A stretch of DNA of 64,000 bases. Origin: Streptomyces sp. NBC_01260 (lineage in GTDB: Bacteria > Actinomycetota > Actinomycetes > Streptomycetales > Streptomycetaceae). Both the position numbers and the translations under genes were made by a program. Below the pieces are notes generated by a model. That model searched no databases. It had not been told where the DNA came from and worked only from the letters and a program-made list of their open reading frames with translations. The stretch is from positions 4,960,001 through 5,024,000 of the forward strand of contig NZ_CP108464.1 in NCBI RefSeq assembly GCF_036226405.1, read 5' to 3'. This document shows positions 1 to 64,000 of the stretch, in pieces. Numbering within the stretch: the stretch's first letter is position 1; every line of letters starts with the position of its first letter.

Positions 1-2956
1 GCAGGCGGAACGCGGCGGTGATCATGTCGCCGTCGGAGGACGTCGCCTCGTCGGCGAGGGCGACCACCGGGCCGCGGGGGGCGTTGGAGGCGTAACTGAC
101 GGGCTGGGCGTCGCGGGTGAGGTCCCAGCCGAGGATCGTGCGGGTGAGTTTCTCGACGACGAGTTCGCTGATGTGGCCGCCCGCGTTGCCGCGTACGTCC
201 ACGATCAGGGCCGGGCGGGAGACCTCCAGGCGCAGGTCCCGGTTGAACTGGGCCCAGCCGGAGCCGCCCATGTCGGGGATGTGGAGGTAGCCGCAGCGGC
301 CGTCGCTCATCTCCCGTACGACCTCGCGGCGCTTGGCCACCCAGTCCTGGTAGCGCAGCGGGCGTTCGTCGACCAGGGGGACGATCGCGACCCGGCGGGA
401 GCGGCCCTCGCCCTCGGCCGGCCGGAAGGTCAGCTCGACCGTGGTGCCGCCCGCGGCGGAGAGCAGCGGGTAGGGGCCGGTGACCGGGTCCACCGGGCGG
501 CCGTCCACGTGGGTGAGGACCGCGCCCTCCCTGATGCCCGTACCGGCCAGTGGGGAGCGGGCCTTGGAGTCCGAGGAGTCGCCGGGCAGGATGCGCTGGA
601 TGGTCCAGTCGCCGTCCCGGCACACCAGGTTCGCGCCGAGCATGCCCATCGCCCGCTGGTAGTGCGGCGGGCCCTCGTTGCGGCGGGCGGGGGCCACGTA
701 CGCGTGCGAGGTGCCCAGTTCGCCCAGGACTTCGCGCAGCAGATCGGCGAACTCGTCGGGGGTGGCGACCCGTTCGACCAGGGGGCGGTACTGGTCCAGG
801 ATCGCGTCCCAGTCGATGCCGCACATGTCCGGCTCCCAGAAGTAGGAGCGGATGATGCGCCCGGCCTCGCCGTACGCCTGCCGCCACTCCGCCGCCGGGT
901 CGACGTCGTGCAGGATGCGGCGCAGGTCCAGGTAGACCGTGGAGTCGTTGTCGCCGGGCTCGGTCGCGGGGACGGCGCGCAGCTCGCCGTCGTCCATCAC
1001 GACCAGCCGGGAGGCGTCGCCGCTGACGGCGAACCAGTCGAGGTGGCCGACGAGTTCGGTCTTCTTCGCCTTGGCGATGCTGAAGTGCTCCAGGGTCGGC
1101 CGGCCCGACATGTCCGCCGGGTTGGCGAACGTCTCGCCGAGCGCGCCGGAGATCGGCCAGCGCAGCCAGACCAGTCCGCCGCCGCTGACCGGGTACAGCG
1201 CCGAGTACTTGGAGGCGGAGACGGGGAAGGGCGTGACCCGGTTCTCCAGTCCCTCGAACTCGACGGTGACCGTGGACCCCTCGGCCGTACCCGCCTCGGC
1301 GGAGTCCAACGGGTCGAGGCCGCCCGCGGCCGGCCGGCCGTCGGGGGAGAGCGCGAAGGGGGAGGGGGTCGCCGAGGAGAGCGGGACCAGGTACGGGCGG
1401 CAGCCGAGCGGGAAGGAGAGGTCGCCGGTGTGCACGTCGTACACCGGGTCGAAGCCGCGCCAGGAGAGGAACGCGAGGTAGCGGCCGTCGCCCGTGAAGA
1501 CGGGGTTCTCGTCCTCGAAGCGGCCGTTGGTGACATCGACGATCACGGGGGAGTCGGCACCCATGATCCGGGCGAGTTTGATCTGGCGCAGCGAGCGGCC
1601 GATGCCGGGGTGCGACCAGGTCAGCCAGGCCCCGTCCGGGGAGAACGCCAGATCGCGGACCGGGCCGTTGACGGAGCGGATCAGTTCGACGGGTTCGCCG
1701 GTTGCGTCCTCCGCGGTGTCCAGGAGGAGCAGCCGGCCGTCGTGCGAGGCCATCGCGAGCGTCTCGCCGTCCGGGTCGGCGATCAGCTCCTGGACCCGGC
1801 CGACCAGGCCGGAGGCGAGCCGGCGCGGGGCGCGGTCGCCGCTGGCACGCGGCAGGTAGGCGATCTCGATCGCATCCTCGCCCGCCGCGTCCGTCACGTA
1901 CGCCACCTGGCCGCCGCTGCCGAGCATCTCCGGCAGCCGGACCCGTACGCCCGGGGTGTCGGCGATGGTGCGGGCGGGCCCGTCGCGGTGGGTGAGCCAG
2001 TACAGGCTGCCGCGTACCGATACGGCGCTGGCGCGGCCGGTCTCGTCCACGGAGAGCGAGTCGACATGGCTGGCGGCCGGCACCTGGTAGGTGCGCCGGC
2101 CGGCGCGCGGACCGCCGAGCCGTACCTCCAGCTTGCGGGGCACCGCGCCCGGCGACTCCAGGTCGTCGGCCAGCCACAGCTCGCCCGCGCACTGGTAGAC
2201 GACCCGCCGCCCGTCGCTGGAGGCGTGCCGGGCGTAGAAGGCGTTGTGGTCGCTGTGGCGGCGCAGATCGCCGCCGTCGGGCAGGCAGGAGTAGAGGTTG
2301 CCGACGCCCTCGTGGTCGGAGAGGAAGGCGATCCGGCCGGCGACGAACATCGGCGAGGCGAGGTGTCCGCCGATGTCCGGGAGCAGCCGCTCGCCGTGCA
2401 GCCACAGGCGCCCCGTCGCCCCGCCCCGGTACCGCTTCCAGGCGGCCGGCTCGTGCGGCGGGGTGCCGGAGAGCAGCAGGGTGCGGCGCTCGCCCCCGAT
2501 GTCCGCGACGGCGATGTCGGAGACCGGGCCCCAGGGCAGCCTGCCGCCGGGGCTGCCGTCCGTGGGCAGACTGTAGGCCCAGGAGAAGTACGAGAACGGC
2601 TGCCGGTGCGAGGAGACGGCGAGGATCTGCGCGGCGTCCCCGGCGTCCGGCGTCCAGCCGCAGACCCGGGCGTCCGTCGAACCCCAGTAGGTGAGCCGGC
2701 GGGCCGGACCGCCGGTGACCGGCGCCAGATGGATCTCGGGGTCGAGGCTGCGCCAGGTCGTGTACGCGATCCGGGTCCCGTCGGGGGAGAAGCGCGGATG
2801 GCTGACTCTGGTGCGGTCGACGGTCACCCGCCAGGCGCGTCCGGGCCGGTCGCCCTCGGGGACGAGGGGGGCGACCCAGAGATCGTCCTCTGCCGCGAAG
2901 CAGAGCTGATCCTCGTGGAGGTGCGGGAACCGGAGATACGAGACGTCGTCACTCAC
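1..2956 (-). CDS. Tricorn-type S41 family protease (3' end outside window)
   Basis: Large cytoplasmic peptidase thought to trim peptides downstream of the proteasome. The 985 visible codons give N-terminal beta-propeller repeats (motifs such as FSPDGTRIAYT and FSPDGAWLTWS), a PDZ-like part, then the S41 catalytic core. In Thermoplasma tricorn the active site is Ser745-His746, Ser965 and Glu1023; here LGTSHAYV carries the Ser-His pair and EATSSDGD the nucleophile serine, while the glutamate lies beyond the window edge. GNAGGHISE is also typical. The GTG start at 2956 has GGAAAG 9 nt upstream. It is divergent from the tetR-MMPL pair. Confidence in the family is high. Confidence 0.92.
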   Translation of the reverse strand, partial: MSDDVSYLRFPHLHEDQLCFAAEDDLWVAPLVPEGDRPGRAWRVTVDRTRVSHPRFSPDGTRIAYTTWRSLDPEIHLAPVTGGPARRLTYWGSTDARVCGWTPDAGDAAQILAVSSHRQPFSYFSWAYSLPTDGSPGGRLPWGPVSDIAVADIGGERRTLLLSGTPPHEPAAWKRYRGGATGRLWLHGERLLPDIGGHLASPMFVAGRIAFLSDHEGVGNLYSCLPDGGDLRRHSDHNAFYARHASSDGRRVVYQCAGELWLADDLESPGAVPRKLEVRLGGPRAGRRTYQVPAASHVDSLSVDETGRASAVSVRGSLYWLTHRDGPARTIADTPGVRVRLPEMLGSGGQVAYVTDAAGEDAIEIAYLPRASGDRAPRRLASGLVGRVQELIADPDGETLAMASHDGRLLLLDTAEDATGEPVELIRSVNGPVRDLAFSPDGAWLTWSHPGIGRSLRQIKLARIMGADSPVIVDVTNGRFEDENPVFTGDGRYLAFLSWRGFDPVYDVHTGDLSFPLGCRPYLVPLSSATPSPFALSPDGRPAAGGLDPLDSAEAGTAEGSTVTVEFEGLENRVTPFPVSASKYSALYPVSGGGLVWLRWPISGALGETFANPADMSGRPTLEHFSIAKAKKTELVGHLDWFAVSGDASRLVVMDDGELRAVPATEPGDNDSTVYLDLRRILHDVDPAAEWRQAYGEAGRIIRSYFWEPDMCGIDWDAILDQYRPLVERVATPDEFADLLREVLGELGTSHAYVAPARRNEGPPHYQRAMGMLGANLVCRDGDWTIQRILPGDSSDSKARSPLAGTGIREGAVLTHVDGRPVDPVTGPYPLLSAAGGTTVELTFRPAEGEGRSRRVAIVPLVDERPLRYQDWVAKRREVVREMSDGRCGYLHIPDMGGSGWAQFNRDLRLEVSRPALIVDVRGNAGGHISELVVEKLTRTILGWDLTRDAQPVSYASNAPRGPVVALADEATSSDGDMITAAFRL

Positions 2957-3009
2957 CCCTCAATGCTTTCCGTGCACGAGGGCGGCGGCAACTTGTGGTG
3001 CGGAACACA

Positions 3010-3031
3010 AGCGAAACGACTTCGTTTCGCT
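3010..3031. promoter_or_regulatory. Palindromic operator 1 for the TetR regulator
   Basis: Perfect inverted repeat with 10-bp arms AGCGAAACGA and TCGTTTCGCT and a 2-nt spacer, in the divergent region between the tricorn protease gene and tetR. The GAAAC/GTTTC half-sites recur in the second palindrome 26 nt downstream. Assignment to the adjacent TetR protein is inferred from location. Confidence 0.65.
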
Positions 3032-3057
3032 GGATGCCCGGGGTACCGTCGATGTGT

Positions 3058-3072
3058 ACGAAACAGTTTCGT
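3058..3072. promoter_or_regulatory. Palindromic operator 2 for the TetR regulator
   Basis: Perfect inverted repeat ACGAAAC-A-GTTTCGT, 65 nt upstream of the tetR start. It shares the GAAAC/GTTTC half-sites with the larger palindrome at 3010-3031. A TTGACT (3077-3082) follows immediately and could be a -35 element, so binding here would block tetR transcription. Confidence 0.65.
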
Positions 3073-3137
3073 TCGATTGACTGACATTCGATCGAGTGAC
3101 ATACGCATCGCGCGAGCTGAGGATCGGGGGTCGACAC

Positions 3138-3710
3138 ATGGCACGCACACGGCTCACGCCCGAGCGTGAGGGCGAGCTGTACGCCGCCGTGCTCGACCTG
3201 CTCCGCGAGGTCGGCTACGACGCCCTGACCATGGACGCCGTCGCCGCGCGCACCCGTTCCAGCAAGGCCACCCTCTACCGCCAGTGGGGGAGCAAGCCCG
3301 AGCTCGTCGTCACGGCTCTGCGGCACAACAAGCCCGTATCCCTCGGCGAGGTCGACACCGGCTCGCTGCGCGGTGACTTCCATGCCGTCCTGAGCCGTAC
3401 CGATGACTGCCAGATGGAGAAGGACGCCGCGCTGATGCGGGGTCTGAGCCATGCCGTCCACAACAACCCCGACCTCCTCCAGGCCCTGCGCGAACTGCTG
3501 GTCGAGCCGGAACTGACCGGTCTCGAAGCGCTGCTGGGCCGAGCCCTGGACCGGGGTGAGCTGAGCCCGGACAACCCGGCGCTGAAGTACGTACCGCACA
3601 TGCTGATCGGCGCGTTCACCGCTCGGCAGCTGATCGAGGACCGCGCCGTAGACCACGCGTTCCTCACCGACTACGTCGACTCCGTGATTCTCCCCGCTCT
3701 CGGACTCTGA
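3138..3710 (+). CDS. TetR/AcrR family transcriptional regulator
   Basis: 190-aa repressor-type regulator. The N-terminal helix-turn-helix is clear (about residues 25-50, with TMDAVAARTRSSKATLYRQW); the C-terminal ligand domain is unremarkable. The ATG at 3138 is preceded by a GGGGG run about 7 nt upstream. It sits directly ahead of an MMPL exporter gene (113-nt gap, same strand), the classical arrangement of a drug- or lipid-sensing repressor and its pump. Two palindromes upstream suggest autoregulation. The ligand cannot be told from sequence. Confidence 0.9.
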   Translation: MARTRLTPEREGELYAAVLDLLREVGYDALTMDAVAARTRSSKATLYRQWGSKPELVVTALRHNKPVSLGEVDTGSLRGDFHAVLSRTDDCQMEKDAALMRGLSHAVHNNPDLLQALRELLVEPELTGLEALLGRALDRGELSPDNPALKYVPHMLIGAFTARQLIEDRAVDHAFLTDYVDSVILPALGL

Positions 3711-3823
3711 CCCCCGTCCCTCGCACCGCCCTCTCCCCAAGCCCCACCTGACACGCCGCTCTCGTCGTCGGGCTGGTTCGTCATGCCTTTTTCCACTCAC
3801 GACCTGACCGGGAGTACGCCTCC

Positions 3824-6052
3824 GTGGCCACATTCCTCTACAGAATCGGACGGCTCGCCTTCCGGCGCCGCCGCTATGTCGCCCTGATCTGGGTGGCACT
3901 GCTGGCGCTCGCCGGATTCGGCGCGGCCTCCGCGTCCACCGCCACCTCCAGCTCCTTCTCGATCCCGGGCACGGAGGCCCAGAAGGCCTTCGACCTGCTG
4001 GAACAGCGATTCCCCGCTGCCAGTGCCGACGGCGCGACCGCGCGCATCGTCTTCAAGGCCCCCGGGAACGAGAAGATGACGGACCCGGCCAACAAGGCCG
4101 ACGTCAAGAAGATCACCAGCCGGCTGAAGTCCGGCTCGGACCAGGTGGCCTCGGTCGTCGACCCGTACACGGGCAACGCCGTCTCCAAGAACGGCTCGAC
4201 CGCGTACGTCTCGGTGACCTACAAGGTCAACTCGATGGAGCTGACCGACGACACCCGGACCGCCCTGGAGGACGCGGGCGAGGCGGCGCAGAAGACCGGC
4301 ATGACCGTGGAGATCGGCGGTGACGCGCTCCAGGTGATGCCGGAGACCGGCGCCACCGAGATCATCGGTGTCGCCCTGGCCGCGGTGGTGCTGGTCATCA
4401 CCTTCGGATCGCTCATCGCGGCGGGGCTGCCCCTGCTCACCGCGCTGATCGGCGTCGGCATCGGCGTCTCGTCGATCACGGCGCTGGCCAATGTGCTGGA
4501 CCTCGGCTCCACCACCTCGACCCTCGCGATGATGATCGGCCTCGCGGTCGGCATCGACTACGCGCTCTTCATCGTCTCCCGCTACCGCGCCGAACTGGCC
4601 GATGGCCGGGAGCGCGAGGAGGCGGCGGGACGCGCGGTCGGCACGGCTGGTTCCGCGGTCGTCTTCGCCGGCCTCACCGTGGTCATCGCCCTGGTCGGCC
4701 TGGCCGTCGTCAACATCCCGATGCTGTCGAAGATGGGCTTCGCCGCGGCCGGCACGGTCGCCATCGCCGTCCTCATCGCGCTCACCCTCGTCCCGGCCCT
4801 GCTGGGCTTCGCGGGCAAGCGGGTCATGGGGCGCAAGGCACGCAAGGCCGCCGAGGCCGAGAACAGGCCCGAGGCCAAGCCGAACATGGGCACCCGCTGG
4901 GCGCGGTTCGTGCTGCGCAAGCCCGTGTGGGTGCTGCTCGTCGGCGTCCTCGGCCTGGGCGCGATCGCGATCCCGGCCGCCTCCCTGGAGATGGGCCTGC
5001 CGGACGACGGCTCCCAGCCCACCAGCACCACGCAGCGTCGCGCCTACGACCTGCTCTCCGAGGGCTTCGGCCCCGGGTTCAACGGCCCGCTGATGGTCGT
5101 CGTCGACACGGAGAACAGCTCCGACGGCAAGGCCGCCGCCAAGCGGGTCGGCGACGAGATCTCCGACATGCCCGGTGTCGTCGCCGTCACCCCGGCCAAC
5201 TTCAACAAGGCCGGCGACGCGGCGATGATCACCGTCGTCCCGAAGGACCGGCCGAGCTCGGTCGAGACCGAGAACGTGGTCCACGCGATCCGCGACGCGG
5301 GCACGGACATCAAGTCCGACACCGGCGCCGAGGTCCTGGTCACCGGTTCCACCGCGATGAACATCGACTTCTCGCAGAAGATGAACGACGCGCTGCTGCC
5401 GTACCTGGCACTCGTCGTCGGCCTCGCCTTCCTGCTGCTGATGGTGGTCTTCCGGTCGGTGCTGGTGCCGCTGAAGGCGGCGCTCGGCTTCCTGCTCTCG
5501 GTCGTCGCGGCCCTGGGCGCGGTCGTCGCGGTCTTCCAGTGGGGCTGGCTCGGCTCGCTCTTCGGGGTCGAGCAGACCGGTCCGATCATGTCGATGATGC
5601 CGATCTTCATGGTGGGTGTGGTCTTCGGTCTCGCGATGGACTACGAGGTCTTCCTCGTGACCCGGATGCGTGAGGCGTACGTCCACGGGGAGAAGCCCGG
5701 CCAGGCGATCGTCACCGGCTTCAAGCACGGCGCCCGGGTGGTCACGGCCGCGGCCGTGATCATGATGGCGGTCTTCTCCGGCTTCATCGGCTCCAGCGAG
5801 CAGATGATCAAGATGATCGGCTTCTCGCTGGCCATCGCCGTCTTCTTCGACGCGTTCGTCGTGCGGATGGCCATCGTGCCCGCGGTCCTCGCCCTGCTCG
5901 GCAAGCGCGCCTGGTGGCTGCCGCGCTGGCTGGACCGGGTGCTGCCCAACGTGGACGTGGAGGGCGAGGGGCTGCGCAAGGAGCTCGGCGCCCCGGCCGG
6001 GGACGGCGCCGGTCCGGACCCCGGCGGTGAGCGCGAGCTGACCCGCGTCTGA
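3824..6052 (+). CDS. MMPL/RND family transporter
   Basis: 742-aa integral membrane exporter of the MMPL family (proton-driven export of lipids, siderophores or drugs in actinobacteria). It has an N-terminal membrane helix, a first extracytoplasmic domain, a helix bundle around residues 180-330, a second extracytoplasmic domain and a second bundle around 535-700. The paired Asp-Tyr proton-relay motifs are visible in both halves: GLAVGIDYALFIVSRYR near residue 244 and GLAMDYEVFLVTRMR near 605. GTG start with GGGAG 9 nt upstream. Probably controlled by the preceding TetR protein. Confidence 0.93.
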   Translation: MATFLYRIGRLAFRRRRYVALIWVALLALAGFGAASASTATSSSFSIPGTEAQKAFDLLEQRFPAASADGATARIVFKAPGNEKMTDPANKADVKKITSRLKSGSDQVASVVDPYTGNAVSKNGSTAYVSVTYKVNSMELTDDTRTALEDAGEAAQKTGMTVEIGGDALQVMPETGATEIIGVALAAVVLVITFGSLIAAGLPLLTALIGVGIGVSSITALANVLDLGSTTSTLAMMIGLAVGIDYALFIVSRYRAELADGREREEAAGRAVGTAGSAVVFAGLTVVIALVGLAVVNIPMLSKMGFAAAGTVAIAVLIALTLVPALLGFAGKRVMGRKARKAAEAENRPEAKPNMGTRWARFVLRKPVWVLLVGVLGLGAIAIPAASLEMGLPDDGSQPTSTTQRRAYDLLSEGFGPGFNGPLMVVVDTENSSDGKAAAKRVGDEISDMPGVVAVTPANFNKAGDAAMITVVPKDRPSSVETENVVHAIRDAGTDIKSDTGAEVLVTGSTAMNIDFSQKMNDALLPYLALVVGLAFLLLMVVFRSVLVPLKAALGFLLSVVAALGAVVAVFQWGWLGSLFGVEQTGPIMSMMPIFMVGVVFGLAMDYEVFLVTRMREAYVHGEKPGQAIVTGFKHGARVVTAAAVIMMAVFSGFIGSSEQMIKMIGFSLAIAVFFDAFVVRMAIVPAVLALLGKRAWWLPRWLDRVLPNVDVEGEGLRKELGAPAGDGAGPDPGGERELTRV

Positions 6053-6148
6053 GCCGCCGCCGGAGAGCCGCTGACCTCCGGAGCCGCGCCTGAGCGGAGC
6101 GCGGCCCCGGAAGCGCCGGTTACCTGTGGGGACGGGGGACCGGAGCGA

Positions 6149-6185
6149 CGAGAGCCCCCGTGCACCTGGTGCACGGGGGCTCTCG
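6149..6185. terminator. Bidirectional terminator hairpin between convergent genes
   Basis: A 17-bp perfect stem (arms CGAGAGCCCCCGTGCAC and its complement) with a 3-nt loop lies between the 3' ends of the MMPL gene and the kinase-TIR gene. No T-run follows, as is usual in Streptomyces. Confidence 0.8.
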
Positions 6186-6193
6186 GCATGGGA

Positions 6194-7804
6194 CTACGTA
6201 CGCTCGAATCCGTGGGTCCGGAGCGCCCGGTCCAGGTGCCAGAACGTCTTGTCGATGGCGTTGCGCGGGAAGGTGATCGTGTACGGCGCGGCGACCGCGG
6301 GAACGGACTCGCAGCCCTCTTCGGCCAGGACCAGCACCCGGTCGAACCCGCAGTGGCCCTGGAACAGGCCGATCTCGTGGATCACGTTCTGGCGGGCGAC
6401 CAGGTGCCCGTCCCCCGTGGTGTCCTCCGCGGTGAGTACGCAGATCGCGAAGCTGCAGCGCTGCATGTAGTCCGCGAGCGCCTCGGTGACCTGGCGGCTG
6501 CCCCACGCATCGGACTCGAAGGAGTAGACGGGCAGACCGAACCGCCGCTCCACGAAGGCCTTGACGGCCAGCCATTCGGGATTGCGTCCATGGGCGACGA
6601 AGACCCCCACGGGGCGGCCCGCCGTACGACGGGCCGCGTCCAGGGAGCGGATGAAGTCCCGGGTGACCTCGGCGAACTGGCCGTGGCCGTGGCTGCCCAC
6701 GTAGCGCAGCTTGTGGCGTGCGAGTGCCATGCCGAGCAGGGAGCCGAGTTCGACCTGAAGCCGGTCTCCGGTGATGACGGCGATCAGGCCGGCGGCGAAG
6801 ACGTCGCCGGCGCCGGTGGCGTCCTCGACCTGGTCGTCGGGGAGCACCGCCTGGGAGTAGAAGTCATCCAGGGCCTTGCCCCTCTCGCGGCGCCAGGACT
6901 GGATTCCCGCGCGGCGTTTCACCACGATCACACTGCGGTCGCCGGTGACCCGATCCAGGAGGCGCGCGGCGACATCCGCCTCGGTGTCCTGGTCGGTGCG
7001 GCGGCCCAGTTCGTGGAACTCGCGGTGGTTGAGCAGCAGGTAGTCGGCCAGCGCGACGATCGCTTCGGTCTCCGGGGTGGGCTGGGCGCTCCAGACGTGG
7101 CCGGGGTCGACGCTGATCAGGGTGTGGGGGCTGGCCCGCTTGACCGCCGTGAGAAGGGCGAGGAGCTGCGCGGGGGTGCGGTCGTCGAGGAAGGAGGTGA
7201 CGTGGATGACCCGGGCGTCGGACAGGTAGGCGACGAGCTCGTCGAAGGAACGGTCAAGGTGGTCGGCCATGGCGGCATTGGCACCGGCATGGGTGAGCAG
7301 GGTGCGTTCACCGTCCTCGGTGAAGGAGAAGCACACGCCGCACAGGTGCTCGTCGTCGCGGAAGACGAACGAATGGTCCACGCCCAGTGCTTCCATCTGC
7401 TGAACGGCCGACAGACCCGGGCCGGGCACGCGCCCGGCGACGCCGACGTATCCGAGGCGCAGGTCGAGCTGGAGCTGCGCGAGCGTGTGGATGGCGTTGT
7501 AGGCGGAGCCTCCGAGCGAGGTCTGGAGGGACGCGGCGTTGACGGCTTCCAGTGCCGCGTACACGGTGGCCTCGTCAACGGCACTCTCCGTGCCCCACTC
7601 GGGTGCCGGCCGCCCGGCGTCGAGCAGACCGGCGATCCGTTCGACGAGCGGCGTGGGGCGCTCGGTGTCCTTTCCCCGCTCGGAGCCCCTCTCCCGGTCG
7701 GAGTGGGTGATGTAGTCGAGGTTCAGGGCTCCGATCCCGACCACATCCAGCGCGAAGCCGGGGCGTGGCGAAACCGCCGGCCTGTTGGTGGGGTCACTGG
7801 TCAT
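6194..7804 (-). CDS. PfkB-family kinase fused to a C-terminal TIR-like domain (intact catalytic residues)
   Basis: 536-aa two-domain protein. Residues about 18-390 are a ribokinase-like PfkB fold: GGSAYN at 98-103, SVDPG at 231-235, and the DATGAGD signature with catalytic Asp334. Residues about 399-535 resemble the TIR-like domain of CAP12/PCTIR proteins (Pfam PF10137): VFVAHGRN, then FAICVLTAED, then the diagnostic ARQNVIHEIG with Glu477, then DRVLVLAEEG. Those domains cleave NAD in STING- and cyclic-nucleotide-linked immune effectors. RBS AGGAGG lies about 8 nt before the ATG, inside the preceding paralogue's 3' end (11-nt overlap), so the two are translationally coupled. Kinase substrate and TIR activity are unknown; the fold calls come from motif recognition. 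Confidence 0.82.
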   Translation of the reverse strand: MTSDPTNRPAVSPRPGFALDVVGIGALNLDYITHSDRERGSERGKDTERPTPLVERIAGLLDAGRPAPEWGTESAVDEATVYAALEAVNAASLQTSLGGSAYNAIHTLAQLQLDLRLGYVGVAGRVPGPGLSAVQQMEALGVDHSFVFRDDEHLCGVCFSFTEDGERTLLTHAGANAAMADHLDRSFDELVAYLSDARVIHVTSFLDDRTPAQLLALLTAVKRASPHTLISVDPGHVWSAQPTPETEAIVALADYLLLNHREFHELGRRTDQDTEADVAARLLDRVTGDRSVIVVKRRAGIQSWRRERGKALDDFYSQAVLPDDQVEDATGAGDVFAAGLIAVITGDRLQVELGSLLGMALARHKLRYVGSHGHGQFAEVTRDFIRSLDAARRTAGRPVGVFVAHGRNPEWLAVKAFVERRFGLPVYSFESDAWGSRQVTEALADYMQRCSFAICVLTAEDTTGDGHLVARQNVIHEIGLFQGHCGFDRVLVLAEEGCESVPAVAAPYTITFPRNAIDKTFWHLDRALRTHGFERT

Positions 7805-9374
7805 GGCGACTGCCTCCTCGCGTCAGAATGCCCTCCCTGATCAGCATCCGCTCCAACTCCAAGAACGTGCTGTGGATACGGTCGGGCCCGTAGTCGAGCC
7901 GAATCAGACCCGCGTTGTTGGAGAACGGTTCGCATCCCTCCTCGGCCAGGATGGCGACGCGTCCGAAGCCGTAGTAGCCCTGGAAGATGCCGACCTGGTG
8001 AACGGTGTCCTCGCCGGCGCGCCTGCTCCCGCCGCCCATCAGGCGGGTGGCGGAGAGCACGCACACCGCGAAGCCGCTGCGGGCCAGCTGCTCCCGCATC
8101 AGCCGGGCGTACTCAGGGCCGGACGCGTGCTCGACGCTGAGCGCATGGACCGTGAGGTGACAGTCCTCGACCAGGAACTGCCGAAGGGTCTGCCACTGCG
8201 CGCCGCCGTCGTGGGCCACCAGTACCGCGGTGGCCCGGGCTCCCGGCCCGGTCAGGGTCTCGGCCGACTGCAGGAAACCGTCCCGGCCCAGCGCTGACGC
8301 GCCGGAGGCCGGGCGGTGTGCGGTGCGGTGCCGTGACAGGCTCAGGCCGAGGTAGGAGCCGAGCTCCACCTGCAGCCGCCGGGAGGTGGCTGCCGCGAGG
8401 ACGGAGGCGGCGAACACGTCTCCGGCACCGGTGGCGTCCTCCAGTGGCTTCTCGCGTACGGGCCTGCGCAGTTGGAACCGCTGCTCAAGGACGCCCTGCG
8501 GGGAGGAACGGAAGACCTTCACGAAGTCGTAGCGCTTGGTGACGAACACCGTCGCCGTGGCAGAGCACCGGGCCAGAACCCGGGCGGAGAGCACCTCGTC
8601 GGACTCGCCGAGCGCGTACTCGCCCAGCGCCCTGAATTCGCGGTGGTTGACGAACAGCAGGTCGCTCAGGGCGAGGATTCCGTCGATCGCCTCGCTCCGG
8701 TGCTCGGCCCAGTCGAATCCCGGGTCGAAGCTGATCCTCAGTGCCGGATTGCGCAGGCGCGCGTCGGTGAGCACGCGCAGCATCAGCGGGGGCGTGTCCG
8801 CGTCCAGGAAGGAGGTGACATGCACGATCCGTGCCGCGGCGAGGTAGTCGGCGATCTGATCGCCGTACCGAAGCAGGTGATCCGCCATCGCGAAGTTCGC
8901 GCCCGGATGCGTGAGCATCACCCGCTCCACGTCGTCCGGGTAGGACAGGCACACCCCGCACAGCAGGTCGGGGCGCCGCCCCACGAACCGCCGGTCGATC
9001 CCGAGCCGGTCCATCTGTCCCACGAAGGACAGCCCGGGGGTCTCCATCCGGCCGACCACCCCGACGTACCCGAGCCGGATGTCGAGCCGCATCTGGGCCA
9101 GCGTGAAGATGGTCAGCCACGCCGACCCGCCCAGCGAGGCGTCCAGCGACGAGGTGCCCAACCGCTCGATCGCCCTGGCGATGGTCGCGGCGTCGACCGG
9201 TCCCTCGGTGTTCCACTCGAAGCGGGCCGTCGATTCCGACACCTGCTCCGTCATCCCGGCCGACAGCCGGGACGCGCTCGCGATGTAGTCGACGTTCAGT
9301 GCCCCGAACCCCACCACCTCGACGGACCGCAGCCCCTGCGCTAAGTCTCCAACACCGTCCACGGCGCCCCCCAC
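7794..9374 (-). CDS. PfkB-family kinase fused to a degenerate TIR-like domain
   Basis: 526-aa paralogue and upstream partner of the neighbouring kinase-TIR gene. The kinase part is complete (GGSAW at 82-86, DATGAGD with Asp319). The C-terminal part (about 382-520) aligns with the TIR-like domain, but its signature residues have changed: HGRN is HDGG (388-391), LTAED is LSATR, and NVIHEIG is DTVHQVG, putting Gln460 where the catalytic Glu is expected. It is therefore probably a non-catalytic sensor or regulatory subunit. The GTG at 9374 follows GAGGAAG by 11 nt; an in-frame stop lies 30 nt upstream. Codon 11 is a rare TTA. No later good start avoids it, because VEVVGFG is already the first kinase strand. 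Confidence 0.8.
   Translation of the reverse strand: MGGAVDGVGDLAQGLRSVEVVGFGALNVDYIASASRLSAGMTEQVSESTARFEWNTEGPVDAATIARAIERLGTSSLDASLGGSAWLTIFTLAQMRLDIRLGYVGVVGRMETPGLSFVGQMDRLGIDRRFVGRRPDLLCGVCLSYPDDVERVMLTHPGANFAMADHLLRYGDQIADYLAAARIVHVTSFLDADTPPLMLRVLTDARLRNPALRISFDPGFDWAEHRSEAIDGILALSDLLFVNHREFRALGEYALGESDEVLSARVLARCSATATVFVTKRYDFVKVFRSSPQGVLEQRFQLRRPVREKPLEDATGAGDVFAASVLAAATSRRLQVELGSYLGLSLSRHRTAHRPASGASALGRDGFLQSAETLTGPGARATAVLVAHDGGAQWQTLRQFLVEDCHLTVHALSVEHASGPEYARLMREQLARSGFAVCVLSATRLMGGGSRRAGEDTVHQVGIFQGYYGFGRVAILAEEGCEPFSNNAGLIRLDYGPDRIHSTFLELERMLIREGILTRGGSRHDQ
9342..9344 (-). other. Rare TTA leucine codon (possible bldA control)
   Basis: Codon 11 of the upstream kinase-TIR gene reads TTA. 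In Streptomyces this codon is read by the developmentally controlled bldA tRNA, so translation of this gene, and of the coupled downstream gene, may be delayed until differentiation. Valid only if the GTG at 9374 (or the GTG at 9362) is the true start. Confidence 0.7.
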
Positions 9375-9446
9375 CAGATTCGTCGCTTCCTCTGCGCCGA
9401 GTCATACCCTCCCCGGGGGTTCATCCACCGCACGACGGGGGAGCGC

Positions 9447-9797
9447 TCAGGCGCGGGCGGTCTCGGTCCTGGTCTCGGTGTGGGTGCGCCGCAGGAAGCG
9501 GATCAGGGGGGCGCTGTCGAACTGCACCACCTCGACGCCGGTCGCCGAATGGAGCTCGACGACCAGCTGGGCCCGGCCGCACGGCCAGATCCGGTAGCCG
9601 TCGTGCTCGACCGGGGCGCGCAGCCCGCGCTCCAGTAGCTCGCGTTCGAGGGCCCACTCCGCGCCGCCGGGGAAGGCGACACGGATGGTATGCGGAGCGG
9701 CGGCGGTGTCGTATCGCAGCTCGACCGGGACCGTGGGCAGGTCGCGGGCGTCGGTGACGAGCCGGGCGCGGGCATGTTCTTTGATCACGGGGGACAT
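9447..9797 (-). CDS. SsgA-like sporulation and cell-division regulator
   Basis: 116-aa member of the SsgA-like family unique to sporulating actinomycetes; members guide septum placement and peptidoglycan remodelling. Family features seen: VPVELRYDTAAAPHTIRVAFP near the N-terminus, WPCGRAQLVVELHSATG, and the C-terminal VVQFDSAPLIRFLRRT. It is somewhat shorter than SsgB (about 137 aa). Strong RBS AGGAGGAG before the ATG. It lies 72 nt upstream of, and in the same direction as, the kinase-TIR pair, so it may head that operon. Which SsgA paralogue it corresponds to is not clear. Confidence 0.9.
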   Translation of the reverse strand: MSPVIKEHARARLVTDARDLPTVPVELRYDTAAAPHTIRVAFPGGAEWALERELLERGLRAPVEHDGYRIWPCGRAQLVVELHSATGVEVVQFDSAPLIRFLRRTHTETRTETARA

Positions 9798-9896
9798 GGG
9801 CCGGCTCCTCCTGTATGTGTGACTTCGTCCTCTAATGTCCCATATTTTACGTAAAGAGCACTGTGGGAACCCTGGGCAGTTGTGACGGAAGCGCTC

Positions 9897-9913
9897 TTGC
9901 GAACAGTTCGCAA
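9897..9913. promoter_or_regulatory. Nur-like operator overlapping the cbiM promoter
   Basis: Perfect palindrome TTGCGAACAGTTCGCAA. It fits the published S. coelicolor Nur box layout (TTGCaa-N5-ttGCAA). A TATTAT at 9922-9927 is a good -10 element, so the palindrome covers the -35 region. Repression by nickel-loaded Nur is inferred. Confidence 0.7.
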
Positions 9914-9983
9914 CAAGGTCCTATTATTGAGAGGTTCATGACCCCGCGCAGCAATGCAGGAACGCAGGAAGCGGAGCCTCCCC

Positions 9984-11051
9984 ATGCATGTACCCGACGG
10001 ATTCATCAACGCACCCGTCTCCGCCGTAGCCGGAGTCGTGGCCGCCGGTGCCGTGGCCGTCAGCCTGAAGGGGGCCCGCCGGGAACTGGACGAGAAGACC
10101 GCGCCGCTGGCCGGACTGGTCGCCGCCTTCATCTTCGCCGTACAGATGCTGAACTTCCCGGTCGCCGCCGGTACCAGCGGCCACCTGCTGGGCGGGGCGC
10201 TGGCCGCGATCCTGGTCGGGCCGTACACCGGCATCCTCTGTATTTCCGTCGTCCTGCTGATGCAGGGCATCCTGTTCGCCGACGGCGGGCTCACCGCGCT
10301 CGGCGTGAACATCCTGGACATGGGCATCGTGACCACCGTCGTCGCGTACGCCCTCTTCCGCGGACTGGTCGGCCTGCTGCCGCGCACCCGCCGCTCCACG
10401 ACCGGCGCCGCCTTCGTCGCCGCACTCGTCTCCGTACCGGCCGCGGCCTGCGCCTTCACGCTGATGTACTGGATCGGCGGCACCACCGACATCCCGATCG
10501 GCAAGGTCTTCACCGCGATGGTCGGGGTCCACGTCCTGATCGGCATCGGCGAGGCCGTGATCACCGCGCTGACCGTCGGCGCCGTCATCGCCGTACGCCC
10601 CGACCTGGTCCACGGCGCCCGCGGGCTCACCGCCCCGCTCAAGCTCCGGATCGACGGCGAACTCGTCGACGCACCCGCCCCCGAGCCCGTCGCCGCGGCC
10701 CCGGCCGCCCGCTCCAACCGGGGCCTGTGGGCCACCGGCCTGGTCACCGCGCTGGTGCTCGCCGGCTTCGTCTCCTTCTACGCCTCCGCCAGCCCCGACG
10801 GCCTGGAGAAGGTCGCCGGCGACCAGGGCATCGACAAGAAGGCCGAGGAGCACGCGTCCAAGGACTCCCCGCTCGCCGACTACGGCGTCAAGGACATCTC
10901 CGACGCCCGGATCTCCGGGGGACTGGCCGGAGTGATCGGCGTCGGCGCCACCCTCGTCGTCGGCAGCGGCGCCTTCTACGTCGTGGCCCGCCGCCGTCGT
11001 GCGACGGACGAGCCCGCGGACGGCACCACCCGTACCGACGAGAAGGTCTGA
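9984..11051 (+). CDS. cbiM: Nickel/cobalt ECF transporter substrate-binding component, CbiM-CbiN fusion
   Basis: 355-aa membrane protein that binds Ni or Co for import. The start at ATG 9984 is fixed by function: CbiM/NikM proteins coordinate metal through the N-terminal Met-His, and the protein begins MHVPDGFI. TSGHLLGG near residue 70 holds a further ligand His. About seven helices form the CbiM part; the C-terminal 100 residues hold an extra TM segment, a PDGLE motif and a final TM, the CbiN/NikN-like part, fused here. RBS-like GGAAGCGGAG is upstream. First gene of a three-gene operon (TGATG overlap with cbiQ). The Nur-like operator favours nickel. Confidence 0.92.
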   Translation: MHVPDGFINAPVSAVAGVVAAGAVAVSLKGARRELDEKTAPLAGLVAAFIFAVQMLNFPVAAGTSGHLLGGALAAILVGPYTGILCISVVLLMQGILFADGGLTALGVNILDMGIVTTVVAYALFRGLVGLLPRTRRSTTGAAFVAALVSVPAAACAFTLMYWIGGTTDIPIGKVFTAMVGVHVLIGIGEAVITALTVGAVIAVRPDLVHGARGLTAPLKLRIDGELVDAPAPEPVAAAPAARSNRGLWATGLVTALVLAGFVSFYASASPDGLEKVAGDQGIDKKAEEHASKDSPLADYGVKDISDARISGGLAGVIGVGATLVVGSGAFYVVARRRRATDEPADGTTRTDEKV

Positions 11052-11812
11052 TGGGCGCGGGGCACGCCCACAAGCTCTACCGGCACGGGCACTCGCCCGT
11101 CCACGACCTGCCGCCGCACTGCAAGCTCGCCGCCGTCTTCTGCTTCGTCGTGGTCGTCGTCACCACCCCGCGCGAGGCGGTGTGGGCCTTCGGGCTGTAC
11201 GCGCTGCTGATCGCCGGCGTCACCGCACTCGCCCGCATCCCGGCCGGCTTCCTCCTCAAACGGCTGCTGATCGAGGTGCCGTTCGTCGCGTTCGCGCTGC
11301 TCATGCCGTTCGTGGTGCCCGGCGAGCAGACCCATGTGCTCGGCCTCTCCGTCAGCGTCCCCGGCCTCTGGGGCGCCTGGAACGTCCTGGCCAAGGGCAC
11401 CCTCGGCGTCGCCGCCTCCGTGCTCCTCGCCTCCACCACCGAACTGCGCTCCCTGCTGCTCGGCCTCCAGCGCCTGAAGCTGCCGCCGCTGCTCGTCCAG
11501 ATCGCCTCCTTCATGATCCGGTACGGCGATGTGATCACCGACGAGATGCGCCGGATGTCCATCGCCCGCCGCTCGCGCGGCTTCGAGGCGCGCGGGGTAC
11601 GGCAGTGGGGCGTGCTGGCGAAATCGGCCGGCGCGCTCTTCATCAGGTCCTACGAGCGCGGCGAACGCGTCCACCTCGCGATGGTCAGCCGCGGTTACAC
11701 CGGCACCATGCCGGTCATCGACGAGGTGACCGCCTCGCGCACCCAGTGGGCGTACGCCTCGGCACTCCCCCTGCTCGCCCTCGTCGTGTGTCTGCTGGGA
11801 TGGACCGTATGA
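11051..11812 (+). CDS. cbiQ: ECF transporter transmembrane (T) component CbiQ
   Basis: 253-aa coupling membrane protein that links the metal-binding CbiM to the ATPase. Several hydrophobic helices lie in the first 130 residues and one at the C-terminus. The two Ala-Arg-Gly-like coupling motifs typical of EcfT proteins are seen as ARRSRGFEARG and SRGYTG. Starts on the A of the cbiM stop codon and overlaps cbiO by 4 nt, so all three are translationally coupled. Confidence 0.92.
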   Translation: MGAGHAHKLYRHGHSPVHDLPPHCKLAAVFCFVVVVVTTPREAVWAFGLYALLIAGVTALARIPAGFLLKRLLIEVPFVAFALLMPFVVPGEQTHVLGLSVSVPGLWGAWNVLAKGTLGVAASVLLASTTELRSLLLGLQRLKLPPLLVQIASFMIRYGDVITDEMRRMSIARRSRGFEARGVRQWGVLAKSAGALFIRSYERGERVHLAMVSRGYTGTMPVIDEVTASRTQWAYASALPLLALVVCLLGWTV

Positions 11813-12594
11813 GCCAGTCCCCCGTCGCCCCCGTGCCGACCCCGCCGCCGTCCCTGGAGGTCGGCGGTCTCGCCTACGCCTACCCCGACGGCCACCAGGC
11901 GCTCTTCGGCGTCGATCTGACCGTCGCGCGCGGCGAGCGCGTCGCCCTGCTCGGCCCGAACGGAGCCGGCAAGACCACGCTCGTCCTGCACCTCAACGGC
12001 ATCCTCGACGCGGGCGCCGGCACCGTCCGGGTCGCCGGGCTCCCGGTGGAGAAGCGCAACCTCGCCGAGATCCGCCGCCGCGTCGGCATCGTCTTCCAGG
12101 ACCCCGACGACCAGCTCTTCATGCCCACCGTCCGCGAGGACGTCGCCTTCGGGCCCGCGTCGAGCGGTCTGCGCGGCGCCGAACTGGAGGAGCGGGTCAC
12201 CGACGCACTGAAGCAGGTCGGCATGGAGGAGTACCTCAACCGGCCGCCGCACCACCTCTCCTTCGGCCAGCGCCGCCGCGTCGCCGTCGCCACGGTCCTC
12301 GCGATGCGGCCCGAGATCCTCGTCCTGGACGAGCCCTCCTCCAACCTGGACCCGGCCTCCCGCCGCGAACTCGCCGACATCCTGCGGTCCTTGGACGTCA
12401 CCGTGCTGATGGTCACGCACGACCTGCCGTACGCCCTGGAGCTGTGCGGCCGCGCGGTCATCCTCAGCGACGGGGTCATCGTCGCCGACGACCGCACCCA
12501 GGACCTGCTCTGCGACGAGCAACTGATGCGCGCGCACCGGCTGGAGCTCCCCTTCGGGTTCGACCCGCGCTCCGTGAAGGTGAACATGAGGTAA
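11809..12594 (+). CDS. cbiO: ECF transporter ATP-binding protein CbiO
   Basis: 261-aa ABC ATPase powering Ni/Co uptake. Visible motifs in order: Walker A GPNGAGKTT near residue 49, Q-loop FQDPDDQLF, a signature that reads LSFGQRRRVA (LSFGQ instead of LSGGQ, common in CbiO), Walker B ILVLDEPSSNLD and the H-loop VTHD. Last gene of the operon, followed by a very long hairpin. Confidence 0.94.
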   Translation: MSQSPVAPVPTPPPSLEVGGLAYAYPDGHQALFGVDLTVARGERVALLGPNGAGKTTLVLHLNGILDAGAGTVRVAGLPVEKRNLAEIRRRVGIVFQDPDDQLFMPTVREDVAFGPASSGLRGAELEERVTDALKQVGMEEYLNRPPHHLSFGQRRRVAVATVLAMRPEILVLDEPSSNLDPASRRELADILRSLDVTVLMVTHDLPYALELCGRAVILSDGVIVADDRTQDLLCDEQLMRAHRLELPFGFDPRSVKVNMR

Positions 12595-12647
12595 CGACCT
12601 CACCCGCGATTGGCAGCGGCGTCCGCTGACAATCGCGGGTGAGGTCG
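12595..12647. terminator. Long hairpin terminator after cbiO
   Basis: Begins on the base after the cbiO stop. An 18-bp perfect outer stem (arms CGACCTCACCCGCGATTG and complement) continues, after one mismatch, into a 6-bp inner stem CAGCGG/CCGCTG with a 3-nt loop. Confidence 0.85.
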
Positions 12648-12692
12648 TGCCCCGCCCCACATCCGACCTGCGGCGCAATGCACCATGGGGGG

Positions 12693-13877
12693 ATGAGCGG
12701 GAGCGCGGGAACAGGCGTGGACGTACGGGGCGCGGTGGTGCCCGGATTCGAACCGGTCCGGGATGCCTTCATCCGTAACTTCGAGCAGCGCGGCGACCGC
12801 GGGGCAGCGGTCACCGTCTACCGGCACGGGCGCAAGGTTGTCGATCTGTGGGCCGGGACCAGAGACGTCGACGGCGTGGAGCCGTGGGCCGTCGACACCG
12901 TGCAGGTCGTCCGCTCGGCCGGCAAGGGCATCGCCGCCGCCGTCCCGCTGCTGCTGCACCAGCGCGGCCAGATCGATCTGCACGCGCCGGTCGGCACCTA
13001 CTGGCCCGAGTTCAAGGCCAACGGCAAGGAGCGCGTACTCGTGCGCCACCTCCTCGCCCACCGCGCCGGGGTCCCGGCCCTGGACCGGACGCTGACCCCC
13101 GAGGAGGCGGCCGACGGGGTGAGCGGGCCGCGGGCCGTCGCCGCCCAGCGCCCCGAGTGGGAGCCCGGCGCCGAACACGGCTACCACGCGCAGACCTACA
13201 GCTGGCTCCTCGGTGAACTGGTGCGACGCGTCACCGGACGCACCGTCGGCCGCTGGGTGGCCGAGGAGATCGCCCGCCCGCTCGGCCTGGACTTCTGGTT
13301 CGGCATCCCGGCGGACGAGGCACACCGGGTGGGCCGGATCGGACCGGCCGAGGCACCCGCGGGCGACGGCACGGGCGCGCTGCGGATGCGCCCCAAGCGC
13401 TCCGTCGTCGACGCCTACCGCGACCCGGACTCGCTGACCCGCCGGGCGTTCGGCGCCATCGACCCGTTCCCCGACGAGAACGACCCCGGCTACCGGGCGG
13501 CCGAACTCCCCGCGTCCAACGGCATCGCCACCGCCCGGGGTCTGGCCCGCTGCTACGCCGCGATGATCGGGCCGGTCGACGGCCACCGGCTGTTCGCCCC
13601 CGCCACGCTGACGCTGGCCCGCACCGAGGAGTCCGCGGGCCCCGACCGGGTGCTGGTCGTCAACACCCGTTTCGGGCTCGGCTACATGCTGCACGGACCG
13701 GCCTCCCCGCTGCTCTCCCCGGGCTCCTTCGGTCACCCCGGCCGGGGCGGTTCGCTCGGCTTCGCCGACCCCGAAGCGGGCATCGCGCTCGGCTATGTGA
13801 CGAACGGTCTGCAGAAGGGAGTCACCGCCGACCCCCGTGCCCAGGCACTGGTCCGCGCAGTACGGTCGGCGCTATGA
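12693..13877 (+). CDS. Serine hydrolase of the beta-lactamase/EstB fold
   Basis: About 394-aa enzyme of the class C beta-lactamase-like family, which in actinomycetes mostly contains esterases and amidohydrolases. The SxxK motif is SAGK (near residue 74), a tyrosine motif lies in YSWLLGELVRRVTG, and the third motif is HPGRGG near the C-terminus. No signal peptide, so likely cytoplasmic. Several starts are possible: ATG 12693, or GTG 12717 with GGGA upstream, which would give VDVRGAVVPGFEPVRDAF, the usual family start. It overlaps the following SDR by 4 nt (ATGA), suggesting joint action on one substrate, not identifiable here. Confidence 0.85.
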   Translation: MSGSAGTGVDVRGAVVPGFEPVRDAFIRNFEQRGDRGAAVTVYRHGRKVVDLWAGTRDVDGVEPWAVDTVQVVRSAGKGIAAAVPLLLHQRGQIDLHAPVGTYWPEFKANGKERVLVRHLLAHRAGVPALDRTLTPEEAADGVSGPRAVAAQRPEWEPGAEHGYHAQTYSWLLGELVRRVTGRTVGRWVAEEIARPLGLDFWFGIPADEAHRVGRIGPAEAPAGDGTGALRMRPKRSVVDAYRDPDSLTRRAFGAIDPFPDENDPGYRAAELPASNGIATARGLARCYAAMIGPVDGHRLFAPATLTLARTEESAGPDRVLVVNTRFGLGYMLHGPASPLLSPGSFGHPGRGGSLGFADPEAGIALGYVTNGLQKGVTADPRAQALVRAVRSAL

Positions 13878-14668
13878 CTTCTGCTGAGCTCGCGCGATTC
13901 GACGGATACGGCGTCCTCATCACCGGTGCGGGCCAGGGCATCGGCGCCGCCACGGCTCACCGGCTCGCGGCCGAGGGGGCCCGGGTCCTGGTCACCGACC
14001 TGGACCCGGACCGGGCCGCGCGGGTGGCGGCGCGGATCGTGGCGTCGGGCGGCACGGCAGAGTCGCTGGGCTGCGACGTGACCGACCGGGCGGCGGTCGA
14101 GGCGGCGGTGGCCCACGCGGTCTCGGCGTTCGGCGCGCTCGACGTACTGGTGAACAACGCCTACGCGTGCACCGCGGACGCCGCGCTCTTCGAGGACGAG
14201 CAGGACGAGGTCTGGGAGCGCGACCTCGACGTCACACTCAGCGGCGCCTACCGCTGCTCGCGTGCCGCGCTGCCCCACCTCGTGGCGTCCGGCCGGGGCG
14301 CGATCGTCAGCATCGGATCGGTCAACGGCGTGCAGGACTTCGGCAACCACGCCTACAGCGCCGCCAAGGCGGGCCTGGGCAGCCTCACCCGTACGCTCGC
14401 GGGCCACGCCGGACCGCGCGGGGTGCGGGTCAACCTGGTCACGCCCGGCACGATCCGTACCGACGCCTGGTCCGGCCGCGACGCCGAACTCTCCCGGGTC
14501 AGCGGCCTCTACCCGCTCGGCCGGATCGGCGAGCCGGAGGACATCGCGGCCGCCGTCGCCTTCCTCGCCTCCCGCGACGCGGCCTGGGTCACCGGGACGA
14601 CGCTGTGCGTGGACGGCGGGCTGACCGCGGTGAACACGGGCTTCCGGCAGGCGATCGCGAAGGAGTAG
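13874..14668 (+). CDS. Short-chain dehydrogenase/reductase
   Basis: 264-aa classical SDR. Cofactor motif TGAGQGIG near residue 17, NNAY in place of NNAG, catalytic Ser in IGSVNG, and YSAAK for the Tyr-Lys pair. The C-terminus has GRIGEPEDIAAAVAFLAS and a VTGTTLCVDGG ending typical of oxidoreductases acting on small alcohols or ketones. Overlaps the upstream hydrolase by ATGA. The acidic residue after the second strand (TDLD) favours NAD(H). Confidence 0.9.
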   Translation: MTSAELARFDGYGVLITGAGQGIGAATAHRLAAEGARVLVTDLDPDRAARVAARIVASGGTAESLGCDVTDRAAVEAAVAHAVSAFGALDVLVNNAYACTADAALFEDEQDEVWERDLDVTLSGAYRCSRAALPHLVASGRGAIVSIGSVNGVQDFGNHAYSAAKAGLGSLTRTLAGHAGPRGVRVNLVTPGTIRTDAWSGRDAELSRVSGLYPLGRIGEPEDIAAAVAFLASRDAAWVTGTTLCVDGGLTAVNTGFRQAIAKE

Positions 14669-14750
14669 CGGGCCGCCGCGAACGCTCGCTCCGCTCCTGT
14701 GCAAGTACGGGGTGAGACCGCCACCCGGGCGGGATCGGACAGGAGACCCC

Positions 14751-15314
14751 ATGGATCCGGACGAGGACCTGCTCACTCGCGCCGCACGCGAGCCGACGGC
14801 CTTCGAGCCACTGGTCGCCCGGCACTCCGCCGCCCTGCACGGCTATCTCGTACGCCGGGCGCCCGCGGCCGCCGACGACCTGCTCTCCGAGGTATGGCTC
14901 CAGGCCTATGCCCACCGCGGCACCTACGACGCGGCGCGCGGCTCCGCCAAGGGCTGGCTGTTCGGCGTCGCCAGGAACGTCCTGGCCCGGCACCGGCAGT
15001 CCACGGCCCGCGCCGCCGATCGCCCGCAGGTGCCTGCCGACGCCGTCGTGGGCGACCCGTGGCAGGCCGTCGACCAGCGGCTCGACGCCGCCGCCGTGGG
15101 CCCGCAGCTGCGCAGCAGACTCGCCGAACTGTCCGAAGCGGAAAGGGAGCTGCTGCTGCTCGTGGCCTGGGAGCAGCTGACCCCGGCCGAGGCGGCCGCC
15201 GCCCTGGGGATACCCGCCGGCACCGCCCGCTCCCGACTGCACCGGGCCCGCGCCCGGCTGCGCGACGGACTCTCCGGCCCCGCCCGTACGACCCTCACGG
15301 GAGACTTCGCATGA
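14751..15314 (+). CDS. ECF-type RNA polymerase sigma factor
   Basis: 187-aa sigma-70 family group IV factor. Region 2 spans about residues 16-75 (DDLLSEVWLQAYAHRGTYD and GWLFGVARNVLARHR), region 4 about 120-175 with helix-turn-helix TPAEAAAALGIPAGTARSRLHRAR. RBS AGGAG 5 nt upstream of the ATG. Overlaps the next gene by 4 nt (ATGA), the usual arrangement with a cognate membrane anti-sigma factor. Confidence 0.93.
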   Translation: MDPDEDLLTRAAREPTAFEPLVARHSAALHGYLVRRAPAAADDLLSEVWLQAYAHRGTYDAARGSAKGWLFGVARNVLARHRQSTARAADRPQVPADAVVGDPWQAVDQRLDAAAVGPQLRSRLAELSEAERELLLLVAWEQLTPAEAAAALGIPAGTARSRLHRARARLRDGLSGPARTTLTGDFA

Positions 15315-16324
15315 CGAACGACGACCAGTACACCGACGTGCTCGACTTTCCCGGCGCCGCCGCCCTCGAACGCGCGGGCCGGACCGAACCGCTCGACCCC
15401 GTCGTCCAGGCGCGGGCCCACTCACTCGTCCTCGGGGCGATCGCCGCGGACGCCGAGGCGACCGCCGTGCCCGCGCCCGCGGTGCGGCCCCGCTCCGGCC
15501 GGCGTCGGCTGCTCGTCGCCGCCGCCGCGGTCGCGGCCGTCGCGGCGGGCGCTGCCGTCCTCCCGGTCACCGACATCGGCGGCGGGCCCGCCGCCGGCGC
15601 CTCGGCGGCCGATGTGTTCGGCGCCATGGCGGACCGGGCGGCCGCGGGGAGCCCGAGCGCCGCCCCGTACTGGAGGACGACCGTGAAGACGTGGGTGGAG
15701 GGCCGACGGGCCTACACCGACGACATCCTTCTGGGCCGGGACGCGGTGGTCGTCAAGGCCGCGGACGGCCGGACCGTCACCAAGAGGATTCCGGGGGGCA
15801 CCAGTTGGCCCGTCGGCAAGGGCGAGGTGAGCTGGGACGGCCTCGGCGATCTGCCCTCGGAGCCGGACGCGCTGCGGCGTGCCCTGTCGGCCGGGGCCGA
15901 CGGGCCGGACGACGCCGCCGAGCAGACCGTCCAGCAGGCCGGCCGGCTGCTGACCGACGCACCCCTCTCACCGCGTCTGCGGTCCGCGCTCTTCCGCGTC
16001 CTGGCGAAGACGCCCGGGGCCACGGTGACGGAGGGGGTGAAGGACGGCAACGGCCGTTTTGGCACCCGGATCTCCTGGAGGTGGGAGGCGCGTCCCACCG
16101 AGAGCAACAAGGAGGACTGGGGCTGGGAGCCGGCGCGGGTCGCGGGCGAGGAGGACAAGGGCGGCTGGAAGATGGCCACGGCCGCGACACTGCGCCCGAA
16201 CTGGATCGTGTCCCCGTCCGACGGCCGCCTCCTGGAGCTCGGCCTCGACCCGGACGACAGGCCCGGTCATGTCGTCCAGCGGCAGACGTATCTGTACGCG
16301 GGCCCGGCGAACAGCACGCGCTGA
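15311..16324 (+). CDS. Single-pass membrane protein, probable anti-sigma partner
   Basis: 337 aa: a cytoplasmic N-terminus of about 70 residues, one TM helix (about 74-92, LLVAAAAVAAVAAGAAVLPV) and an extracytoplasmic domain of about 240 residues. It resembles the CU044_5270-type proteins regularly encoded after ECF sigma factors. No zinc-binding HxxxCxxC motif is present, so any anti-sigma action would be by a different mechanism. Overlap with the sigma gene supports the partnership; direct anti-sigma function is inferred. Confidence 0.7.
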   Translation: MTNDDQYTDVLDFPGAAALERAGRTEPLDPVVQARAHSLVLGAIAADAEATAVPAPAVRPRSGRRRLLVAAAAVAAVAAGAAVLPVTDIGGGPAAGASAADVFGAMADRAAAGSPSAAPYWRTTVKTWVEGRRAYTDDILLGRDAVVVKAADGRTVTKRIPGGTSWPVGKGEVSWDGLGDLPSEPDALRRALSAGADGPDDAAEQTVQQAGRLLTDAPLSPRLRSALFRVLAKTPGATVTEGVKDGNGRFGTRISWRWEARPTESNKEDWGWEPARVAGEEDKGGWKMATAATLRPNWIVSPSDGRLLELGLDPDDRPGHVVQRQTYLYAGPANSTR

Positions 16325-16347
16325 GGTCCCGTACCGCACACAGCGCG

Positions 16348-16384
16348 GCACCGGCCTCCCGGGGCAGTCCCGGGAGGCCGGTGC
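16348..16384. terminator. Bidirectional hairpin terminator, copy 1 of a repeated sequence
   Basis: 16-bp stem with arms CACCGGCCTCCCGGG and complement plus a closing G-C pair, loop GCAGT, between the convergent ends of the anti-sigma gene and the marR gene. An almost identical hairpin occurs at 18505-18540. Confidence 0.85.
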
Positions 16385-16427
16385 GGTGGGTATCCCGTGT
16401 GCCGCCGGGACCCGGCCCTGCTCCGGG

Positions 16428-16922
16428 TCAGCGGTTGGTCGCGTCGTCGTACACGCCCACGATCCGCTCCAGGAAGGCTGCCACGACGGCCTGTTCGCCC
16501 GGCGAGAGCTCCGCGGCGGCGTCGGTGACGCCCCTGATGACCGGTGCCACGTGCTCGTACGCCGTGGCGCCCCAGTGCTCGGCCGGGGTGACGATCACCT
16601 TGCGGCGATCGGTGGGGTGCGGCTCGCGGGTGGCGTGACCGGCCGCGACGAGCCGGTCGATCACCAGGGTCGTCGCCGCCGTCGAGGCGTCCAGCCTGCG
16701 GGCGAGCTCGGTGGGCGTCGTCGGCCCGACGTTGACGAGGTGGTCCATCACGGCGAGGCCCGCCGCGTCCACCCGCAACCGCCGCCCCAGATATCGCTCG
16801 AAACGCTGCTGCCGGAGCGTCAGGTTCCGTAGCTGCTCGCGGATGGCGTCGCCGGTCATCGCGGAGCCTGCGGGCGCCGGTGCGACCGCGGCGGGGTCGG
16901 TGGCGGGCGGTTTGACATCCAT
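16428..16922 (-). CDS. MarR family transcriptional regulator
   Basis: 164-aa winged-helix regulator. The recognition region reads TPTELARRLDASTAATTLVIDRLVAAGHATREPHPTDRRKV, with the wing motif DRRK. Start at ATG 16922; longer forms would run into the divergent MFS gene. It sits back to back with a drug exporter gene, 59 nt apart, the standard layout for a MarR repressor sensing a pump substrate. Confidence 0.9.
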   Translation of the reverse strand: MDVKPPATDPAAVAPAPAGSAMTGDAIREQLRNLTLRQQRFERYLGRRLRVDAAGLAVMDHLVNVGPTTPTELARRLDASTAATTLVIDRLVAAGHATREPHPTDRRKVIVTPAEHWGATAYEHVAPVIRGVTDAAAELSPGEQAVVAAFLERIVGVYDDATNR

Positions 16923-16941
16923 GCCGCTCAGGATACTCTCG

Positions 16942-16963
16942 ATATTGCTAAGAATATTGGTAA
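16942..16963. promoter_or_regulatory. Direct repeat in the marR-MFS intergenic region
   Basis: Two 10-bp copies, ATATTGCTAA and ATATTGGTAA, start 12 nt apart in an unusually AT-rich patch between the divergent starts. It probably combines promoter elements with the MarR binding site. Confidence 0.5.
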
Positions 16964-16981
16964 TCAATGATCTGAGGTAAA

Positions 16982-18475
16982 ATGAGCGCGACGGAGCCGA
17001 TCGCCGCACCGGGCGCCGACCAGGGCCCGCATCCGACCGGGGAAACCCCCTACCGGTGGCGCTGGCTGATCCTGGCGGTGATGCTCGTCGCGGAGATCAT
17101 GGACCTGCTGGACGCGTCCATCGTCAACGTGGCCGGACCGGAGCTGGAGAAGTCGCTCGGGGCGGGCCCGGTCGGCCTCCAGTGGGTGATCGGCGGCTAC
17201 GCACTCACCCTGGGCGCGGGCCTGATCCTCGGCGGCAGGCTCGGCGACCGGTACGGGCGGCGCCCGATGTTCCTGCTGGGCCTCGCCGCCTTCACGCTCA
17301 CCTCGCTGCTCTGCGCGTGCGCACCCACCATCGAGTCGCTGATCGTCTTCCGGCTGCTCCAGGGCACCGCGGGCGCGATGCTCCTGCCACAGGGCCTCGG
17401 GCTGCTGCGGGAGAACTTCTCCGGCGCCGAACTCACCAAGGTCTTCGGCATCTTCGGCCCCGTCCTGGGCCTCGGCGGCATCGTCGGCCCGGTCCTGGGC
17501 GGCGGACTGATCCAGGGCGACTTCCTGGGCCTGGGCTGGCGGCTGGTCTTCCTGGTCAACCTGCCCATCGGCATCGTGGCCCTGATCGTCGCCGCGAAGG
17601 CCGTACCGAAGAGACCGGGCGACCGCACCGTGGTCGTGGACGGCGTGGGGGCCGCCCTGGTGGCCCTGTCCTGCGCCCTGCTGGTCCTGCCGCTGAACCA
17701 GGGCCAGGACGCCGGCTGGCCGCTGTGGACCTGGCTGTGCATGGCCGCGTCCGCCCTCGGCTTCGCCGCCTTCGCGCTCCAGCAGCGCCGCACCGCCGCC
17801 CGGGGGCGTCAGCCGCTGGTGACACCCGCGCTGCTGCGCAAGCCCGCGTTCACCGTGGGGCTCGGCGGGATCGCGCTGTTCTTCGGCGGACTGGTCGGCA
17901 GCCAGCTCGTCCTGACCCTCTACCTCCAGATCGGGCAGCGCTTCACCGCGGGTGAGGCCGGTCTCGGTAATCTGCCGCTCGCCGTGGGGACCGCGATCGG
18001 CGGTGCGGTCAGCGGCGCGTTCCTCGCCGAGCGGATCGGCCGGGCGGTCCTGCAGATCGGCCCGCTCGTGCAGCTCGCGGGCGCCGGACTGCTCTGGTAC
18101 GAGCTCGGCGCCACCGGCTCGTTCTCCGTCTGGGACATCGCGCCGGGCGTGGCCGTCTCCGGCATCGGCGCGGGCATGGTGATCGCCGCCCTGTTCAGCT
18201 TCATCCTCGCCGCCGTCGACGACAGCGAGATCGGCTCCGCCTCCGGCGTGCTCACGGCGGTGCAGTCCATTGGCGGTTCGATCGGGGTGGCGGTCTTCGG
18301 TTCGGTGTTCTTCGACCGGGCCGGGGCGGGTGAGTTCACCGCCGGCTACCGCCACGCACTGATCGCCCAGGCCTGCCTGCTGGTCGCCTTCCTGGCCATC
18401 ACCCTGCTGCTGCCGAAGAAGGCGCGGCCCGAGGGCGAGGAGTACGCGGGGGTTCGCGAGGACGCCGCGGTGTGA
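16982..18475 (+). CDS. DHA2-family MFS drug exporter (EmrB/QacA type)
   Basis: 497-aa transporter with about 14 TM helices. Motif A is seen as GGRLGDRYGRRPMFL after TM2, motif C-like glycines in GPVLGLGGIVGPVLGGGL, and the acidic MDLLDASIVNVAGP in TM1 typical of the DHA2 family. Proton-coupled efflux of cationic or hydrophobic drugs is the family role. RBS GAGG upstream of ATG. Divergent from marR. Confidence 0.93.
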   Translation: MSATEPIAAPGADQGPHPTGETPYRWRWLILAVMLVAEIMDLLDASIVNVAGPELEKSLGAGPVGLQWVIGGYALTLGAGLILGGRLGDRYGRRPMFLLGLAAFTLTSLLCACAPTIESLIVFRLLQGTAGAMLLPQGLGLLRENFSGAELTKVFGIFGPVLGLGGIVGPVLGGGLIQGDFLGLGWRLVFLVNLPIGIVALIVAAKAVPKRPGDRTVVVDGVGAALVALSCALLVLPLNQGQDAGWPLWTWLCMAASALGFAAFALQQRRTAARGRQPLVTPALLRKPAFTVGLGGIALFFGGLVGSQLVLTLYLQIGQRFTAGEAGLGNLPLAVGTAIGGAVSGAFLAERIGRAVLQIGPLVQLAGAGLLWYELGATGSFSVWDIAPGVAVSGIGAGMVIAALFSFILAAVDDSEIGSASGVLTAVQSIGGSIGVAVFGSVFFDRAGAGEFTAGYRHALIAQACLLVAFLAITLLLPKKARPEGEEYAGVREDAAV

Positions 18476-18504
18476 GGGCTGCGGGCAGGGGGCGCCACGC
18501 ACAC

Positions 18505-18540
18505 CACCGGCCTCCCGGGGGCAGTCCCGGGAGGCCGGTG
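18505..18540. terminator. Bidirectional hairpin terminator, copy 2 of a repeated sequence
   Basis: 15-bp perfect stem with the same arms as the hairpin at 16348-16384 and a 6-nt loop GGCAGT, between the convergent ends of the MFS and DoxX genes. Confidence 0.85.
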
Positions 18541-18558
18541 CGCGGGGTAGCCGTCCCC

Positions 18559-19017
18559 TCAGGCGGGTATCCGCAGGTGCCGCTTCTGCTTGCCCTCCGC
18601 GTTCTCCGCGTCCCCCCGGGTGGCTCCGCGGGAGGTGAGCAGCCGGTCCGCGGCCAGCACGCCGGGACCGGAGAAGGCGATCAGCAGCAGCGTCCAGCAG
18701 AAGAGGACCGCGGCCTCGCCGCCGTTCTCCATCGGGAGCAGGCCCCGCTGCTGGTGCACGTCGAAGTACGCGAACGCCATGGAGCCGGAGCCCACCAGAG
18801 CGGCCGTTCTCGTACCGAGGCCGAGGAACACCAGGGCGCCCCCGGCCAGTTGGATGACAGCGGCGTACCAGCCCGGCCAGGTGCCCGCCGGAACCGGTGA
18901 GTCACCGAGGACGCCGAACAGCGAGGCGACCCCGTGGCAGGTGAAGAGCAACCCGATGACGATGCGGAACAGGCTGAGCGCGTAGGGCTGTGCCCGCCCC
19001 GGGCGAGTGATCATCAT
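18559..19017 (-). CDS. DoxX family membrane protein
   Basis: 152-aa protein with four predicted TM helices (for example SLFRIVIGLLFTCHGVASLFG and IQLAGGALVFLGLG). DoxX-type proteins include quinone-linked and redox-associated membrane proteins, but most actinobacterial members have no assigned role. Start ATG 19017 is followed by a second in-frame ATG at 19014. It begins 16 nt after the end of the upstream glycosidase-like gene and may be read from the same transcript. Confidence 0.85.
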   Translation of the reverse strand: MMITRPGRAQPYALSLFRIVIGLLFTCHGVASLFGVLGDSPVPAGTWPGWYAAVIQLAGGALVFLGLGTRTAALVGSGSMAFAYFDVHQQRGLLPMENGGEAAVLFCWTLLLIAFSGPGVLAADRLLTSRGATRGDAENAEGKQKRHLRIPA

Positions 19018-19033
19018 GAGGGCCGGTCTCCCG

Positions 19034-20791
19034 TCAGCTGTAGACGCCGAACTCGTAGATCGAGTAGCCGTAGTCGGTGCCGCGGGCCGTGCCGTTGATC
19101 CGCACGTACCGGCCCGTGCCATTGACGTCGAAGTCGTCGATGTCACCGTTGCCGTCGGTCACCGACTTCACCGTCGTCCAGTTCTGCCCGTCCTGGGACG
19201 TCTGGATTTCGTACCCCTTGGCGTACGCCGACTCCCAGGCGATCTGCACGTGCTTGAAGCTCTTCGAGGTGCCGAGGTCGACCTGGAGCCACTGCGGGTC
19301 GCTCCAGTCACTGGCCCAGCGGGTGTCGGACTTCCCGTCCACCGCGTTGGCCGCACCGCACGGGCAGCCGCCGGTCGGGTCGGTCTGGAACGAGGACGCG
19401 GTGGCGGTCCTGCCCAGGGCCACGTTCGTCCCGTCCGCCCTCGGCGGGATCACCTTCAGCGACTTGGTCTCGATGCCCGCGTTGCCGTGGCCGTCGGTGG
19501 CCTTCACATAGACCTTGTAGACACCCGTCCTGCTCGGCGCCTTCGCGGTCAGCGTGCCGTCACCGTTGTTCCTGGTCTCGGCGGGGACGAGCGACTTGTT
19601 CTGGTCGATGTAGTTGCTGCTGAACAGCACCTGGTAGCTGATCGCGTCGCCGTCCGGGTCGGACGCCCGGGTCCTGATCCTCACGTCACCCCCGGTGGGG
19701 ACGCCGGAAGTGGCGCCGTCCACCGCCATGTCCGTGACTACCGGCGGGGTGTTGTCGCCCGAGGTGTTCGCCCCGTACGCCTTCTTCACGGCGTAGTACG
19801 AGAGCCGCTTCTGGCCGCCCGGCAGCAGGTTGAACCAGACGCCGCCGAAGTCGTCCTCGACGCCGTAGTGGAACATCGTGGCGCCGAGCGCGACCCCGGT
19901 GTGGCCGGTGATACAGCCCCACGCCTTGGTGTAGCCCTCGCCCTTGGCGACATCGGTCGGCTCGGTCGGTACGCCGTTCGCGTCGTCGTCGACCTCCCAC
20001 TCACCGGCCGGGCCCGTCTCGGTGACGATGTAGGGCTTGTCGTAACCACCCTGCTCCCAGTCGGACTTGATGGTGCACACCGCGTTGTAGGCGTTGACGG
20101 CGTACAGGTCGAGATCCGGGGCGTTCCTCTTGTAGTACGGCCAGGCGCCCGTCCAGGCGTCGGTCGAGGTGACCGGGTGGTTGGGGTCGACCGCGTGGAT
20201 CTTCTTCGCGATGTCGTTCACGAAGGTGGTGTACGCGTTGCGCTGGGCCTCCAGCTCGTCACCGCCGTAGCAGTTCTGCAGGCCGAGCGTCGACTCGTTG
20301 CCGACGTTCCACATCAGCACGCCGGGGTTGTCCTTGTAGGTGTCCACCCACTTGGGGAACTCCGCGAGCATGTTGTTCTTGTACTCGGTGTCCGTCAGGT
20401 AGTTGACGCAGCCGCCGCTGCCCGGCCCGCCGCCCGGCTGGAGCCAGAAGCCCGCGATCACCTTGACGCCGTGGGCCGCCGCCGAGTCGAAGAGCGGCTT
20501 GCTGGTGGCGTCGGTGCCCCAGGTGCGGATGGTGTTGACGCCCATGGACGCCACGTCCGGCATGTACTTCTCGGCGTCGGCGGCCGAGGGGCCCCAGGTC
20601 AGACCCTTGACCGTATACGGCGAACCGTCCACGGTCAGCTGCCAGGCACCCTGCGAACCGGTGACCTTGACGACGCTGCCGGCCGCCTGGGCGGCGGGCG
20701 CCTGGAGGGCCACCAGGGCGCCGGCCAGCAGTGCCGTGGCCGCCCAGGGGGCCACGAGGCGTTTGGCCGATCGGGTGGGGGGTTGGCGCAT
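19034..20791 (-). CDS. Secreted glycosidase-like protein with C-terminal F5/8 type C (discoidin) domain
   Basis: 585 aa. Signal peptide ending near AQA-AG (residue 36). Residues about 40-350 look like a TIM-barrel of the GH2/GH5 clan: WGPSAADAEKYMPDVASMGVNTIRTWG, an acid/base candidate in WNVGNES and a nucleophile candidate Glu in VTETGPAGEWE. An Ig-like linker follows (about 365-445), then a discoidin-type carbohydrate-binding module (about 450-585; NVALGRTATASS, DTRWAS, WLQVDLG). It probably acts on an extracellular polysaccharide; the substrate is not readable. RBS AAGGAG. A 20-bp LacI-type palindrome lies 56 nt upstream. Confidence 0.82.
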   Translation of the reverse strand: MRQPPTRSAKRLVAPWAATALLAGALVALQAPAAQAAGSVVKVTGSQGAWQLTVDGSPYTVKGLTWGPSAADAEKYMPDVASMGVNTIRTWGTDATSKPLFDSAAAHGVKVIAGFWLQPGGGPGSGGCVNYLTDTEYKNNMLAEFPKWVDTYKDNPGVLMWNVGNESTLGLQNCYGGDELEAQRNAYTTFVNDIAKKIHAVDPNHPVTSTDAWTGAWPYYKRNAPDLDLYAVNAYNAVCTIKSDWEQGGYDKPYIVTETGPAGEWEVDDDANGVPTEPTDVAKGEGYTKAWGCITGHTGVALGATMFHYGVEDDFGGVWFNLLPGGQKRLSYYAVKKAYGANTSGDNTPPVVTDMAVDGATSGVPTGGDVRIRTRASDPDGDAISYQVLFSSNYIDQNKSLVPAETRNNGDGTLTAKAPSRTGVYKVYVKATDGHGNAGIETKSLKVIPPRADGTNVALGRTATASSFQTDPTGGCPCGAANAVDGKSDTRWASDWSDPQWLQVDLGTSKSFKHVQIAWESAYAKGYEIQTSQDGQNWTTVKSVTDGNGDIDDFDVNGTGRYVRINGTARGTDYGYSIYEFGVYS

Positions 20792-20846
20792 CTCATTCTC
20801 CTTGCGGGTGGGGGGAGGCCGGTGGGGGAGCAGCGGCCCGGGTGAT

Positions 20847-20866
20847 CTTGGAGAGCGCTCTCCAAG
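20847..20866. promoter_or_regulatory. LacI-family type operator upstream of the glycosidase-like gene
   Basis: Perfect 20-bp palindrome CTTGGAGAGCGCTCTCCAAG. The central GAGCGCTC is shared with the CebR/CelR class of sugar-responsive operators (TGGGAGCGCTCCCA). The same 14-bp core GGAGAGCGCTCTCC recurs at 22067-22084. Confidence 0.75.
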
Positions 20867-20919
20867 ACAGGCCGAAAAAAGGCCCCTGACCCGGGGGTGC
20901 GGATGTGCTGCCGTGCGGG

Positions 20920-22029
20920 CTACGGGAGTTCGTAGTCCCCGTTGAGCACGGGGCCCGCCCCGGGGTGGTTCTCGTCGTAGCCGCGCGGGTCGCACTGGAG
21001 GCCGCCCTTGACGCAGTGGGTGACCATCGCGTCGAGCGTGGCGGCGTCCCAGCCGTTCATGAAGTCGTAGTGGAAGGAGAAGCCGGCACCGCTGGCCAGT
21101 TTCACCCGTGACATGTCTCCGTTGACCGGCCAGGCCATCTTGAACTCGATCATCGGCAGCGCGACGGGGTGGTCGGCCGGGCAGGAGTTGTAGTTGGCGC
21201 CGCCCGCCACCGGGTACGCCATGTGGCTCTTGTGGTCGGGCGTGTCCAGGTGGATGCCGTCCCAGCAACTCGGAGCCTGGAGGCGCAGGTTGAGGTAGGT
21301 GTCCCGGCTGGTCGGGCAGGTGGCCGGGAAGTCGTAGTTCTTGAACGACTCGCCGCACTCCCAGCCCTCGACGGTGCCCTTGAGGTTCTTGAACTCGTCC
21401 TTGGTCTGCATCGGGCTGCCGACGACGTAGCGCAGTCCCCTCGGGAAGGGGCGGACGCTTCGGTAGTCGGTGACTCCCGACTTGTAGTAGATGGTCTGGA
21501 CGCCCTCGGGGAGGATCTTCGTGTCCCCGTTGAACAGGCTCGGCATCCAGTACCCGGACTTGTCGCCGGGGGCCAGGCAGGTGGTGTCGCCCGCCTCCAG
21601 CGAGGCCGTGGTGGTGTTGGCGTTCGTCGTGGTGTTGCCCATGAACGTGTGGTCATGGGACTTCCCGGGCTGCCCCGGGTAGACGATCGGGTCGTCCGGA
21701 GCGGTGTGCGTCGGGGCGCACTTGGCCTGGAACTCGTGGAAGTACGCCTGCGGCGGAACCTCCATCGAGGGGGTGACGCCGGTGACCGGCGGGTCGGCCA
21801 TGATGTAGCCGTCCCCGTCCGGGTCGTCGCCCGAGGCCTTGGTGGAGGCGGCCATGCCGGGCATCCCCGGCATGGAGTACGCGGCGTGCCCGGCGTGCGA
21901 ACCCGCCGCCGCGGCCGTCGTTTCGGTGGACGCGTTCGCTGTCGCGGCGATCCCGGCGATCCCGGCCGTCGTCAGGGTCAGCGAGGTGAACAAGAGCAGT
22001 CCGGTGAGTGTTCTCGACCTCCGTGGCAT
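20920..22029 (-). CDS. Secreted DUF1996 domain protein
   Basis: 369 aa with a signal peptide (cleavage near NAS, residue 34). A Met/His/Gly-rich segment (SMPGMPGMAAS, HAGHA) follows, then a DUF1996 domain from about residue 85 to the end, recognised by SHDHTFMGNTTTN, WMPSLF, and SCWDGIHLDTPDHKSHMAYP. The domain occurs in secreted fungal and actinobacterial proteins, often with carbohydrate-binding modules; its activity is unknown to me. RBS GGAGG. It shares a LacI-type palindrome with the neighbouring glycosidase-like gene, so the two are probably induced together. Confidence 0.88.
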   Translation of the reverse strand: MPRRSRTLTGLLLFTSLTLTTAGIAGIAATANASTETTAAAAGSHAGHAAYSMPGMPGMAASTKASGDDPDGDGYIMADPPVTGVTPSMEVPPQAYFHEFQAKCAPTHTAPDDPIVYPGQPGKSHDHTFMGNTTTNANTTTASLEAGDTTCLAPGDKSGYWMPSLFNGDTKILPEGVQTIYYKSGVTDYRSVRPFPRGLRYVVGSPMQTKDEFKNLKGTVEGWECGESFKNYDFPATCPTSRDTYLNLRLQAPSCWDGIHLDTPDHKSHMAYPVAGGANYNSCPADHPVALPMIEFKMAWPVNGDMSRVKLASGAGFSFHYDFMNGWDAATLDAMVTHCVKGGLQCDPRGYDENHPGAGPVLNGDYELP

Positions 22030-22066
22030 GGAGACCTCCTGCTGCGTGGGTGGGGGTGCATGAGGG

Positions 22067-22084
22067 CGGGAGAGCGCTCTCCCG
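22067..22084. promoter_or_regulatory. LacI-family type operator upstream of the DUF1996 gene
   Basis: Perfect 18-bp palindrome CGGGAGAGCGCTCTCCCG, 38 nt upstream of the start codon. Core identical to the site at 20847-20866. Confidence 0.75.
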
Positions 22085-22216
22085 GTTCGGAGTGTTCCGC
22101 TCCTGACAAGAGCGTGTCAATAGTTTGTGAACGACCTCCGCCCCGCCCGGAGTTGCCGGAGCGGGGCAGCTTGGTGGCGGTGGGGCCGGGTGACCTGCGA
22201 GGAGGTCCACGGAGTG

Positions 22217-22231
22217 TTCAACTCGTGTGCA
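22217..22231. repeat. 15-bp direct repeat, left copy
   Basis: TTCAACTCGTGTGCA. The identical sequence occurs at 22793-22807, overlapping the last codons of the EamA transporter gene. Confidence 0.6.
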
Positions 22232-22343
22232 ACGTGAACCTGTTACCAGTAGGCCGGCTGTCGGTGAGGTGGCCCACGTGGAGCGTCCGGACGGGCGGGT
22301 GTCGTGTCCAGGTGGAGCCGGCGGCTGAAGGTGCCTCGCCCGG

Positions 22344-22603
22344 TCAGGAGGCGGTCAGGGGAACCCCGTTCCCCGTGGAGGTCGTGGCCAGCAGGACGAG
22401 GTCGGCCTCCAGGGCGCTCGGGTAGCGGCGGAGCTGGCGCCGGCTGATCTCCTGAATCGGCAGGCGCTCCAGGTGAGGGTCGTATCCGCCAAACGCGTCC
22501 CGGCTGAGCACGCGTGCCGTTCCGGCCCATGCGCATGAGCGTTCCGGCAGGCAGGGCCTCCCGTTGCGGCGATCAGGGCCGGCACCTCGTGCTCATCGGG
22601 AGG
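22344..22603 (-). pseudogene. Frameshifted remnant of an unidentified gene
   Basis: On the minus strand a natural-looking peptide is spread over frames: a first part reading PDEHEVPALIAATG, then EALPAGTLMRMGRNGTR in another frame, then from about 22511 VLSRDAFGGYDPHLERLP and further residues to a TGA at 22344. Composition in the last part (IQEISRRQL, ALEADLVLLATTSTG) looks like a folded protein, unlike random high-GC frames. I do not recognise the family. The frame change near 22512 could also mean two unrelated short frames. Confidence 0.4.
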
Positions 22604-22792
22604 CCTGCCTGCCTCCGCTCCCGCCCCGCGAAGCGATCCGAGCGCGTGCCGCGGTGGTGCGGGCCCGGTGACCTGGTGCTGGTCCGGGGCAGTGGCTCGC
22701 AGCGCGGGGATCGCGGCTGGATCGCTTCGCGGCCGGCGGCGTGGTTGCGGCTCCTCTGCATCGAGTCGGGGCGTCCGTGGCGGCTCCCCGAC

Positions 22793-22807
22793 TTCAACTC
22801 GTGTGCA
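22793..22807. repeat. 15-bp direct repeat, right copy
   Basis: Identical to 22217-22231. It covers the final codons and stop of the EamA gene, as attachment-type duplications often do at gene 3' ends. Confidence 0.6.
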
Positions 22808-23645
22808 GCATCAGCCCGATGCCGACCACCATCAGCCCGGCCGCCGCGACCCGCGGGGCGCCGAACCGTTCCTTGAAGAACACCGTGCCGATGGCCGCGC
22901 CGACGATGATCGAGGACTCGCGCAGCGCCGCGACCGGGGCCAGCGGCGCCCGGGTCTGGGCCCACAGGACGAGTCCGTACGCGGTCACCGACAGGGCCGC
23001 GCCGAGCAGGCCGCGCACCGCGTACGGACGGAGCTGGGCGGTCAGGGCGGAGCGGCGGCGGTACAGGGCGTAGAGGGGGATGGCGGTGCCCTCCAGGATC
23101 ATCAGCCAGGCGATGTACCCGAGCGAACTGCCCGAGGCGCGTACCCCCACGCCGTCGACCGTCGTGTAGCCGGCGATGGCGAGACCGGTCGCCAGCGCGG
23201 CCAGGATCGCGGGCCAGTGGGGGCGCTTGCCGGAGCCGCGGATGCCCCACAGGGCCAGCCCGACCAGCCCCGCCGAGGCCACCGCGACACCGGCGGTGGC
23301 CCAGCCGTCCGGGCGCTCTCCCACGAAGACGGCGGCGAGGACGGTGACCACGAGCGGGGCGGTGCCGCGGGCGATCGGGTACATCTGGCCGAAGTCGCCC
23401 AGGGTGAACGACCGCATCAGCAGCAGCATGTACGCCACGTGCAGGGCGGCGGAGAAGATCAGGTACGGCCAGGCCTCCGCCGCCGGGAACGGGACGAAGG
23501 GGGCCGCGGCGGCGCCGATCAGCAGTCCGCCGCCGGAGATCAGGGTGAACGAGATCAGCTGGTCCTTGATCGCGTGCGCGATCGCGTTCCACCCGGCGTG
23601 CGTGAACGCGGCGATCAGGACGGCGGTGGCCACCAGCGGCGTCAT
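22794..23645 (-). CDS. EamA/DMT family transporter
   Basis: 283-aa membrane protein with ten predicted helices in two EamA repeats (first half ending ERPDGWATAGVAVASAGLVGLALWG, second ending KERFGAPRVAAAGLMVVGIGLML). Drug/metabolite transporter superfamily, likely an exporter of amino acids or metabolites. Overlaps the preceding YbaK-type gene by 4 nt (ATGA), so the two are coupled. Confidence 0.88.
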   Translation of the reverse strand: MTPLVATAVLIAAFTHAGWNAIAHAIKDQLISFTLISGGGLLIGAAAAPFVPFPAAEAWPYLIFSAALHVAYMLLLMRSFTLGDFGQMYPIARGTAPLVVTVLAAVFVGERPDGWATAGVAVASAGLVGLALWGIRGSGKRPHWPAILAALATGLAIAGYTTVDGVGVRASGSSLGYIAWLMILEGTAIPLYALYRRRSALTAQLRPYAVRGLLGAALSVTAYGLVLWAQTRAPLAPVAALRESSIIVGAAIGTVFFKERFGAPRVAAAGLMVVGIGLMLHTS

Positions 23646-24157
23646 GCGGCCTGCTCGCGTACGTCCACCACCGTGCCGCCCGCGTGCCTGATCAGCGTCC
23701 CGGGGTCGAGCGGGAAGACCGTGTACGGGGTACCGGCCGCCGCCCAGACCACCTCGTGGGCGAGCAGCCCGCGGTCGGCGAGCACCCGGGTCCTGGTGCG
23801 GTGCCCGAAGGGCGGCACCCCGCCGATCGCGTAACCGGTGGCCTCCCGGACCACATCCGCTCCGGGCCGCCGGACCTTCGCCGCGCCCAACTCCTGCCGT
23901 ACGCGTTCCACATCGACCCGCGAGGAGCCGTCCATCAGGACCAGGACCGGTACCCCGTCGGCCTCGAAGATCAGCGACTTGACGATCTCGCTGAGCGCGC
24001 AGCCCACGGCGGCCGCCGCCTCGGCGGCGGTCCGGGTGGCTTCCGGGAAGCGGCGGATCTCGACGTCCAGGCCCAGCTCGCGCAGGGCCTCGGCGAATCG
24101 GGGGTGGGCGGCGGCGCCGTCGCTGCCTGCCGGGGCGTTGGTGTCGGAAGTGCTCAT
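23642..24157 (-). CDS. YbaK/ProX-type aminoacyl-tRNA deacylase
   Basis: 171-aa single-domain protein of the YbaK/EbsC fold, related to the editing domain of prolyl-tRNA synthetase; members hydrolyse mischarged Cys-tRNAPro or Ala-tRNAPro. Seen: TAAEAAAAVGCALSEIVKSLIFEADG with the conserved Lys, LVLMDGSSRVD, and the GYAIGGVPPFGH glycine loop. ATG 24157 is preferred over GTG 24166. First gene of a two-gene unit with the EamA transporter. Confidence 0.9.
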   Translation of the reverse strand: MSTSDTNAPAGSDGAAAHPRFAEALRELGLDVEIRRFPEATRTAAEAAAAVGCALSEIVKSLIFEADGVPVLVLMDGSSRVDVERVRQELGAAKVRRPGADVVREATGYAIGGVPPFGHRTRTRVLADRGLLAHEVVWAAAGTPYTVFPLDPGTLIRHAGGTVVDVREQAA

Positions 24158-24235
24158 GCCCCGCACGCTATCGGCCGTGGTCAGGGGCGGGCGAGCCGGA
24201 TTCCCGGGCCGGGCGGACAGGCGTGCGAGCCGCCG

Positions 24236-25888
24236 TCACGGCCCCGCGAGCAGGACCTCCGCGACGACCGGGCCGGCCGCGTCCCCGCCGTGGCCGCCGG
24301 ACTGGACGAGGGCCGCTGCCGCCAGGTCGTTGCTGAAACCGGTGAACCAGCTGTCGGACGTGGCGTGACCGCCGATCTCCGCCGAACCCGTCTTGGCGCC
24401 CTTGTCGCCGCCCACGCGCGCCATGGCCTGGGTGGCGGTGCCCTCCGGGGCCGTGGCGGTGTAGTGCAGCATCTCCTTCAGCTGCGCCGAGACCCCGCCC
24501 GGCAGCGGGTTCGCGGTGGCGAAGACCCGGTTGTCCAGGCTCTGCGCAACGATGTACGGCTGCCGGAAACGTCCGTTGACGGCGGTGGCGGTGACCGACG
24601 CCATGTTCAGCGGGTTCATCTGGACCTTGCCCTGGCCGATGTACGAGGCCGCCGTCTCCGCGCCTTCCGAGGCGGGCACCTTGCCGTCGACCGTGGCGAT
24701 GCCGGTCCGCCAGACCTGGCCGATCCCGAAGTACTGCCCGGCTTCGTCCCGGAGCGCCGTGTCCCGCTTGCCGGCGCCGAGCGGCAGCACCGGCTTGATG
24801 AACGCGGTGTTGCAGGACCGGGCGAAGGCGGTCTTCAGGGTGGGATGCGGCATCGAGAACTCGTCCAGGTTGTGGAAGGTCACGCCCTCCCAGGGCACCG
24901 TGGACGGGCACTCGACCGCTGAGTTCGCGTTGCCGAGGCCGTTCTGGATGATCATCGCGGCGGTGATGATCTTCATCGTCGAGCCGGGGGCCACCGCTCC
25001 GCTCCGGGCCGGTTCGAAGCCGCTCGCCGGGTTGTTGGCGATGGCCCGGATCGCGCCGGTCGACGGCTCGACGGCCGTTACGGACGTCTTGTCGAACTTC
25101 TTCACCGCCCGCTCGGCCGCCGCCTGGACCTTCGCGTCCAGCGTGGTCGGGACCCTGCCCGGCTTCCCCTTCGCCAGGGTCAGCAGCGTCTTGTCGATGC
25201 CGTCCGCGTTCGCGCTGTTGATCCAGGTCTCGATACCGGTGGAGCCGCCGGCCTTCTCGCCGTACTTCTTGCGCAGTTCGTCCAGGATGCCGCCCAGCGA
25301 GGGGTACTTCTCCTTGCTGAGTACCTGGCCGTTGCGGTCGACCGCCTCGATCGACGCGGTCGACGCCTCGCCCGTCTCCAGCGTTTCGCCGGCCCGCAGT
25401 TCCGGGTGGACGACGGCGGGTTTCCAGTCGACGAGCGCGTGGCCGGTGGTCAGGCCGCGCACCACGGTCAGGTCGGATTCGTACGACCAGGCCTTGGTCT
25501 TCCCCTTGTACGAGACGGTTGCCCTGACCGTGTACGGGACCTTCGAGCCGGTCGCCGTGCCGGGGGTGATCACGGCCTTGGTGACATGAGCCGACTCGCT
25601 GTACTGCGTCAGGAGTGACTCGGCGTCCGCCTCGTTGTTGGTGAGCCGGGACGCGCCGGCCGCGTCACCCTTCGCCCACGCCGCGAGGAACTTCTTCGAC
25701 GTCTCGGCTGTCTCCTGCTCGGTGACCGGGCCGGTCCTCACCTCTTCCGAGGCGGCCGTGATGTCCTTGCCGCCCCCGACGCCACTGTCCCCGAGCCCGT
25801 CCAGGACGTTGTACGCCCCGTAGCCCACCCCACCGACCACGACCGCGAACACCCCGCCGATCACGGCCACCTTCGTTCCACTGCGCAT
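24236..25888 (-). CDS. Penicillin-binding protein with MecA_N (NTF2-like) domain
   Basis: 550-aa membrane-anchored transpeptidase. N-terminal TM anchor (about 8-27), NTF2-like MecA_N domain (about 55-170), dimerisation-type linker, then the transpeptidase domain with all three motifs: SxxK in PGSTMKIIT (near 301), SxN as SCN (near 358) and KTG in AKTGSAEIGG (near 496). Acts outside the membrane in peptidoglycan cross-linking; actinomycetes have several such class B enzymes of unsettled role, including low-affinity ones. Monocistronic by appearance, with a terminator of the preceding gene just upstream. Confidence 0.92.
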   Translation of the reverse strand: MRSGTKVAVIGGVFAVVVGGVGYGAYNVLDGLGDSGVGGGKDITAASEEVRTGPVTEQETAETSKKFLAAWAKGDAAGASRLTNNEADAESLLTQYSESAHVTKAVITPGTATGSKVPYTVRATVSYKGKTKAWSYESDLTVVRGLTTGHALVDWKPAVVHPELRAGETLETGEASTASIEAVDRNGQVLSKEKYPSLGGILDELRKKYGEKAGGSTGIETWINSANADGIDKTLLTLAKGKPGRVPTTLDAKVQAAAERAVKKFDKTSVTAVEPSTGAIRAIANNPASGFEPARSGAVAPGSTMKIITAAMIIQNGLGNANSAVECPSTVPWEGVTFHNLDEFSMPHPTLKTAFARSCNTAFIKPVLPLGAGKRDTALRDEAGQYFGIGQVWRTGIATVDGKVPASEGAETAASYIGQGKVQMNPLNMASVTATAVNGRFRQPYIVAQSLDNRVFATANPLPGGVSAQLKEMLHYTATAPEGTATQAMARVGGDKGAKTGSAEIGGHATSDSWFTGFSNDLAAAALVQSGGHGGDAAGPVVAEVLLAGP

Positions 25889-25910
25889 GTGCGCGGTCCC
25901 CCTCCCCAGG

Positions 25911-25940
25911 AAGCCCCCTTGAACACGTTCAAGGGGGCTT
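25911..25940. terminator. Rho-independent terminator after the mannosyltransferase gene
   Basis: Perfect 14-bp stem (AAGCCCCCTTGAAC and complement) with a 2-nt loop, in the gap between the minus-strand mannosyltransferase and penicillin-binding protein genes. Confidence 0.8.
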
Positions 25941-26021
25941 TTCCGGGCACCTTACGGGACTGCCGTGACAGCGGAGCCGGTTGTTATCGGAATGCGACCC
26001 GTTGCGGCATGAACGGAACGG

Positions 26022-27800
26022 TCAAATCCAGGTATCCAGCCACATGCGATCGCGCCAGGAGTTCTCCGGAATGGGGGTTCCTGTGTACAACGGCCAGAAA
26101 TAGATGAAATTCCAGACGATCAGCAGGACCAGTACGCCTGCCACGACCGCCCCCAGTGTCCGGCGCCGTTCGCCCGAGGGATCACTGGTCGGCAGGCCCA
26201 ATTCGTGTTTTGTCCCGGTACCCGCCGCCGGCCCCAGCATCGCGCCGATCATCATCGCCACCGCGAGGCACAGGAACGGCACGAACACGACCGCGTAGAA
26301 AAGGAAGATGGTGCGTTCCTGGTACAGGAACCACGGCACCCAGCCCGCGGCCACCCCGCAGGCGATCGCGCCCGCCCGCCAGTCGCGGCGGAAGAGCCAG
26401 CGCCACAGCACGTACAGCAGCGCGAAGCACGAGGCCCACCACAGCAGCGGCGTGCCGATGGCCAGCACCTCGCGGGCGCACTTGCCGGTCTCCGACGCGG
26501 CGCAGCCGTTCTGCTCCTCGTAGAAGTACGAGACCGGCCGGCCCAGCACGATCCAGCTCCACGGATTGGACTGGTAGGTGTGACCGGACGTCAGGTTCAC
26601 ATGGAATTCGTAGACCTGGTACTCGTAGTGCCACAGGCTGCGCAGCCAGTCCGGCAGCCAGGTCCAGCTGCCGCCCTTGCCGTCGGTCGCCGCCCAGTCC
26701 CGGTAGTAGCCGTGCCGGGTGGGGGAGTTGTGGACGATCCAGCCGGTCCACGAGGCGACGTAGGTGAGGATCGCGACCGGCACCGTGGAGACGAACGCCG
26801 GGACCAGGTCCCGCTTCAGCACCGTCACGTACGGCCGCACCGCACCCGCCGTACGCCTCGCGCCCACGTCCCACAGGACCGTCATCAGGCCGAACGCGAC
26901 CATGATGTACAGCCCGTTCCACTTGGTGGCGAAGGCCAGGCCGAGCATGAGTCCGGCCGCGATCCGCCACGGCCGCCAGCCGAGCCGCAGCCGCTCGGCG
27001 ACCCCGGCGTCCGGCCGCAGCACCCCGTCCGCGTCGACCGGCAGCGCGGCCGCGAGCCGGCGCCGCGCCCAGTCCCGGTCGATCAGCAGACAGCCGAACG
27101 AGGCCAGCACGAAGAACATCAGCACCAGGTCGAGCAGCGCGGTGCGGCTCATCACGAAGTGCAGCCCGTCCACCGCGAGCAGCGCGCCCGCCAGGCAGCC
27201 CAGGAACGTCGAGCGGAAGAGCCTGCGGCCGATCCGGCACAGCATCAGCACCGACAGCGTGCCGAGCACCGCGACCATGAACCGCCAGCCGAACGGGGTG
27301 AAGCCGAAGATCTGCTCACCGATCCCGATGATCCACTTGCCGACCGGCGGGTGCACCACGTAGCCGGGATCGACCGGGATGGTCACCTTGGACGGGTCGC
27401 TGAGGATCAGCTTGTCGATGTCCTTGGGCCAGGCCCCCTCGTAGCCCTGGTTGATCAGCGCCCAGGAGTCCTTGGCGTAGTACGTCTCGTCGAATATCAC
27501 CGCGTGCGGGCTGCCCAGGTTCCAGAACCGCAGCACCCCGGCGACCAGTGCCACCAGCAGCGGGCCGCCCCAGGCCGACCAGCGCAGCAGCCGGTCCGCG
27601 AGCACCGGGGGCACTCCGAGCACCGCCCACAGCCGGCTCCCGGGGCGGGTGTACGGCGGCACCAGCCGTTCCCGCAGCCCGATCCCGGGCCGCGGTGAAT
27701 GGCCGAAGCGGCGCAGCCGCTGCTGCCAGGAAGTCGGCTCCGGGCCGTACTGATCCCCGGCGTCTTGGCCCTGCCGGGCATCGGGCGCTGTACTCGTCAC
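26022..27800 (-). CDS. pmt: Dolichyl/polyprenyl-phosphate-mannose protein O-mannosyltransferase
   Basis: 592-aa polytopic membrane enzyme of the PMT/GT39 family that transfers mannose from polyprenyl-phosphate-mannose to secreted proteins. The catalytic Asp-Glu pair in the first external loop is in VIFDETYYAKD. Ten or so helices follow; WKYEY-like HYEYQVYEFH and PWSWIVLGRPVSYFYE belong to the C-terminal 4TMC domain. GTG 27800 is chosen (VTSTAPDARQ); longer frames would overlap rsmI. Divergent from rsmI with 62 nt between starts, a conserved Streptomyces arrangement. In S. coelicolor Pmt is needed for phage phiC31 infection. Confidence 0.93.
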   Translation of the reverse strand: MTSTAPDARQGQDAGDQYGPEPTSWQQRLRRFGHSPRPGIGLRERLVPPYTRPGSRLWAVLGVPPVLADRLLRWSAWGGPLLVALVAGVLRFWNLGSPHAVIFDETYYAKDSWALINQGYEGAWPKDIDKLILSDPSKVTIPVDPGYVVHPPVGKWIIGIGEQIFGFTPFGWRFMVAVLGTLSVLMLCRIGRRLFRSTFLGCLAGALLAVDGLHFVMSRTALLDLVLMFFVLASFGCLLIDRDWARRRLAAALPVDADGVLRPDAGVAERLRLGWRPWRIAAGLMLGLAFATKWNGLYIMVAFGLMTVLWDVGARRTAGAVRPYVTVLKRDLVPAFVSTVPVAILTYVASWTGWIVHNSPTRHGYYRDWAATDGKGGSWTWLPDWLRSLWHYEYQVYEFHVNLTSGHTYQSNPWSWIVLGRPVSYFYEEQNGCAASETGKCAREVLAIGTPLLWWASCFALLYVLWRWLFRRDWRAGAIACGVAAGWVPWFLYQERTIFLFYAVVFVPFLCLAVAMMIGAMLGPAAGTGTKHELGLPTSDPSGERRRTLGAVVAGVLVLLIVWNFIYFWPLYTGTPIPENSWRDRMWLDTWI

Positions 27801-27862
27801 CGCGCCATCGTAGGGAACGCATCTGTGCGAGCGGCGCCGCCCGTGCTGGGAGGATGGACGTT

Positions 27863-28750
27863 GTGACGGAGACGACTGGAACGCTGGTACTCGCAGGGAC
27901 CCCCATCGGCGATGTGGCGGACGCCCCGCCACGCCTCGCCACCGAACTGGAGACGGCGGACGTCGTCGCCGCCGAGGACACCCGCCGGCTGCGCCGGCTG
28001 ACCCAGGCGCTGGGCATCCACACCACGGGGCGTGTCGTGTCCTATTTCGAGGGCAACGAGTCCGCCCGTACGCCGGAACTCGTCGAGGCGCTGACCGGCG
28101 GCGCCCGGGTGCTGCTGGTCACGGACGCCGGAATGCCGTCCGTCTCCGACCCCGGCTACCGGCTCGTCGCCGCCGCCGTGGAGCAGGGCATCAAGGTCAC
28201 CGCGGTGCCCGGCCCGTCGGCCGTGCTCACCGCGCTCGCCCTGTCCGGGCTGCCGGTGGACCGGTTCTGCTTCGAGGGCTTCCTGCCGCGCAAGGGCGGC
28301 GAACGCCTCGGTAAGCTGCGCGAGGTCGCCGACGAGCGCCGCACCATGGTCTTCTTCGAGGCCCCGCACCGCCTCGACGACACCCTGGCCGCGATGGCCG
28401 AGGTGTTCGGCGCCGACCGGCGCGCCGCCGTGTGCCGGGAGCTGACCAAGACGTACGAGGAAGTGAAGCGCGGTCCGCTGGGCGAACTCGCCGCCTGGGC
28501 AGCGAGCGGCGTACGCGGTGAGATCACCGTCGTCGTCGAGGGCGCGGCCGACTCCGGAGCCGAGGAACTGGACGCCGGGGAGCTGGTGCGCAGGGTGCAG
28601 GTGCGCGAGGAGGCGGGGGAGCGGCGCAAGGAGGCGATCGCCGCCGTCGCCGCGGCGGCCGGGCTGCCCAAACGCGACGTGTTCGACGCGGTAGTGGCAG
28701 CAAAGAATGCGGCTCGGACCGGCCCGTCGGAGGGCAAAGGACTATCGTGA
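27863..28750 (+). CDS. rsmI: 16S rRNA (cytidine(1402)-2'-O)-methyltransferase
   Basis: 295-aa tetrapyrrole-methylase fold enzyme that methylates C1402 of 16S rRNA with S-adenosylmethionine. Conserved segments: LVLAGTPIGD, AAEDTRRLRRL, VTDAGMPSVSDPG, VPGPSAVLTALALSGL and RELTKTYEEV. GTG 27863 has GGGAGG 9 nt upstream; an ATG at 27854 touches that RBS and is less likely. Confidence 0.95.
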   Translation: MTETTGTLVLAGTPIGDVADAPPRLATELETADVVAAEDTRRLRRLTQALGIHTTGRVVSYFEGNESARTPELVEALTGGARVLLVTDAGMPSVSDPGYRLVAAAVEQGIKVTAVPGPSAVLTALALSGLPVDRFCFEGFLPRKGGERLGKLREVADERRTMVFFEAPHRLDDTLAAMAEVFGADRRAAVCRELTKTYEEVKRGPLGELAAWAASGVRGEITVVVEGAADSGAEELDAGELVRRVQVREEAGERRKEAIAAVAAAAGLPKRDVFDAVVAAKNAARTGPSEGKGLS

Positions 28751-28883
28751 AAAGCAAAGCGACAGCCGCGTACCGGCCCCTTTTGCCACGAGAAGGCCAA
28801 GACCGCTCCAACACTCGACAGGGCCCGGTGCGCTTCCGCCGGTAAAGGCGTCCACTGGATAACAGGACGCATTCTCCGGAGTG

Positions 28884-28900
28884 CTTGTCCGGCGGACAAG
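28884..28900. promoter_or_regulatory. Inverted repeat at the RBS of the zinc-ribbon gene
   Basis: CTTGTCC-GGC-GGACAAG, a perfect 7-bp inverted repeat whose right arm touches the AGGAG ribosome binding site. It could hide the RBS in the mRNA or act as an operator. A weaker GCGTCC/GGACGC pair lies just upstream. Confidence 0.45.
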
Positions 28901-28910
28901 AGGAGCAGGC

Positions 28911-29285
28911 ATGAGTGAGATCGCAGCAACCACCGTGCACGAGGCATATGCCTTCGCCTGCATGAGGTGCGGACACGGCTGGGAACAGGCCTACGAAATA
29001 GAGCACCACGTCGACGCGTCCAACAACGCTTTCGTGGTCTACAAGGCGGACGGCGAACGAGTGCCCTCCCCCCTTTCCACGCCCACCTGCACCAACTGCG
29101 GCGGGCACGTCGTGCGGATCATGCGGGCCGGCCGGGTCTCCACCGTTCAGCAGCTGCTGCAGAACCGCCGGCCCTCCGACGACGCCCGCGAACGGAAGGC
29201 CGAGGCGGTGGCCGCCACCGCGGCCCCCGCGGCCGAGCACCACTGGCACCTCGCCGACCTGCTGCATCCCTTCCACCGCAAGTGA
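28911..29285 (+). CDS. Small zinc-ribbon protein of unknown function
   Basis: 124 aa. Two CxxC pairs, CMRCGHGW near residue 18 and CTNCGG near 63, form a likely four-Cys zinc site. The C-terminus is Ala/Arg-rich and ends with a His-rich tail (EHHWHLADLLHPFHRK). Strong RBS AGGAG before the ATG. It looks like a conserved actinomycete hypothetical protein, in sequence between rsmI and tatD. Function cannot be assigned. Confidence 0.8.
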   Translation: MSEIAATTVHEAYAFACMRCGHGWEQAYEIEHHVDASNNAFVVYKADGERVPSPLSTPTCTNCGGHVVRIMRAGRVSTVQQLLQNRRPSDDARERKAEAVAATAAPAAEHHWHLADLLHPFHRK

Positions 29286-29318
29286 GGTCAGGGCCACGGT
29301 CCTCGTACGATCGTGGCC

Positions 29319-30215
29319 ATGAGCCGTACCGAACCCCCGCCGCTGCCCGAACCCCTCCGGGTACCGGTCGCCGATTCGCACACCCACCTGGACATGCAGG
29401 ACGGCACCGTGGAGGAGGGCCTCGCCAGGGCCGCCGCGGTGAACGTGACCACCGTGATCCAGGTGGGATGCGACGTGAAGGGCTCGCACTGGGCCGCCGA
29501 GACCGCCGCCGCCCACGCGAGCGTGCACGCGGCGGTGGCCCTGCACCCCAACGAGGCGCCGCGGATCGTGCACGGGGACCAGGGGGGCACCTCCCAGCCC
29601 CCCGGGGCTGGGGGAGGCCGGTCGCGGCAGGGGGCGCGCGAGGCGGGCGGCAGGGGCGCCCTGGAGGAAGCCCTCGCCGAGATCGACGCACTGGCCGCGC
29701 TGGACCACGTACGGGGCGTCGGGGAGACCGGACTCGACTACTACCGGACCGGCCCCGAGGGCATGGCCGCCCAGGAGGAGTCCTTCCGGGCCCATATCGA
29801 GATCGCCAAGCGGCACGGCAAGGCGCTCGTCATCCACGATCGCGAGGCGCACGCCGATGTGCTGCGCGTCCTGGCCGACGCGGGCGCCCCCGAGCGGACC
29901 GTGTTCCACTGCTACTCCGGCGACGCGGACATGGCCCGGATCTGCGCGGACGCCGGGTACTTCATGTCCTTCGCGGGCAACATGACGTTCAAGAACGCCC
30001 AGCCGCTGCGCGACGCACTGGCCGTCGCGCCCACCGAACTGGTCCTGGTCGAGACGGACGCACCGTTCCTGACCCCCGCCCCGTACCGCGGACGGCCTAA
30101 CGCGCCGTACCTGATTCCGGTCACGCTGCGCGCCATGGCGGCGGTGAAGGGCATCGACGAGGACACCCTGGCTTCGGCGATCGCCGACAACACGGCTCGC
30201 GCGTTCGACTACTGA
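29319..30215 (+). CDS. tatD: TatD family metal-dependent hydrolase
   Basis: 298-aa TIM-barrel nuclease/hydrolase (TatD DNases process 3' ends and damaged DNA). Metal ligands: DSHTHLD near the N-terminus, Glu in GVGETGLDYY, His in VIHDREAHAD, HCYSGD, and ETDAPFLTP. Between NEAPRI and ALEEALAEIDAL there is a foreign Gly/Pro/Arg-rich stretch (about residues 86-110) encoded by a hairpin element, which keeps the frame. Start at ATG 29319; GTG 29313 is two codons earlier. No clear RBS. Confidence 0.9.
   Translation: MSRTEPPPLPEPLRVPVADSHTHLDMQDGTVEEGLARAAAVNVTTVIQVGCDVKGSHWAAETAAAHASVHAAVALHPNEAPRIVHGDQGGTSQPPGAGGGRSRQGAREAGGRGALEEALAEIDALAALDHVRGVGETGLDYYRTGPEGMAAQEESFRAHIEIAKRHGKALVIHDREAHADVLRVLADAGAPERTVFHCYSGDADMARICADAGYFMSFAGNMTFKNAQPLRDALAVAPTELVLVETDAPFLTPAPYRGRPNAPYLIPVTLRAMAAVKGIDEDTLASAIADNTARAFDY
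29590..29617. repeat. REP-like hairpin inserted in tatD
   Basis: Arms CCTCCCAGCCCC and GGGGCTGGGGGAGG around a 2-4 nt loop with a single bulged G. This CCTCCCAGC.../GCTGGGGGAGG palindrome resembles a dispersed palindrome I recall from Streptomyces genomes. It sits in coding sequence without breaking the frame. Confidence 0.65.
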
Positions 30216-30335
30216 TCCGGTTGTCCCACGACTGTCGCGACGGTGGGTAGTCGCGCCGCTTTGGAGAGTCACCACCGCTCCGCTGTCGTCCGGGCGCCAA
30301 GAGTGAGCCGGCCGGTACGGATCTTCTGGAGCGTC

Positions 30336-30960
30336 GTGAGCAATTCGCAGGGCAGTCACCGCGCGGTACGGGGCAGGGGGCGGGCGGCGGACGCGGCGGC
30401 GCGCGGCCCCGCCACCGTCGTCGTTCCGGGCCCCTCGCCCGTACCGCGGCCCGTGCCGCCGCACGAGGAGCCGACACTTCCGGCGTGGCCACCGCACGCA
30501 CCGACCGCCGTCGACCTGCCGAGGCCACCGCGCCCGCCCACCGCCGTCGGCCCGCCGCGCCCCGGCGCCGGGGCGGCCGCACCGGCGCGCGACTCCCGTA
30601 CGGGCCCCGCGCAGGCCGCCATGGCCGCCGCCCTCACCGTCGCGTCCGGCGCCGTGCCCGCTGCCGGTGGTGGCCGGGCCGGTGCGCGGCGGGCGGGGCG
30701 GCGGCGCAGGGTGTCCGGCCGCCCCGAGAACCTGCGCCGCCTGGTGCCGCAGGCGCTCGTCGTCGCGTTCCTGGCGGGCGGCACCTGCGCGTTCATCGCC
30801 GACGACAAGGCGGTGACGCTGGACATCGACGGGGAGCCGCACCCTGCACACCTTCGCGGACGACGTCGGTGAGCTCCTCGCCGACGAGGGCATCGCCGTG
30901 GACGGGCACCGGACGGTCTCCCCGGTCCCCGCCACCGCTCTCCCCGGCCCTGGCCGCGCA
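30336..30960 (+). pseudogene. rpfB: Remnant of resuscitation-promoting factor rpfB
   Basis: Lies in the conserved rpfB position between tatD and rsmA. From GTG 30336 the frame gives a low-complexity basic N-terminus, then a recognisable RpfB anchor, RRLVPQALVVAFLAGGTCAF, and ADDKAVTLDIDGEP of the first DUF348 repeat. At about 30840 the frame breaks (TGA at 30870-30872), while the +1 frame continues the same domain as TLHTFADDVGELLADEGIAV. After about 30 more codons homology ends at the rsmA promoter: the other DUF348 repeats, the G5 domain and the Rpf catalytic domain (some 250-300 residues) are missing. So both a frameshift (fits loss of 2 nt) and a large deletion. Confidence 0.75.
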
Positions 30961-31009
30961 GGCGGCGGGGGCGAGATCCGGGGCCGCCCGGCGGCCGTAG
31001 GCTTGACGG

Positions 31010-31936
31010 GTGAGCACCACAGAGCCCGACGCCCTCCTGGGCCCCGCAGACATCCGCGAGCTGGCCGCGACGCTGGGCGTACGCCCCACCAAGCAGCGCG
31101 GCCAGAACTTCGTCATCGACGCCAACACGGTCCGGCGGATCGTGCGGACCGCGGAAGTCCGCCCGGACGACGTGGTGGTCGAGGTCGGCCCCGGTCTGGG
31201 TTCGCTGACCCTGGCGCTCCTGGAGGCGGCCGACCGGGTCGTCGCCGTCGAGATCGACGACGTGCTCGCCGGCGCCCTGCCGGCCACGGTCGCCGCCCGG
31301 ATGCCGGAGCGCGCGGACCGGTTCACTCTCGTCCACTCGGACGCGATGCAGGTACGGGAACTGCCGGGCCCGCCGCCGACCGCACTGGTCGCCAACCTTC
31401 CGTACAACGTCGCCGTGCCCGTGCTCCTCACCATGCTCGACCGCTTCCCGACCATCGAGCGGACCCTGGTCATGGTCCAGGCCGAGGTCGCCGACCGGCT
31501 GGCCGCGCGGCCGGGCAACAAGGTCTACGGCGTGCCGTCGGTGAAGGCCAACTGGTACACGGACGTCAAGCGCGCCGGCTCCATCGGCCGCAAGGTCTTC
31601 TGGCCCGCCCCGAACGTCGACTCGGGACTGGTGTCCCTGGTGCGCCGGGCCGAGCCGGTCGCGACCACGGCGAGCAAGGCCGAGGTCTTCGCGGTCGTCG
31701 ACGCCGCCTTCGCCCAGCGCCGCAAGACCCTGCGCGCGGCCCTGTCCGGCTGGGCGGGCTCCGCGCCCGCAGCCGAAGCCGCCCTGGTCGCGGCCGGGAT
31801 CTCGCCGCAGGCCCGCGGCGAGGCACTGACCGTCGAGGAGTTCGCCGCCATCGCCGAGAACAAGCCCGCGCTGCCCGAAAGCGACAGCGCCGGAAGCGAC
31901 AGTGCCGGGAGCGACAGCGCCGGGAGTGCCGAGTGA
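31010..31936 (+). CDS. rsmA: 16S rRNA dimethyladenosine transferase
   Basis: 308-aa KsgA family enzyme that dimethylates A1518 and A1519 of 16S rRNA. Motifs: [13 protein letters not shown] site [16 protein letters not shown], catalytic NLPYN (in [14 protein letters not shown]), and the C-terminal [15 protein letters not shown] 31010. The C-terminus ends in three tandem 15-nt units coding SDSAG, beyond the conserved fold. The stop overlaps ispE by GTGA. Confidence 0.95.
31880..31924 (+). repeat. Three 15-nt tandem units at the rsmA 3' end
   Basis: AGCGACAGCGCCGGA and two near-identical copies code SDSAG three times just before the stop. In-frame microsatellite-like growth at a disordered tail. 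Confidence 0.75.
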
Positions 31937-32826
31937 GCGTCACCGTCCGGGTACCGGCCAAGGTCAACGTCCAGCTCGCGGTCGGCGCCGCGCGCCCCGA
32001 CGGCTTCCACGGCCTGGCCAACGTCTTCCTCGCCGTCGGCCTCTACGACGAGGTCACCGTCACCCCGGCCGACGAGCTGCGCATCACCTGCTCCGGGCCG
32101 GACGCCGCCCAGGTCCCGCTGGACGCCACCAACCTCGCCGCCCGCGCCGCCATCGCCCTGGCCGGGCGGCACGGCATCGACCCCCGGGTGCACATCCACA
32201 TCGCCAAGGACATCCCGGTCGCGGGCGGTATGGCGGGCGGCAGCGCCGACGGGGCCGGTGCCCTGCTGGCCTGCGACGCGCTCTGGTCCACCGGCGCCAC
32301 CCGGGACGAGCTCCTGGCCATCTGCGCGGAGCTGGGCAGCGATGTCCCGTTCAGCCTGGTCGGCGGCGCGGCCCTCGGGGTGGGCCGCGGCGAGCAGCTG
32401 ACCCCGGTCGAGGTCGGCGGCACCTTCCACTGGGTCTTCGCGGTCGCCGACGGCGGCCTCTCCACCCCGGCCGTGTACCGCGAGTTCGACCGGCTCACGG
32501 CGGGAACCCGGGTGCCCGAGCCGGCCGCTTCCGGCGCGCTCCTGGACGCCCTGCGGACCGGTGACACCGCCGCCCTCGCCGCCGCCCTGAGCAACGGCCT
32601 GCAGCCCGCGGCGCTGTCGCTGCGGCCCTCGCTGGCCGACACCCTGGCGGCGGGCACCACCGCGGGCGCGGCGGCCGCGCTGGTCTCCGGCTCCGGGCCG
32701 ACCACGGCGTTCCTGGCCGAGGACGGGGCAGCCGCCCGCAAGGTCGCCGATGCGCTGATGGCCTCGGGGACGTGCCGCGACGTCCGGATCGCCACGTCCC
32801 CGGCGCCGGGCGCCTCGCTCTGCTGA
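31933..32826 (+). CDS. ispE: 4-diphosphocytidyl-2-C-methyl-D-erythritol kinase
   Basis: 297-aa GHMP kinase of the methylerythritol phosphate isoprenoid pathway. N-terminal [25 protein letters not shown]-binding loop [15 protein letters not shown] near residue 98, [11 protein letters not shown] and the C-terminal VSGSGPT motif. GTG start overlaps the rsmA stop by 4 nt. The downstream gene is convergent. Confidence 0.95.
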
Positions 32827-32875
32827 CCGGGGCCGCGCGGAGGCCGGCCGGCGGGCCGGCCCCGGCCTGCCGGGC

Positions 32876-33523
32876 TCAGCCGAGCCGCAGGCTCCGCTTC
32901 GCCAGCTCGAACGCGGGCAGCATGGCCCGGTGCTCCTGGGAGTCCAGCCCGCCCAGGTGCACCACGACCGGTCCGTCCGGCGTGGCGACGGCGAAGGCCC
33001 TCGCCTCACGCGACTCCTCCATGATCTTGCTGTGGACGGTGTAGGCGACCTCGGTCACCGACAGCTTCCCGACCGTGCTCCGGGTGTACGCCGTCCTCGA
33101 CGCGTTCTCGTCGGCCGCCACGAAGTCCTCCAGCACCTGACGGGGTGTGCCGCCCTTGCCGTCGCCCTGCCACACCCGCAGGAACCCGATGTGCCCGGCG
33201 GGCTTCGCGTCGATCTCGCAGACCATGGAGACCGGGCCCTGCGTCCCGAGCGCGGCGTCCACGGGCGAGTCGGACTCGACGGCGACCGCCTGCGCCTTCC
33301 ACCGCTTCGCCATGTCGAACGTGACCCGCAGCTCGCACCCGGAACCGGCGCCCCCGACCGTGCCGCCCTTGGCGGCCGTCTTCCCGGCAGCGCTCTTCGC
33401 CGCTGTTCCACCGCCCGGCTTCGCACCCGGTCCCGTGCCGTCGCCCGACTCCGGCGAACAGCCGGTCAACGCCCCCGCGACCAGCAGCACGGGGACGAGC
33501 CCCCGAACCGTACGACCCACCAT
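32876..33523 (-). CDS. Lipoprotein of unknown function
   Basis: 215 aa. Signal peptide VRGLVPVLLVAGALTGC with lipobox LTGC (Cys near 20), a Gly/Ala/Lys-rich linker to about 62, then a compact domain of about 150 residues with a pair of Cys (CELRV, MVCEID). Start ATG 33523 has GGGGA upstream. Surface-exposed lipid-anchored protein; the domain, resembling streptomycete proteins of unknown function, gives no activity clue. Convergent with ispE, divergent from the ABC-F gene. Confidence 0.82.
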   Translation of the reverse strand: MVGRTVRGLVPVLLVAGALTGCSPESGDGTGPGAKPGGGTAAKSAAGKTAAKGGTVGGAGSGCELRVTFDMAKRWKAQAVAVESDSPVDAALGTQGPVSMVCEIDAKPAGHIGFLRVWQGDGKGGTPRQVLEDFVAADENASRTAYTRSTVGKLSVTEVAYTVHSKIMEESREARAFAVATPDGPVVVHLGGLDSQEHRAMLPAFELAKRSLRLG

Positions 33524-33601
33524 GAAGTTCCCCACCCAGCGAAATCCGGGGCCCGCCCCCGGGGCCTTGATCATTTCGGGCAAGGTACCGCAGGCGCGAA
33601 G

Positions 33602-33638
33602 CCGTGCGGGGGCCGGTCCAGGACCGGCCCCCGCACGG
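33602..33638. terminator. Strong hairpin in the divergent leader of the ABC-F gene
   Basis: Perfect 18-bp stem (arms CCGTGCGGGGGCCGGTCC and complement, 1-nt loop; in practice a 17-bp stem). It stands between two genes that both point away from it, where a terminator has nothing to end, so it may attenuate ABC-F (80 nt before its start) or mark an unseen short transcript. Confidence 0.6.
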
Positions 33639-33717
33639 GTGAGCGGGCGCTCGTACGGAGCTCCGCACCGTGGCGACTACGCTGAAGGTCAGTGTTTTCC
33701 TTCGAGCTGGAGCGTAC

Positions 33718-35535
33718 GTGGCCGTCAACCTCGTCAATGTCGAGCAGGTCAGCAAGGTGTACGGCACCCGTGCGCTGCTCGACGGTGTGTCCCTCGGTGT
33801 GTCCGAGGGGGACCGGATCGGTGTCGTCGGTCGTAACGGAGACGGCAAGACGACCCTCATCCGGATGCTCGCCAAGCTGGAGGACGCGGACACCGGCCGC
33901 GTCACCCACAACGGCGGGCTGCGTCTGGGTGTCCTGACCCAGCACGACTCGCTCGACCCGCAGGCGACGGTCCGCCACGAGGTCATCGGCGACCTCGCCG
34001 ACCACGAGTGGGCGGGCAGCGCCAAGATCCGCGACGTGCTGACCGGGCTCTTCGGCGGCCTCGACCTGCCGGGCTTCGAGCACGGCCTGGACACCGTCAT
34101 CGCGCCCCTCTCCGGCGGTGAGCGCCGCCGGATCGCGCTCGCGAAGCTGCTCATCGCCGAACAGGACCTGATCGTCCTCGACGAGCCGACCAACCACCTC
34201 GACGTCGAGGGGATCTCCTGGCTGGCCGGCCATCTGCGCGCCCGCCGCTCGGCGCTGGTCTGCGTCACCCACGACCGGTGGTTCCTCGACCAGGTCTGCA
34301 CGCGCATGTGGGACGTCCAGCGCGGCACCGTCCACGAGTACGAGGGCGGCTACAGCGACTACGTCTTCGCCCGTGCCGAACGGGAGCGGATCGCGGCCAC
34401 CGAGGAGGGCAAGCGGCAGAACCTGATGCGCAAGGAGCTGGCCTGGCTGCGGCGCGGCGCCCCCGCCCGTACGTCCAAGCCGCGCTACCGCATCGAGGCG
34501 GCCAACGAGCTGATCGCCGATGTGCCGCCGCCCCGCGACACCAGCGCGCTGATGAAGTTCGCCAACGCCCGGCTCGGCAAGACCGTCTTCGACCTGGAGG
34601 ACGTGACCGTCCAGGCCGGACCCAAGACGCTGCTCACCCACCTCACCTGGCAGCTCGGCCCCGGCGACCGGATCGGCCTGGTCGGGGTCAACGGCGCGGG
34701 CAAGACCTCGCTGCTGCGGGCACTGGCCGTGGCCGCCCGCACTCAGGGCGAGGAGCAGCCCGCGGCCGGGAAGGTCGTCGTCGGCAAGACGGTCAAGCTG
34801 GCCTACCTCTCCCAGGAGGTCGCCGAGCTCAACCCGAACCTGCGGGTGCTGGAGGCGGTGCAGCAGGTGCGCGACCGGGTCGACCTCGGCAAGGGCCGGG
34901 AGATGACCGCGGGCCAGCTCTGCGAGCAGTTCGGGTTCACGAAGGAGAAGCAGTGGACCCCGGTCGGCGACCTGTCGGGCGGTGAGCGCCGGCGGCTCCA
35001 GATCCTGCGCCTGCTGATGGACGAGCCCAACGTCCTCTTCCTCGACGAGCCCACCAACGACCTCGACATCGAGACCCTGACCCAGCTGGAGGACCTCCTC
35101 GACGGCTGGCCCGGGTCGATGATCGTGATCTCCCACGACCGGTTCTTCATCGAGCGGACCACGGACCGGGTGATGGCGCTGCTCGGCGACCAGTCGCTGC
35201 GGATGCTGCCGCGCGGCATCGACGAGTACCTGGAGCGCAGGCTGGGGATGGCCGGGACGACTGCCCCCGCCGCGCCCGCGTCGGCCTCGAAGACCGCCGC
35301 CGCCCCCGCCCCGTCCGCCTCGCCGCAGGCCACGCGTGCGGCGAAGAAGGAGCTGCAGAAGGTCGAGCGGCAGCTCGACAAGATGTCGACCCGCGAGACG
35401 ACGCTGCACGCCCAGATCGCCGACAACGCCACGGACTTCGAGAAGGTGGCGAAGCTGGACGCCGAGCTGCGTGAACTGGTGGCGGAGCGCGATGTGCTGG
35501 AGATGCGCTGGCTGGAACTGGCCGAGGAGGCCTGA
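33718..35535 (+). CDS. ABC-F family ATPase (ribosome-associated)
   Basis: 605 aa with two ATPase domains and no membrane part. First domain: Walker A GRNGDGKTT, signature LSGGERRR, Walker B LIVLDEPTNHLD. A basic linker (KRQNLMRKELAWLRRGAPARTSK) separates it from the second: GVNGAGKTS, LSGGERRR, VLFLDEPTNDLD. A C-terminal Ala-rich stretch and a coiled coil (about 535-605) follow, as in Uup. ABC-F proteins act on the ribosomal E site for translation quality control or antibiotic protection; the presence of the Uup-like tail favours a housekeeping role. GTG 33718 with GGAG 6 nt upstream. Confidence 0.92.
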   Translation: MAVNLVNVEQVSKVYGTRALLDGVSLGVSEGDRIGVVGRNGDGKTTLIRMLAKLEDADTGRVTHNGGLRLGVLTQHDSLDPQATVRHEVIGDLADHEWAGSAKIRDVLTGLFGGLDLPGFEHGLDTVIAPLSGGERRRIALAKLLIAEQDLIVLDEPTNHLDVEGISWLAGHLRARRSALVCVTHDRWFLDQVCTRMWDVQRGTVHEYEGGYSDYVFARAERERIAATEEGKRQNLMRKELAWLRRGAPARTSKPRYRIEAANELIADVPPPRDTSALMKFANARLGKTVFDLEDVTVQAGPKTLLTHLTWQLGPGDRIGLVGVNGAGKTSLLRALAVAARTQGEEQPAAGKVVVGKTVKLAYLSQEVAELNPNLRVLEAVQQVRDRVDLGKGREMTAGQLCEQFGFTKEKQWTPVGDLSGGERRRLQILRLLMDEPNVLFLDEPTNDLDIETLTQLEDLLDGWPGSMIVISHDRFFIERTTDRVMALLGDQSLRMLPRGIDEYLERRLGMAGTTAPAAPASASKTAAAPAPSASPQATRAAKKELQKVERQLDKMSTRETTLHAQIADNATDFEKVAKLDAELRELVAERDVLEMRWLELAEEA

Positions 35536-35542
35536 CCGTTGG

Positions 35543-35578
35543 GCCGCACCCCCGTGCAACTGGCACGGCGGGTGCGGC
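35543..35578. terminator. Hairpin terminator after the ABC-F gene
   Basis: Arms GCCGCACCCCCGTGC and GCACGGCGGGTGCGGC (one bulge), 5-nt loop, 7 nt after the stop codon. Confidence 0.7.
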
Positions 35579-35705
35579 TGGTGTGGCGAGTGCAGTTGAT
35601 GGGGTCTGTGTGGCCTGTGGGGCAGATGGTAGAAAGAGATCTTGCCCGGCGCGGTAGCCGGACCGTGCCACACCGCAGGTGACAAAGGAACAGGGGGACG
35701 GGCCG

Positions 35706-37448
35706 ATGAGCCAGCCGCCCGGACAGCAGCCGCCGCAGGGTGAGTTCGGAGCCCCTTACGGCCCGCCGCCCGAGACGTTTCCGCCCCCGGGCCAGGGCAC
35801 GGCACAGCCGTCCGGTCCGTACGCGGCGCCCGCGCAGCCCGGCCCGTACGGACCACCCGCACCGCCCGCCCAGCCCGCGCCGGGATACGGATATCCGCCG
35901 CAGCCAGGCCCGTACGGTCAGCCGCCGCAGGGATACGGATATCCGGGACAGCAGCCGCCGCAGCCGCCGCAGTCCGGCGGGCCTCGGGGCGGGGGGCGTT
36001 TCCGCGGCAGGACCGGGACGATCGTCGCTGCCGTGCTCGCGGTGGCGCTCCTGGCCGGCGGCGGCATCTGGTTCGCCCTCGACGGGGACGGCGGGAGCGG
36101 GAAGCCCACGGCCGGACCGGAGTTGAGCTCCGGGCCGCCCGACCCGTCCCCCTCGCCCTCGCCGAGCAGGCGGAAGAACAGGAACGACGACCAGCTCAGC
36201 CCCGGCGCGGAGGCCGAAGCCGTCAACGCCAAGCGCAAGCCCGGCGAGGCGAAGATGCTCTGGCTCCAGGAGAGCGGCGTCGATCTGCCCGAGGGCGGTG
36301 AGGACGTGTACGGCCCGTGGATCTTCGGCGACACCGTCGTCAAGGCGATGTTCCACACCGTCACGGGCTACGACGTCACGGACGGCAGGCTCAAGTGGAG
36401 CCTGCGGCTGCCCACCAACGCGTGTGCGGCGCCCTCGCAGGCCACCGCCGACGGCAAGATCGTCCTGGGCGTCAGACACACCACCTCGGGTGACTCGGAG
36501 TGCAACGCCCTCCAGATGGTCGACCTCAGGACCGGCAAGGCCGGCTGGCACAGGTCGTACGTCCGCAAGGGCGTCTGGGACGGTCTCTCCGACCTCAGGA
36601 TGGCGATCAACGGCGACACCGTGACCGTGGGGCGCACCTCCAGGACCGACGCCTTCCGGGTCAGCGACGGCAAGGTGCTGTTCGGGAAACTGCCGGGCAA
36701 CTGCCAGCCGTTCGGGTTCGCCAGTGGCGATGTGCCCATCGCGGCGGCCAGCTGCCAGACCGCCGCGGACGACCACAAGGAACAGCTGGTACAGAAGAGG
36801 GACCCCGTCACCGGCAAGGTGCTGTGGTCGTACAAGGTCAAGAAGGGCTGGGAGGTCGCGCAGATCTACTCCGCCGACCCGCCGGTGGTCTCGCTCAAGA
36901 AGCCGGACAAGTGGGCGATCCTGGTGCTCAACACCGACGGCACCTACCGTTCCCAGCTCTCCGGCGGACCCGGCGACTACGCGCCCCAGTGCGACACCGA
37001 CGTGGTGGTCCAGGGCATCAACCTCGACAACTGCCTCGGGGTGGCCGCCGATGCGGACACCTTCTACATGTCGACCGGGCCCGTCGACATCAAGGTCGGT
37101 GACGGCAACAAGGTCGCCGCCTTCGATCTGGCCACCGGCAAGCACAAGTGGACGGTCTCCTCCCCGGCCGACCAGTCCCTCAGCCCGATGCGGACGGAGG
37201 GCGGCAAGCTGCTGATGTACCTCGCGCCGAGCAAGGGCAAGGGGGGCGGCATCGCCTCGCTCCCGCCCACCGGCGGGAAGTGGGAGATGGTGGTGCGGCA
37301 CCCGGCTTCGGGGGACGTCGTCGAGCGCGAGTTCATCGAACCGCGCATCGTCTATGTGGACGGACGCACCTTCATCGGGCAGACGAGGATCAGCGGCATC
37401 GACGACGAGGAGATCAGGACGCGGTCGTTGGTGGCTTTCGGCAGTTGA
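35706..37448 (+). CDS. Proline-rich membrane protein with PQQ/BamB-like propeller, paralogue 1
   Basis: 580 aa. A cytoplasmic Pro/Gln/Gly/Tyr-rich N-terminus (about 1-98, with GYGYP repeats), one TM helix (about 107-127) and a large extracellular domain with PQQ-like propeller repeats (for example DLRTGKAGWHRS, DPVTGKVLWSYKV, DLATGKHKWTV). Type II topology. First of three tandem paralogues, each with its own RBS. The proline-rich tail resembles those on actinomycete membrane proteins that engage cytoplasmic partners. Function unknown. Confidence 0.85.
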   Translation: MSQPPGQQPPQGEFGAPYGPPPETFPPPGQGTAQPSGPYAAPAQPGPYGPPAPPAQPAPGYGYPPQPGPYGQPPQGYGYPGQQPPQPPQSGGPRGGGRFRGRTGTIVAAVLAVALLAGGGIWFALDGDGGSGKPTAGPELSSGPPDPSPSPSPSRRKNRNDDQLSPGAEAEAVNAKRKPGEAKMLWLQESGVDLPEGGEDVYGPWIFGDTVVKAMFHTVTGYDVTDGRLKWSLRLPTNACAAPSQATADGKIVLGVRHTTSGDSECNALQMVDLRTGKAGWHRSYVRKGVWDGLSDLRMAINGDTVTVGRTSRTDAFRVSDGKVLFGKLPGNCQPFGFASGDVPIAAASCQTAADDHKEQLVQKRDPVTGKVLWSYKVKKGWEVAQIYSADPPVVSLKKPDKWAILVLNTDGTYRSQLSGGPGDYAPQCDTDVVVQGINLDNCLGVAADADTFYMSTGPVDIKVGDGNKVAAFDLATGKHKWTVSSPADQSLSPMRTEGGKLLMYLAPSKGKGGGIASLPPTGGKWEMVVRHPASGDVVEREFIEPRIVYVDGRTFIGQTRISGIDDEEIRTRSLVAFGS

Positions 37449-37777
37449 GGGATTGCGGGACAGCCCAGGGGCCCGCTCGGCCGGATCATGCCGGGCCCGC
37501 GGGGGTCCGGTCCGAGCGAAAGGCCCTGACGGCCGGGGCGTAACGGCGGCATCACGGGCCGGTTCTCCCTTGGGAACAGGGGTGGACCGAACCGGGGCCC
37601 GCGGTGGGGCGGGTGGTACAAAGAAGCCCCGCTCGACTGTCGTGACACTGCGGGATCCATGCCCGATTCGCTCCATTTCACTGGGGATTCAGGGGGTCTT
37701 GTCCGACTCCCGGAACCCCGGCGGAACCGCGGGGGAGTCCGGAACGGGCACCGGACCGCACGAAGGGGGACGCGCTG
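37449..37777. other. Intergenic region between propeller paralogues 1 and 2
   Basis: 329 nt. A weak GGGCCCG/CGGGCCC hairpin (37469-37498) may terminate paralogue 1. A TGGTACAAAGA at 37615-37625 resembles TGGTAGAAAGA upstream of paralogue 1 (35628-35638) and may mark a shared promoter. No gene is visible. Confidence 0.45.
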
Positions 37778-39631
37778 ATGACCCAGCCGCCCAGCCAGCA
37801 ACCGCCGCAGGGAGGCTTCGGCGCTCCGCAGGAGCCGCCGCAGGGGATACCTCAGCCGCCCCAGGGCCCGCCGCAGACGCCGCCGCCCGCGCAGCCGCCC
37901 CAGGCACCGGCCGCCCCGCCCGGTTACGGCTACCCGCAGCAGCCGGGCCGGCCGCAGCAGCCCCCGTACGGGCAACAGCAGCCCGGTCCCTATGCCCAGC
38001 AGCCGGGTCCGTACGGGCAACAGCAGCCGGGTCCCTACGCCCAGCAGCCCGGTCCGTACGGCCGGCCCCAGCAGCCGGGCCCGTACGGCCAGCCGCAGCA
38101 GCCCGGTTACGGCTATCCGCAGCAGCAGTACCCCGGCGCACCGGTCGCCGCAGGTCCGACGGGTCCCGGCGGCCGCAACCCCTTCAAGGGGAAGCCCGCG
38201 ATGATCATCGGTGCCGCGGTCGCCGCGCTCGTGGTCGTCGGCGGCGGCGTCTACCTGGCCACGAGCGGCGGGGACGACGACAAGAAGCCCGTTGCGCAGA
38301 AGAGCACCGACGCCCCGAAGCCGTCCGTCTCGCCGTCCGTGGACGAGGGCGACGGCAACGGGACCGGCCGTGAGGGCGACGACGACCTGAACGCCGGGCG
38401 CAAGCCCGGCGAGGCGAAGGTCCTCTGGCTCCAGAAGAACGACGTCGACCTCCCGCGCACCGGCGCCGACGTGTACGGCCCGTGGATAGTCGGCGACACC
38501 GTCGTCAAGGGCATGTACCGCACCGTCTCCGGCTTCTCGGTGGCCGACGGCAAGCAGAAGTGGACGCTGAAGCTCGGCACGGACATCTGCTCCGCACCGG
38601 CGCAGACCACCACCGACGGCAAGATCGTCATCGCGGTGAAGAACGGCACCACCGACAAGGCCGACTGCTCGGACCTCCAGCTGATCGACCTCAACACCGG
38701 CAAGGCCGGCTGGAAGAAGCCGGTCAAGAGCACCGGTCTGTTCGACGTACTGACGGACATCTCCCTCGCGATCAGCGGTGACACCGTGACGGTCGGCCGC
38801 ATCGACGCCTCCACCGCCTTCCGGGTGAGCGACGGCAAGGAGCTGTTCGGCAAGCGCGACGGCAAGTGCCAGCCGTTCTCCTTCGCGGGCGGCACCAAGC
38901 TGATCGCCGCCACCAGCTGCCGCACCGACGACCTCGACAACCCGCAGCACGAGGTCGAGGAGATCGACCCGGTCACCGGGAAGCCCAAGTGGACGTACAA
39001 GCCCGCGCGCGGCTGGGAGATCGACAGGTACTACTCGGTGAGCCCGCTCATCGTCTCGCTGACCAAGGGCAGCGGCGACAAGAAGCAGTGGAGCCTCCTC
39101 GCGCTCAAGGAGAACGGGTCGCTCCGCTCCCAGGTGGTCAGTGACAAGGGCGACAAGTTCGATACCAGCTGTGGCCAGTCCTTCGCCGACTTCGGCAAGT
39201 ACGTCGACGGCTGCGAAGGCGTCACGGCCGACGCCAACACGCTCTACATGGCGACGCAGGACGACACCAGCGGCTCCGCCCGGACCAACAAGGTCATCGC
39301 GTTCAGCCTGAACACCGGCAAGACGAAGTGGAAGGCGAACGCCCCGGCCGAGCGGACGATGCGGCCGCTGCGGATGGAGGGCGGCAACCTGCTGCTCTAC
39401 GTGGGCGCCGGCTACAACAAGGGCGGCGGGATCGCCACCCTCGCGCCGACCGGCGGCGCCCCGCAGATGGTGCTCCAGCACCCGGACTCGACGTCGCTGA
39501 TCGAGAGCACCTTCTACGACGAGAAGGTCCTCTACACGGGCGGCCGTTCGTTCATCGCGAGCGGGCGGGTCAGCGCCGCCAACGACAAGGAAGAGCTGGA
39601 GACGAAGACCATGATGGCCTTCGGCAAGTAA
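37778..39631 (+). CDS. Proline-rich membrane protein with PQQ/BamB-like propeller, paralogue 2
   Basis: 617 aa, built as paralogue 1 but with a longer proline-rich tail (about 1-127) holding repeated [16 protein letters not shown] units. TM helix about 140-160. The propeller domain aligns closely with paralogue 1: both have RKPGEAKxLWLQ, VDLP, DVYGPWI, GDTVVK, and later [19 protein letters not shown] before ATG. Recent duplication is likely from the long shared blocks. Confidence 0.85.
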
Positions 39632-39661
39632 CGGCTCACCACGGCACCCGCAGGAACCCGG

Positions 39662-39697
39662 CCGGCCGCGGGCGGCGGCAGACCCGCCCGCGGCCGG
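39662..39697. terminator. Hairpin terminator between propeller paralogues 2 and 3
   Basis: 13-bp perfect stem (CCGGCCGCGGGCG and complement) with a 10-nt loop, 30 nt after the stop of paralogue 2. Confidence 0.7.
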
Positions 39698-39743
39698 TTC
39701 CGGCCCACCGACTGATCCCCCTTCTCCAGAGGTACGCAACGCC

Positions 39744-41627
39744 ATGACGCAGCCGCCCCAGCCGCCGCCCAACGAGCCGCCCCAGGGCGGGTTCGGCGCA
39801 CCGCAGGATCCGCCGCCCGGTGGTTTCGGCGCCCCGACGCCGCCGCCCGCCGACCAGTTCGGCAAGCCGCCCGCCACCCAGCCGGCCCCGCCCCAGGGCG
39901 GATACGGCGCCCCGCCGCCCGCCGGCCCGCCCCAGCAGCAGCCCGGCTACGGCTACCCGCAGACGCCGCCGCAGGGCCAGCAGCCGCAGCCCGGCTACGG
40001 GTTCCCGCAGGGCCAGCAGCCGCAGCCCGGCTACGGGTTCCCCCAGGGCCAGCAGCCGCAGCAGGGTTACGGCTATCCGCAGCAGGGCCAGCCGCCGCAG
40101 CAGGGCTACGGATACCCGACCACCCCGATGCAGCAGCCGTACCAGCCGCCGCAGAACGGGAACGGGCCGAAGAAGTTCTCCACCCAGGCGAAGATCATCG
40201 TCGCCGCGGTGGTCGCCGTGGTGCTGATCGTCGGCGGCGGTCTCTGGTACGCCTCCGGCGACGGCGGCGGCAAGAAGAAGGACGAGGCTTCCACCTCCTC
40301 CGGCACCGACGGCGAGAGCAAGGGCACCGACGGCAAGGGCCTCGACGGCGGCGGCAAGGAGAAGGTCCCCTCGAACACCAGGGGCACGGTCGCCTTCCAG
40401 CTGCCGCAGCCCAAGGTCACCGACGTCAGCACGGTCGACGGCTCCTGGCTGACGGACAAGGCGTACGTGAAGACGGGCGTCAACGAGGTCATCGGCTACG
40501 ACCAGGACAAGGGCACCAAGCTCTGGTCGATCCCGCTGTCCGGCCAGGTCTGCGCCGCCTCCCGGCACATGAGCAAGGACTTCAAGACGGCCGTCGTCTT
40601 CGAGGAAGGCAAGCGGACCGCGGCGAACAAGTACCAGACCTGCAACCACGTGGCCGCCCTCGACCTCAGCACCGGCAAGCTCATGTGGAGCAAGACGGTG
40701 ATCGCCGCCACCGGCGGCGACGACCCCGTCCGGTTCGATCAGGTCACCCTCAGCGGCACCACGGTCGCCGCGGCCGGCGGCGAGGGCGGTGCCGCCTTCG
40801 ACCTGGGCACCGGCGCCGAGCGCTGGAAGCCGAAGGTCAGCACCGACGGCTGCTACGACACGGGCTACGGCGGCGGCGAGGCACTCGCCGTGGTCCGCAA
40901 GTGCGGTAAGTACGACGACCCCCAGCTCACCATCCAGGCGCTGAACCCGACCACGGGCGCCCCGATCTCCACGTACAAGATGCCGCCCGGCGTCGAGTAC
41001 GCGAGCATCGTCTCCACCAAGCCCCTGGTCGTCGCCGCCGACGTCGGCGACACCGCGGGTGACGGCAGCGGGATCTCCGACTTCTTCTCGATCGACGCCG
41101 CCACCGGCAAGCTGCTCGTCAGGATCCCGGCCGACGCGGAGAAGTACGCGGCGAACTGCCGGTCCACCGAGGTCGAGAGCTGCCAGCAGCTCGCGGTCGG
41201 CAACAACCGCATCTACCTGCCCACCGAGGAGCACGAGGGCGGCGGCGAGTACGGCGACACCAACGAGATCGTCTCCTTCGACCTGACCACCGGCAAGCAG
41301 ACCGGTGACCGGGCCGACGCGGGCGACCGCTACACGATGTTCCCGCTCCGCATGGACGGCGGGAACATCATCGCGTACAAGGAGCCCCCGTACGACAAGG
41401 GCGGCCAGGTCGTCTCCATCGACGGCAGCACCCTCAAGCAGACCGTGCTGCTGGAGAACCCGGACGACGAGTCGGTCCGGGACGCGGAGACCAGCTTCTC
41501 CGCGGACTACGCCGAATTCCGGTACGGCAGCGGGCGGCTGTACATCTCCCAGACGGCGATCAGCAAGCCGCGGGAGGGCTCGCTGAACGACAAGGAGTAC
41601 CTCGTCGTCGCGTTCGCCGCGAAGTGA
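39744..41627 (+). CDS. Proline-rich membrane protein with PQQ/BamB-like propeller, paralogue 3
   Basis: 627 aa. The N-terminal tail (about 1-142) has [12 protein letters not shown] repeated; TM helix about 150-170; extracellular PQQ-like repeats ([22 protein letters not shown]). It keeps the same plan but has diverged from paralogues 1 and 2: it lacks the RKPGEAK and DVYGPWI blocks. Followed by a strong terminator. Confidence 0.85.
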
Positions 41628-41646
41628 TCTGACGTCAGCACCGCCC

Positions 41647-41684
41647 CCGGCCCTGCCGGTCGATCAGTCGACCGGCAGGGCCGG
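41647..41684. terminator. Rho-independent terminator after the propeller cluster
   Basis: Perfect 17-bp stem (CCGGCCCTGCCGGTCGA and complement), loop TCAG, followed by TCGTTTT. Confidence 0.9.
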
Positions 41685-41839
41685 TCGTTTTCCGACCGTC
41701 AAGTGGGCGCGAACGGAACACGATTGGGCATTGAGTGGGCCTTCTGCCGACTAAGGCGCCCGCAGCGTCGAACAAGCGTGTAACTTGCCGGGTCTAGAGG
41801 GCCGGGGGGCCCGTTGCCGGTGCTACGGGGGGTTGCTCG

Positions 41840-42535
41840 ATGGGCGTGCGGCTGATGGTGGTCGATGACCACCGACTGCTCGCCGAGGCGCTCGCCTCGG
41901 CGCTCAAACTACGTGGCCACCGGGTGCTGGCCGCCGCCGCGCCCACCGCGGGAGCGGCGGACCTGGTGGTCAGCAGGGCACCGGAGGTCTGCCTGTTCGG
42001 CACCGCGGCACCTGCCGAACCGGGCGCCTTCGAACCGATCGTGAGGATCAGGCGCGAGCGTCCGCAGATCGCCGTCGTGGTGCTCGGACCGGTGCCGAGC
42101 CCGCTGGGGATCGCGGCCGCCTTCGCGGCCGGCGCGGTCGGCTACGTCCGTCACGACGAGCGCATCGAGGGCGTCGAGCGGGCGATCGTCAAGGCGCGGG
42201 CCGGTGAGGCGGCGGTCGCGCCGCAACTGCTCCAGGGCGCCTTCGCCGAGCTGCTCAACCCGGCGGCCCAGCCGGACGACGAGGGGCAGCGGCTGCTCCA
42301 GCTGCTCACCCCGCGCGAGGTCGAGGTCCTGGTCAGGGTCGCGGAGGGCGAGGGAACCCGGCTGATCGCGGCCGGTATGCGGATCGCGCCGAGCACCGCC
42401 CGTACCCATGTGCAGCGGGTACTGATGAAGCTGGGCGTCGGCTCCCGGCTGGAGGCGGCGGCCCTCGCCGCCCGCACCGGCCTGCTGGACCGGGCGGCCG
42501 TCGGGACGCGGCAGGGGCCGGGCACCGTCGGCTGA
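41840..42535 (+). CDS. Atypical LuxR-type response regulator
   Basis: 231 aa. Receiver-like N-terminus beginning RLMVVDDHRLL with the acidic pair, but the strand that should carry the phosphorylated Asp reads PEVCLFGTAAP, so Gly replaces Asp. C-terminal LuxR helix-turn-helix: LTPREVEVLVRVAEGEG and RIAPSTARTHVQRVLMKLGVGSR. No histidine kinase is adjacent. Likely a phosphorylation-independent orphan regulator. ATG 41840 follows a GGGGGG run. Confidence 0.87.
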   Translation: MGVRLMVVDDHRLLAEALASALKLRGHRVLAAAAPTAGAADLVVSRAPEVCLFGTAAPAEPGAFEPIVRIRRERPQIAVVVLGPVPSPLGIAAAFAAGAVGYVRHDERIEGVERAIVKARAGEAAVAPQLLQGAFAELLNPAAQPDDEGQRLLQLLTPREVEVLVRVAEGEGTRLIAAGMRIAPSTARTHVQRVLMKLGVGSRLEAAALAARTGLLDRAAVGTRQGPGTVG

Positions 42536-42552
42536 CGGTGCCCGGCCCCTGC
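42511..42552. terminator. Bidirectional terminator overlapping the regulator 3' end
   Basis: Perfect 19-bp stem (GCAGGGGCCGGGCACCGTC and complement), 4-nt loop. Its left arm lies in the last codons of the response regulator gene and it also faces the convergent symporter operon. Confidence 0.85.
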
Positions 42553-42576
42553 CGGTGGTACGGGCGCCTCGGCGGG

Positions 42577-42882
42577 TCAGCCGCCGGGCACGTCCGCGGT
42601 GTCCGGGGCGTCCGGTACGGCAGCCGGCGGCTGGGCCGGCCGCAGCTTCAGCCAGACCAGGAAGAACAGCCCGAGCGCCAGCATGGCCAGCCCGGTCCAC
42701 AGGTTGATGTGGACGCCCTCGGCCTTCTTCAGGTCCGCGTCGGACGGGCTGATCCCGGCGACGGTGACGATGACTCCGTAGACCACGAAGAGGCCGCCGA
42801 TGATCCGCCTGATGTCGAAGAGGCGGGCCGCTGTCGCGGACTTCTTCTCCAGATCGGAGACTTCCTTGTGCAGTTCGGACAT
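42577..42882 (-). CDS. Small membrane protein co-encoded with the symporter
   Basis: 101 aa with a short charged N-terminus (SELHKEVSDLEKK), two TM helices (about 26-44 and 62-80) and a Pro/Ala-rich C-terminal tail. It starts 15 nt after the symporter stop, on the same strand, so it is probably an accessory subunit or stabiliser. No family recognised. Confidence 0.75.
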   Translation of the reverse strand: MSELHKEVSDLEKKSATAARLFDIRRIIGGLFVVYGVIVTVAGISPSDADLKKAEGVHINLWTGLAMLALGLFFLVWLKLRPAQPPAAVPDAPDTADVPGG

Positions 42883-42897
42883 GGTGAGTTACTCCGA

Positions 42898-44568
42898 TCA
42901 GAACGAGTAGGGGACGTAGCACAGGGCGGCGAGCACGATCGCACCCCAGCCCAGCAGGGCCGGCCTGCGGTACCAGGCGCTGTCGCCCTCCTCAGGTACC
43001 TCATCGGCGTCCGGCGACTCGGTTCCGTATACGAGACCGGCCAGTTCGGCCTCCGGCTTGGGAGCCGTGAACAGCGTGACGGCGACCATGACGACCGCAC
43101 CTGCGACGAACCCGACGATCGCGGAGACGAAGTTGGCGCCCTGGTCGCTCGGGATGTCGATGACGCCCTGCTTGTAGATGACGAAGTAGTTGACCATCGC
43201 GGCCGTGGTGCCCGCGACCAGCCCCCAGACGCCCGACTTCATCGAGGCGCGCTTCCAGAACATGCCGATGATGAAGACGACGAAGAGCGGGACGTTGAAG
43301 AAGGAGAACAGTGTCTGGAGGTAGGTCATGATGTTGGAGAAGCTGGCGGCGATGTACGCCGTGCCGATGGATGCCAGCACCCCTAGCACCGTGATCAGCC
43401 GGCCGAAGCGCAGGTAGTACGCGTCCGGCTGGTCCTTCTTCACGTACCGCGCCCAGATGTCCGTGGTGAACACGGTGTTGAACGAGGAGACGTTGGCGGC
43501 CATGCCCGCCATGAACGCGGCCAGCAGACCGGTCACCGCGATACCGAGCACACCGTTGGGCAGCAGCTCCCGCATCAGCAGCGGTATCGCGTCGTTGTAG
43601 GCCAGATCCGAGCCCGGGGTGCCGATCTTCGGTACGAGGACGGCGGCGACCAGGCCGGGGATCATCACGATGAAGACGATGAAGATCTTCGGGAACGCGG
43701 CGATCAGCGGGGTGCGCCGGGCGGCCGAGAGGTTCTTCGCGGACAGGGCGCGCTGCACCTCGGCGAAGTTGGTCGTCCAGTAGCCGAAGGAGAGCACGAA
43801 GCCCAGGCCGAGGACGATCGTCAGCCAGTTGGCGCCGAGCGGGTTGGCGTCACCGATGCCCGTACCGCCCCAGGCCGACATGAAGTCCTGCCCGTGACTC
43901 TTCTCCAGCGAGCCGGTCAGCCCGTCCCAGCCGTCGACGCGCTTGAGCCCCAGCACGGTCAGCGGAATCAGCGCGGCGAGGATGACGAAGAACTGCAGTA
44001 CCTCGTTGTAGATGGCGGAGGAGAGCCCTCCGACGGTGATGTAGAGCAGGACGAAGATGCCCGCGACGATGATGGCCACCGACCGCGGCCAGCCGAGGAG
44101 CGCCTCCACGACGATCGACAGGGCGTACAGGTTGACGCCCGCGATCAGGACCGCCGAGAAGGCGAAGAGTATGGAACTCAGCAGATGCGCCGACTTGTCG
44201 AAGCGGTGGAGCAGGAACTCCGGTACGGAGCGCACCTTCGACCGGTAGTAGAAGGGCATCATCACGAGCCCCAGGAAGACCATGGCCGGGATGGCGCCGA
44301 TCCAGTACCAGTGGACGACCGCGACGCCGTACTGCGCGCCGGTCGCCGCCATGCCCAGGATCTCGGTGGCGCCGAGGTTGGCCGCCACGAAGGCCAGACC
44401 GGTCACCCACGCGGGCAGTGACCGTCCGGAGAGAAAGAAGTCGAGGCTCGTTCTCACGCTCGCCCGAGCGGCGAAGCCGATGCCGAGAACGACGACGAAG
44501 TAGATCGCCAGAATCGTGTAATCGAGCCCGTTCGTGGGGAGCCGGAGCCCGGATGCCAGTGAGTGCAT
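42898..44568 (-). CDS. Sodium:solute symporter (SGLT type)
   Basis: 556-aa SSS-family carrier with about 14 helices. LDYTILAIYFVVVLGIGFAAR forms TM1; the conserved FFLSGRSLPAWVTGLAFVAANLGATEILGM matches the SGLT subgroup, including the Na-site serines in TM8 (VSSFNTVFTTD). Divergent from galT-galE-galK, which together suggests sodium-coupled galactose uptake, as in vSGLT. The start at ATG 44568 has only a weak RBS. Confidence 0.92.
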   Translation of the reverse strand: MHSLASGLRLPTNGLDYTILAIYFVVVLGIGFAARASVRTSLDFFLSGRSLPAWVTGLAFVAANLGATEILGMAATGAQYGVAVVHWYWIGAIPAMVFLGLVMMPFYYRSKVRSVPEFLLHRFDKSAHLLSSILFAFSAVLIAGVNLYALSIVVEALLGWPRSVAIIVAGIFVLLYITVGGLSSAIYNEVLQFFVILAALIPLTVLGLKRVDGWDGLTGSLEKSHGQDFMSAWGGTGIGDANPLGANWLTIVLGLGFVLSFGYWTTNFAEVQRALSAKNLSAARRTPLIAAFPKIFIVFIVMIPGLVAAVLVPKIGTPGSDLAYNDAIPLLMRELLPNGVLGIAVTGLLAAFMAGMAANVSSFNTVFTTDIWARYVKKDQPDAYYLRFGRLITVLGVLASIGTAYIAASFSNIMTYLQTLFSFFNVPLFVVFIIGMFWKRASMKSGVWGLVAGTTAAMVNYFVIYKQGVIDIPSDQGANFVSAIVGFVAGAVVMVAVTLFTAPKPEAELAGLVYGTESPDADEVPEEGDSAWYRRPALLGWGAIVLAALCYVPYSF

Positions 44569-44834
44569 GGGGGGAACTCGCTTCGTTGCGTGTATTGAAC
44601 CCGAGGGAAGCTATGCCTTTGTGTTCAGAAAATGAACAGTTTCGTTGAGGTTCTTTGTTTGATTGTGATCGTATGGCCCGGGAATCCGGCCTTAATCCAC
44701 GAGAACCCCACGAGAGTCCCGCGAGGGCCGCAGGAGATCCCGCTCGCATCCGACCGCACTTGGTTGACGTTGACTCATTGACGCGCCTGTTGATTTGTGG
44801 TTCCTTGTGTTGAGTTATGTTTGAGAGGAGTCTG
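44569..44834. promoter_or_regulatory. Divergent control region of the symporter and gal operon
   Basis: 266 nt, more AT-rich than its surroundings. Holds the inverted repeat TGTTCA-GAAAA-TGAACA (44622-44638) and, 25 nt on, TGTGAT (44664-44669), a hexamer that I recall as part of the S. lividans galP1 operator. Several TTGA and TTGTG repeats follow near the galT start. Exact promoters are not clear. Confidence 0.6.
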
Positions 44835-45878
44835 GTGAAGAAGACGGTTACGACGCTCGCCGACGGCCGGGAGCTGCTCTACTACGACAGCCGCGACGAC
44901 GTGGTCCGGGACGCCGTCGACCGGCGGCCGCTCGACGCCGTGGCGACCTCCTCCGAGATCCGCCGGGACCCCCTCCTCGGGGACAGCGTCGCCATCGCCT
45001 CGCACCGCCAGGGCCGTCCGTACCATCCGCCGGCCGACGAGTGCCCGCTCTGCCCCTCCCAGGAGGGACGGCTCAGCGAGATCCCCGACGACAGGTACGA
45101 CGTCGTCGTCTTCGAGAACCGCTTCCCCTCGCTCGCCGGTGACTCCGGCCGCTGCGAGGTCGTCTGCTTCACCTCCGACCACGACGCGTCGTTCGCCGGT
45201 CTCAGCGAGGAGCAGGCCGGCCTCGTACTGGAGGCCTGGACCGACCGCACCGCCGAGTTCGCCGGGCTCGACCAGGTCAAGCAGGTGTTCTGCTTCGAGA
45301 ACCGGGGCGCCGAGATCGGCGTGACGCTCGGACACCCGCACGGGCAGATCTACGGCTACCCGTTCGTCACCCCGCGCACCGAGCTGATGCTGAGCTCGAT
45401 GGAGAAGCACCGTGCGCGGACCGGCGGCAACCTCTTCGATGACATCGTCGCCCGCGAGCTGTCCGACGGCGGCCGGATCGTGCTTTCCGGTGAGCACTGG
45501 GTGGCGTTCGTGCCCTACGCGGCCCACTGGCCGTACGAGGTCCATCTGTACCCGCTCCGGCGCGTCCCCGACCTGCGGGACCTCGAAGACGGGGCACGCA
45601 CGGAGTTCACACAGATCTATCTGGAACTCTTGAGGCGGTTCGACCGGATATTCGGCCCCGGCCAGCCTCCGACGCCGTACATCTCGGCCTGGCACCAGGC
45701 GCCGTTCGACATCCCCGGACGGGAGGAGTTCGCGCTCCACCTCGAGCTCTTCACCGTCCGACGGACGCCCAGCAAGCTGAAGTTCCTCGCGGGTTCCGAA
45801 TCCGGCATGAGTGTGTTCATCAACGATGTGCCGCCGGAGGCCGCGGCCGCGCGACTGCGAGAGGTAGCGAGCGAGTGA
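44835..45878 (+). CDS. galT: Galactose-1-phosphate uridylyltransferase
   Basis: 347 aa, Leloir pathway. HIT-like fold with active-site [12 protein letters not shown] (nucleophile His flanked as HPHGQ) and zinc-site candidates ECPLCPS. Exchange of UMP between UDP-glucose and galactose-1-phosphate. GTG 44835 follows AGAGGAG. Overlaps galE by GTGA. Confidence 0.96.
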
Positions 45879-46855
45879 GCAAGTCCCCCAAGAAGTACCT
45901 GGTGACCGGCGGCGCGGGATACGTGGGCAGCGTGGTCGCCCAGCACCTGCTGGAGGCGGGTCACGCCGTCACCGTCCTCGATGACCTCTCCACCGGATTT
46001 CGCGCGGGAGTGCCGGCCGGCGCCGAGTTCATCGAGGGCCGCGTCCAGGACGCGGCGAAGTGGCTGGACGCCTCCTACGACGGGGTGCTGCACTTCGCCG
46101 CGTACTCCCAGGTCGGCGAGTCCGTCACCGACCCGGAGAAGTACTGGGTCAACAACGTCGGCGGGTCCACCGCCCTGCTCGCCGCGATGCGTGACGCCGG
46201 GGTGCGCACCCTGGTCTTCTCCTCCACCGCCGCCACCTACGGCGAGCCGGTCTCCAGCCCCATCACGGAGGCCGACCGCACCGCTCCGACCAGCCCCTAC
46301 GGCGCGACCAAGCTCGCCGTCGACCACATGATCACCGGCGAGGCGGCCGCCCACGGGCTGGCCGCGGTCTCGCTGCGGTACTTCAACGTGGCCGGGGCGT
46401 ACGGCAGCTGCGGTGAACGGCACAGCCCCGAGTCCCATCTGATCCCGCTGGTCCTCCAGGTCGCCCTCGGACAGCGCGAGTCGATCTCCGTCTACGGCGA
46501 CGACTACCCCACCCCCGACGGCACCTGCGTCCGCGACTACATCCATGTCGCGGACCTCGCCGAGGCCCACCTCCTGGCCCTCGAAACCGCCACCGCGGGC
46601 GAGCACCTGATCTGCAACCTCGGCAACGGCAACGGCTTCTCGGTCCGCGAGGTCATCGAGACGGTCCGTGAGGTCACCGGCCACCCGGTCCCCGAGACCG
46701 CGGCCCCGCGCCGCGGCGGCGATCCGGCCGTCCTGGTCGCCTCCGCCACCACCGCCCGGGAGCGCCTCGGCTGGCAGCCGTCCCGCGCGGACCTGGCCGC
46801 AATCGTCTCCGACGCCTGGACGTTCGCCCGCCGAGAGGAGCACACCGCACCATGA
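45875..46855 (+). CDS. galE: UDP-glucose 4-epimerase
   Basis: 326-aa extended SDR. NAD motif [10 protein letters not shown], catalytic FSSTAATYG and YGATK (Tyr-Lys pair), [18 protein letters not shown] near the C-terminal part. Interconverts UDP-galactose and UDP-glucose. Both flanking genes overlap it by 4 nt, so galT-galE-galK is one tightly coupled unit. Confidence 0.96.
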
Positions 46856-48081
46856 CCGACAACGCTGAGCCGACCGCCGCCCCCACCGAGCCGACCGCTT
46901 CATTCACCGAGCCGACCGCTTCATTCACCGAGCTGACCGCTTCATTCACCGAGCTGTACGGGGCCGCACCCGAGGGGATCTGGGCCGCCCCCGGCCGGGT
47001 CAACCTGATCGGCGAGTACACCGACTTCAACGACGGCTTCGTGATGCCGCTCGCGCTGCCGCACACCGCACGGGCCGCCGTCGCCCGCCGCACGGACGGC
47101 GAGCTGCGGCTGCACTCCACCGATGTGCCGGGCGGTGTCGTCCAGCTCCGCGTCGACGAGCTGGCCCCGCACTCCGGCCACGGCTGGGCCGCCTACCCGG
47201 CCGGGGTCGTCTGGGCGCTGCGCGAGGCCGGCCACCCGGTCACCGGCGCCGACATCCAGCTGACCTCCACCGTCCCCACCGGCGCCGGGCTCTCCTCGTC
47301 CGCCGCCCTCGAAGTGGTCACCGCGCTGGCCCTGAACGACCTGTTCGGGCTCGGGCTCACCGCCGCCGAGCTGGCGGTGCTGGCCCAGCGCGCGGAGAAC
47401 GCCTTCGTCGGCGTCCCCTGCGGCGTCATGGACCAGATGGCCTCGGCCTGCTGCACCGAGGGCCACGCCCTGCACCTGGACACCCGCGACCTCACCCAGC
47501 GCCAGGTCCCCTTCGACCTGGCCGCCCACGGCCTCCAGCTCCTCGTCGTCGACACCCGCGTCAAGCACGCGCTCGGCGACGGCGCGTACGCGGAGCGACG
47601 CGCGGCCTGCGAGGAGGGCGCCCGCGTACTCGGCATCCGTACGCTGCGCGAGCTTCCGTACGAGGGCCTGGGCGCCGGGCTCGACACGCTGGCCGCGGCC
47701 GGCGCGGACGAGTCCGTCGTGCGCTGCGTACGCCATGTGGTCAGCGACAACCAGCGCGTCGAGCAGGTCATCGCGCTGCTCGACGCGGGCGATGTGCGCG
47801 CGGCCGGTCCGGTCCTCACCGCGGGCCATGTCTCGCTCCGGGACGATCTGCGGGTCTCCTGCGTGGAGCTGGACCTGGTGGTCGAGACGGCGAACGCGGC
47901 CGGGGCGCTCGGTGCGCGGATGACCGGCGGCGGCTTCGGCGGCTCGGCGATCGTGCTGGTGGAGGAGGCGCAGGCGGACACCGTCACCAAGTCCGTCCTG
48001 GAGGCCTTCGCTTCGGCGGGCTACGCGGCCCCCGGCGTCTTCCCCGCGGTCCCGTCCGCGGGCGCCCGCCGGCTCGGCTGA
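46852..48081 (+). CDS. galK: Galactokinase
   Basis: 409-aa GHMP kinase. Signature [24 protein letters not shown] loop [15 protein letters not shown], catalytic Asp in CGVMDQMAS, and the C-terminal [11 protein letters not shown]. The N-terminus is enlarged by a 21-nt repeat encoding EPTASFT or ELTASFT three times before the usual ELYGAAPEG. Last gene of galTEK. It ends in 61 nt of antisense overlap with the GNAT gene. Confidence 0.96.
46888..46950 (+). repeat. Three 21-nt tandem repeats in galK
   Basis: GAGCCGACCGCTTCATTCACC twice, then a third copy with one change, giving (E[P/L]TASFT)3 ahead of the conserved galactokinase start. In frame, so copy number changes would lengthen the N-terminus without inactivating the enzyme. 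Confidence 0.85.
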
Positions 48082-48590
48082 ACCCCGGGCGGCTCAGAGG
48101 CGGTCGGTGACCTCCGACCGGGCGGTCCGAAGTCGCCGACAGCCTCTCGGCCGAGCTGCTTGGTGAGGGTGAACTCGGTGACGCCCGGCGGGTAGTTCTC
48201 GACCCGCCCGGTCACCTCGTAACCCCGCTTCCGGTAGAAGTCCGGGGCCTGGAAGCCCCAGGTCTCCAGCCGGGAGCGGGTGCAGGACCGGTCCGTGCGG
48301 GCCACCCGTTCCGCCTCGGCGAGCAGCCGCGAGCCGAGGCCGGAGCCGCGGTGCCCGGCGTCGACCCAGAGCATGTCCACATGCAGCCAGTGCGCCCAGG
48401 TGCGCCCGGTCAGCCCGGCGGCGAGCTGCCCGTGGGCGTCCATCGCCCATACCTCCAGCGGGACTTCGTGCGCGGCCGGGCCGTCGCGCAGCGCACGGAT
48501 CTCCGGCGACCTCGCGGTGTTGTCCTCGCGGAGCCGCCTGTTCAGCAGCTGACGACGTTCTTGGTCCACTTCTGTCTCAAGACGGAACAT
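48021..48590 (-). CDS. GNAT family N-acetyltransferase
   Basis: 189 aa. The acetyl-CoA binding motif is LWVDAGHRGSGLGSRLLAEAE; FYRKRGYEVTGRVENYPPGVTEFTLTKQL is the typical C-terminal beta hairpin. About 40 further residues, Pro/Arg-rich, run into the antisense of galK and look like accidental read-on past the usual end. ATG 48590, AGGG upstream. Substrate unknown. Confidence 0.85.
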   Translation of the reverse strand: MFRLETEVDQERRQLLNRRLREDNTARSPEIRALRDGPAAHEVPLEVWAMDAHGQLAAGLTGRTWAHWLHVDMLWVDAGHRGSGLGSRLLAEAERVARTDRSCTRSRLETWGFQAPDFYRKRGYEVTGRVENYPPGVTEFTLTKQLGREAVGDFGPPGRRSPTASEPPGVQPSRRAPADGTAGKTPGAA

Positions 48591-48713
48591 GAACAACACC
48601 CTAGGACCGCCCGGACCCTCAGTTCCGCGAATCGCCTCCCGCTCCGGTCCGCCGCCCGTACGCTGATGCACAGCACCGGTGGGGGCCGGTGCTGATTCAG
48701 GGGTACGAGACAG

Positions 48714-48803
48714 CCGGGTGCGACACCCGGGCGGGGCGGGAGTCGGTGCACGGCGGCGGCCGTGGCACTGAGGTCCGAATCCCCGTTCCGGGTGTCGCAC
48801 CCG
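48714..48803. repeat. Inverted pair of 16/17-bp palindromes upstream of a LuxR regulator
   Basis: CCGGGTGCGACACCCGG at 48714-48730 and CCGGGTGTCGCACCCG at 48788-48803, reverse complements of one another and each itself palindromic. About 70 nt before the regulator start; could be a pair of operators or one long hairpin. Confidence 0.6.
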
Positions 48804-48871
48804 TGCCGGTCCGTCACTGCCGGGGGTCGCACGCTACGGGGCGCCCCAGAACACACAGCATGGGGGTGTCT

Positions 48872-49681
48872 GTGGTCCGTATCCGGGTTCTCGTGGTCGA
48901 CGACCACCGCATTTTCGCCGAGTCGCTCGCCGCGGCGCTCGCGGCCGAGCCGGACGTCGATGTGGCGGCGGCGGGCAGCGGCCCGGCCGCCCTGCGCTGT
49001 CTGGAGCGCGCGGCCGCCGAGGGGCGTGGTTACGACGTGATGCTGGTCGACGCGGAGCTGGGCATCCTGGCCCCGGCGGGCGGCCGCAGGGCCGTCGGTC
49101 AGGTGCCGGCGCCCGCTCCGGACGCCGGGGGGAACGGGCAGGCCGACGGCATCTCGCTGGTCGCCGGGGTCCGTGCGGACCGGCCGTCGGTGCGCACGGT
49201 GGTGCTCGCCGAGAAGGACGACCCGCGCCGGGCCGCGCTCGCGCTCCAGGCCGGGGCCTGCGGCTGGGTCGCCAAGGACTGCTCGCTCCAGCGGCTGCTC
49301 GCGGTCATCCGGGGTGTGCTGCGCGACGAGACGCATCTGCCCGCCGCCCTGCTCACCGGGGTGCTGCGGGAGCTGCTGGCTGACCGCAAGCACCGCAGCG
49401 AGAGCGAACTGCTCGTCGAGTCGCTGACCCCGCGCGAGCGCGAGGTGCTGCGCTGCATGGTGGCGGGGCTCGGCCGCAAGGCGGTGGCGGAGCGGCTCTT
49501 CCTCTCCCCGCACACGGTGCGTACCCATATGCAGAACGTGCTGGGCAAGCTGGGGGTGCACTCGACGCTGGCGGCGGTCGCGCTGGCCAGACGGGCGGGC
49601 GTCGGGCCCGCCGATCCGGTGGCGCCCCGGGAGCCGGGCCTAGCCGGGGATGTTGTCGAACGGGGCAGTCAACTGGCGTAG
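48872..49681 (+). CDS. LuxR-type response regulator
   Basis: 269 aa. Receiver with VLVVDDHRIF and phospho-acceptor Asp in DVMLVDAELG, a Gly/Pro/Ala-rich insert of about 30 residues right after it, AEKDDPRRAALALQAGACGWVAKD, and a LuxR helix-turn-helix: LTPREREVLRCMVAGLGRKAVAERLFLSPHTVRTHMQNVLGKLGV. GTG 48872 has GGGGG 5 nt upstream; ATG 48860 is in frame but has no RBS. No sensor kinase adjacent. Its last 42 nt overlap tamR on the other strand. Confidence 0.88.
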   Translation: MVRIRVLVVDDHRIFAESLAAALAAEPDVDVAAAGSGPAALRCLERAAAEGRGYDVMLVDAELGILAPAGGRRAVGQVPAPAPDAGGNGQADGISLVAGVRADRPSVRTVVLAEKDDPRRAALALQAGACGWVAKDCSLQRLLAVIRGVLRDETHLPAALLTGVLRELLADRKHRSESELLVESLTPREREVLRCMVAGLGRKAVAERLFLSPHTVRTHMQNVLGKLGVHSTLAAVALARRAGVGPADPVAPREPGLAGDVVERGSQLA

Positions 49682-50137
49682 CAGGCCTGCCAGTTCGCCG
49701 CGCTGGTGGCGGGATAGTTCGCCCAGGATGGCGCGCTCCTGGGCGAGCAGGCCGGCCAGTGACTGGTCGGCCTTGTCGCGGCCCTCGGCGGTGAGCCGGA
49801 CCAGTACGCCGCGGCGGTCGCTGGGGTCGGGGAGCCGCTCGACGAGGTTCTTCTTGGTCAGCCGGTCGATGCGGTTGGTCATCGTGCCCGAGGTGACCAG
49901 CGTCTGGGTGAGCAGCTGGCCGGGGGAGAGCTGGTACGGATCGCCGGCGCGGCGCAGCGACGTGAGGACGTCGAACTCCCACGGCTCCAGACTGTGCTCG
50001 GAGAAGGCGATCCGGCGGGCCCGGTCGAGGTGGCGGGCCAGGCGGGAGACGCGGCTGAGGACCTCGAGTGGTTCCACGTCGAGGTCGGGGCGCTCTCGGC
50101 GCCATGCAGCGACCAGTCGGTCGACCTCGTCCTCCAT
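49640..50137 (-). CDS. tamR: MarR family regulator TamR
   Basis: 165 aa. Winged helix with SPGQLLTQTLVTSGTMTNRIDRLTKKNLVERLPDPSDRRGV. An extra N-terminal helix (VDRLVAAWRRERPDLDVEPLEVLSRV) is typical of the PecS/TamR subgroup. It is divergent from a trans-aconitate methyltransferase gene, the arrangement known for TamR, which responds to citrate, cis- and trans-aconitate in S. coelicolor. A perfect TamR-type palindrome lies between the two genes. Identification rests on context plus subgroup features. Confidence 0.87.
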   Translation of the reverse strand: MEDEVDRLVAAWRRERPDLDVEPLEVLSRVSRLARHLDRARRIAFSEHSLEPWEFDVLTSLRRAGDPYQLSPGQLLTQTLVTSGTMTNRIDRLTKKNLVERLPDPSDRRGVLVRLTAEGRDKADQSLAGLLAQERAILGELSRHQRGELAGLLRQLTAPFDNIPG

Positions 50138-50187
50138 GTGGATCAGTGTAGAGGGTCTGTCGACATGAAGTCTCTTGAATCCGAGTG

Positions 50188-50201
50188 TCTTGACATCAAG
50201 A
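50188..50201. promoter_or_regulatory. TamR operator
   Basis: TCTTGACATCAAGA, perfect 6-bp arms with a 2-nt spacer, between tamR and tam. Another TCTTGA half-site lies at 50173-50178, 15 nt upstream. Confidence 0.8.
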
Positions 50202-50226
50202 TACTTTCGGGATGATCCTGGTTCCC

Positions 50227-51024
50227 ATGACCGCACCCCTCTGGGATCCGCAGCAGTACCTGCGCCACGCGGACCACCGCACCCGCCCCTTCCACGATCT
50301 GCTGGCCCGCGTCCCCCCGCTCCCGGGCGCCCCCGCCCCCCGGATCGCCGACCTCGGCTGCGGAGCGGGCAACGTCACCGCCCTGCTCGCGGAGCGCTGG
50401 CCCGCCGCCCGCATCACCGGCTACGACAACTCCCCGCAGATGCTGGAGCGGGCCCGCGCCCACGCCACCGCGCTGCTGGACTTCGCCGAGGCCGACGCCG
50501 CGACCTGGACGCCCGGGGAACCGTACGACCTCATCGTCTCCAACGCCCTGCTCCAGTGGGTCCCCGGCCACGCCGACCGCTTCCCGGCCTGGCTGGACGG
50601 CCTCGCCCCCGGCGGCACCCTCGCCCTCCAGGTGCCCGGGAACTTCGAGCAGCCCAGCCACGTCCTGATGCGCGAACTCGCCGAGTCTCCGCGCTGGCGC
50701 GCCCGGCTGGGCGGCCTGCTGCGCCACGCCGACGCGGTCCTGAGCCCCGCCGGTTACCTCGACCGGCTCACGGGCCCCGGCCTCATCGCGGACGTCTGGG
50801 AGACCACCTACCTCCACCTGCTGCCCGGCGAGGACGCCGTACTCGACTGGGTGAAGGGCACCGGCCTGCGCCCCGTCCTCACCGCGCTGGCCGACGACGA
50901 GGAGGCCAGGAGCGCCTTCCTCGCCGAGTACCGCGACCTGCTGCGCACCGCGTACCCCGCGGGGGCGTCCGGCACCGTCTTCCCGTTCCGCCGTATCTTC
51001 GCCGTCACCCACCGGGAGAAGTGA
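50227..51024 (+). CDS. tam: Trans-aconitate 2-methyltransferase
   Basis: 265-aa class I SAM methyltransferase that methylates trans-aconitate, an inhibitor of aconitase formed from cis-aconitate. N-terminal MTAPLWDPQQYLRHADHRTRPFHDLLARV is diagnostic of the family, with SAM site IADLGCGAGNVTALL, ITGYDNSPQML and NALLQWVPGH. ATG 50227 chosen on family alignment; ATG 50212 is in frame. Overlaps the next gene by TGATG. Confidence 0.93.
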   Translation: MTAPLWDPQQYLRHADHRTRPFHDLLARVPPLPGAPAPRIADLGCGAGNVTALLAERWPAARITGYDNSPQMLERARAHATALLDFAEADAATWTPGEPYDLIVSNALLQWVPGHADRFPAWLDGLAPGGTLALQVPGNFEQPSHVLMRELAESPRWRARLGGLLRHADAVLSPAGYLDRLTGPGLIADVWETTYLHLLPGEDAVLDWVKGTGLRPVLTALADDEEARSAFLAEYRDLLRTAYPAGASGTVFPFRRIFAVTHREK

Positions 51025-51389
51025 TGATCGCCGCCCTCGACCACGTCCAGCTCGCCGCCCCCGCAGGCTCGGAGGACGAGCTGCGCGGCTACTACGCGCA
51101 CACCCTCGGGATGACCGAGATCGCCAAGCCCCCGGTCCTGGCCGCCCGCGGCGGCTGCTGGTTCCAGGCGGGCCCGGTCCAGCTCCACCTGGGCATCGAG
51201 GCGGACTTCCGCCCGGCCCGCAAGGCCCACCCGGGGCTGCGGGTGACGGACATCGGGGCGTACGCGGCCCGGCTGACGGAGCGCGGCGCCGAGGTGACGT
51301 GGGACGAGGACCTGCCCGGCCACCGCCGCTTCTTCAGCCACGACCCGGTGGGCAACCGGCTGGAGTTCCTGGAGCCGGTGACCGGCTGA
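51024..51389 (+). CDS. VOC superfamily (glyoxalase-like) protein
   Basis: 121 aa, one glyoxalase/bleomycin-resistance type domain: ALDHVQLAAPAGSEDELRGYYAHTLGMTEI at the start with a conserved His, QLHLGIE in the middle, and FFSHDPVGNRLEFLEP at the end with a C-terminal Glu ligand. Coupled to tam, so it may act on a related metabolite, but its substrate is unknown. Confidence 0.88.
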   Translation: MIAALDHVQLAAPAGSEDELRGYYAHTLGMTEIAKPPVLAARGGCWFQAGPVQLHLGIEADFRPARKAHPGLRVTDIGAYAARLTERGAEVTWDEDLPGHRRFFSHDPVGNRLEFLEPVTG

Positions 51390-51410
51390 GCGGGCGGAGC
51401 GGTCCGGGGA

Positions 51411-51458
51411 CGCGGAAGCGCCCCGCCCCCGTAGGACCGGGGACAGGGCGCTTCCGCG
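51411..51458. terminator. Hairpin terminator between VOC and FG-GAP gene 1
   Basis: 13-bp stem (CGCGGAAGCGCCC and complement) closing over an inner CCCC/GGGG pairing. Related in sequence to the hairpin at 55318-55358. Confidence 0.75.
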
Positions 51459-51471
51459 CCGAACGGGAGGC

Positions 51472-53253
51472 TCAGTACATGTTGTTGTAGATGTCCCAGC
51501 CGTAGCCGATCTTCACGCGCGTGGCGATCGGTTTGCTGTCGAGGCCGGTGGACGTATAGAGGTACACGTCTCCCTTGCCGTTGACGCCGACCAGATCGGC
51601 CTTGCCGTCACCGTTGAGGTCGCCCGGTGCGGCGAACGTCTTGTAGATGCTGAATCCGACGCCGATCACCGTGCGCAGCGACTCGAACGGCGCGGAGGCC
51701 TTGCCCGTGCCCTTGTAGAGGTAGAGCGTGCCGCTCGGCGTACGGGCCACCATGTCGTTCAGACCGTCGCCGTTGAGGTCGCCGGCGCCGAAGATGTCGT
51801 TGTACGTGTCGTAGCCGTAGCCGTAGCCGACCTTGATCCTGGCGGAGAAGCCGGTGCCCGAGCCGTTGCCCCGGTAGAGGTACAGGTCGCCGGACTTGGT
51901 GCGGGCGAGCAGATCGCCCTTGCCGTCGCCGCTCATGTCGCCAGGACCGACGAGGGTGTCGTAGTCGCCCCACCCGCTGCTGACGGGCGCACCCTCGTTG
52001 TAGAGCGTGCCGTTGTGTGTCTCCAGCAGGTCGGCGTAGCCGTCGTTGTCGAGCGACGACGGGAAGCTGATGTCGGCGCCGGCCCAGCCGCCGCTGTCAC
52101 TGGCCTGGACGCGGGCGCTGAGCGTGCCGTTGTTCTTCGTGTAGTACCAGTAGAGCGTGCCGCCCGTGGTGCGGGCCATCAGCTCGTTCTTGCCGACGTA
52201 AGGGTTGCCGCCCTCGCTCGCGAAGAGCGACGCCACGTGCCAGCCCGTACCGATCTGCGTCCGCTTGAGGAGGGTGCCGTCACCGGTGGACTCGTACGCG
52301 TACAGCGTGCCGTCGGGCATACGGGCCATCAGGTCGCCGAGGCCGTCGCCGGTCATGTCGTCGGTGGCGATGATCTGGTTGTACACGCCGTAGCCGTAGC
52401 CGACCTTGACGCGTTTCTTGTACGGCGACGCGGCGATTCCGGTACCCGCGTAGTAGTACAGGTCACCGGCGGGGGTACGGGTGTAGAGGTCGCCGATCCC
52501 GTCGCCGTCGGCGTCGTTCGCGCCGACGATCTGGTCGTAGACGTTCCAGCCGTAGCCGACCTTGACGCCGGCCTTGAAGGGCGCGCTGGTGACGTTGCCG
52601 GTGGCCGCGTACAGGTAGATGTCGCCGGACGGGGTCCGGGCGAGCAGGTCGCCCCGGCCGTCGCCGGTCAGGTCGCCCGCGGCGACGACCTTGTTGTACT
52701 TCTGCCAGCCGGTGCCCGACCAGTCGGCGGAACCGGAAGGGTTGGTGTTCCAGGCCTGGTGGAGCGAGAGCTTGCCGGTCGCTGACAGCATGAGCAGCTC
52801 GGGGTTGCCGTCGCCGTTCAGGTCGCCCGGCGTGATGACGTCCTTCAACCGCTCGTTCGGGTCGTCGGTGTTGAGGGTGAACGGGTAGGTGTCCCCACCG
52901 TTCGTCGGACTGATGTAGTACTTCCCGTCGATCCCGCGGTACAGGGTGTCGCTGTAGCCGTCGCCGTCCACGTCGAAGCGCGGCTTGGCGGGAACGACCG
53001 CGGCCTTCGCGCCCTCGGCGGCCGCCGCCGGCGACTTCCGCGCGGTGCGCTTCGGCAGTGTCAGCGTGGGCTGCGCGTCGGCAGCGGGGATGCGGGGCTG
53101 GGTGGCGCCATGCGGTGCGGGCGCCGGGGCATCGGCCGAGGCCGGGGCCGCCAGCAGCGTGCCGGCCGAGAGGACGAGTGCGGTGCAGGCCGCGATCCGC
53201 CGCGCGCGCTTCGAGCGCGCGGGCACGGAACGGCGGGGTTCAGTGGAAGACAA
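51472..53253 (-). CDS. Secreted FG-GAP/VCBS repeat propeller protein 1
   Basis: 593 aa by the TTG start at 53253. Signal peptide KRARRIAACTALVLSAGTLLAAPASA, then about ten repeats of roughly 50 residues with Ca-binding loops of type GDLNGDGNPEL, GDLTGDGRGDLLARTPSGDIYLY, ANDADGDGIGDLYTRTPAGDLYYY. A seven-bladed-type propeller of unknown ligand. Repeats carry aromatic WNVYDQIVGAND-type blades. The start is unusual: paralogues use GTG 9 nt further on, here mutated to ACT. No own promoter palindrome; a terminator separates it from gene 2. Confidence 0.88.
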   Translation of the reverse strand: MSSTEPRRSVPARSKRARRIAACTALVLSAGTLLAAPASADAPAPAPHGATQPRIPAADAQPTLTLPKRTARKSPAAAAEGAKAAVVPAKPRFDVDGDGYSDTLYRGIDGKYYISPTNGGDTYPFTLNTDDPNERLKDVITPGDLNGDGNPELLMLSATGKLSLHQAWNTNPSGSADWSGTGWQKYNKVVAAGDLTGDGRGDLLARTPSGDIYLYAATGNVTSAPFKAGVKVGYGWNVYDQIVGANDADGDGIGDLYTRTPAGDLYYYAGTGIAASPYKKRVKVGYGYGVYNQIIATDDMTGDGLGDLMARMPDGTLYAYESTGDGTLLKRTQIGTGWHVASLFASEGGNPYVGKNELMARTTGGTLYWYYTKNNGTLSARVQASDSGGWAGADISFPSSLDNDGYADLLETHNGTLYNEGAPVSSGWGDYDTLVGPGDMSGDGKGDLLARTKSGDLYLYRGNGSGTGFSARIKVGYGYGYDTYNDIFGAGDLNGDGLNDMVARTPSGTLYLYKGTGKASAPFESLRTVIGVGFSIYKTFAAPGDLNGDGKADLVGVNGKGDVYLYTSTGLDSKPIATRVKIGYGWDIYNNMY

Positions 53254-53280
53254 AGCCCCCCCCAGGGGTAAGTGGTGGAA

Positions 53281-53318
53281 CAGCGCCCCGCGAACCGGGT
53301 TCCGGGGGCGGGGCGCTG
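53281..53318. terminator. Terminator hairpin between FG-GAP genes 2 and 1
   Basis: 11-bp perfect stem (CAGCGCCCCGC and complement), 16-nt loop with an inner CCGGG/CCGGG pairing, 24 nt after the stop of gene 2 on the minus strand. Confidence 0.7.
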
Positions 53319-53341
53319 TGCTGTGCTGTGTGGCGGGATGC

Positions 53342-55108
53342 TCAGGACACGTTGTTGTAGATGTCCCAGCCGTAGCCGATCTTCACGCGCGTGGCGATCG
53401 TGCCGGTGCCGGTGGACGTGTAGCGGTACAGGTCGCCCTTGCCGTCGACGCCGATCAGGTCGGCCTTGCCGTCACCGTTGATGTCGCCCGGTGCGGCGAA
53501 CAGCCTGTAGGTGTTGTACCCGTAGCCGATCTTCACCCGCGCCTTGAAGGGCGCGGAGGCCTTGCCCGTGCCCTGGTACAGGTACAGGTCTCCCTTGGTG
53601 TCGCGCGCCACCACATCGGCGAGACCGTCGCCGCTGAGGTCGCCGGCGCCGACGATCTTGTTGTAGATGTCCCAGCCGTAGCCGACCTTGAGCTTGGGCG
53701 CGAACTTGCTGCCGAGCCCGTTGCCCTCGTACAGGTACACGTTGCCCTTGGCGTCCCGTGCCAGCAGGTCGCCCTTGCCGTCGCCGCTCAGGTCGCCCGG
53801 ACCGGTCAGGCTGTTGTAGACATCCCAGCCGAGGCCGATGAAGTGGCCCCCCGTGAACAACTGGCCCTGGTGGACCCAGAGCGGATCGGGCTCGCCGTCG
53901 TTGTCGAGTGAGGATGCGAGCCCCCTGGTCCCCAGGTTCATGCCACCGCTGGGCAGGCCGTTCAGGTTGCCGGTGCTGCGGGCGAAGAACTGCCCGTTGT
54001 TCCTGGACTTGTACCACCAGGAGTAGCCGGAGTTGGTGATGGCCTGGACCTCGTGCTTGCCGAAGTCCGGGTTGCCGCCCGCGCCGACGAACAGCCCCGC
54101 CGTGTTCCATCCGGTGCCGCCGGAGACCGGCGTGCGGTCGAGGGTGCCGTACCCGGAGGCCAGGTAGAGGATGACGTCGCCGTTCGGCTTGCGGGCGGCG
54201 ATGTCGCCGAGACCGTCACCGTTGATGTCGTCCATGGCGACGAGCTGGTTGTAGATGTTGAAGCCGTAGCCGGTCTTCACACGTGGCTTGAACGGCTTCG
54301 TGATGTCGCCCGTGCCGGAGTAGAGGTAGAGGTCGCCGGCCGGGGTGCGGGCGAAGACGTCGCCGATGCCGTCGCGGTTGACATCGTTGGCGCCCACGAT
54401 CTGGTCGTAGGAGTCCCAGCCGGAGTCGACCTTGACACCCGCCTCGAACGGCTCGCTGTCGACGCTGCCGGTGGACCGGTAGGCGTAGAGGTCGCCCGAG
54501 GGCGTACGCGCCAGCACATCGCCGCGGCCGTCACCGCTCAGGTCACCGGCCGCGACGACCTTGTTGTACTTCTGCCAGCCGGTGCCGGACCAGGTGGCGC
54601 GGCCGGCGACGCCATTGGTCACGGCCTGGTGCAGCGAGAGCTTCCCCGTCGCCGACAGCGTGAGGATTTCGGGCATGCCGTTGCCGTCCAGGTCGCCCGG
54701 CGTGACGATGTCCTTGGCCAACTCATTGGGCTCGTCGCGTTCGAGGAGGTACGGGAAGCCGCCCTGCCAACGATTCTGGATGACGTTCAGCTCGCCGTCC
54801 AGAGTCCGGTACGCGAAGTCGCTCTGCCCGTCGCGGTTCACGTCGAAGCGTGGCTTGACGGTCACGGCCGACGCGCCCTCGGCACCCGCTGCCCGCGGCT
54901 TCTGCGCGGTGCGCTCCGGGAGGACGAGAGTCGGCTGCGGGGCCGGGTCGGGGGCCGGCCGCGGTGCGGCGCCGCGCGGTGCGGCCGCCGGGCCGTCGGC
55001 TGAGGCAGGGACGGCCAGCAGCATGCCGGCCGAGAGGACGAGTGCGGTGCAGGCCGCGATCCGCCGCCCGCGCTTCGTGCGCGCGGGAAGAGAACGGCCG
55101 GGTTCCAC
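53342..55108 (-). CDS. Secreted FG-GAP/VCBS repeat propeller protein 2
   Basis: 588 aa from GTG 55108 (VEPGRSLPARTKRGRR). Signal peptide RIAACTALVLSAGMLLAVPASA, followed by calcium-loop repeats (DVNRDGQSDFAYR, GDLSGDGRGDVLARTPSGDLYAY, GDINGDGKADLIGVDGKGDLYRY). More diverged in its middle than genes 1 and 3. A GGGGGGG run 11 nt upstream of the GTG would be the RBS. The conserved inverted repeat lies about 90 nt upstream. Confidence 0.88.
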   Translation of the reverse strand: MEPGRSLPARTKRGRRIAACTALVLSAGMLLAVPASADGPAAAPRGAAPRPAPDPAPQPTLVLPERTAQKPRAAGAEGASAVTVKPRFDVNRDGQSDFAYRTLDGELNVIQNRWQGGFPYLLERDEPNELAKDIVTPGDLDGNGMPEILTLSATGKLSLHQAVTNGVAGRATWSGTGWQKYNKVVAAGDLSGDGRGDVLARTPSGDLYAYRSTGSVDSEPFEAGVKVDSGWDSYDQIVGANDVNRDGIGDVFARTPAGDLYLYSGTGDITKPFKPRVKTGYGFNIYNQLVAMDDINGDGLGDIAARKPNGDVILYLASGYGTLDRTPVSGGTGWNTAGLFVGAGGNPDFGKHEVQAITNSGYSWWYKSRNNGQFFARSTGNLNGLPSGGMNLGTRGLASSLDNDGEPDPLWVHQGQLFTGGHFIGLGWDVYNSLTGPGDLSGDGKGDLLARDAKGNVYLYEGNGLGSKFAPKLKVGYGWDIYNKIVGAGDLSGDGLADVVARDTKGDLYLYQGTGKASAPFKARVKIGYGYNTYRLFAAPGDINGDGKADLIGVDGKGDLYRYTSTGTGTIATRVKIGYGWDIYNNVS

Positions 55109-55197
55109 AGAAGACAAAGCCCCCCCAGGGGTAAGCGGTGGAACCGGGTGAAACGCCTTCATGGATGTGTCACATGTAGGGCGAAGTGTTCCCGGAA

Positions 55198-55224
55198 TGT
55201 TCACAGACCCTATAGCTGTGAACA
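55198..55224. promoter_or_regulatory. Conserved operator of FG-GAP gene 2
   Basis: TGTTCACAG-N9-CTGTGAACA, perfect 9-bp arms. On the minus strand the spacer contains TAGGGT, a -10-like element. The same layout recurs before gene 3 (57227-57251). Confidence 0.65.
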
Positions 55225-55317
55225 CTGGGACCGCATTGGTTCAGTGCCGAATCAATGTCCTGGTCTGGCAACAACGCAGCCGGTGTCCGGCCGGGCGGGC
55301 CGCCGGCTGGAGACGCG

Positions 55318-55358
55318 GGAGCGCCCTGCCCCCGAGGAATCCGGGGACAGGGCGCTCC
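55318..55358. terminator. Terminator hairpin after FG-GAP gene 3
   Basis: 11-bp stem (GGAGCGCCCTG and complement) with an inner CCCC/GGGG pairing. Shares CCGGGGACAGGGCGCT with the gene 1 terminator. Confidence 0.75.
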
Positions 55359-55374
55359 TCGCCGAACAGGACGC

Positions 55375-57135
55375 TCAGTACATGTTGTTGTAGATGTCCC
55401 AGCCGTAGCCGATCTTGACCCGCTTGGCGATCGTCCCGGTGCCGGTGGACGTGTAGAGGTACACGTCGCCCTTGCCGTCGACGCCGATCAGATCGGCCTT
55501 GCCGTCACCGTTGAGGTCGCCCGGTGCCACGAACTTCTTGTACGTGTTGTAGCCGGTGCCGATCTTGACGCGCGCCTTGAAGGGCTTGGTGGCCGAGCCC
55601 GTCCCCTTGTACAGGTAGAGCGTGCCGTCCGACGCGCGGGCCACCATGTCGTTCAGACCGTCGCCGCTGAAGTCACCGGCGCCGACCAGCTTGTTGTACG
55701 ACTTGTAGCCGTAGCCGACCTTGATCTTGGCGGAGAAGCCGGTGCCCGAGCCGTTGCCCCGGTAGAGGTACAGGTCGCCGGAGGTGGTGCGGGCGAGCAG
55801 GTCGCCCTTGCCGTCGCCGCTCAGGTCGCCAGGACCGACGAGGGTGTTGTAGCCGCCCCAGCCGCTGCTGATGGTCGAACCCTCGTTGTAGAGCTTGCCG
55901 GAGTACGTCTCCAGCAGGTCCGCGTAGCCGTCGTTGTCGAGCGACGACGGGAAGCTGATGTTGGCGCCGGCCCAGCCGCCGCTGTCACTGGCCTGGACGC
56001 GGGCGCTGAGCTTGCCGTTGTTCTTCGCGTAGTACCAGTAGAGCGTGCCGCCCTTGGTGCGGGCCATCAGCTCGTTCTTGCCGAACGTCGGGTTGCTGCC
56101 CTGGCCCCCGAAGAGCGACGCGACGTTCCAGCCGGTGCCGATCTCGGTCCGCTTGAGGAAGGTGCCGTATCCGGTGGACTCGTACGCGTAGAGCGTGCCG
56201 CCCGGCGTACGGGCCATCAGGTCGCCGAGGCCGTCACCGGTGGCGTCGTCGGTGGCGATGATCTGGTTGTACGTGTCGAAGCCGTAGCCGACCTTGACGC
56301 GCGCCTTGTACGGCGCCGAGGCCTTTCCGGAACCGGCGTAGTAGTACAGGTCACCGGCGGGCGTACGGGTGTAGAGGTCGCCGATCCCGTCGCCGTTGAC
56401 GTCGTTCGCGCCGACGATCTGGTCGTACGAGGCCCAGCCGTAGCCCACCTTGACGCCGGCCTTGAACGGGCCGCTGGTGACGTTGCCGGTGCCCGCGTAC
56501 AGGTAGATGTCGCCGGACGGGGTCCGGGCGAGCAGGTCGCCCCGGCCGTCGCCGGTCAGGTCGCCCGCGGCGATGATCTTGTTGTACTTCTGCCAGCCGG
56601 TGCCGGACCAGTCGGCGTATCCGGCGCTGTCGGCGCTCCAGGCCTGGTGGAGCGAGAGCTTGCCGGTCGCCGACAGGGTGAGCAGCTCGGGCCTGCCGTC
56701 GCCGTTCAGGTCGCCCGGCGTGATGACGTCCTTGAACTTCTCGTTCGGGTCGTCGGGGTTCAGGGCGAACTCGTAGGAGCTCGACCCGTTCGTCGGAACG
56801 ACGTAGTAGTGCCCGTCGATCCCGCGGTACAGGGTGTCGCTGTAGCCGTCGGCGTCCACGTCGAAGCGCGGCTTGGCGGGAACGACCGCGGCCTTGGCGC
56901 CCGCGGCGGCCGCGGCCGGCGACTTCTTCTTCGCGGTGTGCTTCGGCAGCGTCAGCGAGGGCTGCGCGTCGGCGGCGGGGACGCGGGGCTGGGTGGCGCG
57001 GTGCGGCGCGGGCGCCGAGTCATCGGCCGAGGCCGGAGCGGCCAGCAGCATGCCGGCCGAGAGAACGAGTGCGGTGCAGGCCGCGATCCGCCGCGCGCGC
57101 TTCGAGCGCGCGGGAACGAAACGGCCGGGTTCCAC
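55375..57135 (-). CDS. Secreted FG-GAP/VCBS repeat propeller protein 3
   Basis: 586 aa from GTG 57135 (VEPGRFVPARSKRARR). Signal peptide RIAACTALVLSAGMLLAAPASA. The repeat region is very close to gene 1 (ARVQASDSGGWAGANISFPSS and the C-terminal KIGYGWDIYNNMY are nearly the same in both), so genes 1 and 3 are the more recent pair or have exchanged sequence. Same Ca-loop repeats. It stands first in transcription and has its own operator. Confidence 0.88.
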   Translation of the reverse strand: MEPGRFVPARSKRARRIAACTALVLSAGMLLAAPASADDSAPAPHRATQPRVPAADAQPSLTLPKHTAKKKSPAAAAAGAKAAVVPAKPRFDVDADGYSDTLYRGIDGHYYVVPTNGSSSYEFALNPDDPNEKFKDVITPGDLNGDGRPELLTLSATGKLSLHQAWSADSAGYADWSGTGWQKYNKIIAAGDLTGDGRGDLLARTPSGDIYLYAGTGNVTSGPFKAGVKVGYGWASYDQIVGANDVNGDGIGDLYTRTPAGDLYYYAGSGKASAPYKARVKVGYGFDTYNQIIATDDATGDGLGDLMARTPGGTLYAYESTGYGTFLKRTEIGTGWNVASLFGGQGSNPTFGKNELMARTKGGTLYWYYAKNNGKLSARVQASDSGGWAGANISFPSSLDNDGYADLLETYSGKLYNEGSTISSGWGGYNTLVGPGDLSGDGKGDLLARTTSGDLYLYRGNGSGTGFSAKIKVGYGYKSYNKLVGAGDFSGDGLNDMVARASDGTLYLYKGTGSATKPFKARVKIGTGYNTYKKFVAPGDLNGDGKADLIGVDGKGDVYLYTSTGTGTIAKRVKIGYGWDIYNNMY

Positions 57136-57226
57136 AGAAGACAAAGCCCCCCCAGGGGTACGTGGTGGAACCGGGAGAAACGTCTTCACAAGTGCATTAC
57201 ATGCAGGGTGAATGTGTTCCCGGGAT

Positions 57227-57251
57227 GGTCACAGACTCTACAACTGTGACC
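57227..57251. promoter_or_regulatory. Conserved operator of FG-GAP gene 3
   Basis: GGTCACAG-N9-CTGTGACC, perfect 8-bp arms. On the minus strand the spacer contains TAGAGT, a good -10 element. Homologous to the site at 55198-55224. Confidence 0.65.
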
Positions 57252-57332
57252 CCCGCGACAGAAGTGGTTTAGCAATGGATCAATGTCTCGGCTTGGACAC
57301 GCCACGGCCAACCCCTCCCGTGCACCACCCGC

Positions 57333-58019
57333 TCAGTTCTTGCGGTGGCCGATCAGCCGCGGCTTGGACTCCAGGTTCTCCAGTCCGTGCCACGCCAGAT
57401 TCACCAGATGCGCCGCCACCTCGGCCTTCTTCGGCTTACGGGCGTTCATCCACCACTGGCCCGTCAGCGCCACCATGCCGACCAGTGCCTGCGCGTACAG
57501 CGGAGCCAGCTTCGGATCGAAACCCCGGGCCTTGAACTCCAGACCCAGGATGTCCTCCACCTGGGTGGCGATATCGCTGATGAGCGAGGCGAACGTGCCG
57601 GTCGACTGGGCGACCGGCGAATCACGCACCAGAATCCGGAACCCGTCCGTGTACGTCTCGATGTAGTCCAGCAGCGCGAACGCCGCCTGCTCCAGCAGCT
57701 CACGCGGGTGCCCGGCGGTCAGGGCGCTGGTGACCATGTCCAGGAGCTGGCGCATCTCCCGGTCGACCACCACGGCGTACAGCCCCTCCTTGCCGCCGAA
57801 GTGTTCGTAGACAACCGGCTTGGAGACCCCGGCACGCGCCGCGATCTCCTCCACCGAAGTGCCCTCGAAACCCTTGTCGGCGAAGAGGGTGCGACCGATG
57901 TCCAGCAGTTGCTCGCGGCGTTCCTTGCCCGTCATCCGCACCCGCCGGGCCCGCCGGGTCGAGGGTGCGCGGGATTTCTCGCTGCTTGTGCTTCCGTCGG
58001 TCGCCACATCATCAATCAT
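57333..58019 (-). CDS. TetR family regulator in the desaturase operon
   Basis: 228 aa. Helix-turn-helix GTSVEEIAARAGVSKPVVYEHFGGKEGLYAVVVDRE. The N-terminal 30 residues are basic and disordered. Stop-start overlap (ATGA) with the upstream desaturase gene, so it is co-transcribed with it and probably senses fatty acids or acyl-CoA, like DesT/FasR-type regulators. TACG/CGTA palindromes upstream of the desaturase gene are candidate sites. Confidence 0.9.
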   Translation of the reverse strand: MIDDVATDGSTSSEKSRAPSTRRARRVRMTGKERREQLLDIGRTLFADKGFEGTSVEEIAARAGVSKPVVYEHFGGKEGLYAVVVDREMRQLLDMVTSALTAGHPRELLEQAAFALLDYIETYTDGFRILVRDSPVAQSTGTFASLISDIATQVEDILGLEFKARGFDPKLAPLYAQALVGMVALTGQWWMNARKPKKAEVAAHLVNLAWHGLENLESKPRLIGHRKN

Positions 58020-58990
58020 GCCGCGTCGGCCTCCGCCGGGTGGCGCCGGGACTCGATACGGGCGGAGTCGGGCCAGCGCACATCGGTCGCCCAGCCCAGC
58101 TTCTCGAACCAGCGGATCAGCCGGGCACTCGAATCGATCTGCCCCCTCATCACGCCGTGCCGGGCACTCGTCGGGTCCGCGTGGTGCAGGTTGTGCCAGG
58201 ACTCACCGCACGAAAGGACCGCCAGCCACCACACGTTCCCCGACTTGTCACGGGACTTGAAGGGACGCTTGCCGACCGCGTGGCAGATCGAGTTGATCGA
58301 CCACGTCACGTGGTGCAGCAGCGCGACCCGGACCAGGGAACCCCAGAAGAACGCCGTGGCCGCACCCCACCACGACATCGTCACCAGACCGCCGACCAGC
58401 GGCGGGATCGCCAGCGACAGAATCGTGAAGGACAGGAAGTGACGGGAGATCCCGCGGATCGCCGGGTCCCTGATCAGGTCAGGAGCGTACTTCTGCTGCG
58501 ATGTCTGCTCCTCGTCGAACATCCAGGCGATATGGGCCCACCACAACCCCTTCATCAGGGCCGGCAGCGTCTCGCCGAAGCGCCACGGGGAGTGCGGATC
58601 GCCCTCGGCGTCCGAGAAGCGGTGGTGCTTGCGGTGATCGGCCACCCAGCGCACCAGGGGACCCTCCACAGCGAGCGAACCGGCCACGGCCAGGGCGATA
58701 CGGAGCGGACGCTTCGCCTTGAACGAGCCATGTGTGAAGTAGCGGTGGAAGCCGATCGTGATGCCGTGGCAGCCGATGAAGTACATCGCCACCATCAGAC
58801 CCAGATCGAGCCAGCTGACACCGCGGCCCCAGGCCAGCGGCACCGCCGCGACCAGGGCCAGGAACGGCACGACGATGAACAGCAGGAGCGCGAACTGCTC
58901 GATCGACCGCTTGTTGTCCCCGCCGAGCGTGGCGGAGGGAGGACCGTCGGCCGCCGGAGCGGCCTCGATCACATCGGGGCTGGTCTTCAT
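58016..58990 (-). CDS. Membrane acyl-CoA (delta-9) desaturase
   Basis: 324 aa, four TM helices and the three His boxes of the di-iron desaturases: HRYFTH (near residue 82), HRKHH (near 119) and HNLHH (near 263). Inserts a double bond in saturated acyl chains, tuning membrane fluidity. The GGGG upstream of the ATG is a fair RBS. First gene of an operon with tetR; divergent from ppc. Confidence 0.94.
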   Translation of the reverse strand: MKTSPDVIEAAPAADGPPSATLGGDNKRSIEQFALLLFIVVPFLALVAAVPLAWGRGVSWLDLGLMVAMYFIGCHGITIGFHRYFTHGSFKAKRPLRIALAVAGSLAVEGPLVRWVADHRKHHRFSDAEGDPHSPWRFGETLPALMKGLWWAHIAWMFDEEQTSQQKYAPDLIRDPAIRGISRHFLSFTILSLAIPPLVGGLVTMSWWGAATAFFWGSLVRVALLHHVTWSINSICHAVGKRPFKSRDKSGNVWWLAVLSCGESWHNLHHADPTSARHGVMRGQIDSSARLIRWFEKLGWATDVRWPDSARIESRRHPAEADAA

Positions 58991-59333
58991 GGGGAGTCCC
59001 CTGTGGGGTGAGAACGCAACGGGAAGCCGGGGCTACGCATGCGTAACCTACGGCGTCGTAAGTATGGCAGCGCGGAGCCCCGCCACAAGAGGGAGCGGCC
59101 GACCGGGCACAGAGTGGCGCCTTACGGGGTAGGGGACACAGCGCGTACCCCGGAGGTACCCGCCGCGAACAGCGGACACCCTTCGGGGCGCGAACAGCAC
59201 CGAAAGCACGGACACCTATCCTGGAGAGGTCGGACAGCGCGGTCCGCACTCTGCTTTCCCGGGGGTGGCGTGGCACCCGCTGCCAGCCGCGGCCCCGGAT
59301 CCCGTGCTCAACCACTGCAAGGAGCCGCACACT
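58991..59333. other. Divergent control region of the desaturase and ppc genes
   Basis: 343 nt without a gene. Near the desaturase start it holds TACGCATGCGTA (59034-59045) and a TACG-N4-CGTA repeat (59049-59060). Near ppc, TATCCT at 59217-59222 is a -10 candidate; AAGGAG (59319-59324) is the ppc RBS. Confidence 0.55.
59034..59060. promoter_or_regulatory. Candidate TetR operators upstream of the desaturase gene
   Basis: 12-bp palindrome TACGCATGCGTA followed by TACG-GCGT-CGTA, 44-70 nt upstream of the start codon. Common half-site TACG. Assigned to the operon's TetR protein by position. Confidence 0.5.
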
Positions 59334-62063
<2,730 letters not shown>

Positions 62064-62089
62064 TCAACGCCGCCGCGGGTGCGGTCCCG

Positions 62090-62560
62090 TCACAGGGCGA
62101 AGAACGTCGCCACCAGCAGGACCGCACCCGCGATCCCGGCGCCCCACGCGATCCGGGGCAGCCGCAGACCGCCGCCGATCACCAGCGCCGCGAGAACCAG
62201 CGCGCCGCCCAGCGGCAGCCACGCGTGCAGGAAGCCCGGCGTCCCCGTCCGCACGACCTCAAAGGTGCCCGGCTTCACGACGACGGGGAAACGGTCCCCC
62301 TTCTTCGCCGCCACGGACTTGTCGACCGACACCCGGGAACGCCCGGACCCGCCGTCCGACGGCACGTACGGGCCCGTGCAGACCTCGCTGCCACACCCGG
62401 TGACCGTCATCGTGCCGTGCTCGCGGCCCTTGGCCAGCACGATGTGATGCGCCGAGTCCCACGAGGACAGCGCACCCGCCACCAGCAGCAGCAGGACGAC
62501 ACAGCCGAGCGCGGCGGTGCGGCCGTAATGCAGGGCACGTTGGGAGGAGCTGCGCTTCAT
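62090..62560 (-). CDS. Small membrane protein of unknown function
   Basis: 156 aa. One N-terminal TM helix (about 15-33), an external loop of about 75 residues with two Cys (GCGSEVCTG) that may form a disulfide, and two C-terminal TM helices (GALVLAALVIGGG and GIAGAVLLVATFF). AGGA precedes the ATG at 62560. Lies between ppc and pth; convergent with ppc, 26 nt apart. No known family seen. Confidence 0.78.
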   Translation of the reverse strand: MKRSSSQRALHYGRTAALGCVVLLLLVAGALSSWDSAHHIVLAKGREHGTMTVTGCGSEVCTGPYVPSDGGSGRSRVSVDKSVAAKKGDRFPVVVKPGTFEVVRTGTPGFLHAWLPLGGALVLAALVIGGGLRLPRIAWGAGIAGAVLLVATFFAL

Positions 62561-62658
62561 GGGGGCCGATCCTTGGCCAGCGCCCCGCACCCGGTCAAGC
62601 TGTGGCTGAAAACAGCATGATTACCGGTGGGTATGTCGGGATTCGCGTATGCCGGAGC

Positions 62659-63252
62659 TCAGGAGTTGTACGCGCTCTGCGCGCGCTCCAGACCCTCCGC
62701 CAACAGGCACTCCACCGAATCCGCCGCCCGGTCCACCAGGAAGCCCAGCTCCTTGCGCTCCGTGGACGAGAAGTCCTTCAGAACGAAGTCGGCGACCTGC
62801 ATCCGGCCCGGCGGACGCCCGATCCCGAACCGGATCCGGTGATAGTCCGGCCCCATCGACTTCGTCATCGACTTCAGCCCGTTGTGACCGTTGTCGCCAC
62901 CGCCCAGCTTCAGCCGCAGCGACCCGTAGTCGATGTCCAGCTCGTCATGGACCGCCACGACATGGTCGAGCGGCACCTTGTAGAAGTCGCGCAGCGCCGT
63001 CACAGGGCCGCCGGACAGGTTCATGTACGACATCGGCTTCGCCACCACCACCCGGCGGCTCAGCGGACCCGGCGGACCGATCCGGCCCTCCAGCACCTGC
63101 GCCTGGGCCTTCGGTGCCCGCTTGAACTTCCCGCCGATCCGCTCCGCGAGCAGGTCGGCGACCATGAAGCCCACGTTGTGCCGGTTCGCCGCGTACTCGG
63201 GGCCGGGATTGCCCAGGCCCACGATCAGCCAGGGGTCGGTGGCGTCGGACAT
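62659..63252 (-). CDS. pth: Peptidyl-tRNA hydrolase
   Basis: 197 aa. Recycles peptidyl-tRNA. Motifs: [22 protein letters not shown] with catalytic His in [27 protein letters not shown] with the assisting Asp, and [19 protein letters not shown] lies about 10 nt before the ATG at 63252. Follows rplY with a terminator between them, a widely conserved pair. Confidence 0.96.
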
Positions 63253-63296
63253 CGCGCTGGGTCTCCTCGCGTACGGGCGGGTCACGGACAGGGAAA

Positions 63297-63336
63297 ACGG
63301 GGCGGCGGATCCCCCGGAGGGAGACCGCCGCCCCGT
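63297..63336 (-). terminator. Rho-independent terminator after rplY
   Basis: 12-bp perfect stem (ACGGGGCGGCGG and complement) with an inner CCC/GGG pairing and, on the minus strand, TTTT directly after the hairpin. Confidence 0.88.
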
Positions 63337-63359
63337 CAGTCAAGCAGGTGGCGCGAGGC

Positions 63360-63950
63360 TCAGGCCTCGGCGCCCTCGCCCTCGGCGCCCTCGGCGGACG
63401 GCTCCTCGGCCTGAGCGGCGACGACCGCGAGGACAACCGCGTCCGGGTCGGCCTCGGCCAGCACGGAACCGGCCGGCAGCGGGATGTCCTTGGCGAGGAT
63501 GGACGCGCCGGCGTCCAGGCCCGCGATGGAGACGGTGACGGAGTTGGGGATGTGGGTGGCCTCGGCCTCGACGAGCAGGGTGTTCTGCACGTACTCCAGC
63601 AGGTTGCCGCCCGGGGCCAGCTCGCCCTCGACGTGCACCGCGACCTCGACGTTGACCTTCTCGCCGCGCTTCACGGTCAGCAGGTCGACGTGCTCGATGT
63701 TGCCCTTGAGGGCGTTGCGCTGCACGGCCTTCGGGATGACCAGCGCGTCCTTGCCGTCGATCTCCAGACCGATCAGGACGTTGGCGGTACGGAGCGCGAG
63801 CTGAAGCTCGTGAGCCGGCAGCGTGATGTGGACCGCTTCGGCGCCGTGGCCGTAGATGACGGCGGGAACGAGGTTGGCGCGACGGGTGCGGCGGGCAGCG
63901 CCCTTGCCGAACTCGGAACGGACCTCGGCGTTGAGCTTGATCTCGGCCAT
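63360..63950 (-). CDS. rplY: 50S ribosomal protein L25 (general stress protein CTC type)
   Basis: 196 aa, the long CTC form of L25 with an N-terminal 5S rRNA-binding domain (VRSEFGKGAARRTRRANLVPAVIYG) and a C-terminal beta domain (VEVAVHVEGE, LEYVQNTLLVEAEATHIPNSV). Acidic Ala/Glu tail. GAGGAG 8 nt before ATG. Its promoter lies at the right edge of the window. Confidence 0.96.
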   Translation of the reverse strand: MAEIKLNAEVRSEFGKGAARRTRRANLVPAVIYGHGAEAVHITLPAHELQLALRTANVLIGLEIDGKDALVIPKAVQRNALKGNIEHVDLLTVKRGEKVNVEVAVHVEGELAPGGNLLEYVQNTLLVEAEATHIPNSVTVSIAGLDAGASILAKDIPLPAGSVLAEADPDAVVLAVVAAQAEEPSAEGAEGEGAEA

Positions 63951-64000
63951 GACTGCACTCCTCGTAAGGTGACGAAACTCCGGTTGGTCACCCGGCCCAC

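Follow-up and report, generated by a model that had tools for sequence, protein, structure and literature searches.

Two adjacent kinase–TIR genes of Streptomyces that may divide one NADase active site between them

Two adjacent genes of Streptomyces sp. NBC_01260, here called B (the first of the pair) and A (the second), each encode a PfkB kinase fused to a TIR-type domain, and the two TIR domains appear to have kept opposite halves of the same active site. On the basis of sequence comparison, we consider it somewhat probable (ca 0.55) that A and B constitute an obligate two-subunit system in which each A:B contact forms a single composite NADase site, and we infer that B may act as an activator in trans. 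The features are collected in Table 1; the window is the whole stretch of DNA analysed, 64 kb in length.

Both open reading frames were found where the first-pass annotation had placed them, on the minus strand, which it had left unstated. The end of B and the start of A have 11 bp in common, and a Shine-Dalgarno-like GAGG and the ATG lie within the end of B. Translation of B may begin at GTG 9362 instead of 9374; a relative that is 98% identical is 522 aa long. Over 518 aligned positions the two proteins share 40% identity, and they are the sole matches at E ≤ 0.001 in the genome.

Table 1. Coordinates of the gene pair, its domains and its insertion site (positions in the window).
Feature	Position	Strand	Remark
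Gene B (first of pair)	7794-9374	minus	PfkB kinase-TIR fusion without catalytic Glu
Gene A (second of pair)	6194-7804	minus	PfkB kinase-TIR fusion with catalytic Glu
B kinase domain, residues ~17-376	8247..9326	minus	NxxE and DATGAGD kept; GGSAWL instead of GGSAFN
B residues 82-87, GGSAWL substrate motif with Asn replaced	9114..9131	minus	
B TIR domain, residues 382-518	7821..8231	minus	profile search and profile-profile alignment
B Gln460, codon CAG, position of catalytic Glu	7995..7997	minus	
B Asn486, column of SfSTING D110 (trans-donated residue)	7917..7919	minus	
A kinase domain, residues ~18-386	6647..7753	minus	every outgroup-conserved column kept
A TIR domain, residues 399-534	6203..6610	minus	
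A Glu477, codon GAG, equivalent to SfSTING E84	6374..6376	minus	
Inserted two-gene cassette, ssgA-like stop to hairpin	6185..9446	minus	right edge approximate
Terminator-like hairpin 3' of gene A	6149..6184	minus	
ssgA-like host gene at insertion site, outside the system	9447..9797	minus	

The kinase domains match the PfkB profile (PF00294) above cut-off in both A (E=9.4e-26) and B (E=8.7e-16). For the C-terminal domain, A matches PF10137 with 63.5 bits (E=2.4e-17, cut-off 24.7), and the match of B is weak at 19.4 bits (E=0.0011), below that cut-off; with hhalign, the 137 C-terminal columns of B align over their whole length with seven closely related TIRs (99.9%). In PADLOC, the TIR of A matches PDC-S35 best (E=5.8e-11), together with a TIR 'Effector' model and the PycTIR model. 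A profile search gave no match to a STING or SAVED domain in either protein.

As the first-pass annotation had noted, DATGAGD is unbroken in both proteins, and B has degenerate versions of HGRN and TAED. When each query is taken with its 120 listed relatives, the final Asp of GAGD is present in 121/121 copies of both A and B, and the Asn of GG..N in 121/121 A copies but in just 14 of the 121 B copies, where it is replaced by Leu (91), Ile (15) or Ala (1). Judged from these motifs, the kinase is intact in A and its substrate motif is altered in B.

We now consider the NADase site, for which the TIR-STING protein SfSTING (PDB 7un8) is the reference; its R78, N80, E84 and D110 were mapped onto the A/B alignment by spacing. 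In PMC9402430, the SfSTING active site is described as composite, with D110 supplied by the opposite TIR mate, and the protein as activated through TIR-TIR contact. Similarly, PMC12421889 describes a TIR site composed of the BB loop of one TIR and the DD loop of its neighbour.

The codons confirm Glu477 in A and Gln460 in B, and among the matches listed this split is not random across homologues: the catalytic Glu is present in 123/123 A copies and in 0/118 B copies, with Gln in its place in 101 of these 118. For the queries and their 120 listed relatives alone the counts are 121/121 in A and 0/118 in B, where three further copies have a gap. The opposite is seen at column 503, which corresponds to D110. 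Here Asn is found in all 117 B copies that have a residue (3 gaps), and Asp or Asn in just 11/123 A copies among the matches listed. The adjoining pattern is the same, as the DD-loop Asn and Gly are kept together by 117/117 B copies with residues there and are mostly gone from A, and the Arg of the NAD pocket (the R78 column) is absent from B. Because column 503 is kept by B and mostly lost by A, two complementary halves are favoured. It is important to point out that A carries Asp or Asn at this column in 6/54 pairs, which counts against a clean split.

Outgroup TIRs hold both halves, with Glu in 34/34 and Asp/Asn in 33/34 (one gap). Six viral-contig TIRs (L038-L043) are left out of this count, which was redone without them because the pattern used to retrieve them contained the Glu. 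Kinase-TIR fusions other than A and B likewise have Glu in 11/11 and the loop residue in 10/11 cases. Reciprocal columns number 6 versus 6 of 35 and are fully separated along the TIR domain; without the six pattern-selected rows (an outgroup of 8) they are 5 versus 4 of 30. One B row lacking a TIR match was left out of the column count (120/121 used), and P0245, P0246 and P0250, which have no TIR-profile match, stand outside the 26 far outgroups and had their motifs read directly. The relatives of A and B are the best 120 of 451 and the best 120 of 371 matches, ranked by likeness to each query, and distant members are therefore uncounted. The reciprocal columns depend on one another.

In a quick TIR tree, A (97) and B (98) form separate groups with a single Glu change, and the Glu loss is shown, as far as the sequences tell, to be a single event on the branch leading to B. 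The B TIR has dN/dS values of 0.06-0.60, and its mean identity of 0.52 is lower than the 0.63 of the A TIR. Tandem TIR genes on rhizobial plasmids were considered as a second split case and rejected, both copies having both features at 3/4 loci; at the remaining locus, L046, the second copy retains the Glu and its frame stops before the loop.

The search for adjacent pairs in other genomes supported the pairing, and judged by sequence the overlapping pair is widely conserved. Of the 120 listed A host contigs, 53 recur among the 120 of B when matched on identical nucleotide length, with no repeats inside either list, which implies that each contig carries a single copy of either gene. Most of these pairs rest on equal-sized contigs; the DNA itself was read in seven genomes, and in 7/7 A lies next to B with B first, the in-frame A start overlapping the B stop at 6/6 junctions inspected. 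The distance matrices of A and B are correlated with r=0.944 (54 pairs), the best of 2000 permutations reaching 0.196. Such a mirror-tree correlation is also expected under plain co-inheritance.

The pair forms an insertion of about 3.2 kb after the ssgA-like gene, in which A and B are the sole recognised genes. Five relatives have an empty site, and in one of these (L068) the hairpin counterpart comes after the ssgA-like gene. The occurrence is sporadic, in 3/150 genomes of the genus, Streptomyces sp. NBC_01260 included. No recognised defence genes were found among the neighbours within the window. Neighbours vary between pair loci, and in the loci read, mostly by eye, no conserved third gene was noticed next to the pair. 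Full-length relatives were absent from the matching plasmid and phage records, 0/9 and 0/1 of which, respectively, cover 80% of A.

The PfkB clade of A and B (best 120 of 136 matches) contains fusions to several other TIR types, to a class III cyclase, to a DpnII-like nuclease and to membrane helices. This variety of effectors suggests that the kinase is a swappable sensor. Lone kinases also occur in the clade, and in a careful kinase tree A groups with lone actinobacterial ones (95/93), so these may be descendants of A that were stripped of their TIR. A cyclase fusion adjoined B in a quick tree only; since this grouping is absent from the careful tree, it carries no conclusion.

Among the other explanations, the one we take most seriously, and still find unlikely, is that B is a dedicated inhibitor, a dead paralogue that caps the TIR of A, antitoxin-like, until displaced by a ligand or a phage factor. 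Gln is close in shape to Glu, B is encoded first, and the lower conservation of its TIR is expected of a passive cap too. However, a cap would not require A to lose the loop, so the retention of the loop Asn and Gly in B and their loss from most A copies speaks against this. For the same reason, only part of the active/inactive heteromer proposed in the first-pass annotation stands: a heteromer is the natural reading of the Glu split and the pairing, but B is not merely dead, as it alone keeps the donated loop.

We regard it as quite improbable that the TIR pair, beyond depleting NAD, makes an ADP-ribose-type signal for another effector. In Streptomyces sp. JJ36, a gene for a two-TM effector (SLATT_3+SLATT_1) is located directly upstream of B on the same strand, ending ~20 bp before the likely B start. 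This is one genome only, however; in the rest of the genomes read, where most neighbours were judged by eye, nothing comparable was noticed next to the pair, and A and B are the sole recognised genes of the insertion analysed here. Least probable of all is a metabolic or developmental pair with no phage link, that is, a nucleoside or sugar kinase with a regulatory TIR tail. The unbroken catalytic-site motifs of both kinases, the adjoining ssgA-like gene and the lone kinases of the clade would fit it, but the sporadic presence, the insertion at this site and the swapping of effectors would not. The developmental role offered earlier was not supported, and a sporulation role was rejected, because the ssgA-like neighbour is the insertion site.

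The TIR of SfSTING (TIR-STING/Cap12 of CBASS) is related to those of A and B (PF10137), and its NAD-pocket Glu, Arg and Asn and its trans DD-loop position can be aligned with them, but it carries both halves on one protein with a STING sensor, whereas here the halves are on two paralogues with a PfkB kinase as the putative sensor. CBASS consists of a CD-NTase and an effector with a cyclic-nucleotide-binding domain; the pair has neither a STING nor a SAVED match, and the inserted unit holds no further recognised gene. Pycsar consists of a PycC cyclase gene and an effector whose sensor binds cyclic nucleotides. Its effector PycTIR (PDB 8jsj) has a related TIR domain, but the inserted unit is without a cyclase gene and a kinase replaces the cyclic-nucleotide sensor; cyclase fusions were found only in other members of the kinase clade. 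For PDC-S35, from the candidate defence proteins of PADLOC, the match to A is limited to the TIR domain. In Kongming, a nucleotide-pool cue feeds an NADase by means of deaminase, HAM1-like and SIR2 proteins; the proposed logic is alike, but Kongming is not known to include PfkB or TIR. The human paralogues FAM118A and FAM118B, according to PMC12700824, are NAD-processing sirtuins that are weak singly and are partners together, as proposed for A and B; they differ in being vertebrate proteins of SIR2 fold. An aimed literature search found no kinase-TIR system of this form in print, in agreement with the first-pass annotation.

In the composite-site mechanism, A would dimerise with B through the kinase domains, and the kinase pocket of A, perhaps that of B too, would bind ATP together with a ligand resembling a nucleoside or ribose as the trigger. 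The TIR of A, with the catalytic Glu, the Arg and the BB-loop side, would then meet the DD-loop side of the B TIR in a head-to-tail arrangement, and a single complete site for NAD cleavage would result. Contacts of the A:A or B:B type would be unable to form the normal site, and accidental firing would thereby be guarded against. The output would be NAD+ depletion, most likely as abortive infection once phage disturb the nucleoside pools, and the pair is perhaps a phage-triggered self-destruct switch. The PADLOC matches of the A TIR, the empty site in relatives and the SLATT gene of Streptomyces sp. JJ36 give the pair a defence-like setting. The wider proposal, that this is a split-site immune NADase that arose by reciprocal degeneration, as a branch of an unrecognised family in which a PfkB clade is the common sensor for interchangeable effectors, be they TIRs of several types, a class III cyclase, a DpnII-like nuclease or a membrane helix, we hold tentatively, at slightly less than even odds.

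The completion of one TIR by a neighbouring TIR seems here to have been separated into two genes, which makes this model testable with single-residue experiments and would equip a suicidal enzyme with a simple safety lock. If the kinase clade is indeed a sensor, metabolic-kinase folds would join the immune ligand sensors, and the cue thereby indicated would be a nucleoside or ribose phosphate.

The two genes of the pair, A with the catalytic Glu477 and B with Gln460 in its place, are paralogues with an identity of 40% across 518 aligned positions. That both are fusions of a PfkB kinase to a TIR domain, as proposed in the first-pass annotation, was borne out. The TIR of A is a good match to PF10137 (63.5 bits) and also matches solved chains of Cap12 and PycTIR (9lmq, 8jsj and 7un8, E 0.0006-0.009). 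The corresponding PF10137 score for B, 19.4 bits, is under the cut-off, and its profile gives weak matches to 9lmq (E 0.12) and 7un8 (E 0.2); in a profile comparison, however, this domain was aligned with close TIRs over 137 columns at 99.9%.

Coordinates of the gene pair and of the other features discussed
Feature	Position	Strand	Description
B	7794-9374	-	first gene; 526 aa; PfkB kinase then TIR domain
A	6194-7804	-	second gene; 536 aa; PfkB kinase then TIR domain; overlaps B
SLATT_3+SLATT_1 gene	L010 about 7476-8375 (L065 17693-18592)	B's strand	two-TM effector gene, Streptomyces sp. JJ36
Kinase-TIR locus	L014 8766-12733		Acidobacteriota
Kinase-TM locus	L015 1696-7150		Bifidobacteriaceae MAG
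Lone clade kinase locus	L055 561-3863		

According to the available text of the SfSTING study, R78, N80 and E84 are among the residues used in the NAD pocket, while D110 is supplied by the opposite TIR (PMC9402430). The residues R471, N473 and E477 of A, together with column 503 (A numbering; Asn486 in B), can be equated with these sites, because their distances from the Glu (-6, -4 and +26) agree exactly. Among the relatives listed, Arg471 and Glu477 are each present in 123/123 A proteins and in 0/118 B proteins, the latter having Gln (101), Arg (9), Leu (5), His (2) or Lys (1) at the Glu position, so the suspected Glu/Gln split holds, with Gln as the main replacement. The opposite is seen on the other side of the site, where Asn occupies column 503 in 117/117 B relatives listed (3 gaps) and Asp or Asn is found in 11/123 A relatives, Gly506 following the same pattern (117/117 and 11/123). 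Strict complementarity is found in 48/54 pairs; in the remaining 6, A has Asp/Asn too.

Outgroup TIRs (14 close and 26 far) have the Glu in 40/40 cases and Asp/Asn in 39/40, with one gap. Six of these rows (L038-L043) had been found with a Glu-containing pattern; without them the counts are 34/34 and 33/34, again with one gap. The 14 close outgroups share 35 conserved columns; of these, A keeps and B loses six (406, 458, 461, 471, 477, 480), and B keeps and A loses another six (502, 503, 506, 528, 530, 531), the two sets not intermixing along the domain, where neighbouring columns are interdependent. With the 8 remaining close outgroups (30 columns), the sets are 406, 461, 471, 477 and 480 (five) and 502, 503, 506 and 528 (four). 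Kinase-TIR fusions other than A and B have the Glu in 11/11 cases and the loop residue in 10/11; the one viewed at the DNA level (L014) is a single gene. In rhizobial plasmids carrying TIR genes in tandem (L044-L047), the Glu is present in 8/8 copies and both features in both copies at 3/4 loci, the frame of the second copy at L046 stopping ahead of the DD loop. VapC-type and integrase genes lie close to two of these loci (L045 and L047). A quick TIR tree of 68 rows requires a single change of the Glu, with supports of 97 for A and 98 for B. The dN/dS of the B TIR is 0.06-0.60 (six comparisons, some near saturation), and the domain is judged to be still under purifying selection.

The protein searches gave 451 relatives of A and 371 of B, the best 120 of each being used; those listed come from Streptomyces, Kitasatospora, Plantactinospora, Nocardia, Dactylosporangium, Lentzea and other genera. 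For 53 of the 120 listed A proteins a contig of exactly equal size recurs among the 120 listed B proteins, with no repeats within either list, and each is taken as one contig bearing both genes. The search for adjacent pairs elsewhere found B directly before A on the same strand in 7/7 genomes whose DNA was read (the window genome, S. laculatispora L012, S. cyaneofuscatus L009, S. triculaminicus L008, Streptomyces sp. JJ36 L010, Bailinhaonella L011 and G012), and an in-frame A start overlaps the B stop in all six junctions looked at. The pair is rare: own genome counted, it is present in 3/150 genomes of the genus draw, 3/394 of the family draw, 3/394 of the class draw and 2/396 of the phylum draw, these draws overlapping and scoring being limited to the best few candidates per genome. 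A fourth matching genome in the genus draw has a TIR protein without the A/B kinase. Correlating the A and B distance matrices across 54 pairs gives r=0.944, against 0.196 for the best of 2000 permutations, a result that plain co-inheritance would give likewise.

In relatives, 5/18 loci have the ssgA-like gene no more than 1.5 kb from an MMPL gene, with no pair between; the other 13 have no MMPL within that distance and are hence uninformative. At L068, ssgA is followed by a hairpin like that 3' of gene A and by matching sequence past it, which indicates an insert of ~3.2 kb. A and B are the only genes recognised in it, and S. laculatispora has this arrangement too.

We now turn to the kinase domains. 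Both copies retain NxxE and DATGAGD, the latter as previously noted, with the final Asp of GAGD serving as catalytic base. A has lost none (3 partly) of the 50 columns that are conserved across 27 further clade members, and B has lost four (N103 of GGSAFN, G339, L366, G370), with 5 more partly lost. The Asn of the GG..N type contacts the sugar in ribokinase; in B, the Trp immediately ahead of the lost Asn is invariant (121/121, query and relatives listed). Since the closest named relatives are ribose-1-phosphate kinases (far under their cut-off) and adenosine kinases, our guess is that the ligand could be a nucleoside or ribose phosphate.

The sequence data are best accounted for by an A:B heteromer that would have a single composite NADase site, B contributing its DD-loop side in trans. 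According to two studies (PMC9402430, PMC12421889), TIRs of the TIR-STING type require TIR-TIR contact of the BB/DD-loop kind. One rival is that B is an inhibitor. Other rivals concern the pair as a whole, whose output might be a signal or whose role might be metabolic. A kinase-TIR defence system was not found in the literature searched, which covered kinase-TIR and neighbouring topics, subscription papers and bioRxiv thinly.

By eye, no defence genes were recognised in the window or at other pair loci, apart from those described here. In JJ36, the SLATT gene lies upstream and ends about 20 bp from the likely TTG start of B, and in S. triculaminicus a NERD-UvrD helicase is located 4 kb upstream of the pair. 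The Acidobacteriota kinase-TIR gene adjoins a phage integrase; alongside lie genes resembling a guanylate kinase and, by eye, a NUDIX hydrolase. At the Bifidobacteriaceae locus, the kinase bears a TM helix at its C-terminus (by eye), and a type IIG restriction-methylase gene lies nearby on the opposite strand; a small TM-like protein comes after the kinase-TM gene. PADLOC gave matches for 3/10 neighbours, one weak (E=0.0004), a raw count without background for ten genes picked by eye and run through PADLOC and Pfam.

Finally, the wider clade was searched with the Acidobacteriota fusion, using the best 120 of 136 matches and Pfam on ten of them. Among these ten, same-clade kinases are fused to TIR_2 or a DpnII-MboI nuclease, or carry an N-terminal class III cyclase; P0268 is cyclase-bearing per the search listing, and C-terminally so by eye. 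C-terminal membrane helices and winged-helix-like tails are also seen by eye. A lone clade kinase (L055) adjoins a pentapeptide-repeat protein and more genes, one of which is TIR-like by eye but lacks Pfam and PADLOC matches. In the trees, a long branch with full support divides the clade from the small number of generic PfkB rows included. How the effector types branch within the clade is resolved only in part, and the TIR_2 and nuclease rows have long branches in the quick tree. The cyclase, DpnII-MboI, TIR_2 and by-eye TM fusions (P0260, P0261, P0268, P0280, P0257, P0279, P0282) may represent a modular sensor family.
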